The notes below the pieces were generated by a model. The model was not told where the DNA came from. It did no database searches and saw nothing but the letters and a program-made list of their open reading frames with translations. From positions 56,973-120,972 of the forward strand of contig NZ_BBPQ01000016.1 of NCBI RefSeq assembly GCF_000787855.1: a stretch of 64,000 nucleotides of DNA. Reading direction: 5' to 3'. A program made the translations under genes and the position numbers. Of the stretch, positions 1 to 64,000 are shown one piece after another (within the stretch, counting starts at the first letter, position 1; every line of letters begins with the position of its first letter). The stretch is from Streptacidiphilus anmyonensis. Lineage in GTDB: Bacteria; Actinomycetota; Actinomycetes; Streptomycetales; Streptomycetaceae.

Positions 1-30
1 GGCGGCCCCCCCCCGGGGGGGGCCCGCCGT
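1..30. other. Poly-C/poly-G hairpin at window edge
   Basis: Nine C residues (6-14) are followed by eight G residues (15-22), flanked by GGCGG and CCCGCC. The whole can fold into one very strong hairpin. It lies downstream of the minus-strand gene ending at 87, so it could terminate that gene, but it has no T-tract. Homopolymers this long are also error-prone in sequencing. Confidence 0.4.
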
Positions 31-86
31 TCCCATTCCTGCCTCTCCCCGCTTCCTTCCCCTGCTTCGCACGCGCCTTCGAGCGT

Positions 87-425
87 TCACTCCACGGGAT
101 GCCCCGAGCCCTGCGCCGTCAGCTCCGCGTAGCCGCCACGCCGCCACGCGCGGGCCCGCAGGGCCGCCCCGGCCAGCAGTATCGCCCCGACCGCGAAGGC
201 CGTCACCCCGAGCCACCCGAGCCAGCCGTAGCCGCCGTGCGGGACATAGTCCGGTCCGGGCACGAGGACCTGCGTGCAGTTGTCGCCGACGCCGACGGCC
301 GCGCAGTCACGCGGGACGATCCGCGCCTCGGACCAGTGGCCGGCGTCCACGGCGAGGACGTACGCGACGGTCCCCGCCGCCGAGAGCGTCACACCTGCGG
401 CGCCGGCGCGGGGGCGCTCGCTCAC
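87..425 (-). CDS. Small two-helix membrane protein, unknown function
   Basis: This 112-residue protein has two likely membrane helices, about residues 9-27 and 68-90. The loop between them carries two cysteines (C41 and C50) that could pair outside the cell. The GTG start is chosen because it overlaps the TGA stop of the upstream dehydrogenase gene by four bases (GTGA), which suggests translational coupling. The C-terminus after the second helix is short and basic, then polar. I do not recognise a family. The gene is probably co-transcribed with the short-chain dehydrogenase; no role can be inferred from the sequence itself. Confidence 0.7.
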   Translation of the reverse strand: MSERPRAGAAGVTLSAAGTVAYVLAVDAGHWSEARIVPRDCAAVGVGDNCTQVLVPGPDYVPHGGYGWLGWLGVTAFAVGAILLAGAALRARAWRRGGYAELTAQGSGHPVE

Positions 426-1195
426 TTCTCCGTGGGCCTGCGGCCGAAGCCGCTGGACATGCCGCCGAGGAGCGCGAGCGGGGCCTTGCGGGAGAGCGCG
501 ACCAGCGCCTGGTAGCGGCGCGAGGGCACGCAGATGGACTTGCCGCGGACGAGGTCGCGCAGCGACTGGTCCACGACGTAGTCCGCGTCGAGCCACATCC
601 ACTCGCCGACGCCGGACATGTCCATCTCGGCGCGCTGGTGGAACTCGGTGTGGGTGAACCCCGGGCACAGCGCCTGAAGGGTGACGCCGCTGCCCACGAG
701 ATCGCGGTTCACGCCCGCGGTGAACTGCACCACCCAGGACTTGCTCGCGCCGTACGAACCACGCGGCACGAACGCGGCCACCGAGGCGACGTTGACGACG
801 TACCCCTTGCCGCGCTCGCGCATGCCGGGGACCGCGGCGCGGGTGAGCCGCAGCACCGCCTCGATGTGGACCTTCACCATCGTCAGCTCGTCCTCGACCG
901 GAACATCGAGGAATCCCTTGCGGAAGCCGAAGCCGGCGTTGTTGACCAGCAGGTCCACCGGGCGCTCGGCGTCCGTCAGCCGCGCCTCGACCGCCGCGAT
1001 CCCCGCGTCGGTGGCGAGGTCGGCGGGGAGCACCTCGACCGGAACGCCGTGCTCCTTGGCGAGTTCGTCGGCGAAGGCGGCCAGTCGGCCCTCGTCGCGG
1101 GCGACGAGGACCAGCGCGTGGCCGTCCTTCCCGAGCCGGCGCGCGAACGCCGCGCCGATTCCGGCGCTGGCGCCGGTGATGAGTGCAGTCCGCAT
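422..1195 (-). CDS. SDR family NAD(P)-dependent oxidoreductase
   Basis: This 257-residue protein is a classical short-chain dehydrogenase/reductase. Its N-terminal Rossmann motif TGASAGIG is at residues 7-14, the structural NNAG at 85-88, and the catalytic Ser138, Tyr148 and Lys152 (YGASK) are intact, so an NAD(P)-dependent alcohol/ketone interconversion in the cytoplasm is expected. The long C-terminal half after the active site resembles members acting on hydrophobic substrates, but the substrate cannot be read from the sequence. The stop overlaps the start of the downstream membrane-protein gene. An SRPBCC lipid-binding-type gene lies 87 bases upstream in the same direction. Confidence 0.9.
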   Translation of the reverse strand: MRTALITGASAGIGAAFARRLGKDGHALVLVARDEGRLAAFADELAKEHGVPVEVLPADLATDAGIAAVEARLTDAERPVDLLVNNAGFGFRKGFLDVPVEDELTMVKVHIEAVLRLTRAAVPGMRERGKGYVVNVASVAAFVPRGSYGASKSWVVQFTAGVNRDLVGSGVTLQALCPGFTHTEFHQRAEMDMSGVGEWMWLDADYVVDQSLRDLVRGKSICVPSRRYQALVALSRKAPLALLGGMSSGFGRRPTEK

Positions 1196-1282
1196 GACGC
1201 CACGCTATCGGCTGAAGGCACCGTCGCACCGTCAGGGGGCCGCGTCGGCCCGGGAGATCAGCGCGTCGAGGGCGGGCGCTTC

Positions 1283-1711
1283 TCAGGCCACCAACCCGGC
1301 GAGCTTCTCCAGGGACTCGTTCAGGGCCTTGGTCGTGGCCTCCTTGACGCGGGCGGCCAGCATGTTGACCGCGGCGCCCTTGAACTCGCTGTCCACGGTG
1401 ACCTTGGTGCCGTCGCCGTCCGCGGTGAGGCGGTACTGCTGGCGCAGGGTGATCCCCATCGGGCCCTTGCCGTCCATGGCGAGGGTGGCGGGGGCGGCGA
1501 CCTCGCTGACGGTCCAGCTGACCTCGGCGGGCATGCCCATCAGGGTCATCTTCTCGCCGTAGACCGCGCCGACGGCGAGCTCGGCCGGGCCGCCGTTGGG
1601 GAAGGCGGTGTGGATGGTGTTCCACTCGCCGAAGCGTTCGAAGTCGGTGATGAGCGCCCAGATCTTGTCCGCCGGGGCGGCGAGGGTGGTGCTGACGGAT
1701 ACCTCGGGCAT
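1283..1711 (-). CDS. SRPBCC family protein (START/polyketide-cyclase-like fold)
   Basis: This 142-residue protein matches the type II toxin/polyketide-cyclase-like SRPBCC fold: an N-terminal strand VSVSTTLAAPADKIWALI, a central GEW motif, alternating strands, and a long C-terminal helix ending in a Leu/Ala-rich segment. Such proteins bind hydrophobic ligands in a helix-grip cavity. The ATG at 1711 is preferred over an in-frame start 23 codons upstream because a strong AGGAGG ribosome site precedes it by a normal distance. It lies upstream of the short-chain dehydrogenase in the same orientation and may act on the same ligand. That is inference from position. Confidence 0.85.
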   Translation of the reverse strand: MPEVSVSTTLAAPADKIWALITDFERFGEWNTIHTAFPNGGPAELAVGAVYGEKMTLMGMPAEVSWTVSEVAAPATLAMDGKGPMGITLRQQYRLTADGDGTKVTVDSEFKGAAVNMLAARVKEATTKALNESLEKLAGLVA

Positions 1712-1871
1712 GGCCGGTTCCTCCTCGGGCTGTCGATCCGAGCACGCCGGGTGGGGGCTCTCAGCGGAGGCTAGCCTCAATCTGACGGACCATCAATATT
1801 CGGGTCGGGAGAATCTGACGCTACGTCATCTATGCTGCGGAGACTGCCGGAGCAGGGCTGCGCCGCCCGGA

Positions 1872-2594
1872 TCAGCCTGAGGCCAGCCACACCCGCAGCG
1901 CGCCCAGGCGCGCGAAGCCGACGCTCGCGGCCGCGTCGAGATCCGGCCCGTGCTCGTAGCCGACGACCGGCAGGCCGGGGCAGTAGACCGCGGCGGCGGT
2001 CAGGCAGTCCCGCCAGGCGCGGTCGGGATCGCGGTCGCCGCAGAACAGGTTCGACACCCCGACGACACCCGCGCCCAGGCTCAGCACCGCGCCCGCCGCG
2101 AACTGCGGTGCGGCGAGCACCAGCACCGACGGATCGTCCAGCAGCGACGGCACGAACAGCCCGCGCGCTCCCCCGTTCCACGCCTGTTCCCACTGCTCCA
2201 ACCCGGCAGCGTCCCTGACCCGCCGCCAGTCGGCCGACGGGCCGGCGGGCCGGCCGACGGGCTGGGGATCGCGGGCGATCCACTCGGCGTCGAACAGCGG
2301 CTCGAAGCCGTGGGGCCGCAGGTCCAGCCGCGCGAAGCTGTCCTTGACCGAAGCGCCCGGACTGCGGCGGTCGACGCGGCCGAGGACCTCGGCCGCGTCG
2401 GCGTGCTCGGAGAGGGTGACCGCGTCCGGGTAGTAGGGCGGAGTGCGCACCGGACTGGTCCAGGCGTCGGAGCGGAACTCGCCGCGCAGTCCGTGGGCGC
2501 GGCACATCGCCTCGCACCAGTCCGCGTTGTTGCGCGTGGCCGCGCGCAGGAGCGCGGGCGTCAGTATGTGATCCACCATCGGCTTGATCTTCAC
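1872..2594 (-). CDS. Hypothetical protein with GNAT-like C-terminal half
   Basis: The protein is up to 240 residues. No family is certain. The C-terminal third, with a small-residue-rich strand-turn segment (GAVLSLGAGVVGVSNLF), an arginine-containing helix and a final YEHGPDLDAAASVGF pattern, recalls the acetyl-CoA-binding half of acetyltransferases, and related GNAT-like proteins are common in streptomycetes. The GTG at 2594 has no ribosome site. The in-frame ATG at 2579 has a GAAG upstream and may be the true start. The gene stands alone between an SRPBCC gene and the guanidinium exporter. Confidence 0.65.
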   Translation of the reverse strand: MKIKPMVDHILTPALLRAATRNNADWCEAMCRAHGLRGEFRSDAWTSPVRTPPYYPDAVTLSEHADAAEVLGRVDRRSPGASVKDSFARLDLRPHGFEPLFDAEWIARDPQPVGRPAGPSADWRRVRDAAGLEQWEQAWNGGARGLFVPSLLDDPSVLVLAAPQFAAGAVLSLGAGVVGVSNLFCGDRDPDRAWRDCLTAAAVYCPGLPVVGYEHGPDLDAAASVGFARLGALRVWLASG

Positions 2595-2660
2595 TGACGG
2601 GGGACGGAGGATGCCATCGAATTTGCCGTGGCATCCTCGAGCCGCCCTCGGTCCGAGGGC

Positions 2661-2975
2661 TCAGTGCGCGAGCTTGAGCCCGACGACGCCGCCGACGATC
2701 ATCGCGAGGAAGAGCGCGCGGGCGACCGTGACGGGCTCCCCCAGGGCGAACATCCCGTACAGGGCGGTGCCGAGCGTGCCGACGGCGACCCAGACCGCGT
2801 AGCCGGTGCCGAGCGGGACGCTGCGCAGCGCGTAGGAGAGACCGCCCATGCTGAGGACGACGGTGACGAAGAAGACGACCGTCGGCAACGGACGGGACAG
2901 GCCCTTGGAAGCCTGAAGGGCGACCGCCCAGACGGTCTCGAGCATGCCGGAGAGAAGGAGCACGACCCAGGCCAT
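2661..2975 (-). CDS. gdx: Guanidinium exporter Gdx (SMR family, SugE type)
   Basis: This 104-residue protein has four membrane helices and is a small multidrug resistance family member. It resembles SugE/Gdx rather than EmrE: it begins MAWVVLLLSGMLETVWAVAL, has the essential Glu13, and ends in VGLKLAH. Gdx dimers exchange guanidinium for protons across the inner membrane. The start at 2975 gives the usual family length and has a GAGAGG ribosome site. The 5' leader carries a guanidine-III riboswitch, which independently supports the substrate. A single Gdx gene fits a homodimer of dual topology. Position 22, lysine in E. coli SugE, is glutamine here. Confidence 0.93.
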   Translation of the reverse strand: MAWVVLLLSGMLETVWAVALQASKGLSRPLPTVVFFVTVVLSMGGLSYALRSVPLGTGYAVWVAVGTLGTALYGMFALGEPVTVARALFLAMIVGGVVGLKLAH

Positions 2976-3030
2976 GACGGCGGACCTCTCGCAGTAGGGG
3001 ACGGAAGCCGCTGGGGCCACCGCTCTTGCT

Positions 3031-3069
3031 GCGCCGTCTTGTCCGACCGGGTACGACGCGCTCGTCCGG
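3031..3069 (-). promoter_or_regulatory. Guanidine-III (ykkC-III) riboswitch
   Basis: Read on the minus strand, the leader contains CCGGACGAG followed by a short helix, then TACCCGGTCGGACAAGACG and GCGC. From memory this is nearly identical to the published compact guanidine-III aptamer of Thermobifida fusca, including the ACCCGG pseudoknot strand, GGACAAGACG, and the closing CGC/GCG pairs. It begins about 94 bases and ends 55 bases before the gdx start codon. Guanidine-III aptamers switch on guanidinium exporters when guanidine is bound. The expression platform between the aptamer and the ribosome site was not resolved. Confidence 0.9.
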
Positions 3070-3145
3070 GACACCGGGTACTCCACCCGGCCTCGTCTTC
3101 GACGTTAGCACGCAGGCGGGTGAAGGGGCGGTTAGGGTGCTGGTC

Positions 3146-4312
3146 ATGGCGCTCCCAAGCATCGACACCGCCGAACGCCGGGCGCGGGTCACCGCGCGTC
3201 TGCTGGTGCGGCGGGCCGAGCCGCTGGCTGTCGCGGACGACCTGGTCGCCCTGCACGCCACCGACGCGGCGACCGTCTATCTCTCCCTCGCCGCCCGGCT
3301 GACCGACCCCGGCGTGGACGCGGTGGAGCGCGCGCTGTACGACGAGGTGTCGCTGGTGCGGCTGCTGGCCATGCGCCGGACGCTCTTCGTCGTCCCGGTC
3401 GATCTCGCCCCCGTCGTCGACACCGCCGCGGCGCGGACCATCGCTGCCAAGGAGCGCGAGAAGCTGCTCGCCTTCCTCGACGAGGGCGGTGGCTGGGACG
3501 CCGCGTGGCTCGCGGCGGCCGAGCGGCGGACGCTGGCCGCGCTCAAGCGGCTCGGCCCCTCCAGCGGACAGGAGTTGGGCGCGGCCGTGCCCGCCCTCCA
3601 GGAGCGCGTCACGGTCGCGGCCGGCAAGCCCTACGAGGCCGTGCAGACCGTCGCCTCCCGCGTGCTGCGCGTGCTGGCCGCGGAGAACCGGATCCGCCGG
3701 GACCGCCCGCGCGGCAGCTGGACCTCCAGCGCCTACCGGTGGGTCGAGAGCGCGCCCTGGCCGGACCTGCCGGTCGACGAGGCGCGCGCCGAGCTGGTCC
3801 GCCGCTGGCTCGCGAGCTACGGGCCCGGCACCGAGGACGACCTGAAGTGGTGGACGGGGTGGCCGCTCGGCGCGGTCCGCAAGGCGCTGGCCGCGGTCGG
3901 CGCGGAGCACGTCGGCCTGCCGCAGGGGGAGCCGGCCGGGCGCGAGGGGTACGTCCTGCCCGGCGACACGGCGCCGACCGGCTCTACCGAGCCCCGCGCC
4001 GCCCTGTTGCCCGCCCTCGACCCGACCGCCATGGGCTGGCGCGAACGTTCCTGGTACACCGACGCCGCCCATGCGGACCTGCTCTTCGACCGCACCGGCA
4101 ACATCGGCCCCACCGTGTGGTGGGACGGCCGGGTCGTGGGCGGCTGGGCCCAGGCGGCCGACGGTTCCGTCGTCTGGCGGCTGCTGGAGGACGTCGGCGC
4201 GGACGCGCTCGCGGCCGTCGGCGAGGAAGCCGCGCGCCTCACGGCGTTCCTGGGCGACGCGCGCGTCACCCCGCGCTTCCGCACCCCGCTGGAGCGCGAG
4301 CTCAGCGCCTGA
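3146..4312 (+). CDS. Winged-helix DNA-binding domain protein (HTH_42/YcaQ type)
   Basis: This 388-residue protein fits the winged-helix family once called DUF1006 (HTH_42), whose members include YcaQ-type DNA glycosylases and many uncharacterised actinobacterial paralogues. Visible features are an N-terminal LxHATDAATVYLSLAAR region, a central RRTLFVVP strand, a winged-helix segment around residues 150-200, the stretch WLASYGPGTEDDLKWWTGW near residue 240, and a C-terminal ARG-like segment with TVWWDGRVVGGWAQ. The ATG at 3146 is preferred over upstream frames because homology begins there. The gene is divergent from gdx. DNA repair of crosslinks or alkylated bases is possible for the family but is not shown for this member. 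Confidence 0.85.
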   Translation: MALPSIDTAERRARVTARLLVRRAEPLAVADDLVALHATDAATVYLSLAARLTDPGVDAVERALYDEVSLVRLLAMRRTLFVVPVDLAPVVDTAAARTIAAKEREKLLAFLDEGGGWDAAWLAAAERRTLAALKRLGPSSGQELGAAVPALQERVTVAAGKPYEAVQTVASRVLRVLAAENRIRRDRPRGSWTSSAYRWVESAPWPDLPVDEARAELVRRWLASYGPGTEDDLKWWTGWPLGAVRKALAAVGAEHVGLPQGEPAGREGYVLPGDTAPTGSTEPRAALLPALDPTAMGWRERSWYTDAAHADLLFDRTGNIGPTVWWDGRVVGGWAQAADGSVVWRLLEDVGADALAAVGEEAARLTAFLGDARVTPRFRTPLERELSA

Positions 4313-4631
4313 CCGACGACGAAGACGGTCCGACGCGAGAGGTCGGGCGCGGGAGGCCCCGCGCGGCGGGTCCGGCGCGGGCGGCCCGGTGCGGAGGACG
4401 GGCGCGGGAGCCCGGGCACGCGGGCGGCCCCGCGCGGGGCCGGGCGAGAGGTCGGGCGCTCAAGGCCCAGCGCGACGGGTCGAGCCCGGGAGGACAGGCG
4501 CGAGCGGTCCAGCACGACGGGTCGAGCCCGGGAGGACGGGCGCGGGCGGCCCAGCGCGGGCGGCCCGGTGCGGGCGGCCCGGCGCGGGAGGGCGGGTTCC
4601 AGCCGCCAGACGGGCGGCAGTCGCGGGACCG
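4313..4631. repeat. GC-rich degenerate tandem repeat, convergent intergenic region
   Basis: These 319 bases between convergent genes are almost pure G and C. They contain a 42-base tandem unit (CGACGGGTCGAGCCCGGGAG followed by GACGGGCGCG and GGCGGYCCAGCA) repeated at about 4474 and 4516. Degenerate GCGGGCGGCCC blocks surround it from about 4340 to 4600. No plausible gene is present, although open frames persist because of the GC content. It may serve as a bidirectional terminator through many alternative hairpins. Confidence 0.55.
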
Positions 4632-5174
4632 TCAGGCGCGGGCGGCGTAGGCGTCGTGGAGAGGTTGCCAGTCTCGGGCCAGGTCCCAGCTCGGCCAGTC
4701 GACCTCGGCACCGTCCAACGCCTGTCCCAGGTAGTCCAGATGAAGGTGCCAGCCGGCCAGCAGCAGGGCTGGTCGGTCGATCGGCGCGGGCAGGGCGGCG
4801 CTGAAGGCGAGGGTGGAGCCGGGGCCGTCGTCGGCGAGCTCGAAGCGCACCCGGCCGTGCGGGTCGAGGTCCAACTGGAGCACCGTCGGCGGATCGTAGA
4901 CGGTGACCGTGCCGGTGGCGACGACCGTGCGGCCCTCGGTGTCGGTGTTGAGCCACCGCAGCACCACTCCCCCGCCCTCGGCCGGGTCCAGGCGGTCCGC
5001 GGCGGCCAGCCAGCGGCGCAGCAGGGCCGGGCGGGAGAGGTACGGCCAGACGCGGGCGACGGGGTGAGGAAGCCGCCGGTAGAACACGACCGCCTGATGC
5101 GCGGCGTCCACGGAGACGACGCTCCCGTCCAGGATCGGCTGCGTTCGCTGGTCCGCCCTCTGCTGCTCGTCCAC
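4632..5174 (-). CDS. SRPBCC domain protein (AHSA1/ATP-sensitive START type)
   Basis: This protein of about 180 residues resembles the activator-of-Hsp90 (AHSA1)-like SRPBCC group: FYRRLPHPVARVWPYLSRPALLRRWL near residue 35 is the typical opening strand and helix, followed by GGVVLRWLNTD, PTVLQLDLDPHG and a final helix with WHLHLDYLGQAL and a terminal W-rich tail. Ligand-binding is expected, but the partner is unknown. The GTG at 5174 lies too close to a GGAGG. An in-frame GTG about 20 codons later, with GGGAG before it, is an alternative. The gene follows the large LuxR-type regulator gene in the same direction. Confidence 0.75.
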   Translation of the reverse strand: MDEQQRADQRTQPILDGSVVSVDAAHQAVVFYRRLPHPVARVWPYLSRPALLRRWLAAADRLDPAEGGGVVLRWLNTDTEGRTVVATGTVTVYDPPTVLQLDLDPHGRVRFELADDGPGSTLAFSAALPAPIDRPALLLAGWHLHLDYLGQALDGAEVDWPSWDLARDWQPLHDAYAARA

Positions 5175-5263
5175 CCTCCGATCATCACCCGGCGGCGACG
5201 GGCTCGCCTCCGCGCCGGGGGCCGCACACCGCCGCACAGCCTGCGGCCTGCGACGCGAGCGGA

Positions 5264-8200
5264 TCAGACCAGGGCCGCGAGCTCCCCCCGGGAGGCGACG
5301 CCCAGCTTCGGGTACGCCTTGTAGAGGTGGTAGCCGACCGTTCGCGCGCTCAGGAACAGCTGGGCGGCGATGTCCCGGTTGGAGAGCCCCTGCGCGGCCA
5401 GCCGCACGATCTGGTTCTCCTGCGGGGTCAGACCCGCGAGCGGGCCCGCCGTGCGCGGCTCGGACGGGGCCGCGCCGGAGGCGTCGAGCTCGGCGCGGGC
5501 GCGCGCCGCCCAGGGCGCGGCGTCGAGCAGGTCGAAGGCGCGCGCGGCCGCGCGCAGCGGGGCCCTGGCTTCGGACTTGCGGCGGGCCCGGCGCAGCCAC
5601 TCGCCGTACAGGAGCGCCGTTCGGGCCTCCTCCCACGGACGGCCGGCACCGGCGTGCAGGGCGAGGGCCTCGCGGTAGAACTGCTCGGCCAGCTCCTCCG
5701 GAGCGAGCAGCGCGTGGCAGCGCAGCACCAGTGCGCGGGCCCAGCCGCGCTCGGAGCGCGCCGCCCAGCGCTCGAACCGGGCGAGCGGCTCGGCCAGCGC
5801 CTCGCCGCGGCGGATCCGCACGGCCGCCTCCAGGGCGTCCGGCACCGCCCGCAGCGCGGAGACCTGACCCAGGTCGGGTGCGCGCAGCAGCGCGTCGAGC
5901 GCGGTGACAGCCTCCTCGGCGCGGCCGTGGCCGAGGTCGAGCAACCCCGCGGCCCACGACCGCCACGGCGCGCCCGACAGCGCGGGCGTGCCGCCCTGCG
6001 CCTGCGTCCCGGCCGTCCGCAGGGCCTCCTGGCAGGCGTCCTCGTCGCCCCGCTGGGCGGCGAGGTAGGCGAGCAGGCTGTGCACCGGCGCGGACCACTG
6101 CACCTGCTGCACGTCCTCGGCCAGCGCGAGCGCCTCCTCGGCATGCGCCCGCGCCTGTCCCGCCCGCCCGTGGAACAGCTCGGCCTCCGCCAGCGTGACC
6201 AGCAGCGGCGGCAGCGCCGCGAGCACGCCCGAGGCCCGCGCCTCGCCCACGACCTCCGCCGTGACGACCAGCGCCTCCTCGTCCCGCCCGGCCCACAGCG
6301 CGGCCGCACACGCCTGCCCGAGATCCACCGGCACCACGGCCCCACCGGCCCGCGCGGCGGCAAGCACCTCAGCCAATCCCGTCCCGGCCCCGGCCCCCTC
6401 GGGACCGGCCCACCCGGCCTGCCCGGCCTGCCCGACGCGCTCGCCCGGCTCCGCCGGCCCGGCAGCCCCGGCCTGCCTGACGGGCTGGCGGAGCCGGGCG
6501 TGGCCGGCAGGACCAGCAGGCTTGCCCTGCTCGCTCAGCTCCGCCGCCCAGGACGGCTCGCCCTGCCCCACCGAAGGGGCCCGCCCGGTCGGCCCGCGCA
6601 GCTCAGCCCGACCCGCCTGCCCCGCCTCGCTGGCCTCAACCTGCCCTGCGGAGCGGATCGGTCGCCCTTGCCCGGCGCGCCCGACCTGCCCCGGCTGCCC
6701 GCCCGGCGCCGCACGCTCGATCTGCTCGGCCGTCCCGGCCGAGTCGGCGTCCTCGGTCGGACCGGCCGAGGCGGCCCGCCCGACGGGGTCGATCCGGCTC
6801 TCCGTCGCGGCCAGCAGGTAGGAGACGACCGGGGCCAGACCGTCCTGCGGGGGGAGCTTGAGGTCGGCGAGGCGGCGCAGGGTGCGGGTGACGGCGGGCT
6901 CGTCGAGGGTGCGGGCGACGTCGAGGGCGTGCAGGAGGACCCGGGCCGTCGGGACGGGGTGGGCGTCGGCGACGAGGTCCGCCGTCTCCAGCATCAGGCG
7001 GTGCGCGCCGTCCGGCGCGCCGCGCCAGAACTGGGCGACGCCGCGGATGAACATCACGTGGGCCAGCATCACCGGGTCGGCGGGGCGGCGGGCGTGCGCG
7101 CGCCCGGCGAGGGACTCCGCGCGGACGACCTCGCCCGCCTCGGCCGCGGCCTCGGCGGCCAGGACCAGGCGGCGGGTGACGTCCTCGGGGGCGGGGCTGA
7201 GGAGCGCGGCGCGCTCGTACGCGGCCGCCGCGCCGGAGGGCCCGCCACGGGCGGCCGCGGTCTCGGCGACGCCCTCCAGCGTGGCGGCGACGGACTCGTC
7301 CGGACCGGGGGCCGCCTGCACCAGGTGCCAGGCGCGGCGCACGGCCGCGTCGCCGCCGGGGACCTCGCGCCCGTCCAGGACCTCGGCGAGGGCGGCGTGG
7401 GCCGCGAGACGCTGGGCGAGCGGGGCCCGGCCGAGCACAGCGGAGCGCAGCAGCGGATGCCGGAAGGCGAGCCGCCCGCCGGACCCGGTGACGCCGACCA
7501 GCGCCGCCGCCTCGGCGGGCTGCAGATCCCGCGGGGACGCGCCGAGGCGCTCCGCCGCCTCGAGGACGACGGAGAGCTCGCCCGACTCCTCGGCGGCCGC
7601 GACGAGCAGCAGCGTCTGCGTCGCCGCGGGCAGCCGGCTGAGCTGCCCGTGGTAGGCGAGCTGGAGCCGGCCCGCGAGCGGCAGCGGCGCGTCGGCGCCC
7701 TCGGCGCTCGGCAGTTCGCGCAGGGCGAGCGGGTTTCCATGGGCCAGTTCCAGCAGTTGACGCCTGGTCACCTCGTCGGCGTCGGGCGCGTGCCGGGCCA
7801 GCAGCCGCGCGGCGGACGTCTCGTCCAGGCCGCCCAGACGCAGCTCGGGCAGCCCGGCGGCGGGCGCCGCGCCCTCGCCCTCCCGCGCGGCGTACAGCAC
7901 CACGACACCCTCGGCTCGCAGCCGACGCGCGGCCAGCAGCAGCGCCTCCGTGGAGGCGGCGTCGCACCACTGGAGGTCGTCCACCAGGCAGAGCACCGGG
8001 CCGGACTCGGCCAGCTCCGCGAGCAGCCCGAGCACCCCGAGGCCGACCAGCAGGCGGTTGCCCTGAGCGGCCCTGGCGTCCGGTTCGGCGAGGCCGAACG
8101 CCCGCTCCAGCGCCTGCCGTTGCGGCTCGGGCAGTGCGGCCAGCCCGCCGAGCGCGGGGGCGAGGAGCAACTGCAGCGCGGCGAACGGCAGATCCGACTC

Positions 8201-8395
8201 GGCTTCCACGCCGGCCGCCCGCAGCACCGTCCACCCGCCCGACGGCTCCGCAGAGGCGGCGGCGTAGTCCAGCAACGCGGTCTTGCCGATCCCCGGCTCG
8301 CCGCGCAGCACCAGCACCCCGCTGCGGCGCTCCGTCGCGGCCGCGCGCAGCAGTTCGTCGATAGCGGCCTGTTCGGGCCCCCGTCCGTCCAGCAT
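5264..8395 (-). CDS. Large ATP-binding LuxR-family transcriptional regulator (LAL/MalT-like)
   Basis: This protein of about 1043 residues is a STAND-type regulator. Its Walker A GEPGIGKT is at residues 32-39 and its Walker B LCLVDDLQWCD at 135-145. A long TPR-like helical middle follows, and the C-terminus is a LuxR helix-turn-helix with LTPQENQIVRLAAQGLSNRD and the recognition part SARTVGYHLYKAYPKLG. It probably activates transcription when an inducer and ATP drive oligomerisation. An insertion rich in Gly, Ala, Gln, Pro and Arg at about residues 532-670 interrupts the helical region. The ATG at 8395 has GGTAGGGT upstream and fits the family start; an in-frame ATG at 8425 is possible. It is divergent from an NTF2-like gene and an efflux gene, its likely targets. 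Confidence 0.92.
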   Translation of the reverse strand: MLDGRGPEQAAIDELLRAAATERRSGVLVLRGEPGIGKTALLDYAAASAEPSGGWTVLRAAGVEAESDLPFAALQLLLAPALGGLAALPEPQRQALERAFGLAEPDARAAQGNRLLVGLGVLGLLAELAESGPVLCLVDDLQWCDAASTEALLLAARRLRAEGVVVLYAAREGEGAAPAAGLPELRLGGLDETSAARLLARHAPDADEVTRRQLLELAHGNPLALRELPSAEGADAPLPLAGRLQLAYHGQLSRLPAATQTLLLVAAAEESGELSVVLEAAERLGASPRDLQPAEAAALVGVTGSGGRLAFRHPLLRSAVLGRAPLAQRLAAHAALAEVLDGREVPGGDAAVRRAWHLVQAAPGPDESVAATLEGVAETAAARGGPSGAAAAYERAALLSPAPEDVTRRLVLAAEAAAEAGEVVRAESLAGRAHARRPADPVMLAHVMFIRGVAQFWRGAPDGAHRLMLETADLVADAHPVPTARVLLHALDVARTLDEPAVTRTLRRLADLKLPPQDGLAPVVSYLLAATESRIDPVGRAASAGPTEDADSAGTAEQIERAAPGGQPGQVGRAGQGRPIRSAGQVEASEAGQAGRAELRGPTGRAPSVGQGEPSWAAELSEQGKPAGPAGHARLRQPVRQAGAAGPAEPGERVGQAGQAGWAGPEGAGAGTGLAEVLAAARAGGAVVPVDLGQACAAALWAGRDEEALVVTAEVVGEARASGVLAALPPLLVTLAEAELFHGRAGQARAHAEEALALAEDVQQVQWSAPVHSLLAYLAAQRGDEDACQEALRTAGTQAQGGTPALSGAPWRSWAAGLLDLGHGRAEEAVTALDALLRAPDLGQVSALRAVPDALEAAVRIRRGEALAEPLARFERWAARSERGWARALVLRCHALLAPEELAEQFYREALALHAGAGRPWEEARTALLYGEWLRRARRKSEARAPLRAAARAFDLLDAAPWAARARAELDASGAAPSEPRTAGPLAGLTPQENQIVRLAAQGLSNRDIAAQLFLSARTVGYHLYKAYPKLGVASRGELAALV

Positions 8396-8444
8396 GCCAA
8401 GCACCCTACCGAGCGCCGCCGACATCCCCGTGCTGACATTCCCC

Positions 8445-8476
8445 GACCGAAGTACCTAAGTGCGACTGATTCGGTC
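8445..8476. promoter_or_regulatory. Inverted repeat GACCGAA-N18-TTCGGTC, candidate operator
   Basis: A perfect 7-bp inverted repeat (8445-8451 and 8470-8476) sits in the divergent region between the LuxR-type regulator and the NTF2-like gene. Its placement just upstream of the regulator start and about 75 bases before the NTF2-like start fits a site for the regulator, but this is inferred only from position and symmetry. Confidence 0.4.
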
Positions 8477-8552
8477 CCCCGCCGCCGTCCGTAGCTTTTT
8501 GACCTGCAAGGAAACGGAACGAACAGACGAACGAACGGACGAGGAGCCCGAG

Positions 8553-8930
8553 ATGGACACCACCGCCACCACCCTTCAGGACCTGGCCGACCGCTACATC
8601 GCCGCCTGGAACGAGACCGACCCCGCCGCGCGCCGCCACCTCGTCGACGCGAGCTGGGCCGAGGACGCCCGCTACACCGACCCGCTGGTCGCCGCCGAGG
8701 GCCGCGACGCCGTCGACGCCATGCTGGGCGCGGTGCAGGCGCAGTTCCCCGGCCTGGTCTTCCGGCTCGGCGGCCCGGTCGACGCCCACCACGACATCGC
8801 CCGGTTCACCTGGGAGCTCGGCCCGGCCGGCGGCGAGGCGCTGGTGGTCGGCTTCGACGTCCTGGTCGCCGACGCCGACGGCCGGATCGCGCAGGTCCAC
8901 GGCTTCCTCGACAAGGTCCCCGCGGTCTGA
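8553..8930 (+). CDS. NTF2-like / SnoaL-like family protein
   Basis: This 125-residue protein has the cone-shaped NTF2/SnoaL fold: an N-terminal helix with YIAAWNETDPAARRHLV, a WAEDARYTDPL strand-turn, the motif GRDAVDAMLG, and strands ending DGRIAQVHGFLD. Members include polyketide cyclases, isomerases and small ligand-binding proteins; this one is a stand-alone domain without a distinctive catalytic pattern. The ATG at 8553 has a GAGGAG site about eight bases upstream. A strong hairpin follows the gene. Because it is first after the divergent LuxR-type regulator, regulation by that protein is likely. Confidence 0.85.
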   Translation: MDTTATTLQDLADRYIAAWNETDPAARRHLVDASWAEDARYTDPLVAAEGRDAVDAMLGAVQAQFPGLVFRLGGPVDAHHDIARFTWELGPAGGEALVVGFDVLVADADGRIAQVHGFLDKVPAV

Positions 8931-8968
8931 ACCGGTCGAGCCCGTCGACCCGGCGGATCCCCCGAGCC

Positions 8969-9000
8969 CCGCGCGGGGCTGCTCCCACAGCCCCGCGCGG
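8969..9000 (+). terminator. Perfect 13-bp hairpin after the NTF2-like gene
   Basis: CCGCGCGGGGCTG (8969-8981), a six-base loop and CAGCCCCGCGCGG (8988-9000) form a perfect stem. No T-tract follows, as is common for actinobacterial terminators. It could attenuate transcription into the efflux gene that starts at 9072. Confidence 0.6.
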
Positions 9001-9071
9001 CCCGCATCCCCGCACTCCCTCAGTCCAGTCCCCCAGTCCAGTCCAGACCTCGAAAGAAGCGGAAGCAGACC

Positions 9072-10529
9072 ATGTCCAGCACCCGTGTCCCGGCCCCGGC
9101 CTCCCCGGCTGTCAAGGACCAGCGGTTCGCCCACGACGCCGACGCGAGCGCCGCGCCGCGCGGGCTGCTGCCGGTGGTCCTGACCGCCACGTTCATGTAC
9201 GCGCTCGACTTCTTCATCGTCAACGTGGCCATCCCCTCGATGCAGCACGGACTCGCCGCGTCCTCCGGGGCGATCCAGTGGATCATGGTGGGCTACTCGC
9301 TGGCCCTGGCCGCCGGTCTGATCAGCGCGGGGCGGCTGGGCGACATCCACGGCCGCCGCCGGATGTTCGCGCTGGGGCTCGGACTGTTCACCGCCGCCTC
9401 CGCCGCCTGCGGACTCGCCCCGGACATCGACCTGCTCGTCGCCGCCCGCATCGCGCAGGGCCTCGCGGCCGCGCTGATGGCGCCGCAGGTGCTCGCCATC
9501 ATCCGCACCGCGTACCAGGGGGCCGCCCAGGCGCGTGCGATCGCCCTCTACGCCGTCACCATGGGGCTGGGCGCGGTCTGCGGCCAGCTCATCGGCGGCG
9601 TGCTGATCAGGGCGGACCTCTTCGGCAGCGGCTGGCGCTCCTGCTTCCTGATCAACATCCCGGTCGGCCTCGCCGCGCTGGCGACGGTGCGCCGCAGCCT
9701 GCCCGAGTCGCGTGCGCCCAGGCGTCCGCGTCTGGACAACACCGGGACGGCGCTGATCACCACCGCGCTGGTGGCGCTGCTGCTGCCGCTGGTCCAGGGC
9801 CGCCAGGCCGGCTGGCCGCTGTGGACCTGGCTCACCCTGGCCGCCTCCGTCGTCCTGCTGGTCGTCTTCGCCCTGCACCAGCGCCGGCTGGCGGCTCGCG
9901 GCGGCTCCCCGCTGGTTCCGCCGGAGCTGTTCCGGGGCCGGGTCTTCGCCCTGGGTTCGGTCACCCAGGTGATCTTCGCCGCCGGGCAGGGCTCGTTCTT
10001 CCTGATCCTCGCGCTCTACCTGCAACTCGGCCGCGGCCTGGACCCGCTGGCCTCGGGCATCGTCTTCACGGTCCTGGCCCTGGGCTACTTCGCCAGCTCG
10101 CTGCGCTCGGACGTGGTCGCCGCCCGGCTCGGCCGCCAGGCGGTCACCCTGGGCGCGGTCGGCATGGCGCTCGGTCTGGCCCTGCTGTGGGGCGGGGCGC
10201 GCGTCGCCGGTGACGCCCCGGGCACGGCGCGGGTGCTGTGGCTGATCCCGGGCCTGGTCGTCGACGGCGTCGGCATGGGCCTGGTCCTCGGTCCGCTGAC
10301 CGGCGCCTCCCTCAGCCGGGTCGGCAACCACCTGGTCGGCGCGGCCTCGGGCGTCATCACCACGCTCCAGCAGGTGGGCGGTGCGGTCGGGGTGGCGCTC
10401 GTGGGCCTGGTCTTCTACGGCTCCCTCAGCGGCGGCTACGCCCACGCCTTCGAGTCGGGCGTGCTGGTCCTGGCGGCGATGGAGCTGACGCTGGCGGGCC
10501 TGATGCAGTTGCTGCCGCGCGAGCAGTAG
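9072..10529 (+). CDS. MFS efflux transporter, DHA2 (EmrB/QacA-like)
   Basis: This 485-residue protein has about 14 predicted helices and belongs to the drug:H+ antiporter DHA2 group of the major facilitator superfamily. Visible landmarks are the helix-1 motif ALDFFIVNVAIPSM, the motif A loop GRLGDIHGRRRMF after helix 2, and the motif C-like glycine-rich helix 5 GLGAVCGQLIGGVL. It should export hydrophobic compounds across the inner membrane using the proton gradient. The start has GAAAGAAGCGGAAG upstream. It lies after an NTF2-like gene, both divergent from the large LuxR-type regulator, so induction by that regulator's ligand is a reasonable inference. A strong bidirectional hairpin follows. 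Confidence 0.92.
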   Translation: MSSTRVPAPASPAVKDQRFAHDADASAAPRGLLPVVLTATFMYALDFFIVNVAIPSMQHGLAASSGAIQWIMVGYSLALAAGLISAGRLGDIHGRRRMFALGLGLFTAASAACGLAPDIDLLVAARIAQGLAAALMAPQVLAIIRTAYQGAAQARAIALYAVTMGLGAVCGQLIGGVLIRADLFGSGWRSCFLINIPVGLAALATVRRSLPESRAPRRPRLDNTGTALITTALVALLLPLVQGRQAGWPLWTWLTLAASVVLLVVFALHQRRLAARGGSPLVPPELFRGRVFALGSVTQVIFAAGQGSFFLILALYLQLGRGLDPLASGIVFTVLALGYFASSLRSDVVAARLGRQAVTLGAVGMALGLALLWGGARVAGDAPGTARVLWLIPGLVVDGVGMGLVLGPLTGASLSRVGNHLVGAASGVITTLQQVGGAVGVALVGLVFYGSLSGGYAHAFESGVLVLAAMELTLAGLMQLLPREQ

Positions 10530-10540
10530 GGCACAGGGAC

Positions 10541-10598
10541 CGACCGCACGGGCCAGGGGTCTTCCGCCGACCGGCGGAAGGCCCCTTCCGTGCGGTCG
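10541..10598. terminator. Nested hairpin between convergent MFS and lysG genes
   Basis: The outer arms CGACCGCACGG (10541-10551) and CCGTGCGGTCG (10588-10598) enclose an inner stem TTCCGCC/GGCGGAA. The element lies between two convergent genes and can work on both strands. Confidence 0.7.
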
Positions 10599-10605
10599 GG
10601 AGCCG

Positions 10606-11523
10606 TCAGGCCGACGGCGGGTTGCGCAGGCTGCGCCCGGCCGCGGCGGCGACGACGGTGGCGACCGTCGCCAGGGCGGGCGAGTCGAGACGCCACTGCT
10701 GCCAGAACAGCGGGACGTCGAACGTCCGGCCCGGCAGGAACTCCACGAGTGCGGCCGCGCGCAGCCCCGGCGCGGCCTGCTCCTCCGGGACGAGCCCCCA
10801 CCCCAGACCGGCCGTGACGGCCTGGGCGAAGCCCTCGCTGGACGGCACGTAGTGCCGCAGTCCGCTCGCCGGGCAGCGTCCCCCGGTCAGCTCCCGGACG
10901 AACGCGTCCTGCAGTTCGTCGCGGCGGTCGAAGCAGACCACGGGCGCGGACGCGATCCTCTCCGTCGTCCCGCCGTCCAGCCATCGCGCGGCGAACCACG
11001 GTGCGGCGACGGGCAGGTAGCGCATCGCGCCGAGGCGGCGGACCGAGCAGCCGGCGACCGGGTCCGGCGAGGAGGTGACGGCCGCCAGCACCTCGCCCTC
11101 GCGCAGCAGTTGCGTCGTGTGGGCCTCGTCCTCGCGCCGCAGGTCCAGCTGGATCCGCGCGTCCTGCGCGAGCCCGGCGAGGGCGGGGACGAACCAGGTG
11201 GCGAGCGAGTCGGCGTTGACGGCGACGGCGAGCGAGGTCTGCGCGCTCTCCCTCACCTCGTCCATGCCGAGGGCCGTCCTGGCGTCCCCTTCGAGCCGCG
11301 CGAGCTGGCGGGCGTAGCGGACGACGACCTGCCCGGAGTCGGTGGCCCGCACCGGCCGGGTGCGGGTCAGCAGGACCCGGCCGGTGCGTTGTTCGAGCGC
11401 CTTGACGCGCTGGCTGACGGCGGAGGGCGTCACGTGGAGGACCGCCGCGGCGGCGTCGAAGGTGCCCTCGTCGACGACGGCCAGAAGGGTCCGGACCAGG
11501 TCGTGCGGCAGCTCGTTCTTCAC
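10606..11523 (-). CDS. lysG: LysR family regulator, ArgP/LysG type
   Basis: This 305-residue LysR-type regulator has an N-terminal winged helix-turn-helix with FDAAAAVLHVTPSAVSQRVKALEQ at about residues 22-45, then a two-lobed effector domain (NADSLATWFVPAL, LGAMRYLPVAAP). The sequence closely follows the ArgP/LysG subgroup, which senses lysine, arginine or histidine and activates the divergent basic amino-acid exporter. The divergent neighbour is lysE. The GTG start at 11523 lies next to an AT-rich intergenic region likely to contain its binding site. It ends just before a bidirectional hairpin. Confidence 0.93.
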   Translation of the reverse strand: MKNELPHDLVRTLLAVVDEGTFDAAAAVLHVTPSAVSQRVKALEQRTGRVLLTRTRPVRATDSGQVVVRYARQLARLEGDARTALGMDEVRESAQTSLAVAVNADSLATWFVPALAGLAQDARIQLDLRREDEAHTTQLLREGEVLAAVTSSPDPVAGCSVRRLGAMRYLPVAAPWFAARWLDGGTTERIASAPVVCFDRRDELQDAFVRELTGGRCPASGLRHYVPSSEGFAQAVTAGLGWGLVPEEQAAPGLRAAALVEFLPGRTFDVPLFWQQWRLDSPALATVATVVAAAAGRSLRNPPSA

Positions 11524-11589
11524 GAACGCTCATGCTACGTAAAAATCTTTAGCTGGTCTTAGCGGCGACCCGTTCCTACGGTGGGCGCC
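11524..11589. promoter_or_regulatory. lysG-lysE divergent promoter region
   Basis: The 66-base gap is unusually AT-rich for this genome around GCTACGTAAAAATCTTTAGC (11531-11550), with short symmetric ends GCTA and TAGC. A second TTAGC lies about ten bases further. A LysR-type tetramer site overlapping both promoters is expected here. No clear ribosome site precedes lysE. Confidence 0.55.
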
Positions 11590-12201
11590 ATGGGGAACGC
11601 ACTCACCGCCGCCGCGGCCGGCTTCGGAACCGGCCTCTCGCTCATCGTCGCCATCGGCGCGCAGAACGCCTTCGTCCTACGCCAGGGCATCCGCCGCGAG
11701 GCGGTGCTGCCGGTGGTCGCGATCTGCGCGGCCTCGGACGCGGTGCTGATCGCCTGCGGCGTGGGTGGTCTCGGCGTCCTGGTGACGGCCTGGCCGGCGG
11801 CGCTCACCGCGATCCGCGCGGTGGGCGCGGCGTTCCTGCTGGGCTACGCGCTCCTCGCGGCGCGGCGCGCGTTCCGGCCGTCCTCCCTGGAGGCGGGCGG
11901 CCCCACCGTCCACTCCGGCCGCCGCGCGGTCCTCACCTGCCTCGCGATGACGTGGCTCAACCCCCACGTCTACCTCGACACCGTCCTCCTCCTCGGCGCG
12001 GTGGCCGCCGGACACGGGCCGCTGCGCTGGCAGTTCGCCCTCGGCGCGGCCTCGGCCAGCCTCTGCTGGTTCGCCGCCCTCGGCTTCGGCGCCCGCCTCC
12101 TGGCCCCGTTCTTCCGCCGCGCCTCCTCCTGGCGCGCCCTCGACGCCCTGGTGGCCACCACCATGCTCGCCACCGGCCTGACTCTCGCCGCGGGGGCGTG
12201 A
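11590..12201 (+). CDS. lysE: LysE family basic amino-acid exporter
   Basis: This 203-residue membrane protein has about six helices and matches LysE/ArgO. The family signature IGAQNAFVLRQGI is at residues 21-33, and MTWLNPHVYLDTVLL marks the second conserved half. It exports lysine and/or arginine from the cytoplasm, preventing toxic accumulation when peptides are consumed. The ATG at 11590 is preferred. An in-frame GTG three codons earlier is possible, and no strong ribosome site separates them. It is divergent from lysG, which should activate it when the basic amino-acid level rises. Confidence 0.93.
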   Translation: MGNALTAAAAGFGTGLSLIVAIGAQNAFVLRQGIRREAVLPVVAICAASDAVLIACGVGGLGVLVTAWPAALTAIRAVGAAFLLGYALLAARRAFRPSSLEAGGPTVHSGRRAVLTCLAMTWLNPHVYLDTVLLLGAVAAGHGPLRWQFALGAASASLCWFAALGFGARLLAPFFRRASSWRALDALVATTMLATGLTLAAGA

Positions 12202-12261
12202 GCCACAACACGGTGGCCCCTACCCGGGCGACCGCCGACCCGTGGCGCGTTACGCTGCCCC

Positions 12262-12663
12262 GTGCCCAGACGCAGTCGCCAAGCGCGCCGGCTCCTCGTC
12301 GGCGATGCGACGTACCTGTGGACGGTCGGCCACGATCATCAGCACGTCGAGGACCCCGCCACGGGCCACCACCGGTTCGTCGACTGCCGCGAGATCCTGA
12401 CGCTCCGTCGTCTCGGCTCGGCCGGACGCCTCAGCGTCGTGTTCCGTCAGGCGCCGGGGCGCCTCGTGCCGGACGGCTTCCTGCATTCCGGCACGGTGGG
12501 CACCACCGCCGGGCGGTGGCTGAACCTGCACGAGCCGGGCGCCGCCCGCGCGCTGCTCGACGAGGCGTCCGCACGCGGCTGGGCTCCGGGCAGCACCGCC
12601 GTGGTCGACGGCTGGAGGCTGTTCGACGTGGTCGTCGCCCAGCGGCGGGCGGGACGGGTGTGA
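12262..12663 (+). CDS. Hypothetical protein, probably leaderless mRNA
   Basis: This 133-residue protein is of unknown family. It starts with a basic segment, followed by alternating strands rich in His, Asp and Val (DATYLWTVGHDHQHVED, CREILTLRRLG, GRLSVVFRQAPGR, HSGTVGTTAGRWLNLHEPG), which suggests a small beta-rich cytoplasmic fold. Similar stand-alone proteins are common in streptomycetes. A TACGCT -10-like hexamer lies about six bases before the GTG start, so the transcript may be leaderless. Its stop is followed immediately by the convergent GntR gene. Confidence 0.7.
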   Translation: MPRRSRQARRLLVGDATYLWTVGHDHQHVEDPATGHHRFVDCREILTLRRLGSAGRLSVVFRQAPGRLVPDGFLHSGTVGTTAGRWLNLHEPGAARALLDEASARGWAPGSTAVVDGWRLFDVVVAQRRAGRV

Positions 12664-13356
12664 TCAGTCCTCCTGCGCCGCCCACAGTCTTCGGACGTGG
12701 CCGAGGTGTTCGGCGATCAGGTGCTCGACCGCCGGGAGGTCGCGGGAGAGCATCGCGTCGAGGAGGCGTTCGTGTTCCTCCGCGGAGTCGACCAGGCGGC
12801 CCGCGGAGACCAGGGCCTGGAGGCCGTACAGGCGGGAGCGGCTGCGCAGTTCGCGGACGGTGTCGACGAGGTGGCGGTTGCCGTGCAGGGCGAGCAGGCC
12901 GAGGTGGAAGAGGCGGTCCGACTCGATGTAGGCGACCAGGTCGCCCGCGCGGGCGGCCTCGACGATGGCGCGGGCGTGCGCGCGCAGCGGCTCCAACTGC
13001 TCGGGGGCTGCGGTCTCGGCGACGCGGACCGTGGCCGGGATCTCGATCAGCTCGCGGATCTCGGTGAAGTCGTCCAGGTCCTGCTCGGTCAGGCCGATGA
13101 CGCGGAAGCCCTTGTTGCGGACGACTTCGACCAGGCCCTCCTTGGCCAGATCGAGCATCGCCTCGCGCACGGGCGTCGCCGAGACGCCGAACTCGCCCGC
13201 CAGCACCGGCGCGGAGTAGACGATGCCGGGACGCAGCTCGCCCGCGACGAGCGCGGCGCGCAGCGCGTGGGTGACCTGCTCGCGGAGACTGCGGCGGGCC
13301 TGGACCGAGGGCAGGTTGAGCACGCCGCCGTCGCTGTCGATGGACTCCGGGTTCAC
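12664..13356 (-). CDS. GntR family (FCD domain) transcriptional regulator
   Basis: This 230-residue protein has an N-terminal winged helix (LREQVTHALRAALVAGELRPG, then VSATPVREAMLDLAKEGLVE) and a C-terminal FadR-type FCD helical effector domain with the metal/ligand histidines of FCD proteins (DRLFHLGLLALHGNRHL near residue 150, HERLL near 195). FCD regulators bind small carboxylates and usually repress. The GTG at 13356 has GAGAGG upstream. A 16-bp motif upstream of the start recurs, 13 of 16 bases, at the promoter of the hydroxyproline operon 8 kb away. I therefore infer a repressor of hydroxyproline catabolism that also represses its own gene. Confidence 0.9.
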   Translation of the reverse strand: MNPESIDSDGGVLNLPSVQARRSLREQVTHALRAALVAGELRPGIVYSAPVLAGEFGVSATPVREAMLDLAKEGLVEVVRNKGFRVIGLTEQDLDDFTEIRELIEIPATVRVAETAAPEQLEPLRAHARAIVEAARAGDLVAYIESDRLFHLGLLALHGNRHLVDTVRELRSRSRLYGLQALVSAGRLVDSAEEHERLLDAMLSRDLPAVEHLIAEHLGHVRRLWAAQED

Positions 13357-13377
13357 CTCGGACCTCTCGGCTCATGG

Positions 13378-13393
13378 ATATGTGAAACATCAT
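13378..13393. promoter_or_regulatory. Candidate GntR operator, copy 1
   Basis: ATATGTGAAACATCAT matches 13 of 16 bases of the site at 21148-21163. It lies 22 bases upstream of the GntR start codon and overlaps the likely -10 of that gene (CATATC read on the minus strand). This fits autorepression. Confidence 0.6.
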
Positions 13394-13453
13394 CCTGCAC
13401 CATCACGGTGTACCGCCGAAGCCTCCTGACGCAGAACGGAACCCGCCGCACCC

Positions 13454-14785
13454 ATGACCGCACCCAGGACCGCACCCGCGAGCGCATCCACGACCACGCC
13501 CCGCAGCATCGGCGTCCGCCTCCCCGGCCTCGCCGTCACCGACCACACCTTCGACGTCCCGCTCGACCACCACGCCCCGGACCGAGGCACGATCGAGGTC
13601 TTCGCCCGCGAGGTCGTGGATCCGGCGAACGCCGGGCAGGACCTGCCCTGGCTGCTGTTCCTCCAGGGCGGGCCGGGCGGCAAGTCGCCGCGGCCGACCG
13701 CCGGGAACCCGTCCTGGCTGCGTCGCGCGCTGCGCACGCACCGCGTGCTGCTCCTGGACCAGCGCGGCACCGGACGCAGCACGCCCGTCACCGGACGCAC
13801 CGCCGCGCGGTTCCCCTCCGCCGCAGCGCTCGCCGAGTACCTCGGCTTCTTCCGCGCGGACTCGATCGTCGCGGACGCCGAGCTGATCCGGGGGCAGCTG
13901 ACCGGCGGCCGGCCGTGGGAGACGCTCGGGCAGAGCTACGGCGGGTTCCTGACGCTGACGTACCTCTCCCAGGCCCCGGAGGGGCTGGCCGCCTGCTACG
14001 TGACCGGCGGCCTGGCCGGCCTGGAGGCCACCGCGGAGGACGTCTACCGGGCGACGGCTCCCCGCGTGCAGGCCAAGAACGCGGCCTTCGCCGCGCGTTA
14101 CCCGGCCGACCAGGAGACCCTGCGGCGGCTCGCCCAGCGGCTCGCCAAGGAGCCGGCCCGGCTGCCGGACGGCGACCTGCTGACGGTCCGGCGGCTGCGC
14201 TTCCTCGGGATGGAGCTGGGCATGGGCGCGGGCTTCGAGCGGCTGCACTGGCTGCTGGACGAGGCGCTCGACGCCGACGGCGCGCCCACCGACGTGTTCC
14301 TGAACGAGGTGGGCCAGATGACGGGTTTCGTCGCCAACCCCCTGTTCGCCGTCCTCCACGAGTCGATCTACGGGCAGTCGGGGTCCGGACCGACGGCCTG
14401 GGCCGCTCAGCGCGTGCTGGACTCGCTGCCGGGGTTCGCCGAGGACGCCGACCCGCTGCTGCTGACCGGCGAGATGATCCTCCCCTGGATGTTCCGGGAC
14501 GTCGCCGCGCTGCGCCCGTTCGCCGAGGCGGCCGAGCTCCTCGCCGGGCGCGCCGACTGGCCCGCGCTCTACGACCGGGCGCGGCTGGCGGCCAACGAGG
14601 TCCCGGTCGCGGCGGCGGTCTACTTCGACGACATGTACGTCGACGCCCAGTTGTCGCTGCGCACCGCGGCCGAGGTCGGCTCGGTCCGCGCCTGGGTGAC
14701 CAACGAGTGGGAGCACGACGGCGTCCGGGTGGACGGCGAACGCGTCCTGGGCCGGCTGATGGACATGGCGGCCGGTCAGGTGTGA
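13454..14785 (+). CDS. Alpha/beta hydrolase, proline iminopeptidase-like (S33)
   Basis: This 443-residue protein is a peptidase family S33 hydrolase of the prolyl aminopeptidase/tripeptidyl aminopeptidase type. It has the oxyanion motif GGPGG near residue 75, DQRGTGRS near 100, and the nucleophile elbow GQSYGG near 160 with the catalytic serine. A lid domain of about 150 residues follows, and the C-terminal part should supply Asp and His (VTNEWEHDGVR). Such enzymes release N-terminal proline from peptides. No signal peptide is visible, so it should act in the cytoplasm. It is divergent from the GntR regulator and lies next to the hydroxyproline genes, which suggests a role in releasing proline or hydroxyproline from imported peptides. 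Confidence 0.88.
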   Translation: MTAPRTAPASASTTTPRSIGVRLPGLAVTDHTFDVPLDHHAPDRGTIEVFAREVVDPANAGQDLPWLLFLQGGPGGKSPRPTAGNPSWLRRALRTHRVLLLDQRGTGRSTPVTGRTAARFPSAAALAEYLGFFRADSIVADAELIRGQLTGGRPWETLGQSYGGFLTLTYLSQAPEGLAACYVTGGLAGLEATAEDVYRATAPRVQAKNAAFAARYPADQETLRRLAQRLAKEPARLPDGDLLTVRRLRFLGMELGMGAGFERLHWLLDEALDADGAPTDVFLNEVGQMTGFVANPLFAVLHESIYGQSGSGPTAWAAQRVLDSLPGFAEDADPLLLTGEMILPWMFRDVAALRPFAEAAELLAGRADWPALYDRARLAANEVPVAAAVYFDDMYVDAQLSLRTAAEVGSVRAWVTNEWEHDGVRVDGERVLGRLMDMAAGQV

Positions 14786-14902
14786 GGCGTCGGCCCCGGC
14801 TTGGGGCAGGCTTCGAACGTGAACGAAGATGTCCTTGTGGTAACGGCTGGGTGTTCACTTCTTGACGTGGCCCACCGGCGCCGGTTGACTCCCTGCCACT
14901 TC

Positions 14903-14922
14903 GGTCACCGCACCCGGTGACC
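14903..14922. promoter_or_regulatory. Inverted repeat GGTCACC-N6-GGTGACC
   Basis: A perfect 7-bp inverted repeat lies in the leader of the solute-binding lipoprotein gene, ending about eight bases before its AGGAGG ribosome site. It could be an operator or an RNA hairpin controlling translation. Nothing distinguishes these alternatives here. Confidence 0.4.
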
Positions 14923-14945
14923 TCGGCAAGGAGGCACCGCACCGC

Positions 14946-16061
14946 ATGAGGCCCAGCATGAAGCGCACACCGGCCGTCACCGCTCTGGCCGTGGCCCTTG
15001 CCTTCGGACTCTGCGCATGCGGCTCCGACGCGGGCGGCGGCGCTTCCGTCGCCGCCGGGTCCGGCGGCGGCGCGAGCGCCGGGCCCCAGGTGATCGGTCT
15101 GCTGCTGCCGGAGGACACCGCGACCCGGTACGAGCAGTTCGACAAGCCGCTGTTCGAGGCCAAGGTCAAGGCCCTGGCCCCGAACGTCCAGGTGCGGTAC
15201 GCCAACGCGGCCGGGAGCGCGCAGACCCAGGCGCAGCAGGTGCGCACGATGATCGACGCCGGCGTCGGCGTGCTGGTGATCGACGCCCAGGACTCCGCGC
15301 AGATCAAGTCCTCCATCGAGGCGGCGAAGGCCAAGGGCGTCAAGGTCGTCGCCTACGACCGCCTGGCCCAGGGGCCGGTCGACGCCTACGTGTCCTTCGA
15401 CAACGAGAAGGTCGGCGAACTCCAGGGCCAGGGCCTGCTCGACGCGATGGGGTCTGCGGCCACCCCGTCGGCCAAGGTCGTGGAGATCGACGGCGACGCC
15501 GCCGACCCCAACTCGATCGACTTCGAACGCGGCTTCCTCGCCGCCGTGCAGGGCAAGGTGGACATCGCCTACGACGCGTCCGGCATGTGGAAGCCGGACG
15601 TCGCGGCGGAGAAGGCCACTGCCGCGATCAACCAGCTCGGCGCGAAGAACATCGCGGGCTTCTACTCCGCGAACGACGGCATGGCCGCCGGCATCATCAG
15701 CGCGATGAGGACCGCGGGCCTCAGCGGCGTCCCGATCGGCGGGCAGGACGCCCAACTGGACGCCGTCCAGCGGATCGTGGCCGGCACCCAGGCGTACAGC
15801 GTCTACAAGGCGTACCGGCCCGAGGCCGAGGCCGCCGCCGAACTCGCCGTGGACCTGCTCCAGGGCCGCGACATCGGCTCGCTCGCCGCCGCGATGAAGA
15901 TCAGCGCCTCCGGCGACGACGTGCACGCCGACCTGCTCACCCCGGTGCTGCTCACCAAGGACGACATCAAGCAGACCGTCGTCGCGGACGGCCTCTACAC
16001 CGTGGGGCAGATCTGCACGTCGACGTACGCGGCGGCGTGCCGCGCCGACGGTCTGCAGTAA
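14946..16061 (+). CDS. Sugar ABC transporter substrate-binding lipoprotein (XylF/CUT2-like), orphan
   Basis: This 371-residue protein has a lipoprotein signal peptide: basic MRPSMKR, a hydrophobic core, and a lipobox ending GLCAC-GS with the lipid-anchored cysteine near residue 25. The mature part is a type I periplasmic-binding fold of the xylose/ribose class (VIGLLLPEDTATRYEQFDKP, VRTMIDAGVGVLVIDAQDS, VVAYDRLAQGPVDAYVSFDNEKVG, NIAGFYSANDGMAAGI). It should bind a monosaccharide outside the membrane. AAGGAGG precedes the first ATG. No ATPase or permease gene is adjacent, so it must partner with components encoded elsewhere or act as a sensor. Confidence 0.9.
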   Translation: MRPSMKRTPAVTALAVALAFGLCACGSDAGGGASVAAGSGGGASAGPQVIGLLLPEDTATRYEQFDKPLFEAKVKALAPNVQVRYANAAGSAQTQAQQVRTMIDAGVGVLVIDAQDSAQIKSSIEAAKAKGVKVVAYDRLAQGPVDAYVSFDNEKVGELQGQGLLDAMGSAATPSAKVVEIDGDAADPNSIDFERGFLAAVQGKVDIAYDASGMWKPDVAAEKATAAINQLGAKNIAGFYSANDGMAAGIISAMRTAGLSGVPIGGQDAQLDAVQRIVAGTQAYSVYKAYRPEAEAAAELAVDLLQGRDIGSLAAAMKISASGDDVHADLLTPVLLTKDDIKQTVVADGLYTVGQICTSTYAAACRADGLQ

Positions 16062-16086
16062 GGGCCAGCCGAGGCGGCCCGGACGG

Positions 16087-17094
16087 TCAGAGCAGGAACC
16101 CCCTGGGGAACGGGTCGGTCGGGTCGAGGAAGTACTGCGCGGTCCCGGTGATCCAGGCCCGACCGGTGACGGTCGGCACGACGGCCGGTCGTCCCGCGAT
16201 CGTGGTCTCCTCGACCAGCCGCCCGACGAACCGCGTGCCGATGTAGGACTCGTTGACGAACTCCGCGCCCAGCGCCAGCTCTCCGCGCGCGTGCAGCTGG
16301 GCCATCCGCGCGGAGGTGCCCGTCCCGCAGGGCGAGCGGTCGAACCAGCCCGGGTGGATCGCCATGGCGTGCCGCGAGCGCACGGCGGTCGACCCGGGCG
16401 CGGCGAAGTACACGTGGTGCACGCCGTGGATGCGCGGGTCCTCGGGATGGACGGGCTCGTCGGCCGCGTTGATCGCCGCCATGGTCGCCAGGCCGGCCTT
16501 CAGGAGCTGCTCCTTGGTGGCCGGCTCGCGGTCGAACGGCAGCCCGTAGTCGTCGAGTTGGACGATCGCGTAGAAGTTGCCGCCGAAGGCGAGGTCGTAC
16601 CGGATCTCCCCGAACCCGGGCACGTGCGCCTTCGCGTCGAGCCGCGCGCAGAACGACGGCACGTTGGTGAAGGTGACGGCCGTCGCCGAACCGTCCTCGA
16701 CGGCGACGTCCACGGTGACGAGCCCGGCCGGGGTGTCCAGCCGCACGGTCGTCACCGGTTCGACGACCGGCACCATCCCGGTCTCCACGAGCACGGTCGC
16801 GACCCCGATCGTCCCGTGCCCGCACATCGGCAGGAGCCCGGACACCTCGATGAACAGCACCCCGTAGTCCGCGTCGGGTCTGGTGGGCGGTTGCAGGATC
16901 GCCCCGCTCATCGCGGCGTGGCCGCGGGGTTCGTACATCAGCAGCGTGCGCAGGTCGTCCAGGTGCGCCTGGAAGTAGGTCCGCCGCTCGGCCATCGTCG
17001 CACCGGGGACGACGCCGACGCCGCCGGTGATGACGCGGGTCGGCATGCCCTCGGTGTGGGAGTCGACGGCGTGGTAGATGTGACGCGTTTTCAT
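16087..17094 (-). CDS. 4-hydroxyproline epimerase (proline racemase family)
   Basis: This 335-residue protein belongs to the proline racemase family. Both catalytic cysteines are present: C91 in MCGHGTIG and C256 in SPCGTGTSA. Two cysteines distinguish racemases and epimerases from trans-3-hydroxyproline dehydratases, which have threonine at the first site. In this operon, conversion of trans-4-hydroxy-L-proline to cis-4-hydroxy-D-proline is the expected reaction, feeding the D-hydroxyproline dehydrogenase encoded upstream. The ATG at 17094 is preferred, with AAGAGG before it and homology starting there. It is the last gene of the operon, separated from the previous cistron by a 226-base gap filled with an inverted repeat. 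Confidence 0.92.
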   Translation of the reverse strand: MKTRHIYHAVDSHTEGMPTRVITGGVGVVPGATMAERRTYFQAHLDDLRTLLMYEPRGHAAMSGAILQPPTRPDADYGVLFIEVSGLLPMCGHGTIGVATVLVETGMVPVVEPVTTVRLDTPAGLVTVDVAVEDGSATAVTFTNVPSFCARLDAKAHVPGFGEIRYDLAFGGNFYAIVQLDDYGLPFDREPATKEQLLKAGLATMAAINAADEPVHPEDPRIHGVHHVYFAAPGSTAVRSRHAMAIHPGWFDRSPCGTGTSARMAQLHARGELALGAEFVNESYIGTRFVGRLVEETTIAGRPAVVPTVTGRAWITGTAQYFLDPTDPFPRGFLL

Positions 17095-17128
17095 CAGCTG
17101 TGTCCTCTTCGGTCCGTTGCCACTCCCC

Positions 17129-17314
17129 AGGGGCGCGGGGCTCTGCCGCCAGGCGGCTCCTCCCCCAGCCTTCGGCCGGGAGGTGCCCCCAGCGTGGGCG
17201 CGACCAGCCACCCGTACCGGGAGAGCACCGAACGCGCCGGGCCGCCCCCCGCGCAGGGTGGTTGCTCGCGCCCACGCGGCCGGAGCCGCCTGTCGGCCGA
17301 GCCCCGCGCCCCTG
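17129..17314. repeat. Dispersed intergenic inverted repeat, copy A
   Basis: The left arm CAGGGGCGCGGGGCTC (17129 on) and the reverse-complementary right arm ending at 17314 pair over about 34 bases. Between them lies the family core 17157-17203 (CTCCCCCAGCC, CGGCCGGGAGGTGCCCCCAG). The core recurs nearly unchanged at about 25743, 30021 and 61598. Here the repeat lies between two cistrons transcribed in the same direction within the hydroxyproline operon, so it may reduce transcription into the epimerase gene or protect mRNA ends. Confidence 0.8.
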
Positions 17315-17320
17315 ATGTTC

Positions 17321-18223
17321 CTACCGGAGTCCCTCGGCCAGAGCGTTCTCGGTGGCCAGCGTCACGGCCTTCAGGGCTTCGCCCTGGAGCGGGCCGCGAG
17401 GCGCCCTGCAGGGGCCGCCCTTGCGGCCGGCCAGGTCCATGGAGAGCTTGATGGCCTGGACGAACTCCGTCCGTGAATCCCAGCGCAGCAGCGAGTGCAA
17501 CTGGCGGTAGCGCGGGACCGCCACCTCCACCTCGCCCGCCACCGCAGCGTGGTACAGCTCGGCGCAGGCGGCGGGAAGGGCGTTGGGGTAGCCGGCGACC
17601 CAGCCGACCGCGCCGGCCAGGGCCAGCTCCAGCAGCACGTCGTCCGCGCCGATCAGCAGGTCCAGGCCCGGCGCGAGCTCGGCGATCTCGTAGGCCCGGC
17701 GGACGTCGCCGCTGAACTCCTTGACGGCGACGATGTGTCCGGCCGCGTACAGCTCCCCGAGCAGCGCGGGGAGCAGGTCGACGCGGGTGTCGTGCGGGTT
17801 GTTGTAGGCGACGACGGGCAGTCCGGCCTTCGCGACCTCCGCGTAGTGCGCGAGCACGGCGTCCCGGTCCGCGCGGTAGGCGTTCGGCGGGAGCTGGAGC
17901 ACGGAGCCGCAGCCGGCCTCCGCCGCCTGCTCCGCCCATCTGCGGGACTCCGCGGAGCCGTACGCCGCCGTTCCGGCCATGACGCGGCTGCCGTCGCCGG
18001 CCGCCTCGACGGCCACCCGCGCGACCTCGGCGCGCTCGGCGTCGGTGAGGGTCTGGTACTCGCCGAGCGAGCCGTTGGGGACCACGCCGTCGCAGCCGTT
18101 GGCGAGGAGCCAGGCGACATGCTCGGCGTAGGCGTCGTAGTCGACGGAGCCGTCGTCGTGGAACGGCAGCGCGGTGGCGACCATGATGCCGCGCCAGGGG
18201 GCCTGGCGCTCGGGGGTGCTCAT
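17321..18223 (-). CDS. DapA-family lyase/deaminase, probable pyrroline-4-hydroxy-2-carboxylate deaminase
   Basis: This 300-residue protein is a class I Schiff-base aldolase-fold enzyme of the dihydrodipicolinate synthase family. It shows the GSLGEYQTL substrate loop at residues 51-59, catalytic Tyr140 (AYNNP) and the Schiff-base Lys168 (VAVKEF). In hydroxyproline operons this family member converts 1-pyrroline-4-hydroxy-2-carboxylate to alpha-ketoglutarate semialdehyde with loss of ammonia; the context supports that role over dihydrodipicolinate synthesis. The start at 18223 has GAAGGAG and overlaps the preceding oxidoreductase stop by four bases (ATGA). The last step, semialdehyde dehydrogenase, is not encoded in the window. 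Confidence 0.88.
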   Translation of the reverse strand: MSTPERQAPWRGIMVATALPFHDDGSVDYDAYAEHVAWLLANGCDGVVPNGSLGEYQTLTDAERAEVARVAVEAAGDGSRVMAGTAAYGSAESRRWAEQAAEAGCGSVLQLPPNAYRADRDAVLAHYAEVAKAGLPVVAYNNPHDTRVDLLPALLGELYAAGHIVAVKEFSGDVRRAYEIAELAPGLDLLIGADDVLLELALAGAVGWVAGYPNALPAACAELYHAAVAGEVEVAVPRYRQLHSLLRWDSRTEFVQAIKLSMDLAGRKGGPCRAPRGPLQGEALKAVTLATENALAEGLR

Positions 18224-19695
18224 CGGGGGGCTCCTTCGGAGGATGGTGCGGTGGTGTCGCACTCGGCCAGCAGGCCGAGCGGCACAGGGGTGGACAGGGG
18301 GCGGGTCGGCGCGCCGTCGTCCTGCCCGGCGACAGCGACGTCGGGCCCAGGGACGTCGGGCCCGTCGGCGCTTGGCGCGCCGCAGAGCCGGGCGACGGCC
18401 GGGCCGCACATGCGGGCCTGGCACCAGCCCATGCCCGCGCGGGTGAGGAGTTTGACGGTCCGCTGGTCGGCCGCGCCCAGCTCGGCGACGGCGGACCGGA
18501 CCTCTCGCACCGTCACCTCCTCGCAGCGGCAGACCTCGGTGGCGTCGTCGAGCCACCCCGTCCACCCGCTGCCGGGGGCGTGTCGCGCGGCCATGAGGTC
18601 GGCGAAGGCCCGCAGCCGCGCACGTCGCCGCAGCAGCGGGCGCGGCGCGGCGGTCTGCCCGGCGACGGCCCGGCCGGCCAGCTCGCCCTCCGCGACGGCG
18701 AGCTGGACGCCGCCGATGCCGGTGCTCTCGCCGGCCGCCCAGACGCCGGGCACGGTGGTGCGCTGCGCGGCGTCGACCACCAGCGCGGCGCTGCCGTCCG
18801 GCAGACGCCGTGTGCGGCAGCCGAGTTCGAGCGGCAGCTCCAGTTGCGGCACGAGCCCGTGTCCCACCGCGACGGCGTCGCAGGCGACGCGCCACTCGGT
18901 GCCGGGCACGGGACGCCACGCGGCGTCGAGCCTGGCCAGGGTGACCGCCTCGACGCGGTCCGAGCCGTGCGCGGCCACGACGGCGGTGCGCGGACGCAGG
19001 CGGACGCCGTGCCGCAGCAGGACCGCGCCGTGCTGGGCGCCCTCGACCAGCTTGCCGGGGTTGGCGGCGAGGACCCGGGCGCCGGCGGCGTACCCGAGGT
19101 AGTCGGCGGCCTCCGCCACCAGCGGGACTCTCGCCCCGGCCGCGGCCAGGGAGGACGCGACCGCCAGCAGCAGCGGTCCGCTGCCCGCGACCACGACCCG
19201 ACGGCCGGGCAGCACGAGCCCCGCCTTGAGCATGGCCTGCGCGCCGCCCGCACCGACGACGCCGGGCAGGGTCCATCCGGGGAACGGCAGCTGCCGCTCG
19301 TGCGCGCCGGTGGCGAACAGCACCTGACGCGCCGTCACCGACCGGGCCTGTCGCTGGTCGGGCCCGGTCAGCGCACGCACGGTGAAGGCGCCCGACTCGC
19401 CCGTCACGGACCAGACATGGTGGTCGCCCAGCGACGTGACGCGCTCCGCGGCGGCGTCGACCCGCCCGAGCAGGCGCTGGAAGGCGGGCCAGTGGTGGTG
19501 CAGCGCCTGCGGGCGGGCGGCGCGCAGTTCGGCGGCGGGCTGCCGGTAGAACTGGCCGCCGGGCCGTGGCGCGCTGTCGAGCAGGACGACGCGCAGGCCG
19601 TGTTCGGCGGCGGTCGCGGCGGCCGCGAGCCCGGCCGGTCCGGCCCCGACCACGGCGAGGTCGTACCCTCCCGCCGGCTCAGCGGAGTTCGTCAT
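18220..19695 (-). CDS. D-hydroxyproline dehydrogenase, FAD/NAD(P)-binding subunit with BFD-like Fe-S domain
   Basis: This 491-residue flavoprotein has an N-terminal dinucleotide fold GAGPAGLAAA at residues 18-27, the FATGAHERQLPFPGW segment of HcnB-type subunits, and a second nucleotide fold VVAGSGPLLLA. A C-terminal BFD-like [2Fe-2S] domain contains CRCEEVT and later CQARMCGP. These features match the alpha subunit of heteromeric D-hydroxyproline or opine dehydrogenases. It should pass electrons from the DAO-type subunit to an acceptor together with the small ferredoxin-like subunit. Its start lies inside the upstream ferredoxin-like gene, with a 17-base overlap, and its end overlaps the DapA-family start. 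The C-terminal tail after the Fe-S domain is rich in Asp, Pro and Gly. Confidence 0.88.
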   Translation of the reverse strand: MTNSAEPAGGYDLAVVGAGPAGLAAAATAAEHGLRVVLLDSAPRPGGQFYRQPAAELRAARPQALHHHWPAFQRLLGRVDAAAERVTSLGDHHVWSVTGESGAFTVRALTGPDQRQARSVTARQVLFATGAHERQLPFPGWTLPGVVGAGGAQAMLKAGLVLPGRRVVVAGSGPLLLAVASSLAAAGARVPLVAEAADYLGYAAGARVLAANPGKLVEGAQHGAVLLRHGVRLRPRTAVVAAHGSDRVEAVTLARLDAAWRPVPGTEWRVACDAVAVGHGLVPQLELPLELGCRTRRLPDGSAALVVDAAQRTTVPGVWAAGESTGIGGVQLAVAEGELAGRAVAGQTAAPRPLLRRRARLRAFADLMAARHAPGSGWTGWLDDATEVCRCEEVTVREVRSAVAELGAADQRTVKLLTRAGMGWCQARMCGPAVARLCGAPSADGPDVPGPDVAVAGQDDGAPTRPLSTPVPLGLLAECDTTAPSSEGAPR

Positions 19696-19990
19696 GGCCG
19701 TCCCCTTGCTGCGTGCGGACCAGCGCGCCCGGCCGTGCGGGAGCCAGGCAGGCGCGGACGTTGGGGACGCCGTCGAGTTCGACCAGGCAGTCGTAGCAGG
19801 CGCCCATCCCGCAGAACGCGCCGCGCGGGCGGTCGCCGACGCGGGTGCGGCGCCAGGCGAGGCGTCCTGACTGCCAGAGCGCGGCGGCCACGCTCTGGCC
19901 GGGCAGCGCGGCGACCGGCTCGCCGTCGAAGCTGAACTCGATCGGGGGCTCGGGCCTGGCCCGGACCAGGTCGAGCGGACTCCTTCTCAC
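19679..19990 (-). CDS. (2Fe-2S)-binding subunit of D-hydroxyproline dehydrogenase
   Basis: This 103-residue protein carries a plant-type ferredoxin motif, CGMGACYDC, with a further cysteine in NVRACLAP. It begins with a beta-strand pair (IEFSFDGEPVAALPGQSVAAAL) typical of the HcnA-like gamma subunit in amino-acid dehydrogenase complexes. It should hold one [2Fe-2S] cluster and link the two flavin subunits. The GTG start overlaps the TGA of the DAO-type gene (GTGA), and AGAAGGAGGAG precedes it. The close coupling of the three genes predicts equal amounts of the subunits. Confidence 0.88.
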   Translation of the reverse strand: MRRSPLDLVRARPEPPIEFSFDGEPVAALPGQSVAAALWQSGRLAWRRTRVGDRPRGAFCGMGACYDCLVELDGVPNVRACLAPARPGALVRTQQGDGHDELR

Positions 19991-21138
19991 GACTCCTCCT
20001 TCTCGAAGCGTCCGGGGCCGAAGGCGGCCGGGTCCATGAACGGCTTCTCGCCGTCGAGGAGTTGGGCGATGAGCCGGGCCGTCGCCGGGGCCAGGCCGAT
20101 GCCCGCGCCCTCGTGGCCGCAGGCGTGGAGGAGCCAGGGCCGGTCCGGATCGGGCCCGATCGCGGGCAAGTGGTCGGGCAGATACGGGCGGAAGCCCCGG
20201 TAGGCGCGCAGCACCCGCACGTCGCGCAGCACCGGGAACAGCTCCGCGGCCTGCGCCGCGAGCCGCGCCAGCACCGGCGCGGACAGGCTGCGGTCGAACC
20301 CGACCCGCTCCCGGCTGGCCCCGATCAGCACCGGCCCGGCGGCCGTCCCCTCGACCACGGCGGAGCTCTGCAGGTCGGCGGAGCCGCTGGCGACGTCGGC
20401 GACGTAGTCGGCCGCGTAGACCTTGTGCCGCACCAGCGGCGGCAGCGGTTCGGTCACCAGCACGAAGCCGCGCCGGGGCAGGACGGGCAGGGTCGCTCCG
20501 GCGAGTGCGGCGACCTCGCCGCCCCATGTCCCGGCGGCGTTGACCACCGCCCCGCAGTGGAGCGTCCCGTGCGCGTCGGTCTCCACCCGGCCCTTCGCCA
20601 GCCCGGTCACGGCGGTCGCGGTGAGCAGGTCCACCCGGCCGGTGGCACGGGCCCGTCGCAGCAGCGCCGCCGCTGCGAGGGCGGGTTGGACCTGGGCGTC
20701 CTGCGGGTAGTGCACGCCCCCCGCCAGGCCGGGGGCCAGGTGCGGCTCCCACTCCCGCAGGCCGTCGGCGGGAACGTCCACCGCCGTGACCCCGGCCGCG
20801 CGCTGGAGCTCGGCCGACGCGCGCAGCTCGGCGAAGGCCCGCTGATCCCGGGCCACCACGAGCCCGCCCTTGGGCTCGTACTCCAGCGCCCGCGCGCCGA
20901 GTTCCCCGGCCAGCTCGCCCCAGAGCCGCAGGCTCTCGACCGCGAGCTCCAACTCGGGCCCCGGGGCCTTGTCCGAGACGAGCAGGTTCCCCTCACCCGC
21001 GCCGGTCGTCCCGCCGACGACCGGTCCGCGGTCGACGACCGCGACCCGCATGCCGCGCGTGGCCAGCGCGTCCGCGCAGGCCGCGCCGATCATTCCGGCG
21101 CCGATGACGACCACGTCGTAGTGAGGAACCCCTGTCAC
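19987..21138 (-). CDS. D-hydroxyproline dehydrogenase, DAO-type FAD subunit
   Basis: This 383-residue flavoprotein has the FAD fold VVVIGAGMIGAACADALA at residues 9-26, an active-site region TTGAGEGNLLVSDK, and the C-terminal DAO signature HACGHEGAGIGLAPATARLIA. It resembles the catalytic beta subunit that oxidises cis-4-hydroxy-D-proline. It is the first gene of the operon. The GTG start has no ribosome site but a TATTAC-like -10 lies about six bases upstream, so the transcript may be leaderless. The candidate GntR operator overlaps this -10. Confidence 0.9.
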   Translation of the reverse strand: MTGVPHYDVVVIGAGMIGAACADALATRGMRVAVVDRGPVVGGTTGAGEGNLLVSDKAPGPELELAVESLRLWGELAGELGARALEYEPKGGLVVARDQRAFAELRASAELQRAAGVTAVDVPADGLREWEPHLAPGLAGGVHYPQDAQVQPALAAAALLRRARATGRVDLLTATAVTGLAKGRVETDAHGTLHCGAVVNAAGTWGGEVAALAGATLPVLPRRGFVLVTEPLPPLVRHKVYAADYVADVASGSADLQSSAVVEGTAAGPVLIGASRERVGFDRSLSAPVLARLAAQAAELFPVLRDVRVLRAYRGFRPYLPDHLPAIGPDPDRPWLLHACGHEGAGIGLAPATARLIAQLLDGEKPFMDPAAFGPGRFEKEES

Positions 21139-21147
21139 GAGTCAGTA

Positions 21148-21163
21148 ATATGTCACACAGCAT
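21148..21163. promoter_or_regulatory. Candidate GntR operator, copy 2, hydroxyproline operon promoter
   Basis: ATATGTCACACAGCAT matches 13 of 16 bases of the site upstream of the GntR gene. Read on the minus strand it covers the -10 (ACATATTAC) of the DAO-type gene, whose start codon is ten bases downstream. A repressor bound here would block the operon. Confidence 0.6.
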
Positions 21164-21212
21164 CGGGGCGGACAATCCCCCGCGCCGATCATTCCGGCGG
21201 TTGCTCCGGCGG

Positions 21213-22253
21213 TCACTCCGCGGGCACGGCCACGGGGACGCACGGGTGCATGCGCAGCGACCTGCGGACGGCGGGAGGGGTGCCCGCCGGCCCGAACGGG
21301 CTGCCGCCGAGGGCCTCGCGGCCGTGCGGGGTGAACAGCAGCGCCGGATCCGGGCCGTGGGCCACGATCCGGCTGGGGTTGATCATGTCGTGGACCTGGT
21401 AGTAGTGGCGGCGGATGTGGTCGAAGTCGACCGTGTCGCCGAAGCCGGGCGTCTGGAACAGGTCGCGGGTGTAGCCCCAGAGCGCCGGGTACTCCGAGAT
21501 CTTGCGGATGTTGCACTTGAAGTGACCGTGGTAGACCGCGTCGAAGCGGACGAGCGTGGGCCACAGCCGGACGTCGGCCTCGGTCAGCTGGTCGCCGACC
21601 AGGTAGCGGCGCGTGCTCAGTCGCTCCTCCAACGCGTCCAGCCGGTGGAAGAGGGCCGTCACCGCCCGGTCGTAGAACTCCTGGGCCCGCGCGAACCCGG
21701 CGCGGTACACCGCGTTGTTGACGTCGCGGTAGATCTCATCGGCCAGCGCGTCGATCTCCTCGCGCAGGGGCTCGGGGTAGAGGTCGGGCGCGCCGGGCCG
21801 GTGCAGCGCCCGCCACTGGGAGCCGAGATCGAGGGTCAGGTTGGCGAAGTCGTTGCTGACCACCGCGCCGGTCGCGGTGTCCACCAGCGCGGGGACGCTG
21901 ACGCCGCCGGTGTAGTCCGGCTCGGCCGCCAGATACGCCTCCCGCAGCGCGTGGATGCCGAGCACCGGGTCCAGCCCGTCCGGACAGCCCGTCTCCTCGG
22001 TGAACACCCACTGGTACTCCCCGTCGACCCGCTCCTGCACCGGGTCGGTCACCGCCAGCGTGATCGCCTCCTCCAGCCCCAGCAGCCGGCGGGTGATGAG
22101 CACCCGGTGCGCCCACGGACAGGCCAGGCTGACCACCAGTCGGTACCGGCCCGCCTCGACCGGCAGGCCGCCACGGCCGTCGGCGGTGATCCGGATCCGG
22201 AAGTGCTGCGGGGCGCGGACGAGGTCGCGGGGTTGGCTCTGGTCGACGTTCAT
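21213..22253 (-). CDS. Glutathionyl-hydroquinone reductase-like protein (xi-class GST)
   Basis: This 346-residue protein matches xi-class glutathione S-transferase-like proteins (YqjG/ECM4). The catalytic Cys45 is in LACPWAHR, GDQLTEADVRLWPTLVRFD lies in the C-terminal helical domain, and the conserved HFKCNIRKISEYPALWGYTRDL region and HYYQVHDMINPSRIVAHGP follow. In actinobacteria the thiol cofactor would be mycothiol rather than glutathione, so a mycothiol-dependent quinone or conjugate reductase is possible. The start at 22253 has AGAGGAG upstream. It lies beyond the divergent hydroxyproline promoter and is not obviously connected with it. Confidence 0.9.
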   Translation of the reverse strand: MNVDQSQPRDLVRAPQHFRIRITADGRGGLPVEAGRYRLVVSLACPWAHRVLITRRLLGLEEAITLAVTDPVQERVDGEYQWVFTEETGCPDGLDPVLGIHALREAYLAAEPDYTGGVSVPALVDTATGAVVSNDFANLTLDLGSQWRALHRPGAPDLYPEPLREEIDALADEIYRDVNNAVYRAGFARAQEFYDRAVTALFHRLDALEERLSTRRYLVGDQLTEADVRLWPTLVRFDAVYHGHFKCNIRKISEYPALWGYTRDLFQTPGFGDTVDFDHIRRHYYQVHDMINPSRIVAHGPDPALLFTPHGREALGGSPFGPAGTPPAVRRSLRMHPCVPVAVPAE

Positions 22254-22345
22254 GCGTCTCGCTCTCCTCTGCCAGGCGGGCCGCGCCCGGTGGCCGCGAG
22301 CGCAGTACGGACCTGACACGGTGCCGCCCACCGCTCGAGTCCCGG

Positions 22346-23206
22346 TCAGGACCGGCGGAAGGACTCGCCGTCGAAGGTCCACTCCCAGCCCACCTCGCCG
22401 CGTCCCGGGCAGGTGCCGGACAGGGTCAGCACCCCCGGCAGCTGCAGCGCGTGCCCGACGCACAGGACCTCGCACAGCAGGTCCAGGTCCTCGTCGTCGA
22501 TCCGCATCACGCCGCCCTCCTCCAACAGCAGGTCGGCCCAGGCGAAGACGGGCATCTCGGGCTCGAAGATGCTGCAGACCGCGGTGAACGAGCCGACGCC
22601 GGCGCGGAGCAGGAAGCCGCGCAGCGCCTCCGCGCCGCGGGCGTAGGCGATCCGGAGCAGCGGCTCAGGGAATTGACCGGTGAGCGCCGCCTCGGCGGTC
22701 TCGGCGAGCATGCCGTCGAGGCGGCGGCGGACCAGGCCGCGCTCGTGGGCGCGGTCGAGGCGCAGCAGGAACTCCGCCAGCGGCTCGCCCTCCCAGCGGA
22801 CCCACTCGTCCTCGGCCACCGGGTCGGCGGTGTAGACGAGATGGCTGTCGCCGTCGGTCGGGGAGAGACCCTCCTGCGTGCAGTAGTCGTCGAAGTCCAC
22901 CGGCGAGAAGGCGCGCCCCCGGACCTCGACGCCGTCCCGGCCGAGACCCTCCAGCAGCGACTCGACGTCGCGCAGGTAGTCGGCGTAGGCGGAGTAGGTG
23001 GTGCAGCCTTCTGCGATCAGGCGCTCGAAGTCGGCCCGGTTGGTCACGACGCCGACCATGGTGGGCTTGCGCCCAGCGGAGGCGGCGGGCGCCGTGGCGG
23101 CCAGGGACGAGGCGGTGCAGCGGCGGCGGTCGCGCGGAGTGATGACGCGGGCGGCGGCATGGCAGACGGCGGGACGGGGGCTGCGCGGACGAACGTGCTT
23201 GGTCAT
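22346..23206 (-). CDS. Hypothetical protein, unknown family
   Basis: This protein is about 286 residues if the ATG at 23206 is used, which has GGAGG at a good distance. The first 50 residues are basic and low in structure. From about residue 50 on there is a globular acidic protein (TNRADFERLIAEG, DYLRDVESLLEGLGRDG, EDEWVRWEGEPLAEFLLRLD, FEPEMPVFAWADLLLEEGG), ending with GEVGWEWTFDGESFRR. I do not recognise a domain. It has no membrane segment or repeat and stands alone between the xi-class GST gene and nusB. Confidence 0.7.
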   Translation of the reverse strand: MTKHVRPRSPRPAVCHAAARVITPRDRRRCTASSLAATAPAASAGRKPTMVGVVTNRADFERLIAEGCTTYSAYADYLRDVESLLEGLGRDGVEVRGRAFSPVDFDDYCTQEGLSPTDGDSHLVYTADPVAEDEWVRWEGEPLAEFLLRLDRAHERGLVRRRLDGMLAETAEAALTGQFPEPLLRIAYARGAEALRGFLLRAGVGSFTAVCSIFEPEMPVFAWADLLLEEGGVMRIDDEDLDLLCEVLCVGHALQLPGVLTLSGTCPGRGEVGWEWTFDGESFRRS

Positions 23207-23385
23207 GGAAGCCTCCGAGGTTGGACGGGCGGGGTGTGCGCCGAGTGGGGCGTCACGCTCCTCGTCCTCCCCCGTCATATGCCTCCCATGCGCACCATGT
23301 GTCACAGCCTCGTCACCATCAGTGACCCCGAATGGAGCAATGCCACCGCCCCCGCGGAGAGACCGGGGCAGCGGCGGAGACGACG

Positions 23386-23428
23386 AAGGCGCCCCGCGCT
23401 CCCGTTCGGGAGCGGCAGGGCGCCTTTC
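23386..23428 (-). terminator. Intrinsic terminator-like hairpin after nusB
   Basis: AAGGCGCC pairs with GGGCGCCTT, and an inner CGCTCCCG pairs with CGGGAGCG around a three-base TTC loop. It lies just downstream of the minus-strand nusB gene and probably ends the pepP-efp-nusB transcript. Confidence 0.7.
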
Positions 23429-23440
23429 GACAGGCGGCTC

Positions 23441-23881
23441 TCAGTCGCGCGCGGCGCGCAGCGACGGCTTGAGCTCCATGAGCCGGGCCAGCAGCCCGTT
23501 GACGAAGGAGGGGGACTCGTCGGTGGAGAAGTCCTTGGCCATCTCCACGAACTCGTCCAGGACCACCGGGTCCGGGACCTCGTCCACCCAGATCAGCTCG
23601 TAGGCGCCGAGCCGCAGCACGTTGCGGTCCACGATCGGCATCCGGTCGAGCGTCCAGCCCACCGCGTAGGTGGAGATCAGGTCGTCGATCCGGGCGGCGT
23701 GGCGGCCGTAGCCCTCGACCAGGTCCTGGGTGTACTCCGGGACCTGCGGCACGCCCTCCTCCCCGCTGCGGGCGCGCGCCACCCACTCGGCAAGGACCAG
23801 CGTGGGCTTCACGCCCCGGTGATCGGCCTCGAAGATGATCTGGAAGGCCTTGGTACGGGCCTTGTTCCGCGCGGTCGCCAC
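23441..23881 (-). CDS. nusB: Transcription antitermination factor NusB
   Basis: This 146-residue all-helical protein has the NusB pattern: an N-terminal basic RNKARTKAFQIIFEAD, a central WTLDRMPIVDRNVLRLGAYEL and a C-terminal STDESPSFVNGLLARL. NusB binds S10 and the boxA RNA to promote antitermination in rRNA operons. The GTG at 23881 lies two bases after the efp stop, and the ribosome site is inside efp. In S. coelicolor the next genes are bldD and the pyr operon; here a terminator and unrelated genes follow. Confidence 0.96.
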   Translation of the reverse strand: MATARNKARTKAFQIIFEADHRGVKPTLVLAEWVARARSGEEGVPQVPEYTQDLVEGYGRHAARIDDLISTYAVGWTLDRMPIVDRNVLRLGAYELIWVDEVPDPVVLDEFVEMAKDFSTDESPSFVNGLLARLMELKPSLRAARD

Positions 23882-23883
23882 GG

Positions 23884-24450
23884 TTAGGAGTTCACCCGGC
23901 CGAGGTAGTCGCCGGTGCGGGTGTCGACCTTGATCTTCTCGCCCTGGTTGATGAAGAGCGGGACGCCGACCTCGGCGCCGGTCTCCAGGCGCGCGGGCTT
24001 GGTGCCGCCGGTGGAGCGGTCGCCCTGCAGGCCCGGCTCGGTGAACTCGACGACCAGCTCGACGGCGGCCGGGAGCTCGATGTAGAGCGGCGCGCCCTCG
24101 TAGACGGCCACGAGCGCGTCGAAGCCCTCGAGCAGGAACTTGGAGGCGTCGCCGACGACCTCCGGGGAGACGTGCGTCTGCTCGTAGGTGTCCATGTCCA
24201 TGAACACGAACTGCTCGCCGTCCTTGTAGGAGAACTGCATCGTGCGCTTGTCGACGTTGGCCGTCTCGACCTTCACGCCGGCGTTGAAGGTCTTGTCGAC
24301 GACCTTGCCGGACAGCACGTGCTTGAGCTTGGTGCGCACGAAGGCCGGGCCCTTGCCAGGCTTCACGTGCTGGAACTCGACGACGGACCACAGCTGGTCG
24401 TTGTCGAGCTTGAGCACCATGCCGTTCTTGAGGTCGTTGGTGGAAGCCAC
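23884..24450 (-). CDS. efp: Translation elongation factor P
   Basis: This 188-residue protein has the three beta-barrel domains of EF-P and relieves ribosome stalling at polyproline stretches. The domain I loop reads KPGKGPAF, the PGKGP palindrome of the actinobacterial subfamily reported to act without modification of the tip lysine. The GTG at 24450 (GTG GCT TCC ACC) gives the standard family start ASTNDLKNG and length. AGGG precedes it. efp and nusB are separated by two bases. Confidence 0.97.
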
Positions 24451-24499
24451 AGTCGCCCTAACTTCTGGATTCAACTAGCTGCTTGTGTCGCTAGTAACT

Positions 24500-24505
24500 T
24501 GTCAA
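24500..24505 (-). promoter_or_regulatory. -35-like TTGACA upstream of efp
   Basis: A consensus TTGACA lies in the 97-base gap between the aminopeptidase-P-like gene and efp. The region around it is AT-richer than its surroundings. I could not settle on a good -10 at 17-18 bases. It probably marks a separate efp promoter. Confidence 0.35.
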
Positions 24506-24547
24506 GGAACCAAGTCGCGTGTCCTGCGGCCCCGGGCGGACCCGGAA

Positions 24548-25633
24548 TCACAGGGCGAGGAGCTCCTTGGTCGTGATGGTGAGCAGCTCGGGCCCCCCGT
24601 CCTCGGAAGGACGGACGACGAGCGTGTCCTCGATCCGGACCCCGCCGCGCCCCGGGAGCGCTACCCCCAGACCGACAGTGACCGGCACACGGTTCTCAAG
24701 CTTACCGAATTCGCCAGGCCACGGTTCCAAGGCCCCAGGGCGCGGCTCCTCGTCGACATCCAGGCCGACGCCGTGCCCCACCCCCTCGTCCAGCTCGGGC
24801 GGGTACCCGCGCGCCTCCAGCTCCCGGCCCGCCGCCCGCGCGCAGTCGTCCAGCGAGGCGCCGACGCCCAGGGCCTCGCGGGCGGCGCGCTGCGCCGCGA
24901 AGACGATCGAGTGGAGCTCCACCTGCCACTCCTGCGGCGCGAGCCCGACCACGAACGTGCGCGTCGCGCAGGACCGGTAGCCCCGGTAGCAGGCGCCGAG
25001 GGAGACGGTGAGGAAGTCCCCCTCCTCCACCCTGCGGTCCCCCGGCAGGTGCCGGGCCCGCCCCGAGTGGTCCCCCGCGCCGACGCGGACCGGGAACGCC
25101 GGTCCGTCCGCGCCGTGGTCGACCATCCGCCGCTCCAGCTCCATCGCGAGGTGCCGCTCGCTGCGGCCCACCAGGATCGACTCCAGCAGCTCGCCCAGCG
25201 CTTGGTCCGCGATCTCCGCGGCGATCCGCAGGCAGCCGAGCTCCTGCTCGTCCTTGACGACCCTGAGCTGCTCCACCGAATGGTGCAGGTCCCGCAGTCG
25301 GCAGCGCGCAGCCTCCGAGACGGCCCGGTGCCGGGCGACGGTCAGGTCGTGCTCCTCCACCCCCAGCAGCTCCGCGGTCGCGGCGTGCGCCGCGGCGACG
25401 GCGGGATCCTGCCCGGGGACCAGGACCAGCTCCTCCAGTCCCTCCTCCCGCTCCCGCGCCGCGTGCGACACGCAGATCAGCGCGCGGTCGCGCTCCAGCA
25501 GGAGCGCTTCCGCGTCGGGCACGCCGGTCAGCCAGCGCACGTTCGCGGGCGCGCTCACCAGCGCGGCGTCGACGCCTGCACCACTGCAACGCTCACGCAG
25601 CCGCTCACGCCGCTCGGAGAACACCTCACCCAT
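24548..25633 (-). CDS. M24 aminopeptidase P-like protein with degraded metal site
   Basis: This 361-residue protein has the creatinase N-domain and the pita-bread C-domain of family M24 (Xaa-Pro aminopeptidases). Of the five usual metal ligands only two remain: His287 (GHGVGLDVDE) and Glu335 (GVRIEDT). The two aspartates are replaced by Ser211 (TVSLGA) and Cys222 (SCATRTF), and the first glutamate by Gly321 (VTVGLG). It is unlikely to be a normal two-metal peptidase. Streptomycete homologues next to efp also look altered, so loss may be old and a binding role is possible. A TAGCCT -10 lies about six bases before the ATG, suggesting a leaderless message. Confidence 0.88.
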   Translation of the reverse strand: MGEVFSERRERLRERCSGAGVDAALVSAPANVRWLTGVPDAEALLLERDRALICVSHAAREREEGLEELVLVPGQDPAVAAAHAATAELLGVEEHDLTVARHRAVSEAARCRLRDLHHSVEQLRVVKDEQELGCLRIAAEIADQALGELLESILVGRSERHLAMELERRMVDHGADGPAFPVRVGAGDHSGRARHLPGDRRVEEGDFLTVSLGACYRGYRSCATRTFVVGLAPQEWQVELHSIVFAAQRAAREALGVGASLDDCARAAGRELEARGYPPELDEGVGHGVGLDVDEEPRPGALEPWPGEFGKLENRVPVTVGLGVALPGRGGVRIEDTLVVRPSEDGGPELLTITTKELLAL

Positions 25634-25696
25634 GCTCCGAGGCTAGGCGCGGCCGCGCGTTACCGCCTGTCGGGACCCATCCGGCACATCGGTCAC

Positions 25697-25832
25697 TCGC
25701 ACCATCCCCAGGGGCGTGAGGCTGAACTGATGCACAGCTCTTCTCGCGCCCACGCCGGGGGCGCCTCCCGGCCGTAGGCTGCGGGAGGAGCCGCACACCA
25801 GCAGAGCCCCGCGCCCCTGGGGTGGTGCGACT
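25697..25832. repeat. Dispersed intergenic inverted repeat, copy B
   Basis: The arms TCGCACCATCCCCAGGGGCG (25697 on) and its near reverse complement ending at 25832 enclose the family core at 25743-25790 in the opposite orientation to copy A. The repeat separates the P-loop gene from the aminopeptidase-P-like gene, both on the minus strand, and may end transcription coming from the shikimate operon. Confidence 0.75.
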
Positions 25833-25835
25833 GAC

Positions 25836-26534
25836 TCAACGTCGCTGCAATGCCTGCGCCAGGACGGAGTCGAGGGCGGCCGCCGTCGAGGGGATGTCCA
25901 GGCGGGAGTTGTCGATGATGGGGAGGCCGGAGCCGTACCAGCCGGACATGCGGCCGTGGATCGCGGCCACCTGTTCGTCCGGCAGCCTGCGGTTGCCGCT
26001 GCGCTGAGCGTTGCGGGCCAGGACCACGTCGAGGCCCGGCAGCAGGACGACGGGGGTCAACTGCGGGCCCACGTGCCGCTTCCAGCCGCCCAGCCCCACG
26101 GCCGGGAAATCCGGGAAGACGGCGTCGTCGATGATGCAGGAGATGCCGTTGACGAGGTAGTTGCGCGCCGCGAACCCACAGGTCCTGCGGGCCAGGCGGT
26201 ACTGGCCCTCGGACTGGTCGTTCCAGCCGGCCTGGGGGCTGGCGAAGCCCGCGCGGACCCATTCGCGCACGTCGTCGAGACTGACGTGCGCGGTGGGGGT
26301 CGGCCGCCGGTCGGCCCAGTAGCGGGCGACGGAGGTCTTGCCCGCGCCCGCGGGGCCGATGAGGAGGACCGCGAGCGGACCCGGCGCCCCGGGCGGCCCC
26401 GCAGGCGAGGGCAGCACGAACTGACCCGTCGCCGCCGACTCCGGCAGCGCCCGCAGCGACAGCGTGGCGCGCGGCGGCCCCGCCGCCGGAGGCGGCAGGC
26501 TGCCGCCGTAGTAGCCGCTCTGGCCCTCTGACAT
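25836..26534 (-). CDS. P-loop NTPase of zeta-toxin/kinase-like type, unknown function
   Basis: This 232-residue protein has a Walker A motif, LLIGPAGAGKTSVARYWADRR, at about residues 57-77, after a Pro/Gly/Ala-rich flexible N-terminus. HVSLDDVREWVRAG, then a hydrophobic strand GISCIIDDAVFPD (possible Walker B) and ARNAQRSGNRRLPDEQVAAIHGRMSGWYGSGLPIIDNS follow. The last part resembles the lid and adenine-binding end of small-molecule kinases, phosphotransferases or zeta toxins. The substrate is unknown. The ATG at 26534 has GGGAGGTG upstream. It lies 47 bases after aroQ in the same direction and may be co-transcribed with the shikimate genes. Confidence 0.8.
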   Translation of the reverse strand: MSEGQSGYYGGSLPPPAAGPPRATLSLRALPESAATGQFVLPSPAGPPGAPGPLAVLLIGPAGAGKTSVARYWADRRPTPTAHVSLDDVREWVRAGFASPQAGWNDQSEGQYRLARRTCGFAARNYLVNGISCIIDDAVFPDFPAVGLGGWKRHVGPQLTPVVLLPGLDVVLARNAQRSGNRRLPDEQVAAIHGRMSGWYGSGLPIIDNSRLDIPSTAAALDSVLAQALQRR

Positions 26535-26581
26535 CCGGTCACCTCCCGGAGGACGACGATACCGTCCCCCAGCAGGAACGA

Positions 26582-27012
26582 TCACTGCTCGGCGAGGGCC
26601 CGCAGCGCCAACTCGTACGATCCGATGCCGAACCCGGCGATCGTGCCGCTCGCCACCGCCGAGATCACCGAGGTGTGGCGGAACTCCTCGCGCGCGTGCG
26701 GATTGGAGATGTGCACCTCGATCAGCGGCGCGGTCCGCTGCGACGCGGCGTCCCGCATGCCGTAGGAGTAGTGGGTGAACGCACCGGGGTTGATCACGAC
26801 GGGGAGCCTGCCGTCGGCCGCCTCGTGCAGCCAGCGGATCATCTCGCCCTCGTCGTTGGTCTCCCGGACGTCGACCTCGAAGCCCAGCTCCGCGCCGAGC
26901 TTGGTGCAGCGCTCGACCAGGCCGGCGTACGACGTCGAGCCGTAGACGTCCGGCTCGCGGGAGCCGAGACGGCCCAGGTTCGGACCGTTCAGCACCAGGA
27001 CCTTCCGCGGCA

Positions 27013-27013
<1 letters not shown>
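26582..27013 (-). CDS. aroQ: Type II 3-dehydroquinate dehydratase
   Basis: This 143-residue enzyme forms dodecamers and dehydrates 3-dehydroquinate to 3-dehydroshikimate in the cytoplasm. Family motifs are [19 protein letters not shown] with the catalytic tyrosine, [16 protein letters not shown], and [15 protein letters not shown] with the catalytic histidine. The ATG overlaps the aroB stop (TGATG), so translation is coupled. It is the last core gene of the aroC-aroK-aroB-aroQ run. Confidence 0.97.
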
Positions 27014-29800
<2,787 letters not shown>

Positions 29801-29928
29801 GGGTGTGCTCCTATCCCGAAAGTGCGGATCCCTTACCGGCGATCCTCCCACGTCGCAGGGGCAAGGGCAGAATCCGTCCAGCAAGTGAGCCCTTCAGGGG
29901 CGCGGGGGATTCTGCAGGCGAGGAGCCA

Positions 29929-30107
29929 TGCACGATCCAGGGGCGCGGGGAACTGCGCGACAAGCCACCCCAGGAGCTGAGTCACCGAACGCGCAGGGTC
30001 ATCCGCACGCCGGTGGTTGCTCACGCCCACGCTGGGGGCACCTCCCGGCCGAAGGCTGGGGGAGGAGTGGCATATCGGCAGAGCCTCGCGCCCCTGGATC
30101 GTGCAAC
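29929..30107. repeat. Dispersed intergenic inverted repeat, copy C
   Basis: The left arm TGCACGATCCAGGGGCGCGG (29929 on) pairs with the right arm ending near 30107. The family core lies at 30021-30067 in the orientation of copy B, and a truncated extra arm (CAGGGGCGCGGGG) lies near 29895. The 306-base gap between aroC and aroE holds this element and no gene. Confidence 0.8.
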
Positions 30108-30931
30108 TACAGGGCCGCCTGCCCCGCCGCGCGCATCGCGGCGACCACGTCCGCGTCGTCCAGACCGGTGAAGGCGCGGAACTGCAGCACCGCCTGGTGC
30201 ACCAGGAGGTCGAGCCCGCCCAGGACGACGCCGTCACGCCGCTGCCACGCCGCCGCCAGCGGCGTCGGCCACGGGTGGTAGAGGACGTCGAACAGCGCGC
30301 CCGGTTCGTCCGGCACCGCGTCGGCGAGATGGTCCGTCGCGCCCACGGGCGTGGTCGAGATCACCAGCTCCGCGTCGAAGGCCATCGACGCGCGGTCCCA
30401 CTCCTCCGGGACGACGTCCACACCGAGCCGCTCGCCGAGCGCCCGCATCTGCGCCGCGCGCTCGGGCCCGCGCACGAAGGCGAGCACGGGGCCGTCGCAG
30501 ACCTGCCCGAGCGCGGCCAGCGCGGAGGAGGCCGTCGCCCCCGCTCCGAGGACCGCCGCGCTGCGGACCTTCTCCACACCGCGCTCGCGCAACGCCGCGA
30601 CGAGGCCGGGCACGTCGGTGTTGTCGCCGGTGCGGCGGCCGTCCGGGTGGAAGACGACGGTGTTGACCGCGTCCACGGCCAGCGCGCCCGCCGAGACCTC
30701 GTCCAGCAGCGGGATCACCGCGCGCTTCAGCGGCATGGTGAGCGAGAGACCGGCCCAGCCCTCGCCCTCCACGTCGAGGCCGGAGAGGAACCCCGGCAGC
30801 CCGGCCTCGTCCACCTCGAAGCGGCCGTACTGCCACTCCCCTTCCAGGCCGAGCGCCGCGTACGCGGCGTTGTGCAGCGCCGGCGAGAGCGAGTGCGCGA
30901 TCGGCGATCCGAGGACCGCAGCCCGCCTCAC
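30107..30931 (-). CDS. aroE: Shikimate dehydrogenase
   Basis: This 274-residue NADP-dependent enzyme reduces 3-dehydroshikimate. The substrate pocket SPIAHSLSPALHNAAY, the catalytic lysine in LTMPLKR, NTDVPG, the NADP fold VLGAGATASSALAAL and the C-terminal GLDLLVHQAV are present. The GTG start overlaps the mltG stop (GTGA). Confidence 0.96.
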   Translation of the reverse strand: MRRAAVLGSPIAHSLSPALHNAAYAALGLEGEWQYGRFEVDEAGLPGFLSGLDVEGEGWAGLSLTMPLKRAVIPLLDEVSAGALAVDAVNTVVFHPDGRRTGDNTDVPGLVAALRERGVEKVRSAAVLGAGATASSALAALGQVCDGPVLAFVRGPERAAQMRALGERLGVDVVPEEWDRASMAFDAELVISTTPVGATDHLADAVPDEPGALFDVLYHPWPTPLAAAWQRRDGVVLGGLDLLVHQAVLQFRAFTGLDDADVVAAMRAAGQAAL

Positions 30932-32610
30932 TGGCACTGTCCCGAGGTGCGGTTGACGTTCTGGCCGTGCTTGGCGCAGTAGGCCTGGACGTCGTTGAGG
31001 AACTCGCTCCAGGTGGCGTCGAAACGGGTGTCGTTGGCGTCGACCGCCACGAAGTAGGCCCAGTTGCCCGGCGTGGGGTTCAGCACCGCCTGGATCGCGG
31101 CCTGGCCCGGGTTGTCGATGGGCGTCGGAGGCAGACCCTTGACGACGTAGGTGTTGTAGCCGCCCGCGGAGCTGGCCTTCTGCGCGTTGGTGAAGGTCTT
31201 GCTGTTCAGGTAGTACTGGAGCGGGGTGTCCAGTTCCAGCCGTCCCCAGGTGACGTTGGTGTTGAGGCGGTTGTACAGGACGCGCGCGATCTTGCCGAAG
31301 TCGGCGACGTTGTTGCCCTCCGCCTGGAGGATGCTCGCCTCCTTCAGCACGTCGTAGGCGTTGTTGAGGTTGGCGCCCTTGCCGGCCGTGGCGAGGTTGA
31401 GCGACTGGATCTCGCTGTTGGCCTGGGTCACCATCTGCTTGAGCAGGTCGACCGGCTTCATGCCCTTGGAGATCGAGTAGCGCGCCGGCCACAGGAAGCC
31501 CTCGGGGTTGCCGTTCGCCTCGGACGGCAGCCCGAGCTGGGAGACGTCGTCCTTGGCGGCCTTGGCCGTGGTGCCCGGGGCCACCTTGAGCGCCTGGTCG
31601 ACCTTGGTGTAGATCGACTTGGCCGTCATGCCCTCCGGGATGATGACCACCTCGCCGCCCGCCTGCGCCTCCAGCTCCTTCAGTGCGGAGGCCGCCGACA
31701 TCTTCAGCTTCAGGGTGTAGAAGCCGGGCTGGATGGTGGAGGCGTTCTTGACGTCCCCGTTGTAGGCGTCGACGAACGCCTGCGCGGTCTCCACGACACC
31801 GGCGGTCTTCAGCGTGTTGGCGATGGTCCAGCCGGTCGCGCCGTCCGGGATCTGTACCTGTACTTCGGTGGTGCCATCGCCGGTGAAGTCCGCGGGCGCG
31901 CCGTAGTGGCTCTCGTAGTACGTGTAGCCGAAGTACCCGCCGCCGCCGATCAGGCCCAGCAGCAGCACCGTGACGCCGAGGCAGGCGACGCCGCTGCGCT
32001 TGCGCTCCTTGCGGCCCTTGGCGAAGTCCTTGCGCCGCCCGGTGCGGCTTTCGTCCTCGTCGGAGAGGAACGGGACGTACTCCTCCTCGCCGTCCTCGCG
32101 CTCCTCGACGTAGACGTCGTCGTCGGAGTAGCCGTCGGCGCCGTGCACGTCCCCGACGGGCGCCTCGCCGCGCGCCTCGGCCTCGAGCTTCGCGGCCTCC
32201 GCGACCCAGTCGATCCCGTCCGGCCCCGGGCCGGACGGAGGGGGGTTCTGCGGACGCGGGCGCTGCGGCGGCTGCGGCGGCTGCGGGACGGGCGGCTGCT
32301 GGCCGTACGGCGCCTGCTGCTGACCCGGGTACGGCTGCTGCGGCTGACCGTAGGGCGCCTGGGGCTGCCGGCCCGGCTGCCCGTACGGCGCCTGGGGCTG
32401 ACCGGGGTACACCGGCTGCTGCCCGGTGCCGTAGGGGTCCTGCGGGTATCCGGGGTACTGCGGCTGGCCGTAGGGGTACGGCTGCTGGGGCTGCTGCGGT
32501 TGCTGCGGTCCGTAAGGGTGAGGACCCTGCGGCGGGTATCCGCCCTGCGCTCCGTACGAGCCGGCCTGGCCCCACGGTTCGGAGCCGTAGCCCCGGCCCT
32601 GGTCGGTCAT
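30928..32610 (-). CDS. mltG: Endolytic murein transglycosylase MltG
   Basis: This 560-residue protein has a long cytoplasmic N-terminus (about residues 1-130) rich in Gln, Pro, Gly and Tyr with repeated PYGQPQ-like units. An acidic stretch, a basic stop and a single membrane helix near residues 195-220 (GVTVLLLGLIGGGGYFG) follow, then the extracytoplasmic YceG domain with the catalytic Glu in EASILQAEGN. MltG cleaves nascent peptidoglycan glycan strands and limits their length. The ATG at 32610 has GAGGGG upstream. It is coupled to aroE by a GTGA overlap, as in other streptomycetes. Confidence 0.95.
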   Translation of the reverse strand: MTDQGRGYGSEPWGQAGSYGAQGGYPPQGPHPYGPQQPQQPQQPYPYGQPQYPGYPQDPYGTGQQPVYPGQPQAPYGQPGRQPQAPYGQPQQPYPGQQQAPYGQQPPVPQPPQPPQRPRPQNPPPSGPGPDGIDWVAEAAKLEAEARGEAPVGDVHGADGYSDDDVYVEEREDGEEEYVPFLSDEDESRTGRRKDFAKGRKERKRSGVACLGVTVLLLGLIGGGGYFGYTYYESHYGAPADFTGDGTTEVQVQIPDGATGWTIANTLKTAGVVETAQAFVDAYNGDVKNASTIQPGFYTLKLKMSAASALKELEAQAGGEVVIIPEGMTAKSIYTKVDQALKVAPGTTAKAAKDDVSQLGLPSEANGNPEGFLWPARYSISKGMKPVDLLKQMVTQANSEIQSLNLATAGKGANLNNAYDVLKEASILQAEGNNVADFGKIARVLYNRLNTNVTWGRLELDTPLQYYLNSKTFTNAQKASSAGGYNTYVVKGLPPTPIDNPGQAAIQAVLNPTPGNWAYFVAVDANDTRFDATWSEFLNDVQAYCAKHGQNVNRTSGQCQ

Positions 32611-32777
32611 GCGTCCCCTCGGATTCGGCGGATATCGGCAGGTGGGTTCGCTGCTGTGATTCGAACCGGCGTGCCCATGGGCCCGCGTGGACGGAACGTT
32701 ACCCGACCGACGCCGAACCGGCTCCGATGGGCACGTCCGCAGCACGCGAGCTTCACGACACGTCGCTCACAGTGACG

Positions 32778-32807
32778 AAGGGGGCCCACCGGACGGTGGA
32801 CCCCCTT
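32778..32807 (-). terminator. Hairpin between ruvX and mltG
   Basis: AAGGGGG pairs with CCCCCTT, and CCACC with GGTGG, around a GGAC loop. It follows ruvX on the minus strand and may separate the alaS-ruvX transcript from mltG. Confidence 0.65.
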
Positions 32808-32822
32808 GAATTCGGCGTCAGC

Positions 32823-33290
32823 CTACAGCCCCTCGGCGGCCGGTTGGACGGTTTCGCCCGGAGGACGTCCGCTCGTCTTCTCCGTCTCCAGCGCGCTCTG
32901 CAGGATGACCACGGCCGCGGCCTGGTCGATCCGGGAGCGACCCTGCTTGGACTTCACCCCGGCGGCGCGCATGCCGGCCGTCGCGGTGACCGTCGTCATC
33001 CGCTCGTCGACCAGCCGCACCGGCACCGGGTACACCCGGCCGGCCAGCTGGGCCGCGTAGTCGCGGACCTTGGCCGCCGCCGGGCCCTCGCGCCCGCTGA
33101 GCGAGCGCGGGAGCCCGACGACGACCTCGATCGCCTCGTACTCCTCGACGATGGCGGTGAGCCGTCCGAGCGACTTCTTACCCGCCGGGACCGTCTCCAC
33201 CGGGGTGGCCAGCAGCCCGTCGGGGTCGCAGCTCGCGACCCCGATCCGGGCGTCGCCGACGTCCACGGCGATCCGGCGTCCTCGACGCAT
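32823..33290 (-). CDS. ruvX: Holliday junction resolvase-like protein RuvX (YqgF)
   Basis: This 155-residue RNase H-fold protein has the first acidic site in IAVDVGDARIGVA, the second in LVDERMTT and the third in RIDQAAAV. YqgF/RuvX proteins act on branched nucleic acids or in rRNA 5' processing. The ATG at 33290 is preferred to an in-frame TTG three codons earlier because of the GAGG spacing. It lies 20 bases after alaS. Confidence 0.93.
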   Translation of the reverse strand: MRRGRRIAVDVGDARIGVASCDPDGLLATPVETVPAGKKSLGRLTAIVEEYEAIEVVVGLPRSLSGREGPAAAKVRDYAAQLAGRVYPVPVRLVDERMTTVTATAGMRAAGVKSKQGRSRIDQAAAVVILQSALETEKTSGRPPGETVQPAAEGL

Positions 33291-33310
33291 GGAACTCAAC
33301 GCCTCGCGCC

Positions 33311-35982
<2,672 letters not shown>

Positions 35983-35983
<1 letters not shown>

Positions 35984-36381
35984 TACAGGTCCTCATTCCG
36001 ATCGGGCTTGACAGGGGTGTTCTGCAGAGCGAGTGGCGCCCGTTCGTCGTCGACGGGCACGGGGGTGGTGCGCGCGCCGCCTGGCGGCAGCGCGGAGCGG
36101 ACGGCGGCGGCGCGCAGCACGCGGGCGTCCTCGGAGTAGCCGGGCGTCGCCAGCACGCTGCCGTCCAGGCCGAGTTGACGGTTCAGCTCGAGCTCGCGCT
36201 GGAGCATGCCGGCCCGTACCTCGTCCCTGAAGTTCCGCGCGGCGCGGCCGACTTCGAGCGACCCGAGGGCCGCGCCCTCGGCCAGGCTGCCCGGGGTGAG
36301 CGAACGCGCCACGCGGTTCGCCTTGTTGATGGTCCAGACGGTGGCGCCTGCGCCCACCGCCATCCAGAAGATCCTGCGCAT
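35983..36381 (-). CDS. DUF6167 family protein
   Basis: This 132-residue protein has one short N-terminal hydrophobic segment ([15 protein letters not shown]) followed by a soluble helical part with an amphipathic stretch. It matches the actinobacterial family found constantly between DUF948 and alaS. The function is unknown; a membrane-associated role alongside DUF948 is plausible. Translation is coupled to alaS by a one-base overlap. Confidence 0.88.
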
Positions 36382-36385
36382 CGGC

Positions 36386-36871
36386 TCAGCCCCTCCTTCC
36401 GAGGCCCACCAGGCGCAGCAGGCCGTTGCGACGCACCGTCGCCCGCTGCACCTCGGCCTTCACCATCCGCTCGATGATCTCCCGCTCCGACTGGTGCGGG
36501 ACGTACTTCTCGGGATGCCCGGCCGCGCGCTGCTTGGCCACCGCGCTGCGCACGCCGTAGCTGAACGCGGACAGCTTGACCAGGGGCCCGCCGAGGGTCG
36601 CGGCCATCGTGGAGGAGAGCGCCTGCGCGTTCGCGGCCGCGTCCTGCACGTCCGCGGTGATCGCGTCGACGCGCACGAGCTGGTCGTTGGCGGCGCGCAG
36701 CGTCTCCGCGGCCTCGTCGAGCAGCGGGAGGGCCTGCTCGGTCACCGTCTCGACCAGCGCGGTCGCCGCCCGCAGGGCCCGCGCGAGGCGCACCAGCACC
36801 ACGGCCAGGAGAGTGACCAGCACCGCCCAGAACACGGCGATGACGAGGCTCGCAACCTCTCCACCCGACAC
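36386..36871 (-). CDS. DUF948 domain-containing membrane protein
   Basis: This 161-residue protein has an N-terminal membrane helix (EVASLVIAVFWAVLVTLLAVVLV) and a long amphipathic helix, likely coiled coil, that ends in a basic tail. This is the DUF948 pattern. The GTG at 36871 has GAGGGAG seven bases before it. A TAGGGT -10 is visible at about 36913 on the minus strand, probably the promoter of the DUF948-DUF6167-alaS transcript. The function is unknown. Confidence 0.9.
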   Translation of the reverse strand: MSGGEVASLVIAVFWAVLVTLLAVVLVRLARALRAATALVETVTEQALPLLDEAAETLRAANDQLVRVDAITADVQDAAANAQALSSTMAATLGGPLVKLSAFSYGVRSAVAKQRAAGHPEKYVPHQSEREIIERMVKAEVQRATVRRNGLLRLVGLGRRG

Positions 36872-37132
36872 CTTGGCGCTCCCTCGCAGCAAAAGCTGGT
36901 CTATCTGCGAAACCCTATCGCGCCAGGAGGAGTAATCCCGACCTGACGACCGGCACGCCGACCTGGGGATCAGGCGGCCCGCGCGTCCGTACCACCGAAC
37001 CCGCGGTCGCGCCCGGGGAACGGCGGTTCCCGCCGCCCCGCGCGCCCGCGCGACGTAACCTACCGCGCAGTCAGCTCGTTGGGCCGTCCAGGGGAGCGTT
37101 CACCTCCGACGTTCCCCTCCGAAGGGGGTCCA

Positions 37133-39298
37133 GTGCCAGGCATCGGGAATCTGCCCGCCGAGCTGACCGGCTTCGTGGGTCGCCGTGTCGAGCTGGCGAT
37201 AGCGCAACGGATGCTGCGCCGCGTCCGGCTGGTGACGGTGGTGGGCCCCGGCGGCGTCGGCAAGAGTCGGCTCGCCCTGCGCGCCGCGGCGGCGGCCGTG
37301 CCGGACTTCGCCGACGGCGCGTGGCTGGTCCCCTGCGCGGAGCTCACCGACCCGGCGCTGCTGGGCCACGCGATCGCCGAGGCGCTGCGGCTCACCGACG
37401 GCACCGCGCGCCCGGCGCGCGAGGTGCTGCGGGACTTCCTCGCGCCACGCCGCCTGCTGCTCGTGCTGGACGGCTGCGAACACCTCGTCGAGGAGGCCGC
37501 GCCGCTGGTCGCGGCGCTGCTCGCGGCCGCGCCGGGGCTGAGGGTGCTGGCCAGCAGCCGCGAGCCGCTGCGCGTCGAGGGCGAGCAGCAGCTTCCGCTC
37601 CCGCCGCTGCCCACCGAGGGACCGGACGCCGACGCCGTCACCCTGTTCGCCCAGCGGGCGGCGGCCGTGCTCCCCGGCTTCTCCGTCACGGCGCGCAACG
37701 CCGCGCAGGTCACCGCGCTCTGCCGCCGCCTCGACGGGATCCCGCTGGCGATCGAACTGGCGGCGGGACGGCTGCCGGTGCTGTCCGTGCAGCAGATCAC
37801 CGAGCGCCTCGACGACCGCTTCGCGGTGCTCACCGGCGGCGCGCGCGGCGCGCTCCCCCGCCACCAGACGCTGCGCACCGCGATCGGCTGGAGCCACGAG
37901 CTGTGCTCGGCGCAGGAGCGCCTGCTCTGGGCGCGGCTCTCGGTCTTCGTCGGCTGCTTCGACCTGGAGGCCGCGCAGTACGTCTGCGCCGGCGAGGGCG
38001 TCACCGCCGACGACGTGCTGGAGGGGCTCGGCGCGCTGGTCGCCAAGTCCGTGGTGCTGCGCCAGCCGGGGCTCGCCGACGGCCAGGCGCGCTACCGCCT
38101 GCTCGACACGCTGCGCGAGTACGGCGCCGGTTGGCTGCGCGCCTGCGGCGCGGAGAACCTGCTGCGCCGACGCCACCGCGACTGGTACCTGGGCCTGGCC
38201 ACCTGGGGGGAAGTCGAGTGGTTCAGCCCGCGTCAGCTGGAGACCTCGGCCCGGACCCAGGCCGCGCACAGCAACCTGCGCGCCGCGCTCGAGTACTGCC
38301 TCACCGACCCGGGCGAGGAGCAGCTGGCGCTCTTCCTGGCGGGCACCCTGTGGTACTTCTGGGTCGGCTGCGGCCACCTCGGCGAGGGCCGGGTCTGGCT
38401 GGACCGGGCGCTGGAGCTCGCCCCTGAGCCGACGGAGGCGCGGGCCAAGGCCCTGTGGGTCACCGGCTACCTGTCGATCCTCCAGGGCGACCGCCTGCAC
38501 GCGCTGCGGCTGCTGGAGGAGTGCCGCCGCCAGGCCCTCGACACGGGCGACGACCGGGCGCTCGCCTACGCCGTGCACCGGCAGGGCTGCGCCGCGCTGA
38601 TCGCCGACGACCTCGACCGCGCGGCGGCGCTGTTCGACGAGGCCCTGTGGCACTACGACCAGCTGGGCGAGCTGAACAGCAACGTGCTGATGGCGATGTT
38701 CGAGCTGGGCCTCGCGCACACCTTCCGCGGCGACGCGGCCACCGGCGCGGCCTGGATCGGCAAGGTGCTCGTCGAGTGCGAGCGGTTCGGCGAGCGCTGG
38801 GCCTACGCCTACGGGCTGTTCGCGTCCGGCTACGCGGCCTGGGCCGTCGGCGACCTCGTGCAGGCCCGCGTCCGGGCCCGCGAGTGCGTCCGGCTCAACC
38901 ACGCCTTCCGCGACCTGGTCGGCCTGGTCCTCGGCGTGGAGCTGCTGGCCCTGCTCGCCACCGAGCCGGAGGGGAACGGCGCGCCCGGGGACCTGCGGGA
39001 GGCGGCGACGCTCCAGGGAGCGGCGCACACCCTGTGGCGCTCGGTGGGCGAGCCGTTGTTCGGCTCGGACAACTTCAACGCCGCCCACGAGGCGTGCGCG
39101 CGGCGGGTCCGCGCGGGCCTGCCGGAGGCGGAGGCCGCCGAGGCGTTCCGCCGGGGCACCACGCTGGACCTGGACGAGCTCGTCGTCCGCGCCCTCGCCG
39201 GGCCGCGGACCGGCACGCCCCCCGGAGAAGCACAGCGCCCCCACGGCCGAAAGGCCGTGGGGGCGCTGCGGGAACCGCTCGCGGGTCAGCGCGAGTAG
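37133..39298 (+). CDS. STAND-type ATPase with TPR-like domain, lacking a DNA-binding domain
   Basis: This 721-residue protein belongs to the AfsR/LuxR-associated ATPase group. Its P-loop GPGGVGKS is at residues 38-45, followed by LLVLDGCEHLVEE (Walker B), GIPLAIELAAG (GxP motif), a winged segment and a C-terminal half of TPR-like helices. Proteins of this type usually carry a LuxR or SARP DNA-binding domain; none is present here. The normal end of the family (AFRRGTTLDLDELV) is reached near 39190. The frame then runs through the rpsD terminator hairpin and stops inside the 3' end of rpsD, so about the last 30 residues look accidental. The GTG at 37133 has GAAGGGGG upstream. The gene splits the usual rpsD-DUF948 neighbourhood. 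Confidence 0.85.
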   Translation: MPGIGNLPAELTGFVGRRVELAIAQRMLRRVRLVTVVGPGGVGKSRLALRAAAAAVPDFADGAWLVPCAELTDPALLGHAIAEALRLTDGTARPAREVLRDFLAPRRLLLVLDGCEHLVEEAAPLVAALLAAAPGLRVLASSREPLRVEGEQQLPLPPLPTEGPDADAVTLFAQRAAAVLPGFSVTARNAAQVTALCRRLDGIPLAIELAAGRLPVLSVQQITERLDDRFAVLTGGARGALPRHQTLRTAIGWSHELCSAQERLLWARLSVFVGCFDLEAAQYVCAGEGVTADDVLEGLGALVAKSVVLRQPGLADGQARYRLLDTLREYGAGWLRACGAENLLRRRHRDWYLGLATWGEVEWFSPRQLETSARTQAAHSNLRAALEYCLTDPGEEQLALFLAGTLWYFWVGCGHLGEGRVWLDRALELAPEPTEARAKALWVTGYLSILQGDRLHALRLLEECRRQALDTGDDRALAYAVHRQGCAALIADDLDRAAALFDEALWHYDQLGELNSNVLMAMFELGLAHTFRGDAATGAAWIGKVLVECERFGERWAYAYGLFASGYAAWAVGDLVQARVRARECVRLNHAFRDLVGLVLGVELLALLATEPEGNGAPGDLREAATLQGAAHTLWRSVGEPLFGSDNFNAAHEACARRVRAGLPEAEAAEAFRRGTTLDLDELVVRALAGPRTGTPPGEAQRPHGRKAVGALREPLAGQRE
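39233..39268. terminator. Perfect 16-bp GAAA-tetraloop hairpin, rpsD terminator
   Basis: CAGCGCCCCCACGGCC, a GAAA loop and GGCCGTGGGGGCGCTG form a perfect stem 18 bases after the rpsD stop on the minus strand. It is also inside the 3' end of the convergent ATPase gene, whose frame translates through it. Confidence 0.85.
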
Positions 39299-39900
39299 TA
39301 CTCGACGACGAGCTGCTCGTCGCAGAGGACCGGGACCTCACGCCGCTGGGGCAGGCGGTCCAGGCGGAAGGCCAGGGCCTTCAGGTTGACCTCGAGGTAC
39401 TTCGGGGTCTGACCCTCACCCGCGTTGCCACCCTCACGGGCGACGACGAACGGGGTCTTCTCCTTGGAACGGTCGCGGACGGTCACCACGTAGCCCGGCT
39501 TGAGCTGGAACGACGGACGGTTGACCTTCTGGCCGTTGACCTCGATGTGGCCGTGGACGACCATCTGACGGGCCTGGTAGATGGTGCGGGCGATGCCCGA
39601 ACGCAGGACCAGGGCGTCGAGACGGGTCTCCAGCAGGGCGACGAGCGCCTCACCGGTCTTGCCCTCGACCTTGCGGGCCTTGTCGAAGGCGCGCGAGAGC
39701 TGGGTCTCGGACAGGTCGTACTGGGCGCGCAGACGCTGCTTCTCGACCAGACGGACCTTGTAGTCCGAGTTCTGCTTGCGGCCACGGCCGTGCTGCCCCG
39801 GCGGGTACGGGCGGGCCTCGAAGTACTTGACGGACTTCGGGGTCAGCGGAATGCCCAGCGCACGGGCAATCTTGACCTTGGGGCGCTTCTGGTTCGCCAT
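39286..39900 (-). CDS. rpsD: 30S ribosomal protein S4
   Basis: This 204-residue primary rRNA-binding protein nucleates the 16S 5' domain. The N-terminal ANQKRPKVKIARALGIPLTPK has no zinc-binding cysteines, the C-minus type. The S4 RNA-binding domain (RLDALVLRSGIARTIYQARQMVVHGHIEVNG) is intact. GAGGTAATGG precedes the ATG. The long leader upstream contains hairpins that could be involved in autoregulation. Confidence 0.97.
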   Translation of the reverse strand: MANQKRPKVKIARALGIPLTPKSVKYFEARPYPPGQHGRGRKQNSDYKVRLVEKQRLRAQYDLSETQLSRAFDKARKVEGKTGEALVALLETRLDALVLRSGIARTIYQARQMVVHGHIEVNGQKVNRPSFQLKPGYVVTVRDRSKEKTPFVVAREGGNAGEGQTPKYLEVNLKALAFRLDRLPQRREVPVLCDEQLVVEYYSR

Positions 39901-40300
39901 GAACCATTACCTCTTTCGGTTGTCTACTGGCTCACCGCTGTTGAAGGAGGTCGCCTCTCGCGGTCCGGGAAACCGTTCCGCCATGTAGGCGGGCCGGCAG
40001 CCGCTCCCGGGACCGGGCACAACGTGCTGCACGCGAGTGGCCCACCGACCCGAGGGGTGGTGGGCTGCACGCGACACCCAATGGGTGCGCAACGCTCCTG
40101 CCGTCCGCGGTTGCCCACGGGCGGCCTGTATGACGCCCCGCCGGTGATGTCGCATCTGACGATGCGCACACGGGACGTCTCGCTCGGGAAAGTCTACGGG
40201 ATCCGCGAAGGCCCGACCGACACCCGCCCTCCCTCCAGCGGGTCACTCCCATTGTCAACGCTATTGACATCGTCGTTGGCGCACGGCGAAGGTGTCCGCC
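39901..40300. other. 400-base divergent intergenic region: rpsD leader and amidase promoter
   Basis: No gene is seen. On the rpsD side there are two symmetric elements: GCCCACC/GGTGGGC (40040-40065), and a 13-base palindrome CACCCA-A-TGGGTG (40075-40087). Either could be a leader hairpin or protein site. On the amidase side there is a 17-base palindrome at 40253-40269. No 16S-like S4 target structure was demonstrated. Confidence 0.5.
40253..40269. promoter_or_regulatory. Perfect palindrome TGTCAACGCTATTGACA, candidate operator
   Basis: Two 6-bp arms TGTCAA and TTGACA are separated by five bases, 31 bases before the amidase start. The size and shape are typical of GntR-family dimer sites. No regulator gene adjoins, so it would be encoded elsewhere. 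Confidence 0.55.
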
Positions 40301-41755
40301 ATGGACGTAACAGAACTCGCCTACCTCCCCGCGACCGACGCCCTGCGCGCCTTCCGCGCCCGGCGGCTCTCGCCGGTCGAGCTGATGGAAGCCGTGATCG
40401 CGCGCGCCGAACGCACCGAGCCCGACGTCAACTGCCTCAGCGAGCGGCTCTTCGAGGAGGGCCTCGCCGCCGCGCGGGACGCGGAGCAGCGGTACCTCGG
40501 CCACGGTCCCGCGCCGCGCCCGCTGGAGGGGCTTCCCGTCGCGGCGAAGGACGAGCACCCCATCGCGGGGCGCATCTGCAGCGAGGGCTCGCTCCTGCTC
40601 GCGGACGAGGTCGCGACGGAGACGCACCCGGTGATCCAGCGGGTCCAGGGCGCCGGCGGCATCATCCACGCCCGCACCACCACCCCCGAGTTCTGCTGCG
40701 CCGCCTTCACGCAGTCCAAGCTGTGGGGCGTCACCCGCAACCCGTGGTCGCGTCAGCACTCGTGCGGCGGGTCCTCCGGCGGCTCGGGGGCCGCCCTCGC
40801 GGCCGGGAACGCACCGCTGGCCACGGGCTCGGACATCGGCGGGTCGATCCGGATCCCGGCCTCGTTCAACGGCGTCGTAGGTTTCAAGCCGCCCTACGGC
40901 CGCGTCCCGGCGATGCCGCCGTTCAACCTGGACACCTACTGCCACGACGGCCCGATGGCCCGGACCGTCGCCGACACCGCGCTGCTGCAGAACACCATCG
41001 CCGGGCCCTGGGCCGGCGACGTCGTCTCGCTGCGCCCCAAGGTCGAGGTGCCCTGGGAGTACCAGGGCGCGGCCGGGGTCGCCGGGATGCGCATCGCGCT
41101 GTGCCTGACGCTCGGCGACTACGTGCTCGACCCGGACGTCGAGGCGAACACCCGCGCCGTCGCCGAGGCGCTGCGCGCCGCGGGGGCGGTGGTCGAGGAG
41201 GTCTCCCTCGGCTGGACCCGCGAACTGCTCGACCGGGCCGCGTGGGCGCACTTCGGCGCGATCTTCGGTCCGTCCATCGGCGAGGCCGCCGCCGAGGCGC
41301 CGGACCTGCTCAACGGCTACACCCGCGCCTTCGCGGAGCGGGCGGCGCGCGCCGCGACGGAGACCGGCTTCCTGGAGGGGCTGGAGCTGGAGGGCCGCCT
41401 CTACGCCGAGCTCGGCGCGGTGCTGGAGCGCTACGACGCGCTGCTCTGCCCCACCACGGCGGTCCCCGCGCTGGCGGCGGACGAGGAGTACACCGAGACG
41501 CGGCTGTCCATCGCCGGCGTCGAGCAGGAGCACTACATGGCGATGGCGATGACCATCGGGTTCAACATCTGCTCCCGCTGCCCGGTCCTCTCCGTCCCTT
41601 CCGGCTTCGCGGCGAACGGCGTGCCGACGGGCGTGCAGATCGTCGGGCGCACCTACGACGACGCGACGGTGTTCCGCGTCGGCGCGGCGGTCGAGGAGGT
41701 GCGGCCGTGGGCCTACGTCTCAGGACGTCGACCGCTCGTCGGACCGTTCGTCTGA
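40301..41755 (+). CDS. Amidase (amidase signature family)
   Basis: This 484-residue amidase signature enzyme has the Ser-cisSer-Lys triad: Lys in PVAAKDEH near residue 83, the cis-Ser in [15 protein letters not shown], and the nucleophile Ser in [12 protein letters not shown]. It hydrolyses carboxylic amides; the substrate cannot be told, and it is not GatA, since the usual GatB/C partners are absent. The ATG at 40301 has GAAGG eight bases upstream; a GTG three codons earlier is less likely. The C-terminus overlaps the convergent rarA gene by 36 bases. A palindromic site upstream suggests substrate-dependent repression. Confidence 0.9.
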
Positions 41756-43105
41756 GCCGCTCTCCCCGCGCAGCCGGGCGCGGGTCCAGGTGACCGCGTC
41801 CGCGTAGCGGGCCTCGGCGCCGTGACGGGTCGGGCGGTAATACTGCTTGCCGTGCACGGCGTCGGGGGCGTACTGCTGGGCGGCGATCCCCTCGGGCAGG
41901 TCGTGCGGGTAGACGTAGCCCTGCGCGTGGCCGAGCTTCTTCGCCCCGGCGTAGTGCCCGTCCCGCAGGTGCGCGGGCACCGCGCCGGCCAGCCCGGCGC
42001 GGACGTCGGCGAGCGCCTCGCCGATCGCGATCGTCGCGGCGTTGGACTTCGGCGCGAGGGCGAGCGCGATCACCGCGTGCGACAGCGTCAGCGCCGCCTC
42101 CGGGAAGCCGATCATCGCCACGGCCTGCGCGGCGGCGACGGCCGTGGGCAGGGCGGTGGGGTCGGCGACGCCGATGTCCTCGCTGGCGGAGATCATCAAC
42201 CGCCGGGCGATGAAGCGAGGGTCCTCGCCGGCCTCGATCATCCGGGCGAGGTAGTGCAGGGCCGCGTCGACGTCGCTGCCCCGGATGGACTTGATGAGCG
42301 CGCTGGCGACGTCGTAGTGCTGGTCGCCGTCCTTGTCGTAGTGGACGGCGGCGCGGTTGACGGCGGTCTCGGTCAGTTCGAGCGTGACCGTCTCCCGCCG
42401 CTCCTCGATGGCCGCCCCGGCGGCGGCCTCCAGCGAGGTCAGCGCCTTGCGGGCGTCGCCGCCCGCGATCCGCACGAGGTGCTCCCGGGCGTCCTCGGCG
42501 AGCTCGACCGTGCCGTTCAACCCGCGCTCGTCCGCGACCGCGCGGCCCAGCAGCTCACGGATGTCGTCGTCGGTCAGCGACTCCAGCGTCAGCAGCAGCG
42601 AGCGGGAGAGCAGCGGCGAGATGACCGAGAAGTACGGGTTCTCGGTGGTCGCGGCGATCAGCGTCACCCAGCGGTTCTCGACGGCCGGCAGCAGGCTGTC
42701 CTGCTGCGCCTTGGAGAAGCGGTGGATCTCGTCGAGGAAGAGGACCGTCTCCTTGCCGCTCGTCCCGACGGCCCGGCGCGCTCCGTCGATGACCGCGCGG
42801 ACCTCCTTGACCCCGGCGGTGATCGCGGAGAGCTCGACGAAGCGGCGGTCGGTGGCCTGACTGATCACGTACGCGAGGGTGGTCTTCCCCGTCCCGGGCG
42901 GGCCCCAGAGGATCACCGACGACGTGGCCGCCGGCCCGTTCGTCGCCGCGACGAGCCGCCGCAACGGCGACCCGGGCTTCAGCAGGTGCTGCTGCCCCGC
43001 GACCTCGTCCAACGTACGCGGCCGCATCCGCACCGCGAGCGGCGCCCGCCCCGGCTCCCTGGCCTGGATCTCCTCGGCGGCGGCGGTGAACAGGTCTGGT
43101 TCCAC
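41720..43105 (-). CDS. rarA: Replication-associated recombination protein A (RarA/MgsA)
   Basis: This 461-residue AAA+ ATPase of the clamp-loader type acts at stalled forks. Walker [13 protein letters not shown], Walker [17 protein letters not shown], sensor 1 [12 protein letters not shown], and the C-terminal tetramer domain with [31 protein letters not shown] are visible. The start has the usual N-terminal extension with [17 protein letters not shown]. The 3' end overlaps the convergent amidase. Confidence 0.96.
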
Positions 43106-43148
43106 TTACCCGACCCTACCGTTGCGCACCGACATGCCGGACCGCCGC

Positions 43149-43538
43149 TCACCGGCCGAGCATGTGGCGCAGATCCTTGGCCGCAGAGTCGATGTCGTCC
43201 GCGTAGCCACCCTGCGCGAGCCGCAACATGTACGCCACGGCATCGTCCGGGTGCGGCGCGACGTACGCCACCTCGTTGAGCTCCAGGAACAGGAGCATCG
43301 CCTCGAAGGCGGTCCGCTTGTTCCGGTCGATGAGGGCGTGGTTCCGAGCGATCGACTCTCCGAGCGCGGCGGCCTTGGTCCACAGGTCCGGGTAGGCGTC
43401 CACCCCGAACGTCGTGTACCTGGGGCGGCCGAGCGCGGACTGGAGGAGCCCGGGATCCCTGATCATGGACGAGCCGCCGAGAAGCTCCTTGATGTCGTCC
43501 AGCTCGATGTACTCGACCTCGTCCCCCGGTTCGGTCAC
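43149..43538 (-). CDS. Doc (death-on-curing) family toxin, Fic fold
   Basis: This 129-residue protein has the Fic/Doc signature HALIDRNKRT near residues 67-76; the usual phenylalanine of HxFxDxNKR is leucine. The N-terminal YIELDDIKELLGG and LLQSALGRPRYTTFG match Doc proteins. Phage P1 Doc phosphorylates EF-Tu, and this protein may do the same. The GTG start overlaps the stop of the upstream partner gene (GTGA), the usual antitoxin-toxin coupling. Confidence 0.9.
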   Translation of the reverse strand: MTEPGDEVEYIELDDIKELLGGSSMIRDPGLLQSALGRPRYTTFGVDAYPDLWTKAAALGESIARNHALIDRNKRTAFEAMLLFLELNEVAYVAPHPDDAVAYMLRLAQGGYADDIDSAAKDLRHMLGR

Positions 43539-43966
43539 AGCTCGGCCAGCCTCTCGAGCGTCTCCGCGTTCTCCTCACGGATCCGCTGGATCGCCCTGGC
43601 TCGACGCTCGGCGCGTCCCGAGCGGTCCTCCGAGGCCGGTTCGGCCGGCGCGGCGACAGGTTCGTCGAGCACGGGCCGAAGGATCTCGGACTCCCACCAT
43701 GTCTTCGGCCGAGGGGCGACGACTGGCTCCAGTATGGGCCGGACAGCCAGCAGCCAGGTTCGGAGATCCGGGGCTGCCAGGGCTACGAGCTTCAGAGCCG
43801 GTTCGAGGCCCCGGACGCGAAGCCGGTCCTCCTGGGACAGGTGACGGAGCAGCCGGGAGACCACGGCATCCGCTTGTTCGCCGGCCCCTTCGGTCGCGAC
43901 AACCCGCAGTTCCTCCGTCGGCTCTCCCTCATGGGGCAGTACGAGCCACTGCGTCTCGGTCGACAT
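43535..43966 (-). CDS. Putative antitoxin partner of Doc, non-Phd type
   Basis: This 143-residue protein is encoded just before the Doc-like toxin with a four-base overlap, the place of an antitoxin. It does not look like Phd/YefM or another common antitoxin fold. Instead there is an acidic N-terminal half with helices (ADAVVSRLLRHLSQEDRLRVRG), a central Pro-rich linker, and a C-terminal charged amphipathic helix (AERRARAIQRIREENAETL) that could bind the toxin. The ATG has GAGAGGAGG upstream. Its function is inferred from position only. Confidence 0.7.
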   Translation of the reverse strand: MSTETQWLVLPHEGEPTEELRVVATEGAGEQADAVVSRLLRHLSQEDRLRVRGLEPALKLVALAAPDLRTWLLAVRPILEPVVAPRPKTWWESEILRPVLDEPVAAPAEPASEDRSGRAERRARAIQRIREENAETLERLAEL

Positions 43967-44024
43967 GGGTGCCTCCTCTCACGATCCACGCTATCCGCGT
44001 CAACGGCCCTCCCACCAGAAATGT

Positions 44025-44038
44025 GCCCCGGTCGGGGC
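44025..44038 (-). terminator. Short GC hairpin between antitoxin gene and response regulator
   Basis: GCCCCG-GT-CGGGGC is a compact palindrome in the 124-base gap. No T-tract is seen, so its role as a terminator is only possible. Confidence 0.3.
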
Positions 44039-44090
44039 GCAGAGGGCCACAGGCTGGGTGCTCAGACGCCGTGCCGAACCCCGAGCCGGA

Positions 44091-44780
44091 TCAGGCTCGC
44101 CAGCGGTAGGCGAGTTCCGGGCGGCCCACCTGGCCGTACTGGGGTTCGCGGCGGGCGCGGCCGGTTTCGACCAGGTGTTCCAGGTAGCGGCGGGCGGTGA
44201 TGCGGGAGACGCCCGCGGCCGTGCCCACCGCCGCCGCCGAGAGGCCGGTGTCGGCTTCGCGCAGCACCGCGGCCACCGCGTCGAGCGTGGGCGTGGTGAG
44301 GCCCTTGGGCAGCGTGGTCCCGCGCGGGGAGCGGAGCTCGGCGAAGGCCTGGTCGACCTCGTCCTGGCCGAGGGCCTCGCCCTCGCGGTCGAGGCTGGCG
44401 CGGTAGCGCGCGTAGCGGGCCAGGCGGTCCTGGAGGGTCGCCGCGGCGAAGGGCTTGAGGACGTACTGCACCACGCCGATGGAGACCGCGCGTCGCACGG
44501 TCGCCAGGTCCCGGGCTGAGGTGACGGCGACGGCGTCCGCTCCGTGCCCGGCCGCGCGGATCGCGCGGAGGAGGTCCAGGCCGTGGCCGTCCGGGAGGTA
44601 GAGGTCGAGGAGGAGCAGCGCGACCGGCGCGCCCTCGCGGCGCGCGCGGTCGAGGAAGCGCAGCGCCTCCGCCGCGCTGTGCGCGACGCCCGCGCAGCGG
44701 AAGCCGGGGGCGCGTTCGACGTAGCTGCCGTGGGCCTCGGCGGCGACCGGGTCGTCCTCGACCACCAGCACGTCGATCAC
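44091..44780 (-). CDS. Response regulator, CitB/DcuR type
   Basis: This 229-residue regulator has an N-terminal receiver domain with VVEDDP acidic residues, the phosphoacceptor Asp near residue 59 (LLLLDLYLPDG) and the lysine in VLKPF. A linker and a C-terminal helix-turn-helix (GLSAAAVGTAAGVSRITARRYLEHLVETG) follow. This arrangement is that of CitB/DcuR regulators paired with CitA/DcuS kinases. It should control the divergent dicarboxylate transporter gene. Its start overlaps the kinase stop (ATGA). Confidence 0.93.
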   Translation of the reverse strand: MIDVLVVEDDPVAAEAHGSYVERAPGFRCAGVAHSAAEALRFLDRARREGAPVALLLLDLYLPDGHGLDLLRAIRAAGHGADAVAVTSARDLATVRRAVSIGVVQYVLKPFAAATLQDRLARYARYRASLDREGEALGQDEVDQAFAELRSPRGTTLPKGLTTPTLDAVAAVLREADTGLSAAAVGTAAGVSRITARRYLEHLVETGRARREPQYGQVGRPELAYRWRA

Positions 44781-46441
44781 CGGGCGCCCACCGCGTCGCG
44801 CGCCAGCGGGCTGCGCTGGAAGGGGATGTGCACGGTCAGCACCGCGCCGGGGGCACGGCCGACCTCCACGCGGCCGCCGTTGCGACGTGCGGCCTGGGCG
44901 ACGAGCGCGAGGCCGACGCCGCGTGCGCCCGCCGGGCCGGGCTGCTTCGTGGACCAGCCGCGCTCGAAGATGCGCTCGACCGCGTCGGGCTCGATGCCGC
45001 GTCCTGTGTCGGCGACGCGCAGCAGCAGCTCCCGCGCGTCGGTGCGCGCCGTGACGGTGACCGTCGGCGGGCCGTCGTGCTCGCCCGCGCCCTCGATCGC
45101 GGCGTCGAGGGCGTTGTCGATCAGGTTGCCCAGCAGCGTCACCAGATCCCGGGCGCTCAGCTGCTCGGGCAGGGCGTCGTCGATCCGGCTCTCCTGCGTC
45201 AGCACCAGGTCCACGCCGCGCTCGGCGGCCTGCGCGGCCTTGCCGAGCAGCAGCGCGGCCAGGACCGGCTCGTTGACGGCGCCGACGACACGGTCGGTCA
45301 GCTGCTGGGCCAACTCCAGCTCCGCGGTGGCGAAGTCGACCGCCTGCCGGTGCCGTCCGGTCTCGATCAGCGACACGACGGCGTGCAGGCGGTTGGCCGC
45401 CTCGTGCGCCTGCGCGCCCAGCGCCTCGGCGAAGCCGCGGACCGAGTCCAACTCGCCGCTCAGGGCCTGGAGTTCGGTGTGGTCGCGAAGGGTGACCACG
45501 GTGCCGAGGTCGGGACCGTCGCCGATGGGCGAGGTGTTGACCACGACGACACGCTCGGCGGTCAGGTGCAGCTGGTCGCGGACGGGTTCAGGGCCGGCGA
45601 CGGCGGCGCGCAGCGGCTCGGGCAGGTCCAGGTCCGCGAACGGCCGCCCCTCGGCCGGGTCGTCGTCCAGAGCCAGCAGGTCGCGCGCGGCGTCATTGCA
45701 CAGCACGACGGTCCCGGCGCGGTCGAGCAGCACCAGGCCCTCGCGCACGGAGTGCAGCGTCGCCTGGTGGTACTCGTACAGGTGGCTGAGCTCGGCCGCG
45801 CCCATCCCGTGGGTGTGCCGCCGCAGGCGGCGGTTGGCCAGCCAGGTGCCGAGGCCGCCGAGCGCCAGGGCCGCGACGGCGACCGCGACGAGCGCGGTGA
45901 TCGCCCCGCGCAGCTGTCCGCTCAACTGCCGCACGGTGATCCCGACGCTGACGAGTGCGACGACCTCGCCCCGCGCGTCCCGCACGGGCGTGACCGCGCG
46001 CACCGAGGGGCCGAGCGTGCCGGTGTAGGTCTCGGTGAAGGTCCGCCCGGCGAGGGCGGGGCCGATGTGGCCGAGGAAGTGCCTGCCGATCTCCGCCCGG
46101 TCGGGGTGCGTCCAGCGCAGGCCGTGGGTGTCCATGATCGTGACGAAGTCGACGTCCGCGTCGCGGGTGACCCGCAGCGCGTACGGCTGGAGCACGGCGG
46201 TCGGGTCCGGCTCCCCCACGGCCTGCACGACCGTCGGCGCGTCCGCGACCGTCGTGGCCGTCGCCACCACCTGACGCTCCGCCGCCTGCTCGGCACGGTC
46301 GCTGGTCAGCACGTACGCGAGCACCGCGCAACCGGCCACCACCAGCGTCACGATCAGCACCTGCACCGCGAAAAGCTGCCCGGCCAGGCTCCGCGCGACA
46401 CGGTGGCGTCGGCGCGGACGTGGGGCGGTACGTGCGGGCAT
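44777..46441 (-). CDS. Sensor histidine kinase, CitA/DcuS type
   Basis: This 554-residue kinase has two membrane helices (near residues 22-45 and 180-203) bounding an extracellular PDC/Cache sensor domain of about 135 residues (TRDADVDFVTIMDTHGLRWTHPDR). A cytoplasmic PAS domain (REGLVLLDRAGTVVLCNDAARDLL), a SpoOB-like H-box (AQAHEAANRLH) and an HATPase domain with NLIDNALDAAIEG and DTGRGI follow. Such kinases sense extracellular citrate, malate, succinate or fumarate. The ATG at 46441 gives a normal family start. The divergent dctA-like gene supports dicarboxylate as the signal. Confidence 0.93.
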   Translation of the reverse strand: MPARTAPRPRRRHRVARSLAGQLFAVQVLIVTLVVAGCAVLAYVLTSDRAEQAAERQVVATATTVADAPTVVQAVGEPDPTAVLQPYALRVTRDADVDFVTIMDTHGLRWTHPDRAEIGRHFLGHIGPALAGRTFTETYTGTLGPSVRAVTPVRDARGEVVALVSVGITVRQLSGQLRGAITALVAVAVAALALGGLGTWLANRRLRRHTHGMGAAELSHLYEYHQATLHSVREGLVLLDRAGTVVLCNDAARDLLALDDDPAEGRPFADLDLPEPLRAAVAGPEPVRDQLHLTAERVVVVNTSPIGDGPDLGTVVTLRDHTELQALSGELDSVRGFAEALGAQAHEAANRLHAVVSLIETGRHRQAVDFATAELELAQQLTDRVVGAVNEPVLAALLLGKAAQAAERGVDLVLTQESRIDDALPEQLSARDLVTLLGNLIDNALDAAIEGAGEHDGPPTVTVTARTDARELLLRVADTGRGIEPDAVERIFERGWSTKQPGPAGARGVGLALVAQAARRNGGRVEVGRAPGAVLTVHIPFQRSPLARDAVGAR

Positions 46442-46490
46442 GCCGGCCAGTCTGCCCGGTCGTCCGAGGAGATGAGTAGGCCGCGGGCCG

Positions 46491-46511
46491 TGAACGATAT
46501 GAACGCAAACG
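46491..46511. promoter_or_regulatory. TGAACG direct repeats upstream of the dicarboxylate transporter
   Basis: TGAACG at 46491 and 46500, with CAAACG at 46506, repeat at nine and six bases in an AT-richer part of the gap between the kinase and transporter genes. A phosphorylated response regulator could bind here. This is a positional guess. Confidence 0.4.
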
Positions 46512-46602
46512 TGACGCCCGCCACGCCCGCCCGGATATTCGTCGGAACCGGCCCGCCACCTCGGTCCGGTGGGAACGACACTCCGGCAAGGGAGCCGCAG
46601 CC

Positions 46603-47937
46603 ATGAGAGCCGCACGGGAACGCACGCAGTATCTGTACCTGGCCGTGATCGCCGCCGTCGTACTGGGCATCGTCGTCGGCCTGGCGGCGCCGCACTTCGC
46701 CGTGGACCTGAAGCCGGTCGGCAGCGGCTTCGTGAACCTGATCAAGATGATGATCAGCCCCGTCATCTTCACCACGATCGTGCTGGGCATCGGCTCGGTC
46801 ACCAGGGCCGCGAAGGTCGGCAAGGTCGGCGGCCTCGCACTCGGCTACTTCCTGGTGATGTCGACGGTCGCGCTGGCCATCGGCCTGGTGGTGGGCAATC
46901 TCGTCAACCCCGGCCACGGCCTGCACCTCACCGCAGAGCTGGCCAAGGCGGGCCACGCCCAGGCCGCGACCGGCGGCGCGGAGGGCACCTCCGACTTCCT
47001 CCTCGGGATGATCCCGACCACCCTGGTCTCCGCCCTCACCGGCGGCCAGGTGCTCCAGACGCTGCTGGTCGCACTGCTGGTCGGCTTCGCCCTGCAGTCG
47101 CTGGGCGCGTCGGGCGCGCCGGTCCTCCGGGGCGTCGAGCACCTGCAGAAGCTGGTCTTCCGGGTGCTTTCGATGATCATGTGGGTGGCCCCGGTCGGCG
47201 CGTTCGGCGCGATCGCCGCCGTGGTCGGGGCGTCCGGATGGGCGGCGCTCCGGTCACTGGCGATGATCATGCTGGGCTTCTACGCGAGCTGCGTGATCTT
47301 CGTGGTGCTGGTGCTGGGGCTGATGCTGCGTCTGTTCGCGGGCGTCAACGTGTTCGCACTGCTGCGGTACCTCGGCCGCGAGTTCCTGCTGATCCTCTCC
47401 ACCTCGTCCAGCGAGAGCGCGCTGCCGCGCCTGATCGCGAAGATGGAGCACCTGGGCGTCAGCCGCCCGGTCGCGGGCATCACCGTCCCGGCGGGCTACA
47501 GCTTCAACCTGGACGGCACCGCCATCTACCTGACGATGTCCTCGCTGTTCATCGCCCAGGCGATGGACCGGCCGATGTCGATCGGCCAGCAGGTCTCGCT
47601 GCTGCTGTTCATGGTGATCGCCAGCAAGGGCGCGGCGGGCGTGACGGGCGCGGGCCTCGCCACCCTCGCGGGCGGCCTCCAGTCCCACCAGCCGGCCCTG
47701 GTCGACGGCGTCGGCCTCATCGTCGGCATCGACCGCTTCATGAGCGAGGCCCGCGCCCTGACCAACTTCGCGGGGAACGCCGTCGCCACGGTCCTCATCG
47801 GCCACTGGACCGGCGAACTCGACCACGACCGCCTGCGCCTCGTCCTCGGCGGACGCCTCCCGTTCGACGAGTCGGCGGCGGAAGCGGCGACGGAGGCTCC
47901 GTCGCCCGTTCCGGCTCAGACCCCCGCCACGGCGTGA
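46603..47937 (+). CDS. dctA: C4-dicarboxylate:cation symporter (DctA family)
   Basis: This 444-residue member of the DAACS family has eight helices and two re-entrant hairpins. Signatures are the serine-rich HP1 STSSSESALP near residue 275 and the ion-binding SFNLDGTAIYLT near 310, with the C-terminal GIDRFMSEARALTNFAGNAVA. It takes up succinate, fumarate or malate with protons or sodium. AAGGGAG precedes the ATG. It is divergent from the CitA/CitB-type pair that probably controls it. Confidence 0.93.
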   Translation: MRAARERTQYLYLAVIAAVVLGIVVGLAAPHFAVDLKPVGSGFVNLIKMMISPVIFTTIVLGIGSVTRAAKVGKVGGLALGYFLVMSTVALAIGLVVGNLVNPGHGLHLTAELAKAGHAQAATGGAEGTSDFLLGMIPTTLVSALTGGQVLQTLLVALLVGFALQSLGASGAPVLRGVEHLQKLVFRVLSMIMWVAPVGAFGAIAAVVGASGWAALRSLAMIMLGFYASCVIFVVLVLGLMLRLFAGVNVFALLRYLGREFLLILSTSSSESALPRLIAKMEHLGVSRPVAGITVPAGYSFNLDGTAIYLTMSSLFIAQAMDRPMSIGQQVSLLLFMVIASKGAAGVTGAGLATLAGGLQSHQPALVDGVGLIVGIDRFMSEARALTNFAGNAVATVLIGHWTGELDHDRLRLVLGGRLPFDESAAEAATEAPSPVPAQTPATA

Positions 47938-47940
47938 CCC

Positions 47941-49419
47941 TCACGCGTCAACCTCGCCGCCGTGGCCCTCCTCCTCGACGCTGTGGGAGTCCGTGAGGCT
48001 CAGCGCGCCACCCGCCGCGATCACGCCGACGACGACGGCCAGCAGGGCGTAGGTGATCCGCTCGCCACGGAAGAACGACTCGACGAGGCCGCTGCTCCAG
48101 ACACCCTTCGGGAGCCGGGTGGTGACCAGCGCGGCGATCATGGTGCCGACCACGGCGGTGCCGACGCTGGAGCCGACCTCCTGGGCGGTGTCGTTGAGGG
48201 CGGCGCCGACGGAGGTGCGGTTGCCGGGCATCGCGTCGACGAGGGCGACCGCGCAGATCGTCATCACGGTGCGGAGCCCGATCGTCATGACCACCATGCA
48301 CAGGGCGATGAAGGCGTAGCCGTGCTCGACGCCGAAGGACAGGCCGGCCAGCGCGCCCGCCAGGCAGGCCGCGCCGATCAGGCAGGCGACGCGGTGACCG
48401 AAGCGGCGCGCGAGCCACTCGGACAGCGGGGTCGCCAGGAGCATCGTCACGATGATGGGCAGGTTGGCCAGGCCCGCCCGGACCGGGCTCCAGCCGTAGG
48501 CGTACTGGAAGTGCAGGATCAGCCCGAACATCACACTGGCCATGGCGATCGAGGTGCCGATCTGCGCGATGGCGGCGCCGCGGACGGTGCCGTTGGAGAA
48601 CAACCGCAGGTCCAGCATGGGCGCCGCGCTGCGCCGCTCGTGCCGGACGAACGCGGTCGCGGCCACGACCGCGCCCGCGACCGACGCGAGGGTGGGTGCG
48701 GAGAGCCAGCCGTTCTCCACGCCGCTGGTCAACGCGTAGCAGGCGAGTCCGATGGCGGTGATGCTCAGGGCAGCGCCCGCCAGGTCGAGCGCGTCGTCGG
48801 TCAGGTCCTCCGGCCGGTCGGCCGGTACGCCGAGGCGGACGCCGAGGCACGCGAGCACCGCGATCGGGGCGTTGACGACCAGCAGCCACTGCCAGCTCAC
48901 GTGGGCCAGCGCGGTGCCGCCGAGCAGCGGGCCCAGCACGAAGCCGGACATGCCGACGACGATCATCACGGTCATGGCCCGCATCTGCAGGGCCTTGTCG
49001 TCGAACAGCCGGAACACCAGCGAGTTCGTGATCGGCGCCATCGCCGCGGCGGCGACGCCGAGCGCGGCCCGCAGTGCGATGAGCTCGCCCGCGGTGCTGA
49101 CCAATACGACACACAGGCTCAACGAGCCGAACACGGCCAGGCCGATCAGCAGCACCCGGCGGCGGCCGAACCGGTCGGCCGTCGACCCCGCCGTCAGCAG
49201 CAGCCCGCCGAAGGTGAGCGAGTACGCGCCGGTGACCCACTGCAAGGCGGTCGTGCCGCTGCCGAGGTCGCGGCCGATGGTGGGGAGCGCGATCGACAGC
49301 AGCGTGTTGTCGACCATCTCGACGAAGAAGGCGAGACAGAGGGCGGCCAGGGGTATCCAGGCCGCGCGGAGGGACGGATAGGTGCGTGACGTGGGGCGCT
49401 GAAGCGTGGCGGTGGTCAT
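47941..49419 (-). CDS. MFS drug efflux transporter, DHA2 14-helix type
   Basis: This 492-residue major facilitator protein has 14 predicted helices. Its helix 1 carries FFVEMVDNTLLSIALPTIGRDLG, motif A is STADRFGRRRVLLIG, and the helix 5 motif is GMSGFVLGPLLGG. It should export hydrophobic drugs or metabolites. The ATG at 49419 has GGAGGACTGCC upstream. It is divergent from a TetR regulator, with a palindromic operator between them. Confidence 0.92.
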   Translation of the reverse strand: MTTATLQRPTSRTYPSLRAAWIPLAALCLAFFVEMVDNTLLSIALPTIGRDLGSGTTALQWVTGAYSLTFGGLLLTAGSTADRFGRRRVLLIGLAVFGSLSLCVVLVSTAGELIALRAALGVAAAAMAPITNSLVFRLFDDKALQMRAMTVMIVVGMSGFVLGPLLGGTALAHVSWQWLLVVNAPIAVLACLGVRLGVPADRPEDLTDDALDLAGAALSITAIGLACYALTSGVENGWLSAPTLASVAGAVVAATAFVRHERRSAAPMLDLRLFSNGTVRGAAIAQIGTSIAMASVMFGLILHFQYAYGWSPVRAGLANLPIIVTMLLATPLSEWLARRFGHRVACLIGAACLAGALAGLSFGVEHGYAFIALCMVVMTIGLRTVMTICAVALVDAMPGNRTSVGAALNDTAQEVGSSVGTAVVGTMIAALVTTRLPKGVWSSGLVESFFRGERITYALLAVVVGVIAAGGALSLTDSHSVEEEGHGGEVDA

Positions 49420-49440
49420 GGCAGTCCTCCAATCGAATCT

Positions 49441-49478
49441 CGTTCGGTTATCGAACGCCGTACGATAGGCTACGATAG
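49441..49478. promoter_or_regulatory. TetR-type operator: CGTTCG-N5-CGAACG and TACGATAG repeats
   Basis: A perfect inverted repeat CGTTCGGTTATCGAACG (49441-49457) is followed by two TACGATAG direct repeats at 49461 and 49471, which also offer a -10 for the tetR gene. The position between the divergent efflux and TetR genes supports a repressor site for both. Confidence 0.65.
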
Positions 49479-49519
49479 AACAACGTTCGATGCGATGCAA
49501 GGTCGAGGGGAAGCGAGCC

Positions 49520-50221
49520 ATGGCAAGCCTGCAGAACCGTCCGGGTCAGGGACGCCGACGGGCCTCACACTCGATGGAATCCGTGGTCACCGAGGCGGTG
49601 GCCCTGCTCGACGAGGCCGGCGAACCCGCGCTCACCTTCCGGGCCCTGGCCCAGCGCCTCGGCGGCGGGGTCGCCAGCATCTACTGGTACGTCGCCAACA
49701 AGGACGAACTGCTCGACCTCGCCACCGACCACGTGATCGGCTCGATCCTCGCCGACATCGAGCGGCTGCCGAGCAGCGACGACCCCGTCGACGACCTGCG
49801 CGCGATGGCCCTGACCCTGTTCGACGCGATCGTGGACCGGCCCTGGCTGGGCGCGTACTTCATGCGCAACACCGACGCCCAGAGCAACTCCCTGCGCCTG
49901 TACGAGAAGCTCGGCCGGGAGACCCTGCGGCTGGACCTCACCGCCCAGCAGCGGTTCCACGCCGTCTCCGCCGTCATCGGCGTCGTCGTCGGCTCCGCCG
50001 TCGACCTGGGCCAGGAACCACCCCAGGAGGTCCTCGACGGCCACGTCGACCGCGACCAGTTCCTCGGCCGCGCCGCCCAGGCCTGGCGCGAGCTCGACCC
50101 GCAGGACTTCCCCTTCGTCCACGAGATCGTCGACGAGTTCGACGGCCACGACGACGCCGACCAGTTCCGCTCCGCGCTGGAACTCACCCTGGCGGGCCTG
50201 CGCCTGCAGGCCGGGGCATGA
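49520..50221 (+). CDS. TetR family repressor
   Basis: This 233-residue regulator has an N-terminal helix-turn-helix (LTFRALAQRLGGGVASIYWYVANKDELLDLATD) preceded by a basic GQGRRRASHS segment and followed by a C-terminal TetR ligand domain. It probably represses the divergent efflux gene and itself, with release by an exported drug. The ATG at 49520 has GAGGGGAAG upstream; an earlier in-frame start at 49490 is less likely because it lies in the operator region. Confidence 0.92.
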   Translation: MASLQNRPGQGRRRASHSMESVVTEAVALLDEAGEPALTFRALAQRLGGGVASIYWYVANKDELLDLATDHVIGSILADIERLPSSDDPVDDLRAMALTLFDAIVDRPWLGAYFMRNTDAQSNSLRLYEKLGRETLRLDLTAQQRFHAVSAVIGVVVGSAVDLGQEPPQEVLDGHVDRDQFLGRAAQAWRELDPQDFPFVHEIVDEFDGHDDADQFRSALELTLAGLRLQAGA

Positions 50222-50225
50222 CGAA

Positions 50226-50258
50226 GAGCGGGGCCCCGCCGTCGGCAGGGCCCCGCTC
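50226..50258. terminator. Bidirectional hairpin between tetR and aspS
   Basis: GAGCGGGGCCC and GGGCCCCGCTC pair around an 11-base loop between convergent genes. It can terminate both. Confidence 0.75.
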
Positions 50259-50276
50259 CTTCGCGCGTACTGCGCC

Positions 50277-52061
50277 TTACTTCTGCTCGGCCTTCTCCGC
50301 CTGCTGCTCGGACTTCGGCTTCGCGTCCACGCCGGCCTCCTTGCGCTGCGCGGCCGTGATCGGCGTCGGCGCGCCGGTCAGCGGGTCGCCGCCGGTGGAG
50401 GTCTTCGGGAAGGCGATGACGTCGCGGATGGTGTCGTAGCCGCCCAGCAGCGTGACCAGACGGTCCAGGCCCAGCGCGATGCCGCCGTGCGGCGGCGGGC
50501 CGAAGTCGAAGGCGTTCAGCAGGAAGCCGAACTGCGACTGGGCCTCCTCCTGCGAGAGCCCGATCGCGTCGAAGGCCCGCTTCTGGACGTCCTTCTGGTG
50601 GATACGGATCGAGCCGCCGCCGATCTCCGAACCGTTGAGCACCAGGTCGTACGCGTTGGAGAGCGCGTTGCCCGGGTCGGTGTCGAAGGTCGCCATGGAC
50701 TCGGCCGTCGGCGCGGTGAAGGGGTGGTGCACCGCGTGCCAGCCCTGGAACTCGCCCTTGTCGTCCTCGATCGGCTCGAACATCGGGAAGTCGACGACCC
50801 AGAGGAACGCCCACTTGGACTCGTCGATCAGGCCGCAGCGCTTGCCGATCTCCAGACGCGCCGCGCCCAGCAGCTCCTGCGACGCGGTCTTCTTGCCGGC
50901 GGCGAAGAAGATGCAGTCGCCCGGCTTGGCGCCGACCGCGTCGGCCAGACCCGCGAGGTGCTCCTCGCTGAGGTTCTTGGCGACCGGGCCGCGCAGCTCG
51001 CCGGTCTCCTCGTCGATGAGGACGTACGCGAGGCCGCGCGCGCCGCGCGCCTTCGCCCAGTCCTGCCAGGCGTCCAGCTGCTTGCGCGGCTGGGAGGCGC
51101 CGCCCGGCATCACCACGGCGCCGACGTACGGGGCCTGGAAGACGCGGAAGGAGGTGCCGGTGAAGTACTCGGTGAGCTCGGTCAGCTCGTTGTCGAAGCG
51201 GACGTCGGGCTTGTCGGAGCCGTAGCGGGACATCGCGTCCGCGTACGTCATGCGCGGCAGCGGCAGCGGCACCTCGTAGCCGAGGACCTCGCCCCAGACA
51301 CGGGAGACGACCTCCTCGCCCAGCTTGAGGATGTCCTCCTGGTCCACGAACGACGCCTCGGCGTCGAGCTGGGTGAACTCCGGCTGCCGGTCGGCGCGGA
51401 AGTCCTCGTCACGGAAGCAGCGCGCGATCTGGTAGTAGCGCTCCATGCCCGCGACCATCAGCAGCTGCTTGAACAGCTGCGGCGACTGCGGCAGCGCGTA
51501 CCAGCTGCCCGGCTGGAGGCGGACCGGCACGAGGAAGTCGCGGGCGCCCTCGGGGGTGGAGCGGGTCAGGTACGGCGTCTCGATGTCGAGGAAACCGTTC
51601 TCCTCCATGACCGTGCGGATGATGTGGGTGGCGCGCGAGCGCAGGCGCAGCGCACGCGCCGGGCCCTCACGACGCAGGTCCAGGTAGCGGTACTTGAGGC
51701 GGACCTCCTCGTTGACCGAACCGGGCTCGTACTCGGCGACCTGGAACGGCAGCGCGGCGGCCTCGGACAGCACGGTCAGCTCGGAGACGACGACCTCGAC
51801 CTGGCCGGTCGGGATGTCGGGGTTCTCGTTGCCCTCGGGGCGGACCCGGACGTCACCGGTGATCTTGACGCACCACTCGGAGCGCAGCTCGCCGACCTCC
51901 TCCAGGTCGCGGAAGACGACCTGGACGGTGCCGGAGGCGTCCCGCACATCGACGAAGGCCACGCCGCCGTGGTCGCGACGGCGGGCGACCCAGCCGGCGA
52001 GGGTGACGGTGGTGCCGGCGTGCTCCGGGCGGAGCGTGCCGGCCTCGTGGGTGCGGATCAC
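50277..52061 (-). CDS. aspS: Aspartyl-tRNA synthetase
   Basis: This 594-residue bacterial-type class IIb synthetase has an OB-fold anticodon domain ([20 protein letters not shown]), motif 2 [18 protein letters not shown], a GAD insertion and motif 3 [11 protein letters not shown]. It ends in a charged tail ([12 protein letters not shown]). It charges tRNA-Asp; whether it is non-discriminating was not determined. The GTG start overlaps the hisS stop (GTGA), so the two synthetases are coupled. In S. coelicolor aspS lies elsewhere. Confidence 0.97.
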
Positions 52062-53338
52062 TGGAGCTTCTCCTTCAGGGTGGTGACGAGAGCGTCGAGG
52101 GCGACCGGGGTCTGGTCACCGGAGCCGAGGTCCTTCAACTGAACCACGCCGTCGGCGAGATCACGCTCGCCGGCGACGATCGCGTAGCGGGCGCCGGAGC
52201 GGTCGGCGGCCTTCATGGCGGCCTTGATGCCCTTGCCGCCGAAGACCAGGTCCGCCGAGACGCCGTCGCGGCGCAGCTGCGTGACGGCGCCGAACAGCAC
52301 GCGCTTGGCCTGCTCGCCGAGCGGGACGGCGAAGACGTCGGTGACGGCGGGGACGTCGAGGGTGATCCCCTCGGCCTCCAGCGCCAGCACGGTGCGGTCG
52401 ACGCCGAGCGCCCAGCCGACGGACGGCAGTTCGGGGCCGCCGATCATCTCGGACAGGCCGTCGTAGCGACCGCCGCCGCCCACCGCGGACTGCGAGCCGA
52501 GGCCGTCGTGGACGAACTCGAAGGTGGTGCGGGTGTAGTAGTCGAGGCCGCGGACCAGCTTCGGGTCGTCCTCGAAGGCGACGCCGGCGGCGGTCAGCAG
52601 CTCGCGGACCTGCTCGTGGTAGGCCTTGCACTCCTCGCACAGGAAGTCGACGAGCATCGGCGCGCCGCCCAGCTGGTCCTGGACGGAGGCGCGCTTGTCG
52701 TCCAGCACGCGCAGCGGGTTGATCTCGGCGCGGCGCCGCGTCTCCTCGTCCAGGTCCAGGCCGCGCAGGTAGTCCTGGAGCGCCTGACGGTAGACGGGAC
52801 GGCACTGCTTGTCGCCGAGGCTGTTCAGCAGAATGCGGAAGTTGCGCAGGCCCAGCGAACGGTAGGCGTCGTCGGCCAGGATGATCAGCTCGGCGTCCAG
52901 CGCCGGGTCCTCCGCGCCGATCGCCTCGGCGCCGACCTGCCAGAACTGGCGGTAGCGGCCCTTCTGCGGACGCTCGTAGCGGTACTGCGAGCCGCTGTAC
53001 CAGAGCTTGACCGGCAGGTTGCCCGCCCGGTGCAGGTTGGCCTCCAGCGTCGCGCGCAGCACCGAGGCCGTTGCCTCGGGGCGCAGCGCGAGCTGCTGGC
53101 TCTCCTCGCTGCGGGTGGTGAGGGTGAACATCTCCTTGGTGACGATGTCGGTGGACTCGCCGACGCCGCGGGAGAAGAGGTTGACGTCCTCGAAGACCGG
53201 CGTCTCGATGTAGCCGTAGCCGGCGCGGCGCAGCGGCGCGGCCAGCGCCTCGCGCACGGCGAGGACCGTGCCGGAGGTGGCCGGGAGGATGTCGTAGGTG
53301 CCCCGAGGGGCCTGGAAAGCCTGGGAAGAACTGCTCAC
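52058..53338 (-). CDS. hisS: Histidyl-tRNA synthetase
   Basis: This 426-residue class II synthetase has PRGTYDILP at the N-terminus, motif 2 with [12 protein letters not shown] and [11 protein letters not shown], the histidine A loop [15 protein letters not shown], and a C-terminal anticodon domain. The GTG at 53338 gives the standard start; a longer frame upstream has no homology. It begins 22 bases after the MBL-hydrolase stop, and its end overlaps aspS. Confidence 0.97.
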
Positions 53339-53360
53339 GACTTGTACGTCTCGTCTCTGT

Positions 53361-54068
53361 CTACAGTCCGCGGCGCTGGGCGCCGGTCGGCGCGGCGCTG
53401 CCGGCGACCTGGAGCAGGTACGGATTGGCGGCGCGCTCGCGACCGATGGTGGTCTGGGGGCCGTGTCCGGAGAGGACCACGGTCTCGTCCGGCAGCGGCA
53501 GGCACACACGGGCCAGCGACCGCAGGAGGGCGTCGTGGTCGCCCCCGGGAAGATCGGTTCGTCCGACGGAGCCGGCGAAGAGCAGGTCGCCCGAGAACAG
53601 CACCGGAGGCAGCTCCGGCGCGGCGGGCGTCCTGAACGTCACCGACCCCCCGGTATGGCCCGGCGCGTGGTCGACCGTGATGCTCAGCCCCGCGAGCTCC
53701 AGCACGCTGCCGTCGGTGAGCACCCGCACGTCGTCCGGCTCGCCGACGGTGATCTCGCCCATCAGCTGCGCCCCGAACGAACGGCCGAGGGCCTTCTCCG
53801 GATCGGAGAGCATGTAGCGGTCCTCGGGGTGGATCCACGCCGGGATGCCGCGCGCGCCGCAGACCGGGACGACCGAGGCCACGTGGTCGATGTGCCCGTG
53901 GGTCAGCACCACCGCGACCGGCTTCAGCCCGTGCTCGCGCACCGCCTCCTCGACACCGGCGGCGGCCTCGTGCCCCGGGTCGACGATGACGCACTCCTCA
54001 CCGGCGGCCGGGGCCACGAGGTAGCAGTTGGTGCCCCAGGCTCCAGCGGGAAAGCCGGCGATGAACAC
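53361..54068 (-). CDS. MBL-fold metallo-hydrolase (glyoxalase II-like)
   Basis: This 235-residue metallo-beta-lactamase fold protein has the metal motif THGHIDH, later GHTGG, a bridging aspartate in FSGDLLF and the final GHG. The substrate is unknown; the family includes thioester hydrolases. The gene precedes hisS in many actinobacteria. The GTG has no ribosome site but lies about five bases after a TAGGGA -10. Confidence 0.93.
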
Positions 54069-54073
54069 GTGGG

Positions 54074-54103
54074 TCCCTACTCACGTCGAGAAATGGCGGT
54101 GAA
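54074..54103 (-). promoter_or_regulatory. Promoter of MBL hydrolase-hisS-aspS operon
   Basis: On the minus strand TTCACC (-35, 54103-54098) and TAGGGA (-10, 54079-54074) are spaced by 18 bases. The GTG is about five bases downstream, which predicts a leaderless message. Confidence 0.45.
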
Positions 54104-54310
54104 TGCTGTCAGCAGGGTACCGGCGGCAGGGGACGGATCGCGAACCGTTACCCGGGCCCGCCGCTCGCGTCGCCTCATCGCCTCATCGGCTGCTTTCACC
54201 GCGCGTTTACAGAATTGCTCCCTACACTGGTCCGCCGTCGGGTGGGAAGATCCCCCGCGACGGGACCGAACGACGACGTACGAACGACTTCACGGCAAGG
54301 AGTGTGGGCG

Positions 54311-55189
54311 GTGGCCCCCAACGACACGCAGCGGCCGAAGGCTGGGCCTCTCCCCAAGGCTGGCCCGCTTCCCAAAGATCCGGAGAAGCGCCGCCGCGAG
54401 CTTCAGCGCAGGAAGCTGGAGCGCCAGGCCCAGCTGCGGGCCCAGAAGGTCTCCGAGGCGCGCAAGCGCACCGCGATCATCGGGGCCTGCGTCGTCGCCG
54501 TCGCGGCGATCGTGGTCGGCACGGTGGCCGCCTGGCCGTCGAGCAAGCACACGACGGCCTCGGCCGACACCGCGAGCAGCTCGGCCTCGGCCGCCGCCTC
54601 CCCGTCCGCGGCCAAGGCGAACTACACCATCACGCCCAAGAAGAACGAGGGCAGCTGGAAGACCGAGCCGGCGATGACGATCGACACCTCGGCGAACTAC
54701 ACCGCGAAGATCAACCTCGGCCAGGGCGCGGTCACCCTCAAGCTGGACGCCGCGGCCGCGCCGCACACGGTGAACTCCTTCGTGTTCCTGGCGAACCAGC
54801 ACTTCTTCGACGGCGTCTACTGCCACCGGCTCACCACCTCCGGCATCTACGTGCTGCAGTGCGGCGACCCGACCGGCACCGGCTCCGGCGGCCCGGGCTA
54901 CTCCTTCAAGGACGAGAACCTGACCGCCTCGTCGATCAAGGGCGGCACCTACCCGGCCGGCACCGTCGCGATGGCGAACTCGGGCGCGAACACCAACGGC
55001 TCGCAGTTCTTCCTCGTCTACAAGGACAGCCCGCTGCCGGCCAACTACACGCCCTTCGGCACCATCACCGGCGGCCTGGACGTGCTGAACGCGATCGCCG
55101 CCAAGGGGTCCGACAGCTCCAACGGCGCGGGCGACGGAAAGCCGGTCGATCCGGTCATCATGAACACGGTCACCGCGACCAAGAACTGA
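54311..55189 (+). CDS. Membrane-anchored cyclophilin-type peptidyl-prolyl isomerase
   Basis: This 292-residue protein has a charged cytoplasmic N-terminus including two adjacent KAGPLP units, a helix at residues 54-75 that acts as a membrane anchor, a Ser/Ala-rich linker, and a C-terminal cyclophilin domain from about residue 125. The domain has YCHRLTTSGIYVLQCGD with the catalytic arginine and GSQFFLVY. It should speed proline isomerisation of secreted or wall proteins. The GTG at 54311 has AAGGAG eight bases upstream. The domain order matches the homologue between hisS and relA in streptomycetes. Confidence 0.93.
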   Translation: MAPNDTQRPKAGPLPKAGPLPKDPEKRRRELQRRKLERQAQLRAQKVSEARKRTAIIGACVVAVAAIVVGTVAAWPSSKHTTASADTASSSASAAASPSAAKANYTITPKKNEGSWKTEPAMTIDTSANYTAKINLGQGAVTLKLDAAAAPHTVNSFVFLANQHFFDGVYCHRLTTSGIYVLQCGDPTGTGSGGPGYSFKDENLTASSIKGGTYPAGTVAMANSGANTNGSQFFLVYKDSPLPANYTPFGTITGGLDVLNAIAAKGSDSSNGAGDGKPVDPVIMNTVTATKN

Positions 55190-55344
55190 ACGCATTAGGT
55201 CACGGGCGGGCGGCGCAGCCAAATCAACCTCGCGGGGATACGGACAGCGCCCCTGCCCGTCGCCTATGTTGGCGTCTTGTAGGGTGCGCTTCTGCGCTTC
55301 CCGGCGGCGCGGAGAGCAAACCGGCCGGGCAATCGAACGTGGAC

Positions 55345-55380
55345 GGCGGCCGCCCCGCCAGGAGCAGGACCGCGGCCGCC
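55345..55380 (+). other. GC hairpin before the DUF349 ribosome site
   Basis: GGCGGCCGC (55345-55353) and GCGGCCGCC (55372-55380) form a perfect 9-bp stem ending five bases before GGAGGAGG and the GTG start. A TAGGGT -10-like hexamer lies at about 55278. The hairpin could influence translation of the DUF349 gene. Confidence 0.4.
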
Positions 55381-55396
55381 ATATGGAGGAGGCGCT

Positions 55397-56626
55397 GTGA
55401 CCAGCGACCCGTGGGGCCGTGTCGACGACGAGGGGACCGTCTACGTGCGGACGGCCGACGGCGAACGCGTCGTCGGTTCGTGGCAGGCGGGCTCCCCCGA
55501 GGAGGCACTTGCCTACTTCACCCGCAAGTACGAGGGCATCGCCGTGGAGATCGGCCTGCTGGAGCGCCGCGTGCGCACCACGGACCTCGCCGCGAAGGAC
55601 GCCCAGACGGCCATCGAGCACCTGCAGGCGCAGGTGGAAGAGGGCCACGCGGTCGGCGATCTGGACGCTCTGGCCAAGCGCCTGACGACGCTGGCCCAGG
55701 AGGTCGAGTCGCGCCGCGAGGAGAAGAAGGCGGCGCGCGCCAAGGCCCAGGAGGAGGCCCGCGCCTCCAAGGAGGCCCTGGTCGCCGAGGCCGAGCAGCT
55801 CGTGGAGTCCACGCAGTGGCGGGAGGCGGGCGACCGCCTGCGCGCCCTGGTCGACACCTGGAAGGGCCTGCCGCGGCTGGACCGCAAGTCCGACGACGAG
55901 CTGTGGCACCGCTTCTCGCACGCCCGCTCCGCGTTCTCCAAGCGCCGCAAGGCGCACTTCGCGCAGCTGGACCAGCAGCGGGAAGAGGCGCGCCTCAAGA
56001 AGGAGAAGCTGGTCGTCGAGGCCGAGTCGCTGGCCGACTCGACCGACTGGGGCGCGACGGCCGCCCGCTACCGCGAGCTGATGTCGGAGTGGAAGGCCGC
56101 GGGGCGCGCGCAGCGCGAGGCCGAGGACGAGCTGTGGACCCGCTTCCGCGGCGCGCAGGACGTCTTCTTCCAGGCCCGCTCGGCCGTGTTCGACGAGCGC
56201 GACGCGGACGAGCGCGAGAACCAGCACGCCAAGGAGGCCCTCCTGGTCGAGGCCGAGGCGCTGCTCCCGATCGGCGATCTGAAGACCGTGAAGGCCCACT
56301 ACCGCGACATCGCGGAGCGCTGGGAGGCCATCGGCCACGTCCCGCGCGACGCCCGCCCCCGTCTGGAGTCGCGCCTGCGCCACGTCGAGCAGGCCATCCG
56401 CGAGGCGGAGGAGGCCGAGTGGCAGCGCAGCAACCCCGAGGCGCGGGCGCGTGCCGCGGGCATGACGGGCCTGCTGCAGGCGGCGGTGGACAAGCTGGAG
56501 AAGCAGATCGCCGCGGCTGAGGCGAAGGGTGACTCCCGTCAGGTCGCCAAGCTCCAGTCGGAGCTCGACGGCCGCCGCGAGCTGCTGGCGCAGGCCCAGA
56601 AGGGCCTTGAGGAGTTCAGCGGCTGA
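55397..56626 (+). CDS. DUF349 domain-containing protein
   Basis: This 409-residue highly charged, helical protein has several DUF349 repeats (WREAGDRLRALVDTWKGLPRLDRKSDDELWHRF, then WGATAARYRELMSEWKAAGRAQREAEDELWTRF). It is mostly coiled coil and ends in a long helix with QAAVDKLEKQIAAAEAKGD. Distantly related proteins affect stringent or ribosome-linked functions in other bacteria, but no role is known here. The GTG start follows GGAGGAGG. It lies next to relA in the usual streptomycete order, now with a P450 and methyltransferase inserted between them. Confidence 0.92.
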   Translation: MTSDPWGRVDDEGTVYVRTADGERVVGSWQAGSPEEALAYFTRKYEGIAVEIGLLERRVRTTDLAAKDAQTAIEHLQAQVEEGHAVGDLDALAKRLTTLAQEVESRREEKKAARAKAQEEARASKEALVAEAEQLVESTQWREAGDRLRALVDTWKGLPRLDRKSDDELWHRFSHARSAFSKRRKAHFAQLDQQREEARLKKEKLVVEAESLADSTDWGATAARYRELMSEWKAAGRAQREAEDELWTRFRGAQDVFFQARSAVFDERDADERENQHAKEALLVEAEALLPIGDLKTVKAHYRDIAERWEAIGHVPRDARPRLESRLRHVEQAIREAEEAEWQRSNPEARARAAGMTGLLQAAVDKLEKQIAAAEAKGDSRQVAKLQSELDGRRELLAQAQKGLEEFSG

Positions 56627-56644
56627 GCGTTCGCTCCCGCAGGA

Positions 56645-56768
56645 CGTTGCACGACTCAGGGGCGCGAAGAACTGCGCGAGCAACCACCCACCACGGATGG
56701 CCCTGCTCGCTCAGCGACACACCACACAGGGTGCCTGTCGCGCAGTTCCTCGCGCCCCTGGGTTTTGC
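56645..56768. repeat. Dispersed intergenic inverted repeat, copy D
   Basis: The left arm with CAGGGGCGCGAAGAACTGCG and the reverse-complementary arm near 56735-56760 form the inverted repeat. A further partial arm follows at about 56780-56805. It separates the convergent DUF349 and P450 genes. The core seen in copies A, B, C and E is missing. Confidence 0.75.
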
Positions 56769-56806
56769 CTGGGTGCTCACCTGCAGTTCCTCGCGGCCCT
56801 GGTGGG

Positions 56807-58009
56807 TCAACGCACGGTGACAGGCAGGACGGACGGGCCGCGGAGGTTGATGCGGCCGTTCCAGGTGACGTCACCCGCGAGTGAGAGCGAGGGGAAACGC
56901 TGGACCAGGCTCCCGATCGCCAACCGGCCCTCGAGGCGGGCGAGCGCGGCGCCCAGGCAGTGGTGGGGGCCCGCGCCGAAGGAGACGTGGTGGCGGGCGT
57001 TCGGGCGGTCGATGCGGAGTTCGTCCGCGTCGGGGCCCCAGTAGTCCGGGTCCCGGTTCGCGGAGGCGAGGACCGCGAAGACGAACGCGCCCGCCGGGAT
57101 GGTGCGGTCCCGCACCGTGTGCGGGGCCAACGTGATCCGCTTGGACTGCTGGACGGGGCTGTCGAACCGCAGGAACTCCTCCACCGCGTTGCCCGCCAGC
57201 CCCGGCCGCGCCCGCAGCAGCGCGAGTTGCCCGGGGTTGCGCAGCAGCGCGAGCGTGCCGTTCGCGATGAGGTTCACCGTCGTCTCGTGGCCCGCGATGT
57301 ACAGCATGACGACCTGGGCGACGAGTTCGTCGTCGCTGAGCCGGCCGCCCTCGTGCTCCGCCGCGATCAGCGCGGTCAGCAGGTCGTCGGCGGGGTTGGC
57401 CCGCTTCCAGGCGATCAGGTCGCGCGCCAGCGCGGTCATCTCGCGGGCCGCGTCGCTGATCCGCCGCATCTCCTCGGGGTCGGTGACGACCTGGAGCGTG
57501 AGGGCCAGGATGCCCGTCAGCTCGCGGATGCGGGCGTGGTCGGCGGGCGGCATGCCGAGCATCTGCGAGATCACCGCGAAGGGCAGCGGGAAGGCGAGCG
57601 CCTCGACGAGGTCGGCATGGCCCTCCTCCGCGACGCGGTCCAGCGCGGCGTCGACGAGGCGGGTGATCTCGTCCTCCAGCGCGGCGACGGAGCGGGTGGT
57701 GAACACCTTGCCGACGAGGGACCGCAGCCGGGTGTGGTCGGGCGGATCGCGGTGGACCATCGACATGTTGAGGACGCCGAGGTCGAGGCGGTCCATCTGT
57801 TCGCGGATCTGTCCGTCGACGACCTGCCGATCGTCGACGGAGAGGCCGGCGCGCAGCAGGGCCGCGATGTCGTCGTAGGAGGTCAGCATCCAGAAGCCGA
57901 ACGGGTGCCGGTGCACCGGGTCCACCTCGCGCATCCGGCGGTAGGTGGGGTAGGGGTCGTCGGTGAAGCCCGGGGCGAACGGGTTGAACAGCAGGTCAGC
58001 GGTGGTCAT
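56807..58009 (-). CDS. Cytochrome P450
   Basis: This 400-residue bacterial P450 has the I-helix oxygen motif AGHETT near residue 243, the K-helix ExxR in EEFLR and the heme loop FGAGPHHCLGAALAR with the cysteine ligand near residue 350. It should hydroxylate or epoxidise a small molecule with electrons from a ferredoxin encoded elsewhere. GGAGACC precedes the ATG. It follows a methyltransferase gene by 45 bases in the same direction, suggesting a two-step modification of one substrate. Confidence 0.95.
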   Translation of the reverse strand: MTTADLLFNPFAPGFTDDPYPTYRRMREVDPVHRHPFGFWMLTSYDDIAALLRAGLSVDDRQVVDGQIREQMDRLDLGVLNMSMVHRDPPDHTRLRSLVGKVFTTRSVAALEDEITRLVDAALDRVAEEGHADLVEALAFPLPFAVISQMLGMPPADHARIRELTGILALTLQVVTDPEEMRRISDAAREMTALARDLIAWKRANPADDLLTALIAAEHEGGRLSDDELVAQVVMLYIAGHETTVNLIANGTLALLRNPGQLALLRARPGLAGNAVEEFLRFDSPVQQSKRITLAPHTVRDRTIPAGAFVFAVLASANRDPDYWGPDADELRIDRPNARHHVSFGAGPHHCLGAALARLEGRLAIGSLVQRFPSLSLAGDVTWNGRINLRGPSVLPVTVR

Positions 58010-58054
58010 CGAGGTCTCCGGTCGGCGCAGGGTGCAGGCTGCGGGGCTTGCGGG

Positions 58055-58825
58055 TCAGGGGCGTCGGCCCCACATGGTGACCATGGCGATGCCGAGGTCC
58101 TGGGTGGCCGGATCGGCGAGATAGGCCAGCGCCTCGTCGACGGTGGCGTCGCCCAGCCGCTCGACCAGCGCGGGACGGGAGGCGTTGGCGGTGCCCGACC
58201 AGAAGCGGGCCAGCGGCCCGCCGCCGTGCAGTGGGGGCACGTCGACGGCGAAGCCGACCTCGGTGAAGCCGAGCCCGGCCAGTGGACGCGGATAGCTGCG
58301 GCCGAGATTGAGGTCGCTGCCGGTCGTCCCCGAGGCGAGCTCGCTCGCGACCGCCGCCGTCTCCCGGTAGGCGGCGCACGGCGAACTGGCCGGGCCCAGG
58401 TCCCAGGCGTCGGAGACGACGAGCCAGCCGCCGGGACGGACCCACCGCGCCATCCGCGCCAGCACGTTCTCGCGCTCGCGCAGGTGCATCAGCAGGAACC
58501 GCGCGTGCACCAGGTCGAACAGGCCGGGCGTGAAGGCCGGCTCGGTGATGTCCGCTTGGATCTCGTGGAAGCCCCGGCCGCCCAGGTGGCGGACGTCGAG
58601 GTCGACGACGGTGGCCTGCTCGCGGCAGGCGTCCATGAGCCATGCGGCGACGGTGCCCAGGCCCGCGCCGACATCGCAGGTGCGCAGGCCGGGCGTGGCG
58701 AGCGGACGCAGGCGTTCGAACGAATAGGGGTCGAAGACCCGCGCCAGCGCCCCGAGGCGGTCCGCCTCACCAGGGTTTCGGTGCGAGTAGAGGCGGTCCC
58801 CGTACCGCTCTTCTCTTGGAGTCAT
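58055..58825 (-). CDS. Class I SAM-dependent methyltransferase
   Basis: This 256-residue protein has a Rossmann methyltransferase fold with motif I CDVGAGLGTVAAWL near residue 50, an acidic residue at the end of the next strand (VVDLD), FDLVHARFLLMHL, and RWVRPGGWLVVSD. The substrate is unknown. No ribosome site is visible before the ATG. It is the first gene of a pair with a P450, inserted between relA and DUF349. Confidence 0.9.
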   Translation of the reverse strand: MTPREERYGDRLYSHRNPGEADRLGALARVFDPYSFERLRPLATPGLRTCDVGAGLGTVAAWLMDACREQATVVDLDVRHLGGRGFHEIQADITEPAFTPGLFDLVHARFLLMHLRERENVLARMARWVRPGGWLVVSDAWDLGPASSPCAAYRETAAVASELASGTTGSDLNLGRSYPRPLAGLGFTEVGFAVDVPPLHGGGPLARFWSGTANASRPALVERLGDATVDEALAYLADPATQDLGIAMVTMWGRRP

Positions 58826-58924
58826 GGCGCGATGGTTCGCCCGCGCACTTGAGCTCCCCTGGACGAATGCTTGGTTCCGTCTCCAGGGGAGCTCGCGTCG
58901 GGCGCGCTCGGCGCGCCGCCGCGT

Positions 58925-61357
<2,433 letters not shown>

Positions 61358-61802
61358 CTGCACTCCTCGGGAGCGAGACCGGGATCTCAATGGTACCGAG
61401 CGTCACACTCCCCCGCGCTCACGGCCCCACGGCAGAGCCGTCAGGGGCACGTGGACATGGCACGCCGGACCTGTTGTAACACCCAGGAGCGCGGGGCTGT
61501 TCCGACACGCGACTCCCCGCGCGGGCGCGACCGGACCCCGGCACAGGCCGCTACGGTCCGCTGCAACGCCCGAGGGGCGCGGGGCCCGACATACGGCGCC
61601 TCCCCCAGCCTGCGGCCGGGAGGTGCCCCCAGCGCGGGCGCGAGCCGACCCCGGCACGGGCCGCTACGGCCCGCTGCAACACTCAGGGGCGCGGGGAACT
61701 GCGCGACAAGCCACCCACACACGAAGTGCCCCGAACGTGCAGGGCCATCCGCATGTCAGTGGTTGCTCGCGCAGTTCCCCGCGCCCCTGAATAGTGCAAC
61801 TG
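61358..61802. repeat. Dispersed intergenic repeat, compound copy E between apt and relA
   Basis: These 445 bases hold no gene. The first half has the family core at about 61598-61643, in the orientation of copy A, and a truncated arm near 61480. The second half is an inverted repeat with arms CAGGGGCGCGGGGAACTGCG near 61684 and its reverse complement ending near 61802. Two short segments (ACCCCGGCACRGGCCGCTAC) are also directly repeated at about 61543 and 61652. Transcription from apt must cross or stop here. Confidence 0.8.
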
Positions 61803-62348
61803 CTAGATCGAGATCACGGTCTCCAGCGGAGCGTCCCCCAGCAGCGGCGCCAGCCGGGCGCGGCCGCCGAGGAAGCCGAGTTCCATCAGGACCTCCACCC
61901 CCGCCAGCTCCGCGCCCGCACGCGCGATGAGCGACAGCGCCGCCTCGACCGTGCCGCCGGTCGCGAGGACGTCGTCGACGACCAGGACCCGCTCGCCCGG
62001 CAGGAACGCGTCCCGCTGGACCTCGATGACCGCCGAGCCGTACTCCAGGTCGTAACCCTGGCGGTAGCAGTCACCGGGGAGCTTGCCCTCCTTGCGGACG
62101 GGGACGAAGCCCGCGCCGGAGGCGTACGCCGCGGGCGCGGCGAAGATGAAACCGCGCGCCTCAAGACCGACGATCTTGCTGACGCCCAGCGCCTTGGCGC
62201 GGGCCGCGAGGTGGTTCACCAGCGCGGCCAGCGCCTCGGCGTCGGCGAGGAGCGGTGCGATGTCCTTGAAGACCACGCCGGGCTTGGGGTAGTCCGGGAC
62301 GTCGCGGATCTTGGCGGCGAGAAGGCCCGCCAGGTCGGTGCCGCTCAT
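61803..62348 (-). CDS. apt: Adenine phosphoribosyltransferase
   Basis: This 181-residue enzyme salvages adenine to AMP using PRPP. The PRPP loop VLVVDDVLATGGT, the GLEARGFIFAAPAA segment and the KEGKLPG hood loop are intact. GAGGAG precedes the ATG. It lies 46 bases after secF in the same direction. Confidence 0.96.
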   Translation of the reverse strand: MSGTDLAGLLAAKIRDVPDYPKPGVVFKDIAPLLADAEALAALVNHLAARAKALGVSKIVGLEARGFIFAAPAAYASGAGFVPVRKEGKLPGDCYRQGYDLEYGSAVIEVQRDAFLPGERVLVVDDVLATGGTVEAALSLIARAGAELAGVEVLMELGFLGGRARLAPLLGDAPLETVISI

Positions 62349-62394
62349 GCGGTCGTCTGCTCCTCGGGGGTGGTCGGCGTCGGTTTCGACGCCG

Positions 62395-63516
62395 TCAACG
62401 GCGGCCGCCGGACGACCGGCGCTCGCTGCGGGTGCGGTTGACGGGCTGGTTGCGCGGACCGCCGGTCGGCGCGGGGACGGTGACCTCGGCCTGCGGGGCG
62501 TCGTCCTCGAGCGTGCGGCCCTCGGCCTCGGCCTTGGCCTCGGCCGCGCGGCGCTGCTTCACCTTGCGGGCCAGCTCGATGTACTCCGGGCGCTTCTCCT
62601 GGAGCCAGGCGACCATCGGGGTGGCCACGCAGATCGAGGAGTAGGCGCCGGCGGTCAGACCGACGAACAGCGCCAGCGAGATGTCGTTGAGGACACCCGC
62701 GCCCAGCAGGCCGCCGCCGATGAAGAGCAGCGCGGCGACCGGCAGCAGCGCCAGCACGGAGGTGTTGATCGAGCGGACCAGGGTGCTGTTCAGCGAGGCG
62801 TTGGCGGCGTCGCTGTAGGTCAGCTTGTTCTGCCGGGTGAGCTTGTTCGTCGCGGACTTGAGGCCGTCGAAGACGACGACCGTGTCGTAGAGCGAGTAAC
62901 CGAGGATCGTCAGGAAGCCGATGACCGTACCCGAGGTGACCTCGAAGCCGACCAGGGCGTAGACGCCGACGGTGATCACCAGGTCGTGCAGCAGCGCGAC
63001 CAGCGCGCCCACCGCGAGCCGCCACTCGAAGGCGAAGGCCAGGTACAGCGTCACCAGCACCATGAAGACGATCAGACCCTCGAGCGCCTTCTGGCTGATG
63101 TCGTGGCCCCAGCTGGCGCTGAGCGACTGGGTGCTGATCTGGTCCTGGCTCAGGCCCAGCGACTGCGACAGCGCGTTCTGCCCGGTGGTCGGGTCGATCT
63201 TCTCGGCCGAGCTGATCTGGATGAGGACCTGCTCGCCCTTGCTGCTGTTGGCCGTCTGCACGAGGGCGGAGCTGTCGTGCGTCAGGTCGTTGGCGGCCTT
63301 CTGGGCCTGCGAGACGGTGACACCCGGCTTGGTGACCGTGTAGATCTCGCCGCCCTTGAACTCGATGCCGAGGTTCAGGCCCCGGACCGAGAGGCCCAGG
63401 ATGGCGGCGACCAGGATGACACCGGAGATGATCGTCCACAGCCTGCGCCGACCGACGAAGTCGAAGCTGACCTCACCGGTGTAGAGGCGGTGGCCGATAT
63501 TGCCGAAGCGAGACAT
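62395..63516 (-). CDS. secF: Protein translocase subunit SecF
   Basis: This 373-residue RND-type membrane protein has six helices, the first extracellular loop domain (GIEFKGGEIYTV) and the conserved VTSGTVIGFLTILGYSLYDTVVVFD in helix 4. It works with SecD to drive release of translocated proteins with the proton gradient. The ATG at 63516 has GGAGGCC upstream. The C-terminal tail is long, charged and cytoplasmic. Confidence 0.97.
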   Translation of the reverse strand: MSRFGNIGHRLYTGEVSFDFVGRRRLWTIISGVILVAAILGLSVRGLNLGIEFKGGEIYTVTKPGVTVSQAQKAANDLTHDSSALVQTANSSKGEQVLIQISSAEKIDPTTGQNALSQSLGLSQDQISTQSLSASWGHDISQKALEGLIVFMVLVTLYLAFAFEWRLAVGALVALLHDLVITVGVYALVGFEVTSGTVIGFLTILGYSLYDTVVVFDGLKSATNKLTRQNKLTYSDAANASLNSTLVRSINTSVLALLPVAALLFIGGGLLGAGVLNDISLALFVGLTAGAYSSICVATPMVAWLQEKRPEYIELARKVKQRRAAEAKAEAEGRTLEDDAPQAEVTVPAPTGGPRNQPVNRTRSERRSSGGRR

Positions 63517-63520
63517 CGGA

Positions 63521-64000
63521 TCAGGCCTCCTTGCCGGCGGCGGGACGGGCCGGACGGCGCGAGTTGCGGCTGTCGCGGAGCGGGTTGCGGACACCGAGGC
63601 GCTCGGGCGAGAGCCCCGACCACGGGTGGCCGGAGTTGAAGAACTTCCGGCGGGCGAGCAGGGTCATCAGCGGCTTCGTGAACAGGAAGACCACGACGAC
63701 GTCGAGCAGGGTGGTCAGGCCCAGCGTGAAGGCGAAGCCCTGCACCTTGCCGACGGTGAAGAAGTACAGCACCGCCGCGGCCAGGAAGGACACGAAGTCC
63801 GACACCAGGATGGTACGGCGGGCACGCGGCCAGGCGTTGCGGACGGCCGGGCGCAGCGTGGCGCCCTCGCGCAGCTCGTCGCGGACGCGTTCGAAGTAGA
63901 CGACGAACGAGTCGGCGGTGATACCGATGGCGACGATGGCGCCGCAGACGGCCGGCAGGTTCAGCGCGAAGCCGATCGCGCCACCCAGCAGCGACATCAG
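63521..64000 (-). CDS. secD: Protein translocase subunit SecD, C-terminal part (5' end beyond window)
   Basis: About 159 residues of the C-terminus are present: the RND helices with AIVAIGITADSFVVYFERVRDELREG, TILVSDFVSFLAAAVLYFFTVGKVQGFAFTLGLTTLLDVVVVFLFTKP, and a charged tail. The rest lies beyond 64000. Its stop is four bases before the secF start. Confidence 0.96.
   Translation of the reverse strand: MMSLLGGAIGFALNLPAVCGAIVAIGITADSFVVYFERVRDELREGATLRPAVRNAWPRARRTILVSDFVSFLAAAVLYFFTVGKVQGFAFTLGLTTLLDVVVVFLFTKPLMTLLARRKFFNSGHPWSGLSPERLGVRNPLRDSRNSRRPARPAAGKEA

Follow-up and report, generated by a model that had tools for sequence, protein, structure and literature searches.

The doc locus described here, in a 64,000-nucleotide stretch of Streptacidiphilus anmyonensis DNA (the whole of which we call the window), probably encodes a type II toxin-antitoxin module with a chimeric antitoxin, in which a Doc-neutralizing tail is joined to an exchangeable front domain. 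Two genes on the minus strand make up the module. The upstream one (43535..43966, minus strand, ATG start) encodes a 143 aa partner, the putative chimeric antitoxin, and has the Shine-Dalgarno sequence AGGAGG five bases 5′ of its ATG. The second (43149..43538, minus strand, GTG start) encodes a 129 aa Doc-like toxin of the Fic fold, and the partner stop and doc start overlap by four bases in the sequence GTGA (43535..43538, minus strand). A preliminary description of this DNA had proposed a Doc toxin with an overlapping upstream gene for a 143-residue protein, and both ORFs are found as it placed them on the minus strand. The order of the genes, partner first and doc second, is the same in sister loci, and an overlapping, antitoxin-first gene pair with a patchy presence is what characterizes a type II toxin-antitoxin system. 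The partner occurs in one copy in its 9.4 Mb genome, and neither a sigma-70-type promoter nor a terminator could be found at the locus.

The Doc-like protein matches Pfam Fic (1.2e-12), the PHROG Doc-like toxin (1.8e-24) and solved Doc chains in the PDB (best 1.5e-8), and it scores 37.5 bits against NCBIfam DOC_P1 (TIGR01550), just below the cut-off of 38.65. Judged by these matches, the ORF is a genuine Doc and not a chance ORF, and the assignment is solid. The Doc family motif Hx[F/L]x[D/N]xNKR is present as HALIDRNKRT, with H67, D71, N73, K74 and R75 retained, and the protein is 65–69% identical to sister Docs. P1 Doc phosphorylates EF-Tu, and since the motif residues are kept, the window Doc, with its Fic fold, would be predicted to act in the same way on a target in translation, EF-Tu for instance. 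The Leu in place of Phe in the motif, which the preliminary description had singled out, is real but ordinary, being the commonest residue at this position: of the relatives whose motif could be read, 44 carry Leu, 9 Phe and 2 Met. The Arg after the catalytic Asp (DRN; Doc residue 72, window 43323-43325) is, among the relatives collected, exclusive to the window Doc clade, where every member with a readable motif has it; other relatives have DGN or NGN. Elsewhere in the window genome, two further Fic-domain matches lie in longer frames of 492 and 352 aa (L016 and L017).

Relatives of the window Doc came from two sources, named genome contigs (41 loci) and a set of 395 genomes of the class; of the latter, 159 gave a match and 30 were fetched. 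The gene directly upstream of doc encodes a short ribbon-helix-helix-type protein in most of the relatives examined, and the sampled partners match ribbon-helix-helix families in Pfam, mostly weakly to moderately. These ribbon-helix-helix partners are about 65–80 aa long and have tails such as AELNRRLA or GVLERLKDA. The earlier proposal of a non-Phd partner for Doc is supported, but such a partner is usual in the surveyed actinobacterial relatives, among which ribbon-helix-helix proteins are dominant. In our tree, 13 Docs from Streptomycetaceae, that of the window included, form one clade (support 99/95). Their partners are longer and have the common ending xxERRxxxVxRIREANAETLERLxxL; the relatives among which this clade falls have mostly ribbon-helix-helix proteins as partners. 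At one sister locus (L030:4001-4538) doc is broken, being split over two reading frames, next to an intact antitoxin-like partner.

The last ~27 residues of the partner (residues 117–143, 43538..43618, minus strand) are probably the Doc-neutralizing helix, to which sister identity, a tail matrix, the predicted structure and the Phd hot spots all point. Compared with the window partner, the partners at L018, L021 and L022 are identical at 22/27, 16/27 and 20/27 of these last residues, respectively, and their front parts are without significant similarity to that of the window partner. At the DNA level, the window resembles sister loci only in the 3′ part of the partner gene and in doc. A position matrix of the tail was trained on 41 ribbon-helix-helix Doc-partner tails only, none of them from the window clade, and the background was supplied by 3,219 unrelated ORFs of the fetched loci and not by a whole proteome. 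The window partner scored 20.8 and sister partners 6.8–17.8, the best unrelated ORF scored 6.5, and the other proteins reaching that level were solely tails of other Doc partners. The window score is lower than that of most trained tails (up to 46). By this matrix the partner has the characteristic tail of ribbon-helix-helix Doc antitoxins, and its sequence marks it as a divergent form of that tail. The Salmonella Phd tail, MDDEFAAIMAVHGNELRELADK, has hot spots at F56, I59, M60, H63, L67 and L70 (PMC9207808). In an ungapped, C-terminus-anchored alignment made by eye, which is supporting evidence only, these pair with I126, I129, R130, N133, L137 and L140 of the window partner, which is thus hydrophobic at four of the six positions, with M60 and H63 not kept. 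The predicted structure of the partner has a long helix at 115–142.

The N-terminal domain (residues 1–105, 43652..43966, minus strand) appears to be an exchangeable module of an undescribed family. Searches of Pfam, PADLOC and PHROGs with the partner gave no match, and NCBIfam gave one at chance level only, so that no credible hit to any family was obtained from the four. In particular, we found no Phd/YefM N-terminal domain (Pfam, NCBIfam), no ribbon-helix-helix domain (Pfam) and no Panacea domain, there being no Pfam match of any kind. We therefore call the front domain undescribed with respect to these four libraries and the open-licence literature. An undescribed antitoxin type had been suggested for the whole partner, and this holds for the N-terminal domain, unmatched in the libraries, but not for the tail, a divergent form of the ribbon-helix-helix Doc antitoxin tail that also resembles the Phd tail. 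The view of the N-terminal half as acidic and helical was roughly right, with a net charge of -5 over residues 1–105 and a predicted model (pLDDT 77.7, pTM 0.57) of two short strands and four helices, followed by the C-terminal helix. No PDB match below E 1 was obtained for this model with Foldseek, and neither a recognizable DNA-binding fold in the partner nor an operator was found. A PDB sequence search returned TAL-effector repeat chains (about 1e-4), which we rejected as repeats summed against a Leu/Ala/Val-rich stretch, since no single stretch passed.

To further support the exchangeable nature of this domain, a relative of it is found ahead of a toxin of another class. The window front domain is 34% identical over 98 residues (z 14.5 against shuffles) to the N-terminal part of a protein of 182 aa encoded in two genomes (loci L005 and L006) of the genus holding Kitasatospora humi. 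In both loci the gene for this protein is followed by an overlapping PIN-domain gene (PF01850, 4.4e-8), and we regard the two (L005:1477-2456 and L006:1477-2456) as a putative PIN toxin paired with an antitoxin-like protein that shares the front domain. No Pfam family matches the 182-aa protein, its hits elsewhere are at chance level, and its C-terminal part differs from that of the window partner (3/27 identical). The same genus includes a third genome with a truncated copy of the front domain (L012:1450-2601), in which the C-terminal part and the PIN gene have been deleted. The front-domain link thus comes from few loci, two with PIN genes and this truncated one. The truncated copy lies just upstream of a ribbon-helix-helix/Doc pair in which the motif His is replaced by Arg. 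The front domain was found in 4/395 genomes of the family, and neither the class sample nor 70 genomes from Kitasatospora humi's genus yielded another convincing copy. Weak matches in other actinobacteria (E 1e-4 to 1e-2) were set aside as partial, several having stops or, at the two loci inspected (L010 and L014), lying in frames antisense to other genes.

Within the 13-Doc clade, at least three mutually dissimilar front parts are found on the one conserved tail. Among 210 genomes, the type-B front domain occurs only at its known Doc locus. The model of the type C partner (L022) has a pLDDT of 66 and is too poor to interpret, and a type-C front-domain match in G207 was rejected as an acetyltransferase-like frame with no toxin seen adjacent. 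A constant tail on changing fronts, together with a front common to different tails and toxins, fits a modular antitoxin in which the tail neutralizes Doc, and on these sequence comparisons the front domain would fit a role other than Doc neutralization.

In the module as we propose it, the tail helix (about 117–143) would occupy the groove of Doc in the manner of the Phd tail, placing I126, I129, L137 and L140 at the hot spots, while the N-terminal domain (1–105) would most likely give stability and dimerization, plus operator binding or a release trigger. It is also conceivable, if rather doubtful, that the front domains act as interchangeable sensors or triggers (responding to a phage cue, for example), making input-output chimeras of the Panacea kind on an undescribed domain. 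If so, one Doc clade would keep its toxin and tail and swap the front, and the same front would be lent to PIN toxins.

Other explanations of the partner were considered. It could be a ribbon-helix-helix or Phd antitoxin that has diverged so fast that its N-terminal fold has become unrecognizable, with no different domain involved, and both the resemblance of its tail to ribbon-helix-helix Doc antitoxin tails and the opening of its model with two strands, then helices, agree with this. We think it unlikely, however, as the partner has 143 aa compared to about 65–80 aa for ribbon-helix-helix antitoxins, its model places four long helices before the tail, it has no Pfam ribbon-helix-helix/Phd match, unlike the partners of sampled relatives, and sister partners bear yet other front parts. 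Alternatively, the cassette could have decayed to an inactive remnant, or Doc could have lost its activity, with the partner serving another function. The occurrence of the partner only once in its genome, the Arg for Gly/Ala in the DxNKR motif and the broken Doc at sister locus L030 could all be taken as signs of decay, but neither frame is interrupted, there is a good ribosome-binding site, the catalytic motif residues are kept in a Doc that is 65–69% identical to sister Docs, and the Arg is common to the whole Doc clade and therefore does not indicate recent decay; we consider this explanation quite improbable.

The pairing of a small Fic-fold protein with an overlapping upstream helical partner also recalls VbhA, which inhibits a Fic AMP-transferase through an S/TxxxE(G/N) helix. 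That the window partner acts in a VbhA-like way on a Fic AMP-transferase is nonetheless extremely improbable, given that neither the window partner nor any of four related proteins examined contains the [S/T]xxxE[G/N] inhibitory motif, and that the toxin has the Doc-type NKR motif and not GNGR.

The chimeric antitoxin that we favour can be compared with several known systems. Like Phd-Doc of phage P1 and Salmonella, the window has a Doc toxin, an overlapping upstream antitoxin gene and a C-terminal helical tail as the likely neutralizer, but its N-terminal domain is not Phd and its toxin motif has Leu for Phe and Arg for Ala. The ribbon-helix-helix antitoxins of actinobacterial Docs share with it a similar tail, the gene order and related toxins; they have a short DNA-binding domain where the window partner has a longer, unrelated one. 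In Corynebacterium doosanense PanA, the Phd-C tail was shown experimentally to neutralize Doc, and the Panacea domain was dispensable once SUMO stabilized the tail (PMC10440598). PanA-Doc thus also combines a non-Phd front with a Phd-C-like tail against Doc, and its class of front is common to different toxins (PMC10440598), whereas the window partner is without a Panacea match and has another, rarer front domain. It has long been known that Doc pairs with antitoxins of several unrelated families, as in TasAB and other composite Doc systems, and in this the window resembles them (PMC1626090, PMC2701414). The partners named in the parts of those two papers on which we draw (MazE/AbrB, Xre, YhfG and Phd) were unmatched by the window front domain in the libraries searched. 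The modular logic proposed for the window partner has its precedent in PanA (PMC10440598).

The locus would provide a natural case of antitoxin modularity, with one Doc clade and one tail joined to several fronts, one of which also occurs with another toxin class. Such a system makes it testable which part of an antitoxin neutralizes the toxin and what the rest does (dimerization, operator binding, sensing), and the front domain is an additional undescribed domain to seek in genomes.

By comparison with congeners, the cassette extends over approximately 43140..44096, between a response-regulator gene and rarA. No match to the partner was found in the plasmids or phages searched, and the viral contigs held no relative of the front domain and none of the close Docs. 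In six congeners the response-regulator gene and rarA are separated by about 50–120 bp with no toxin-antitoxin match, and in a seventh (L107) an unrelated insert lies between them. Since the cassette is missing in the six and another insert is present in the seventh, the Doc cassette occupies a variable site, and the different insert at the same position makes this site resemble an insertion hot spot. This pattern of presence and absence suggests that the module travels as a small cassette into the variable site beside rarA. The insert of the seventh congener, by reading, contains genes for an XRE/cupin-type regulator and for an acetyltransferase-like protein.
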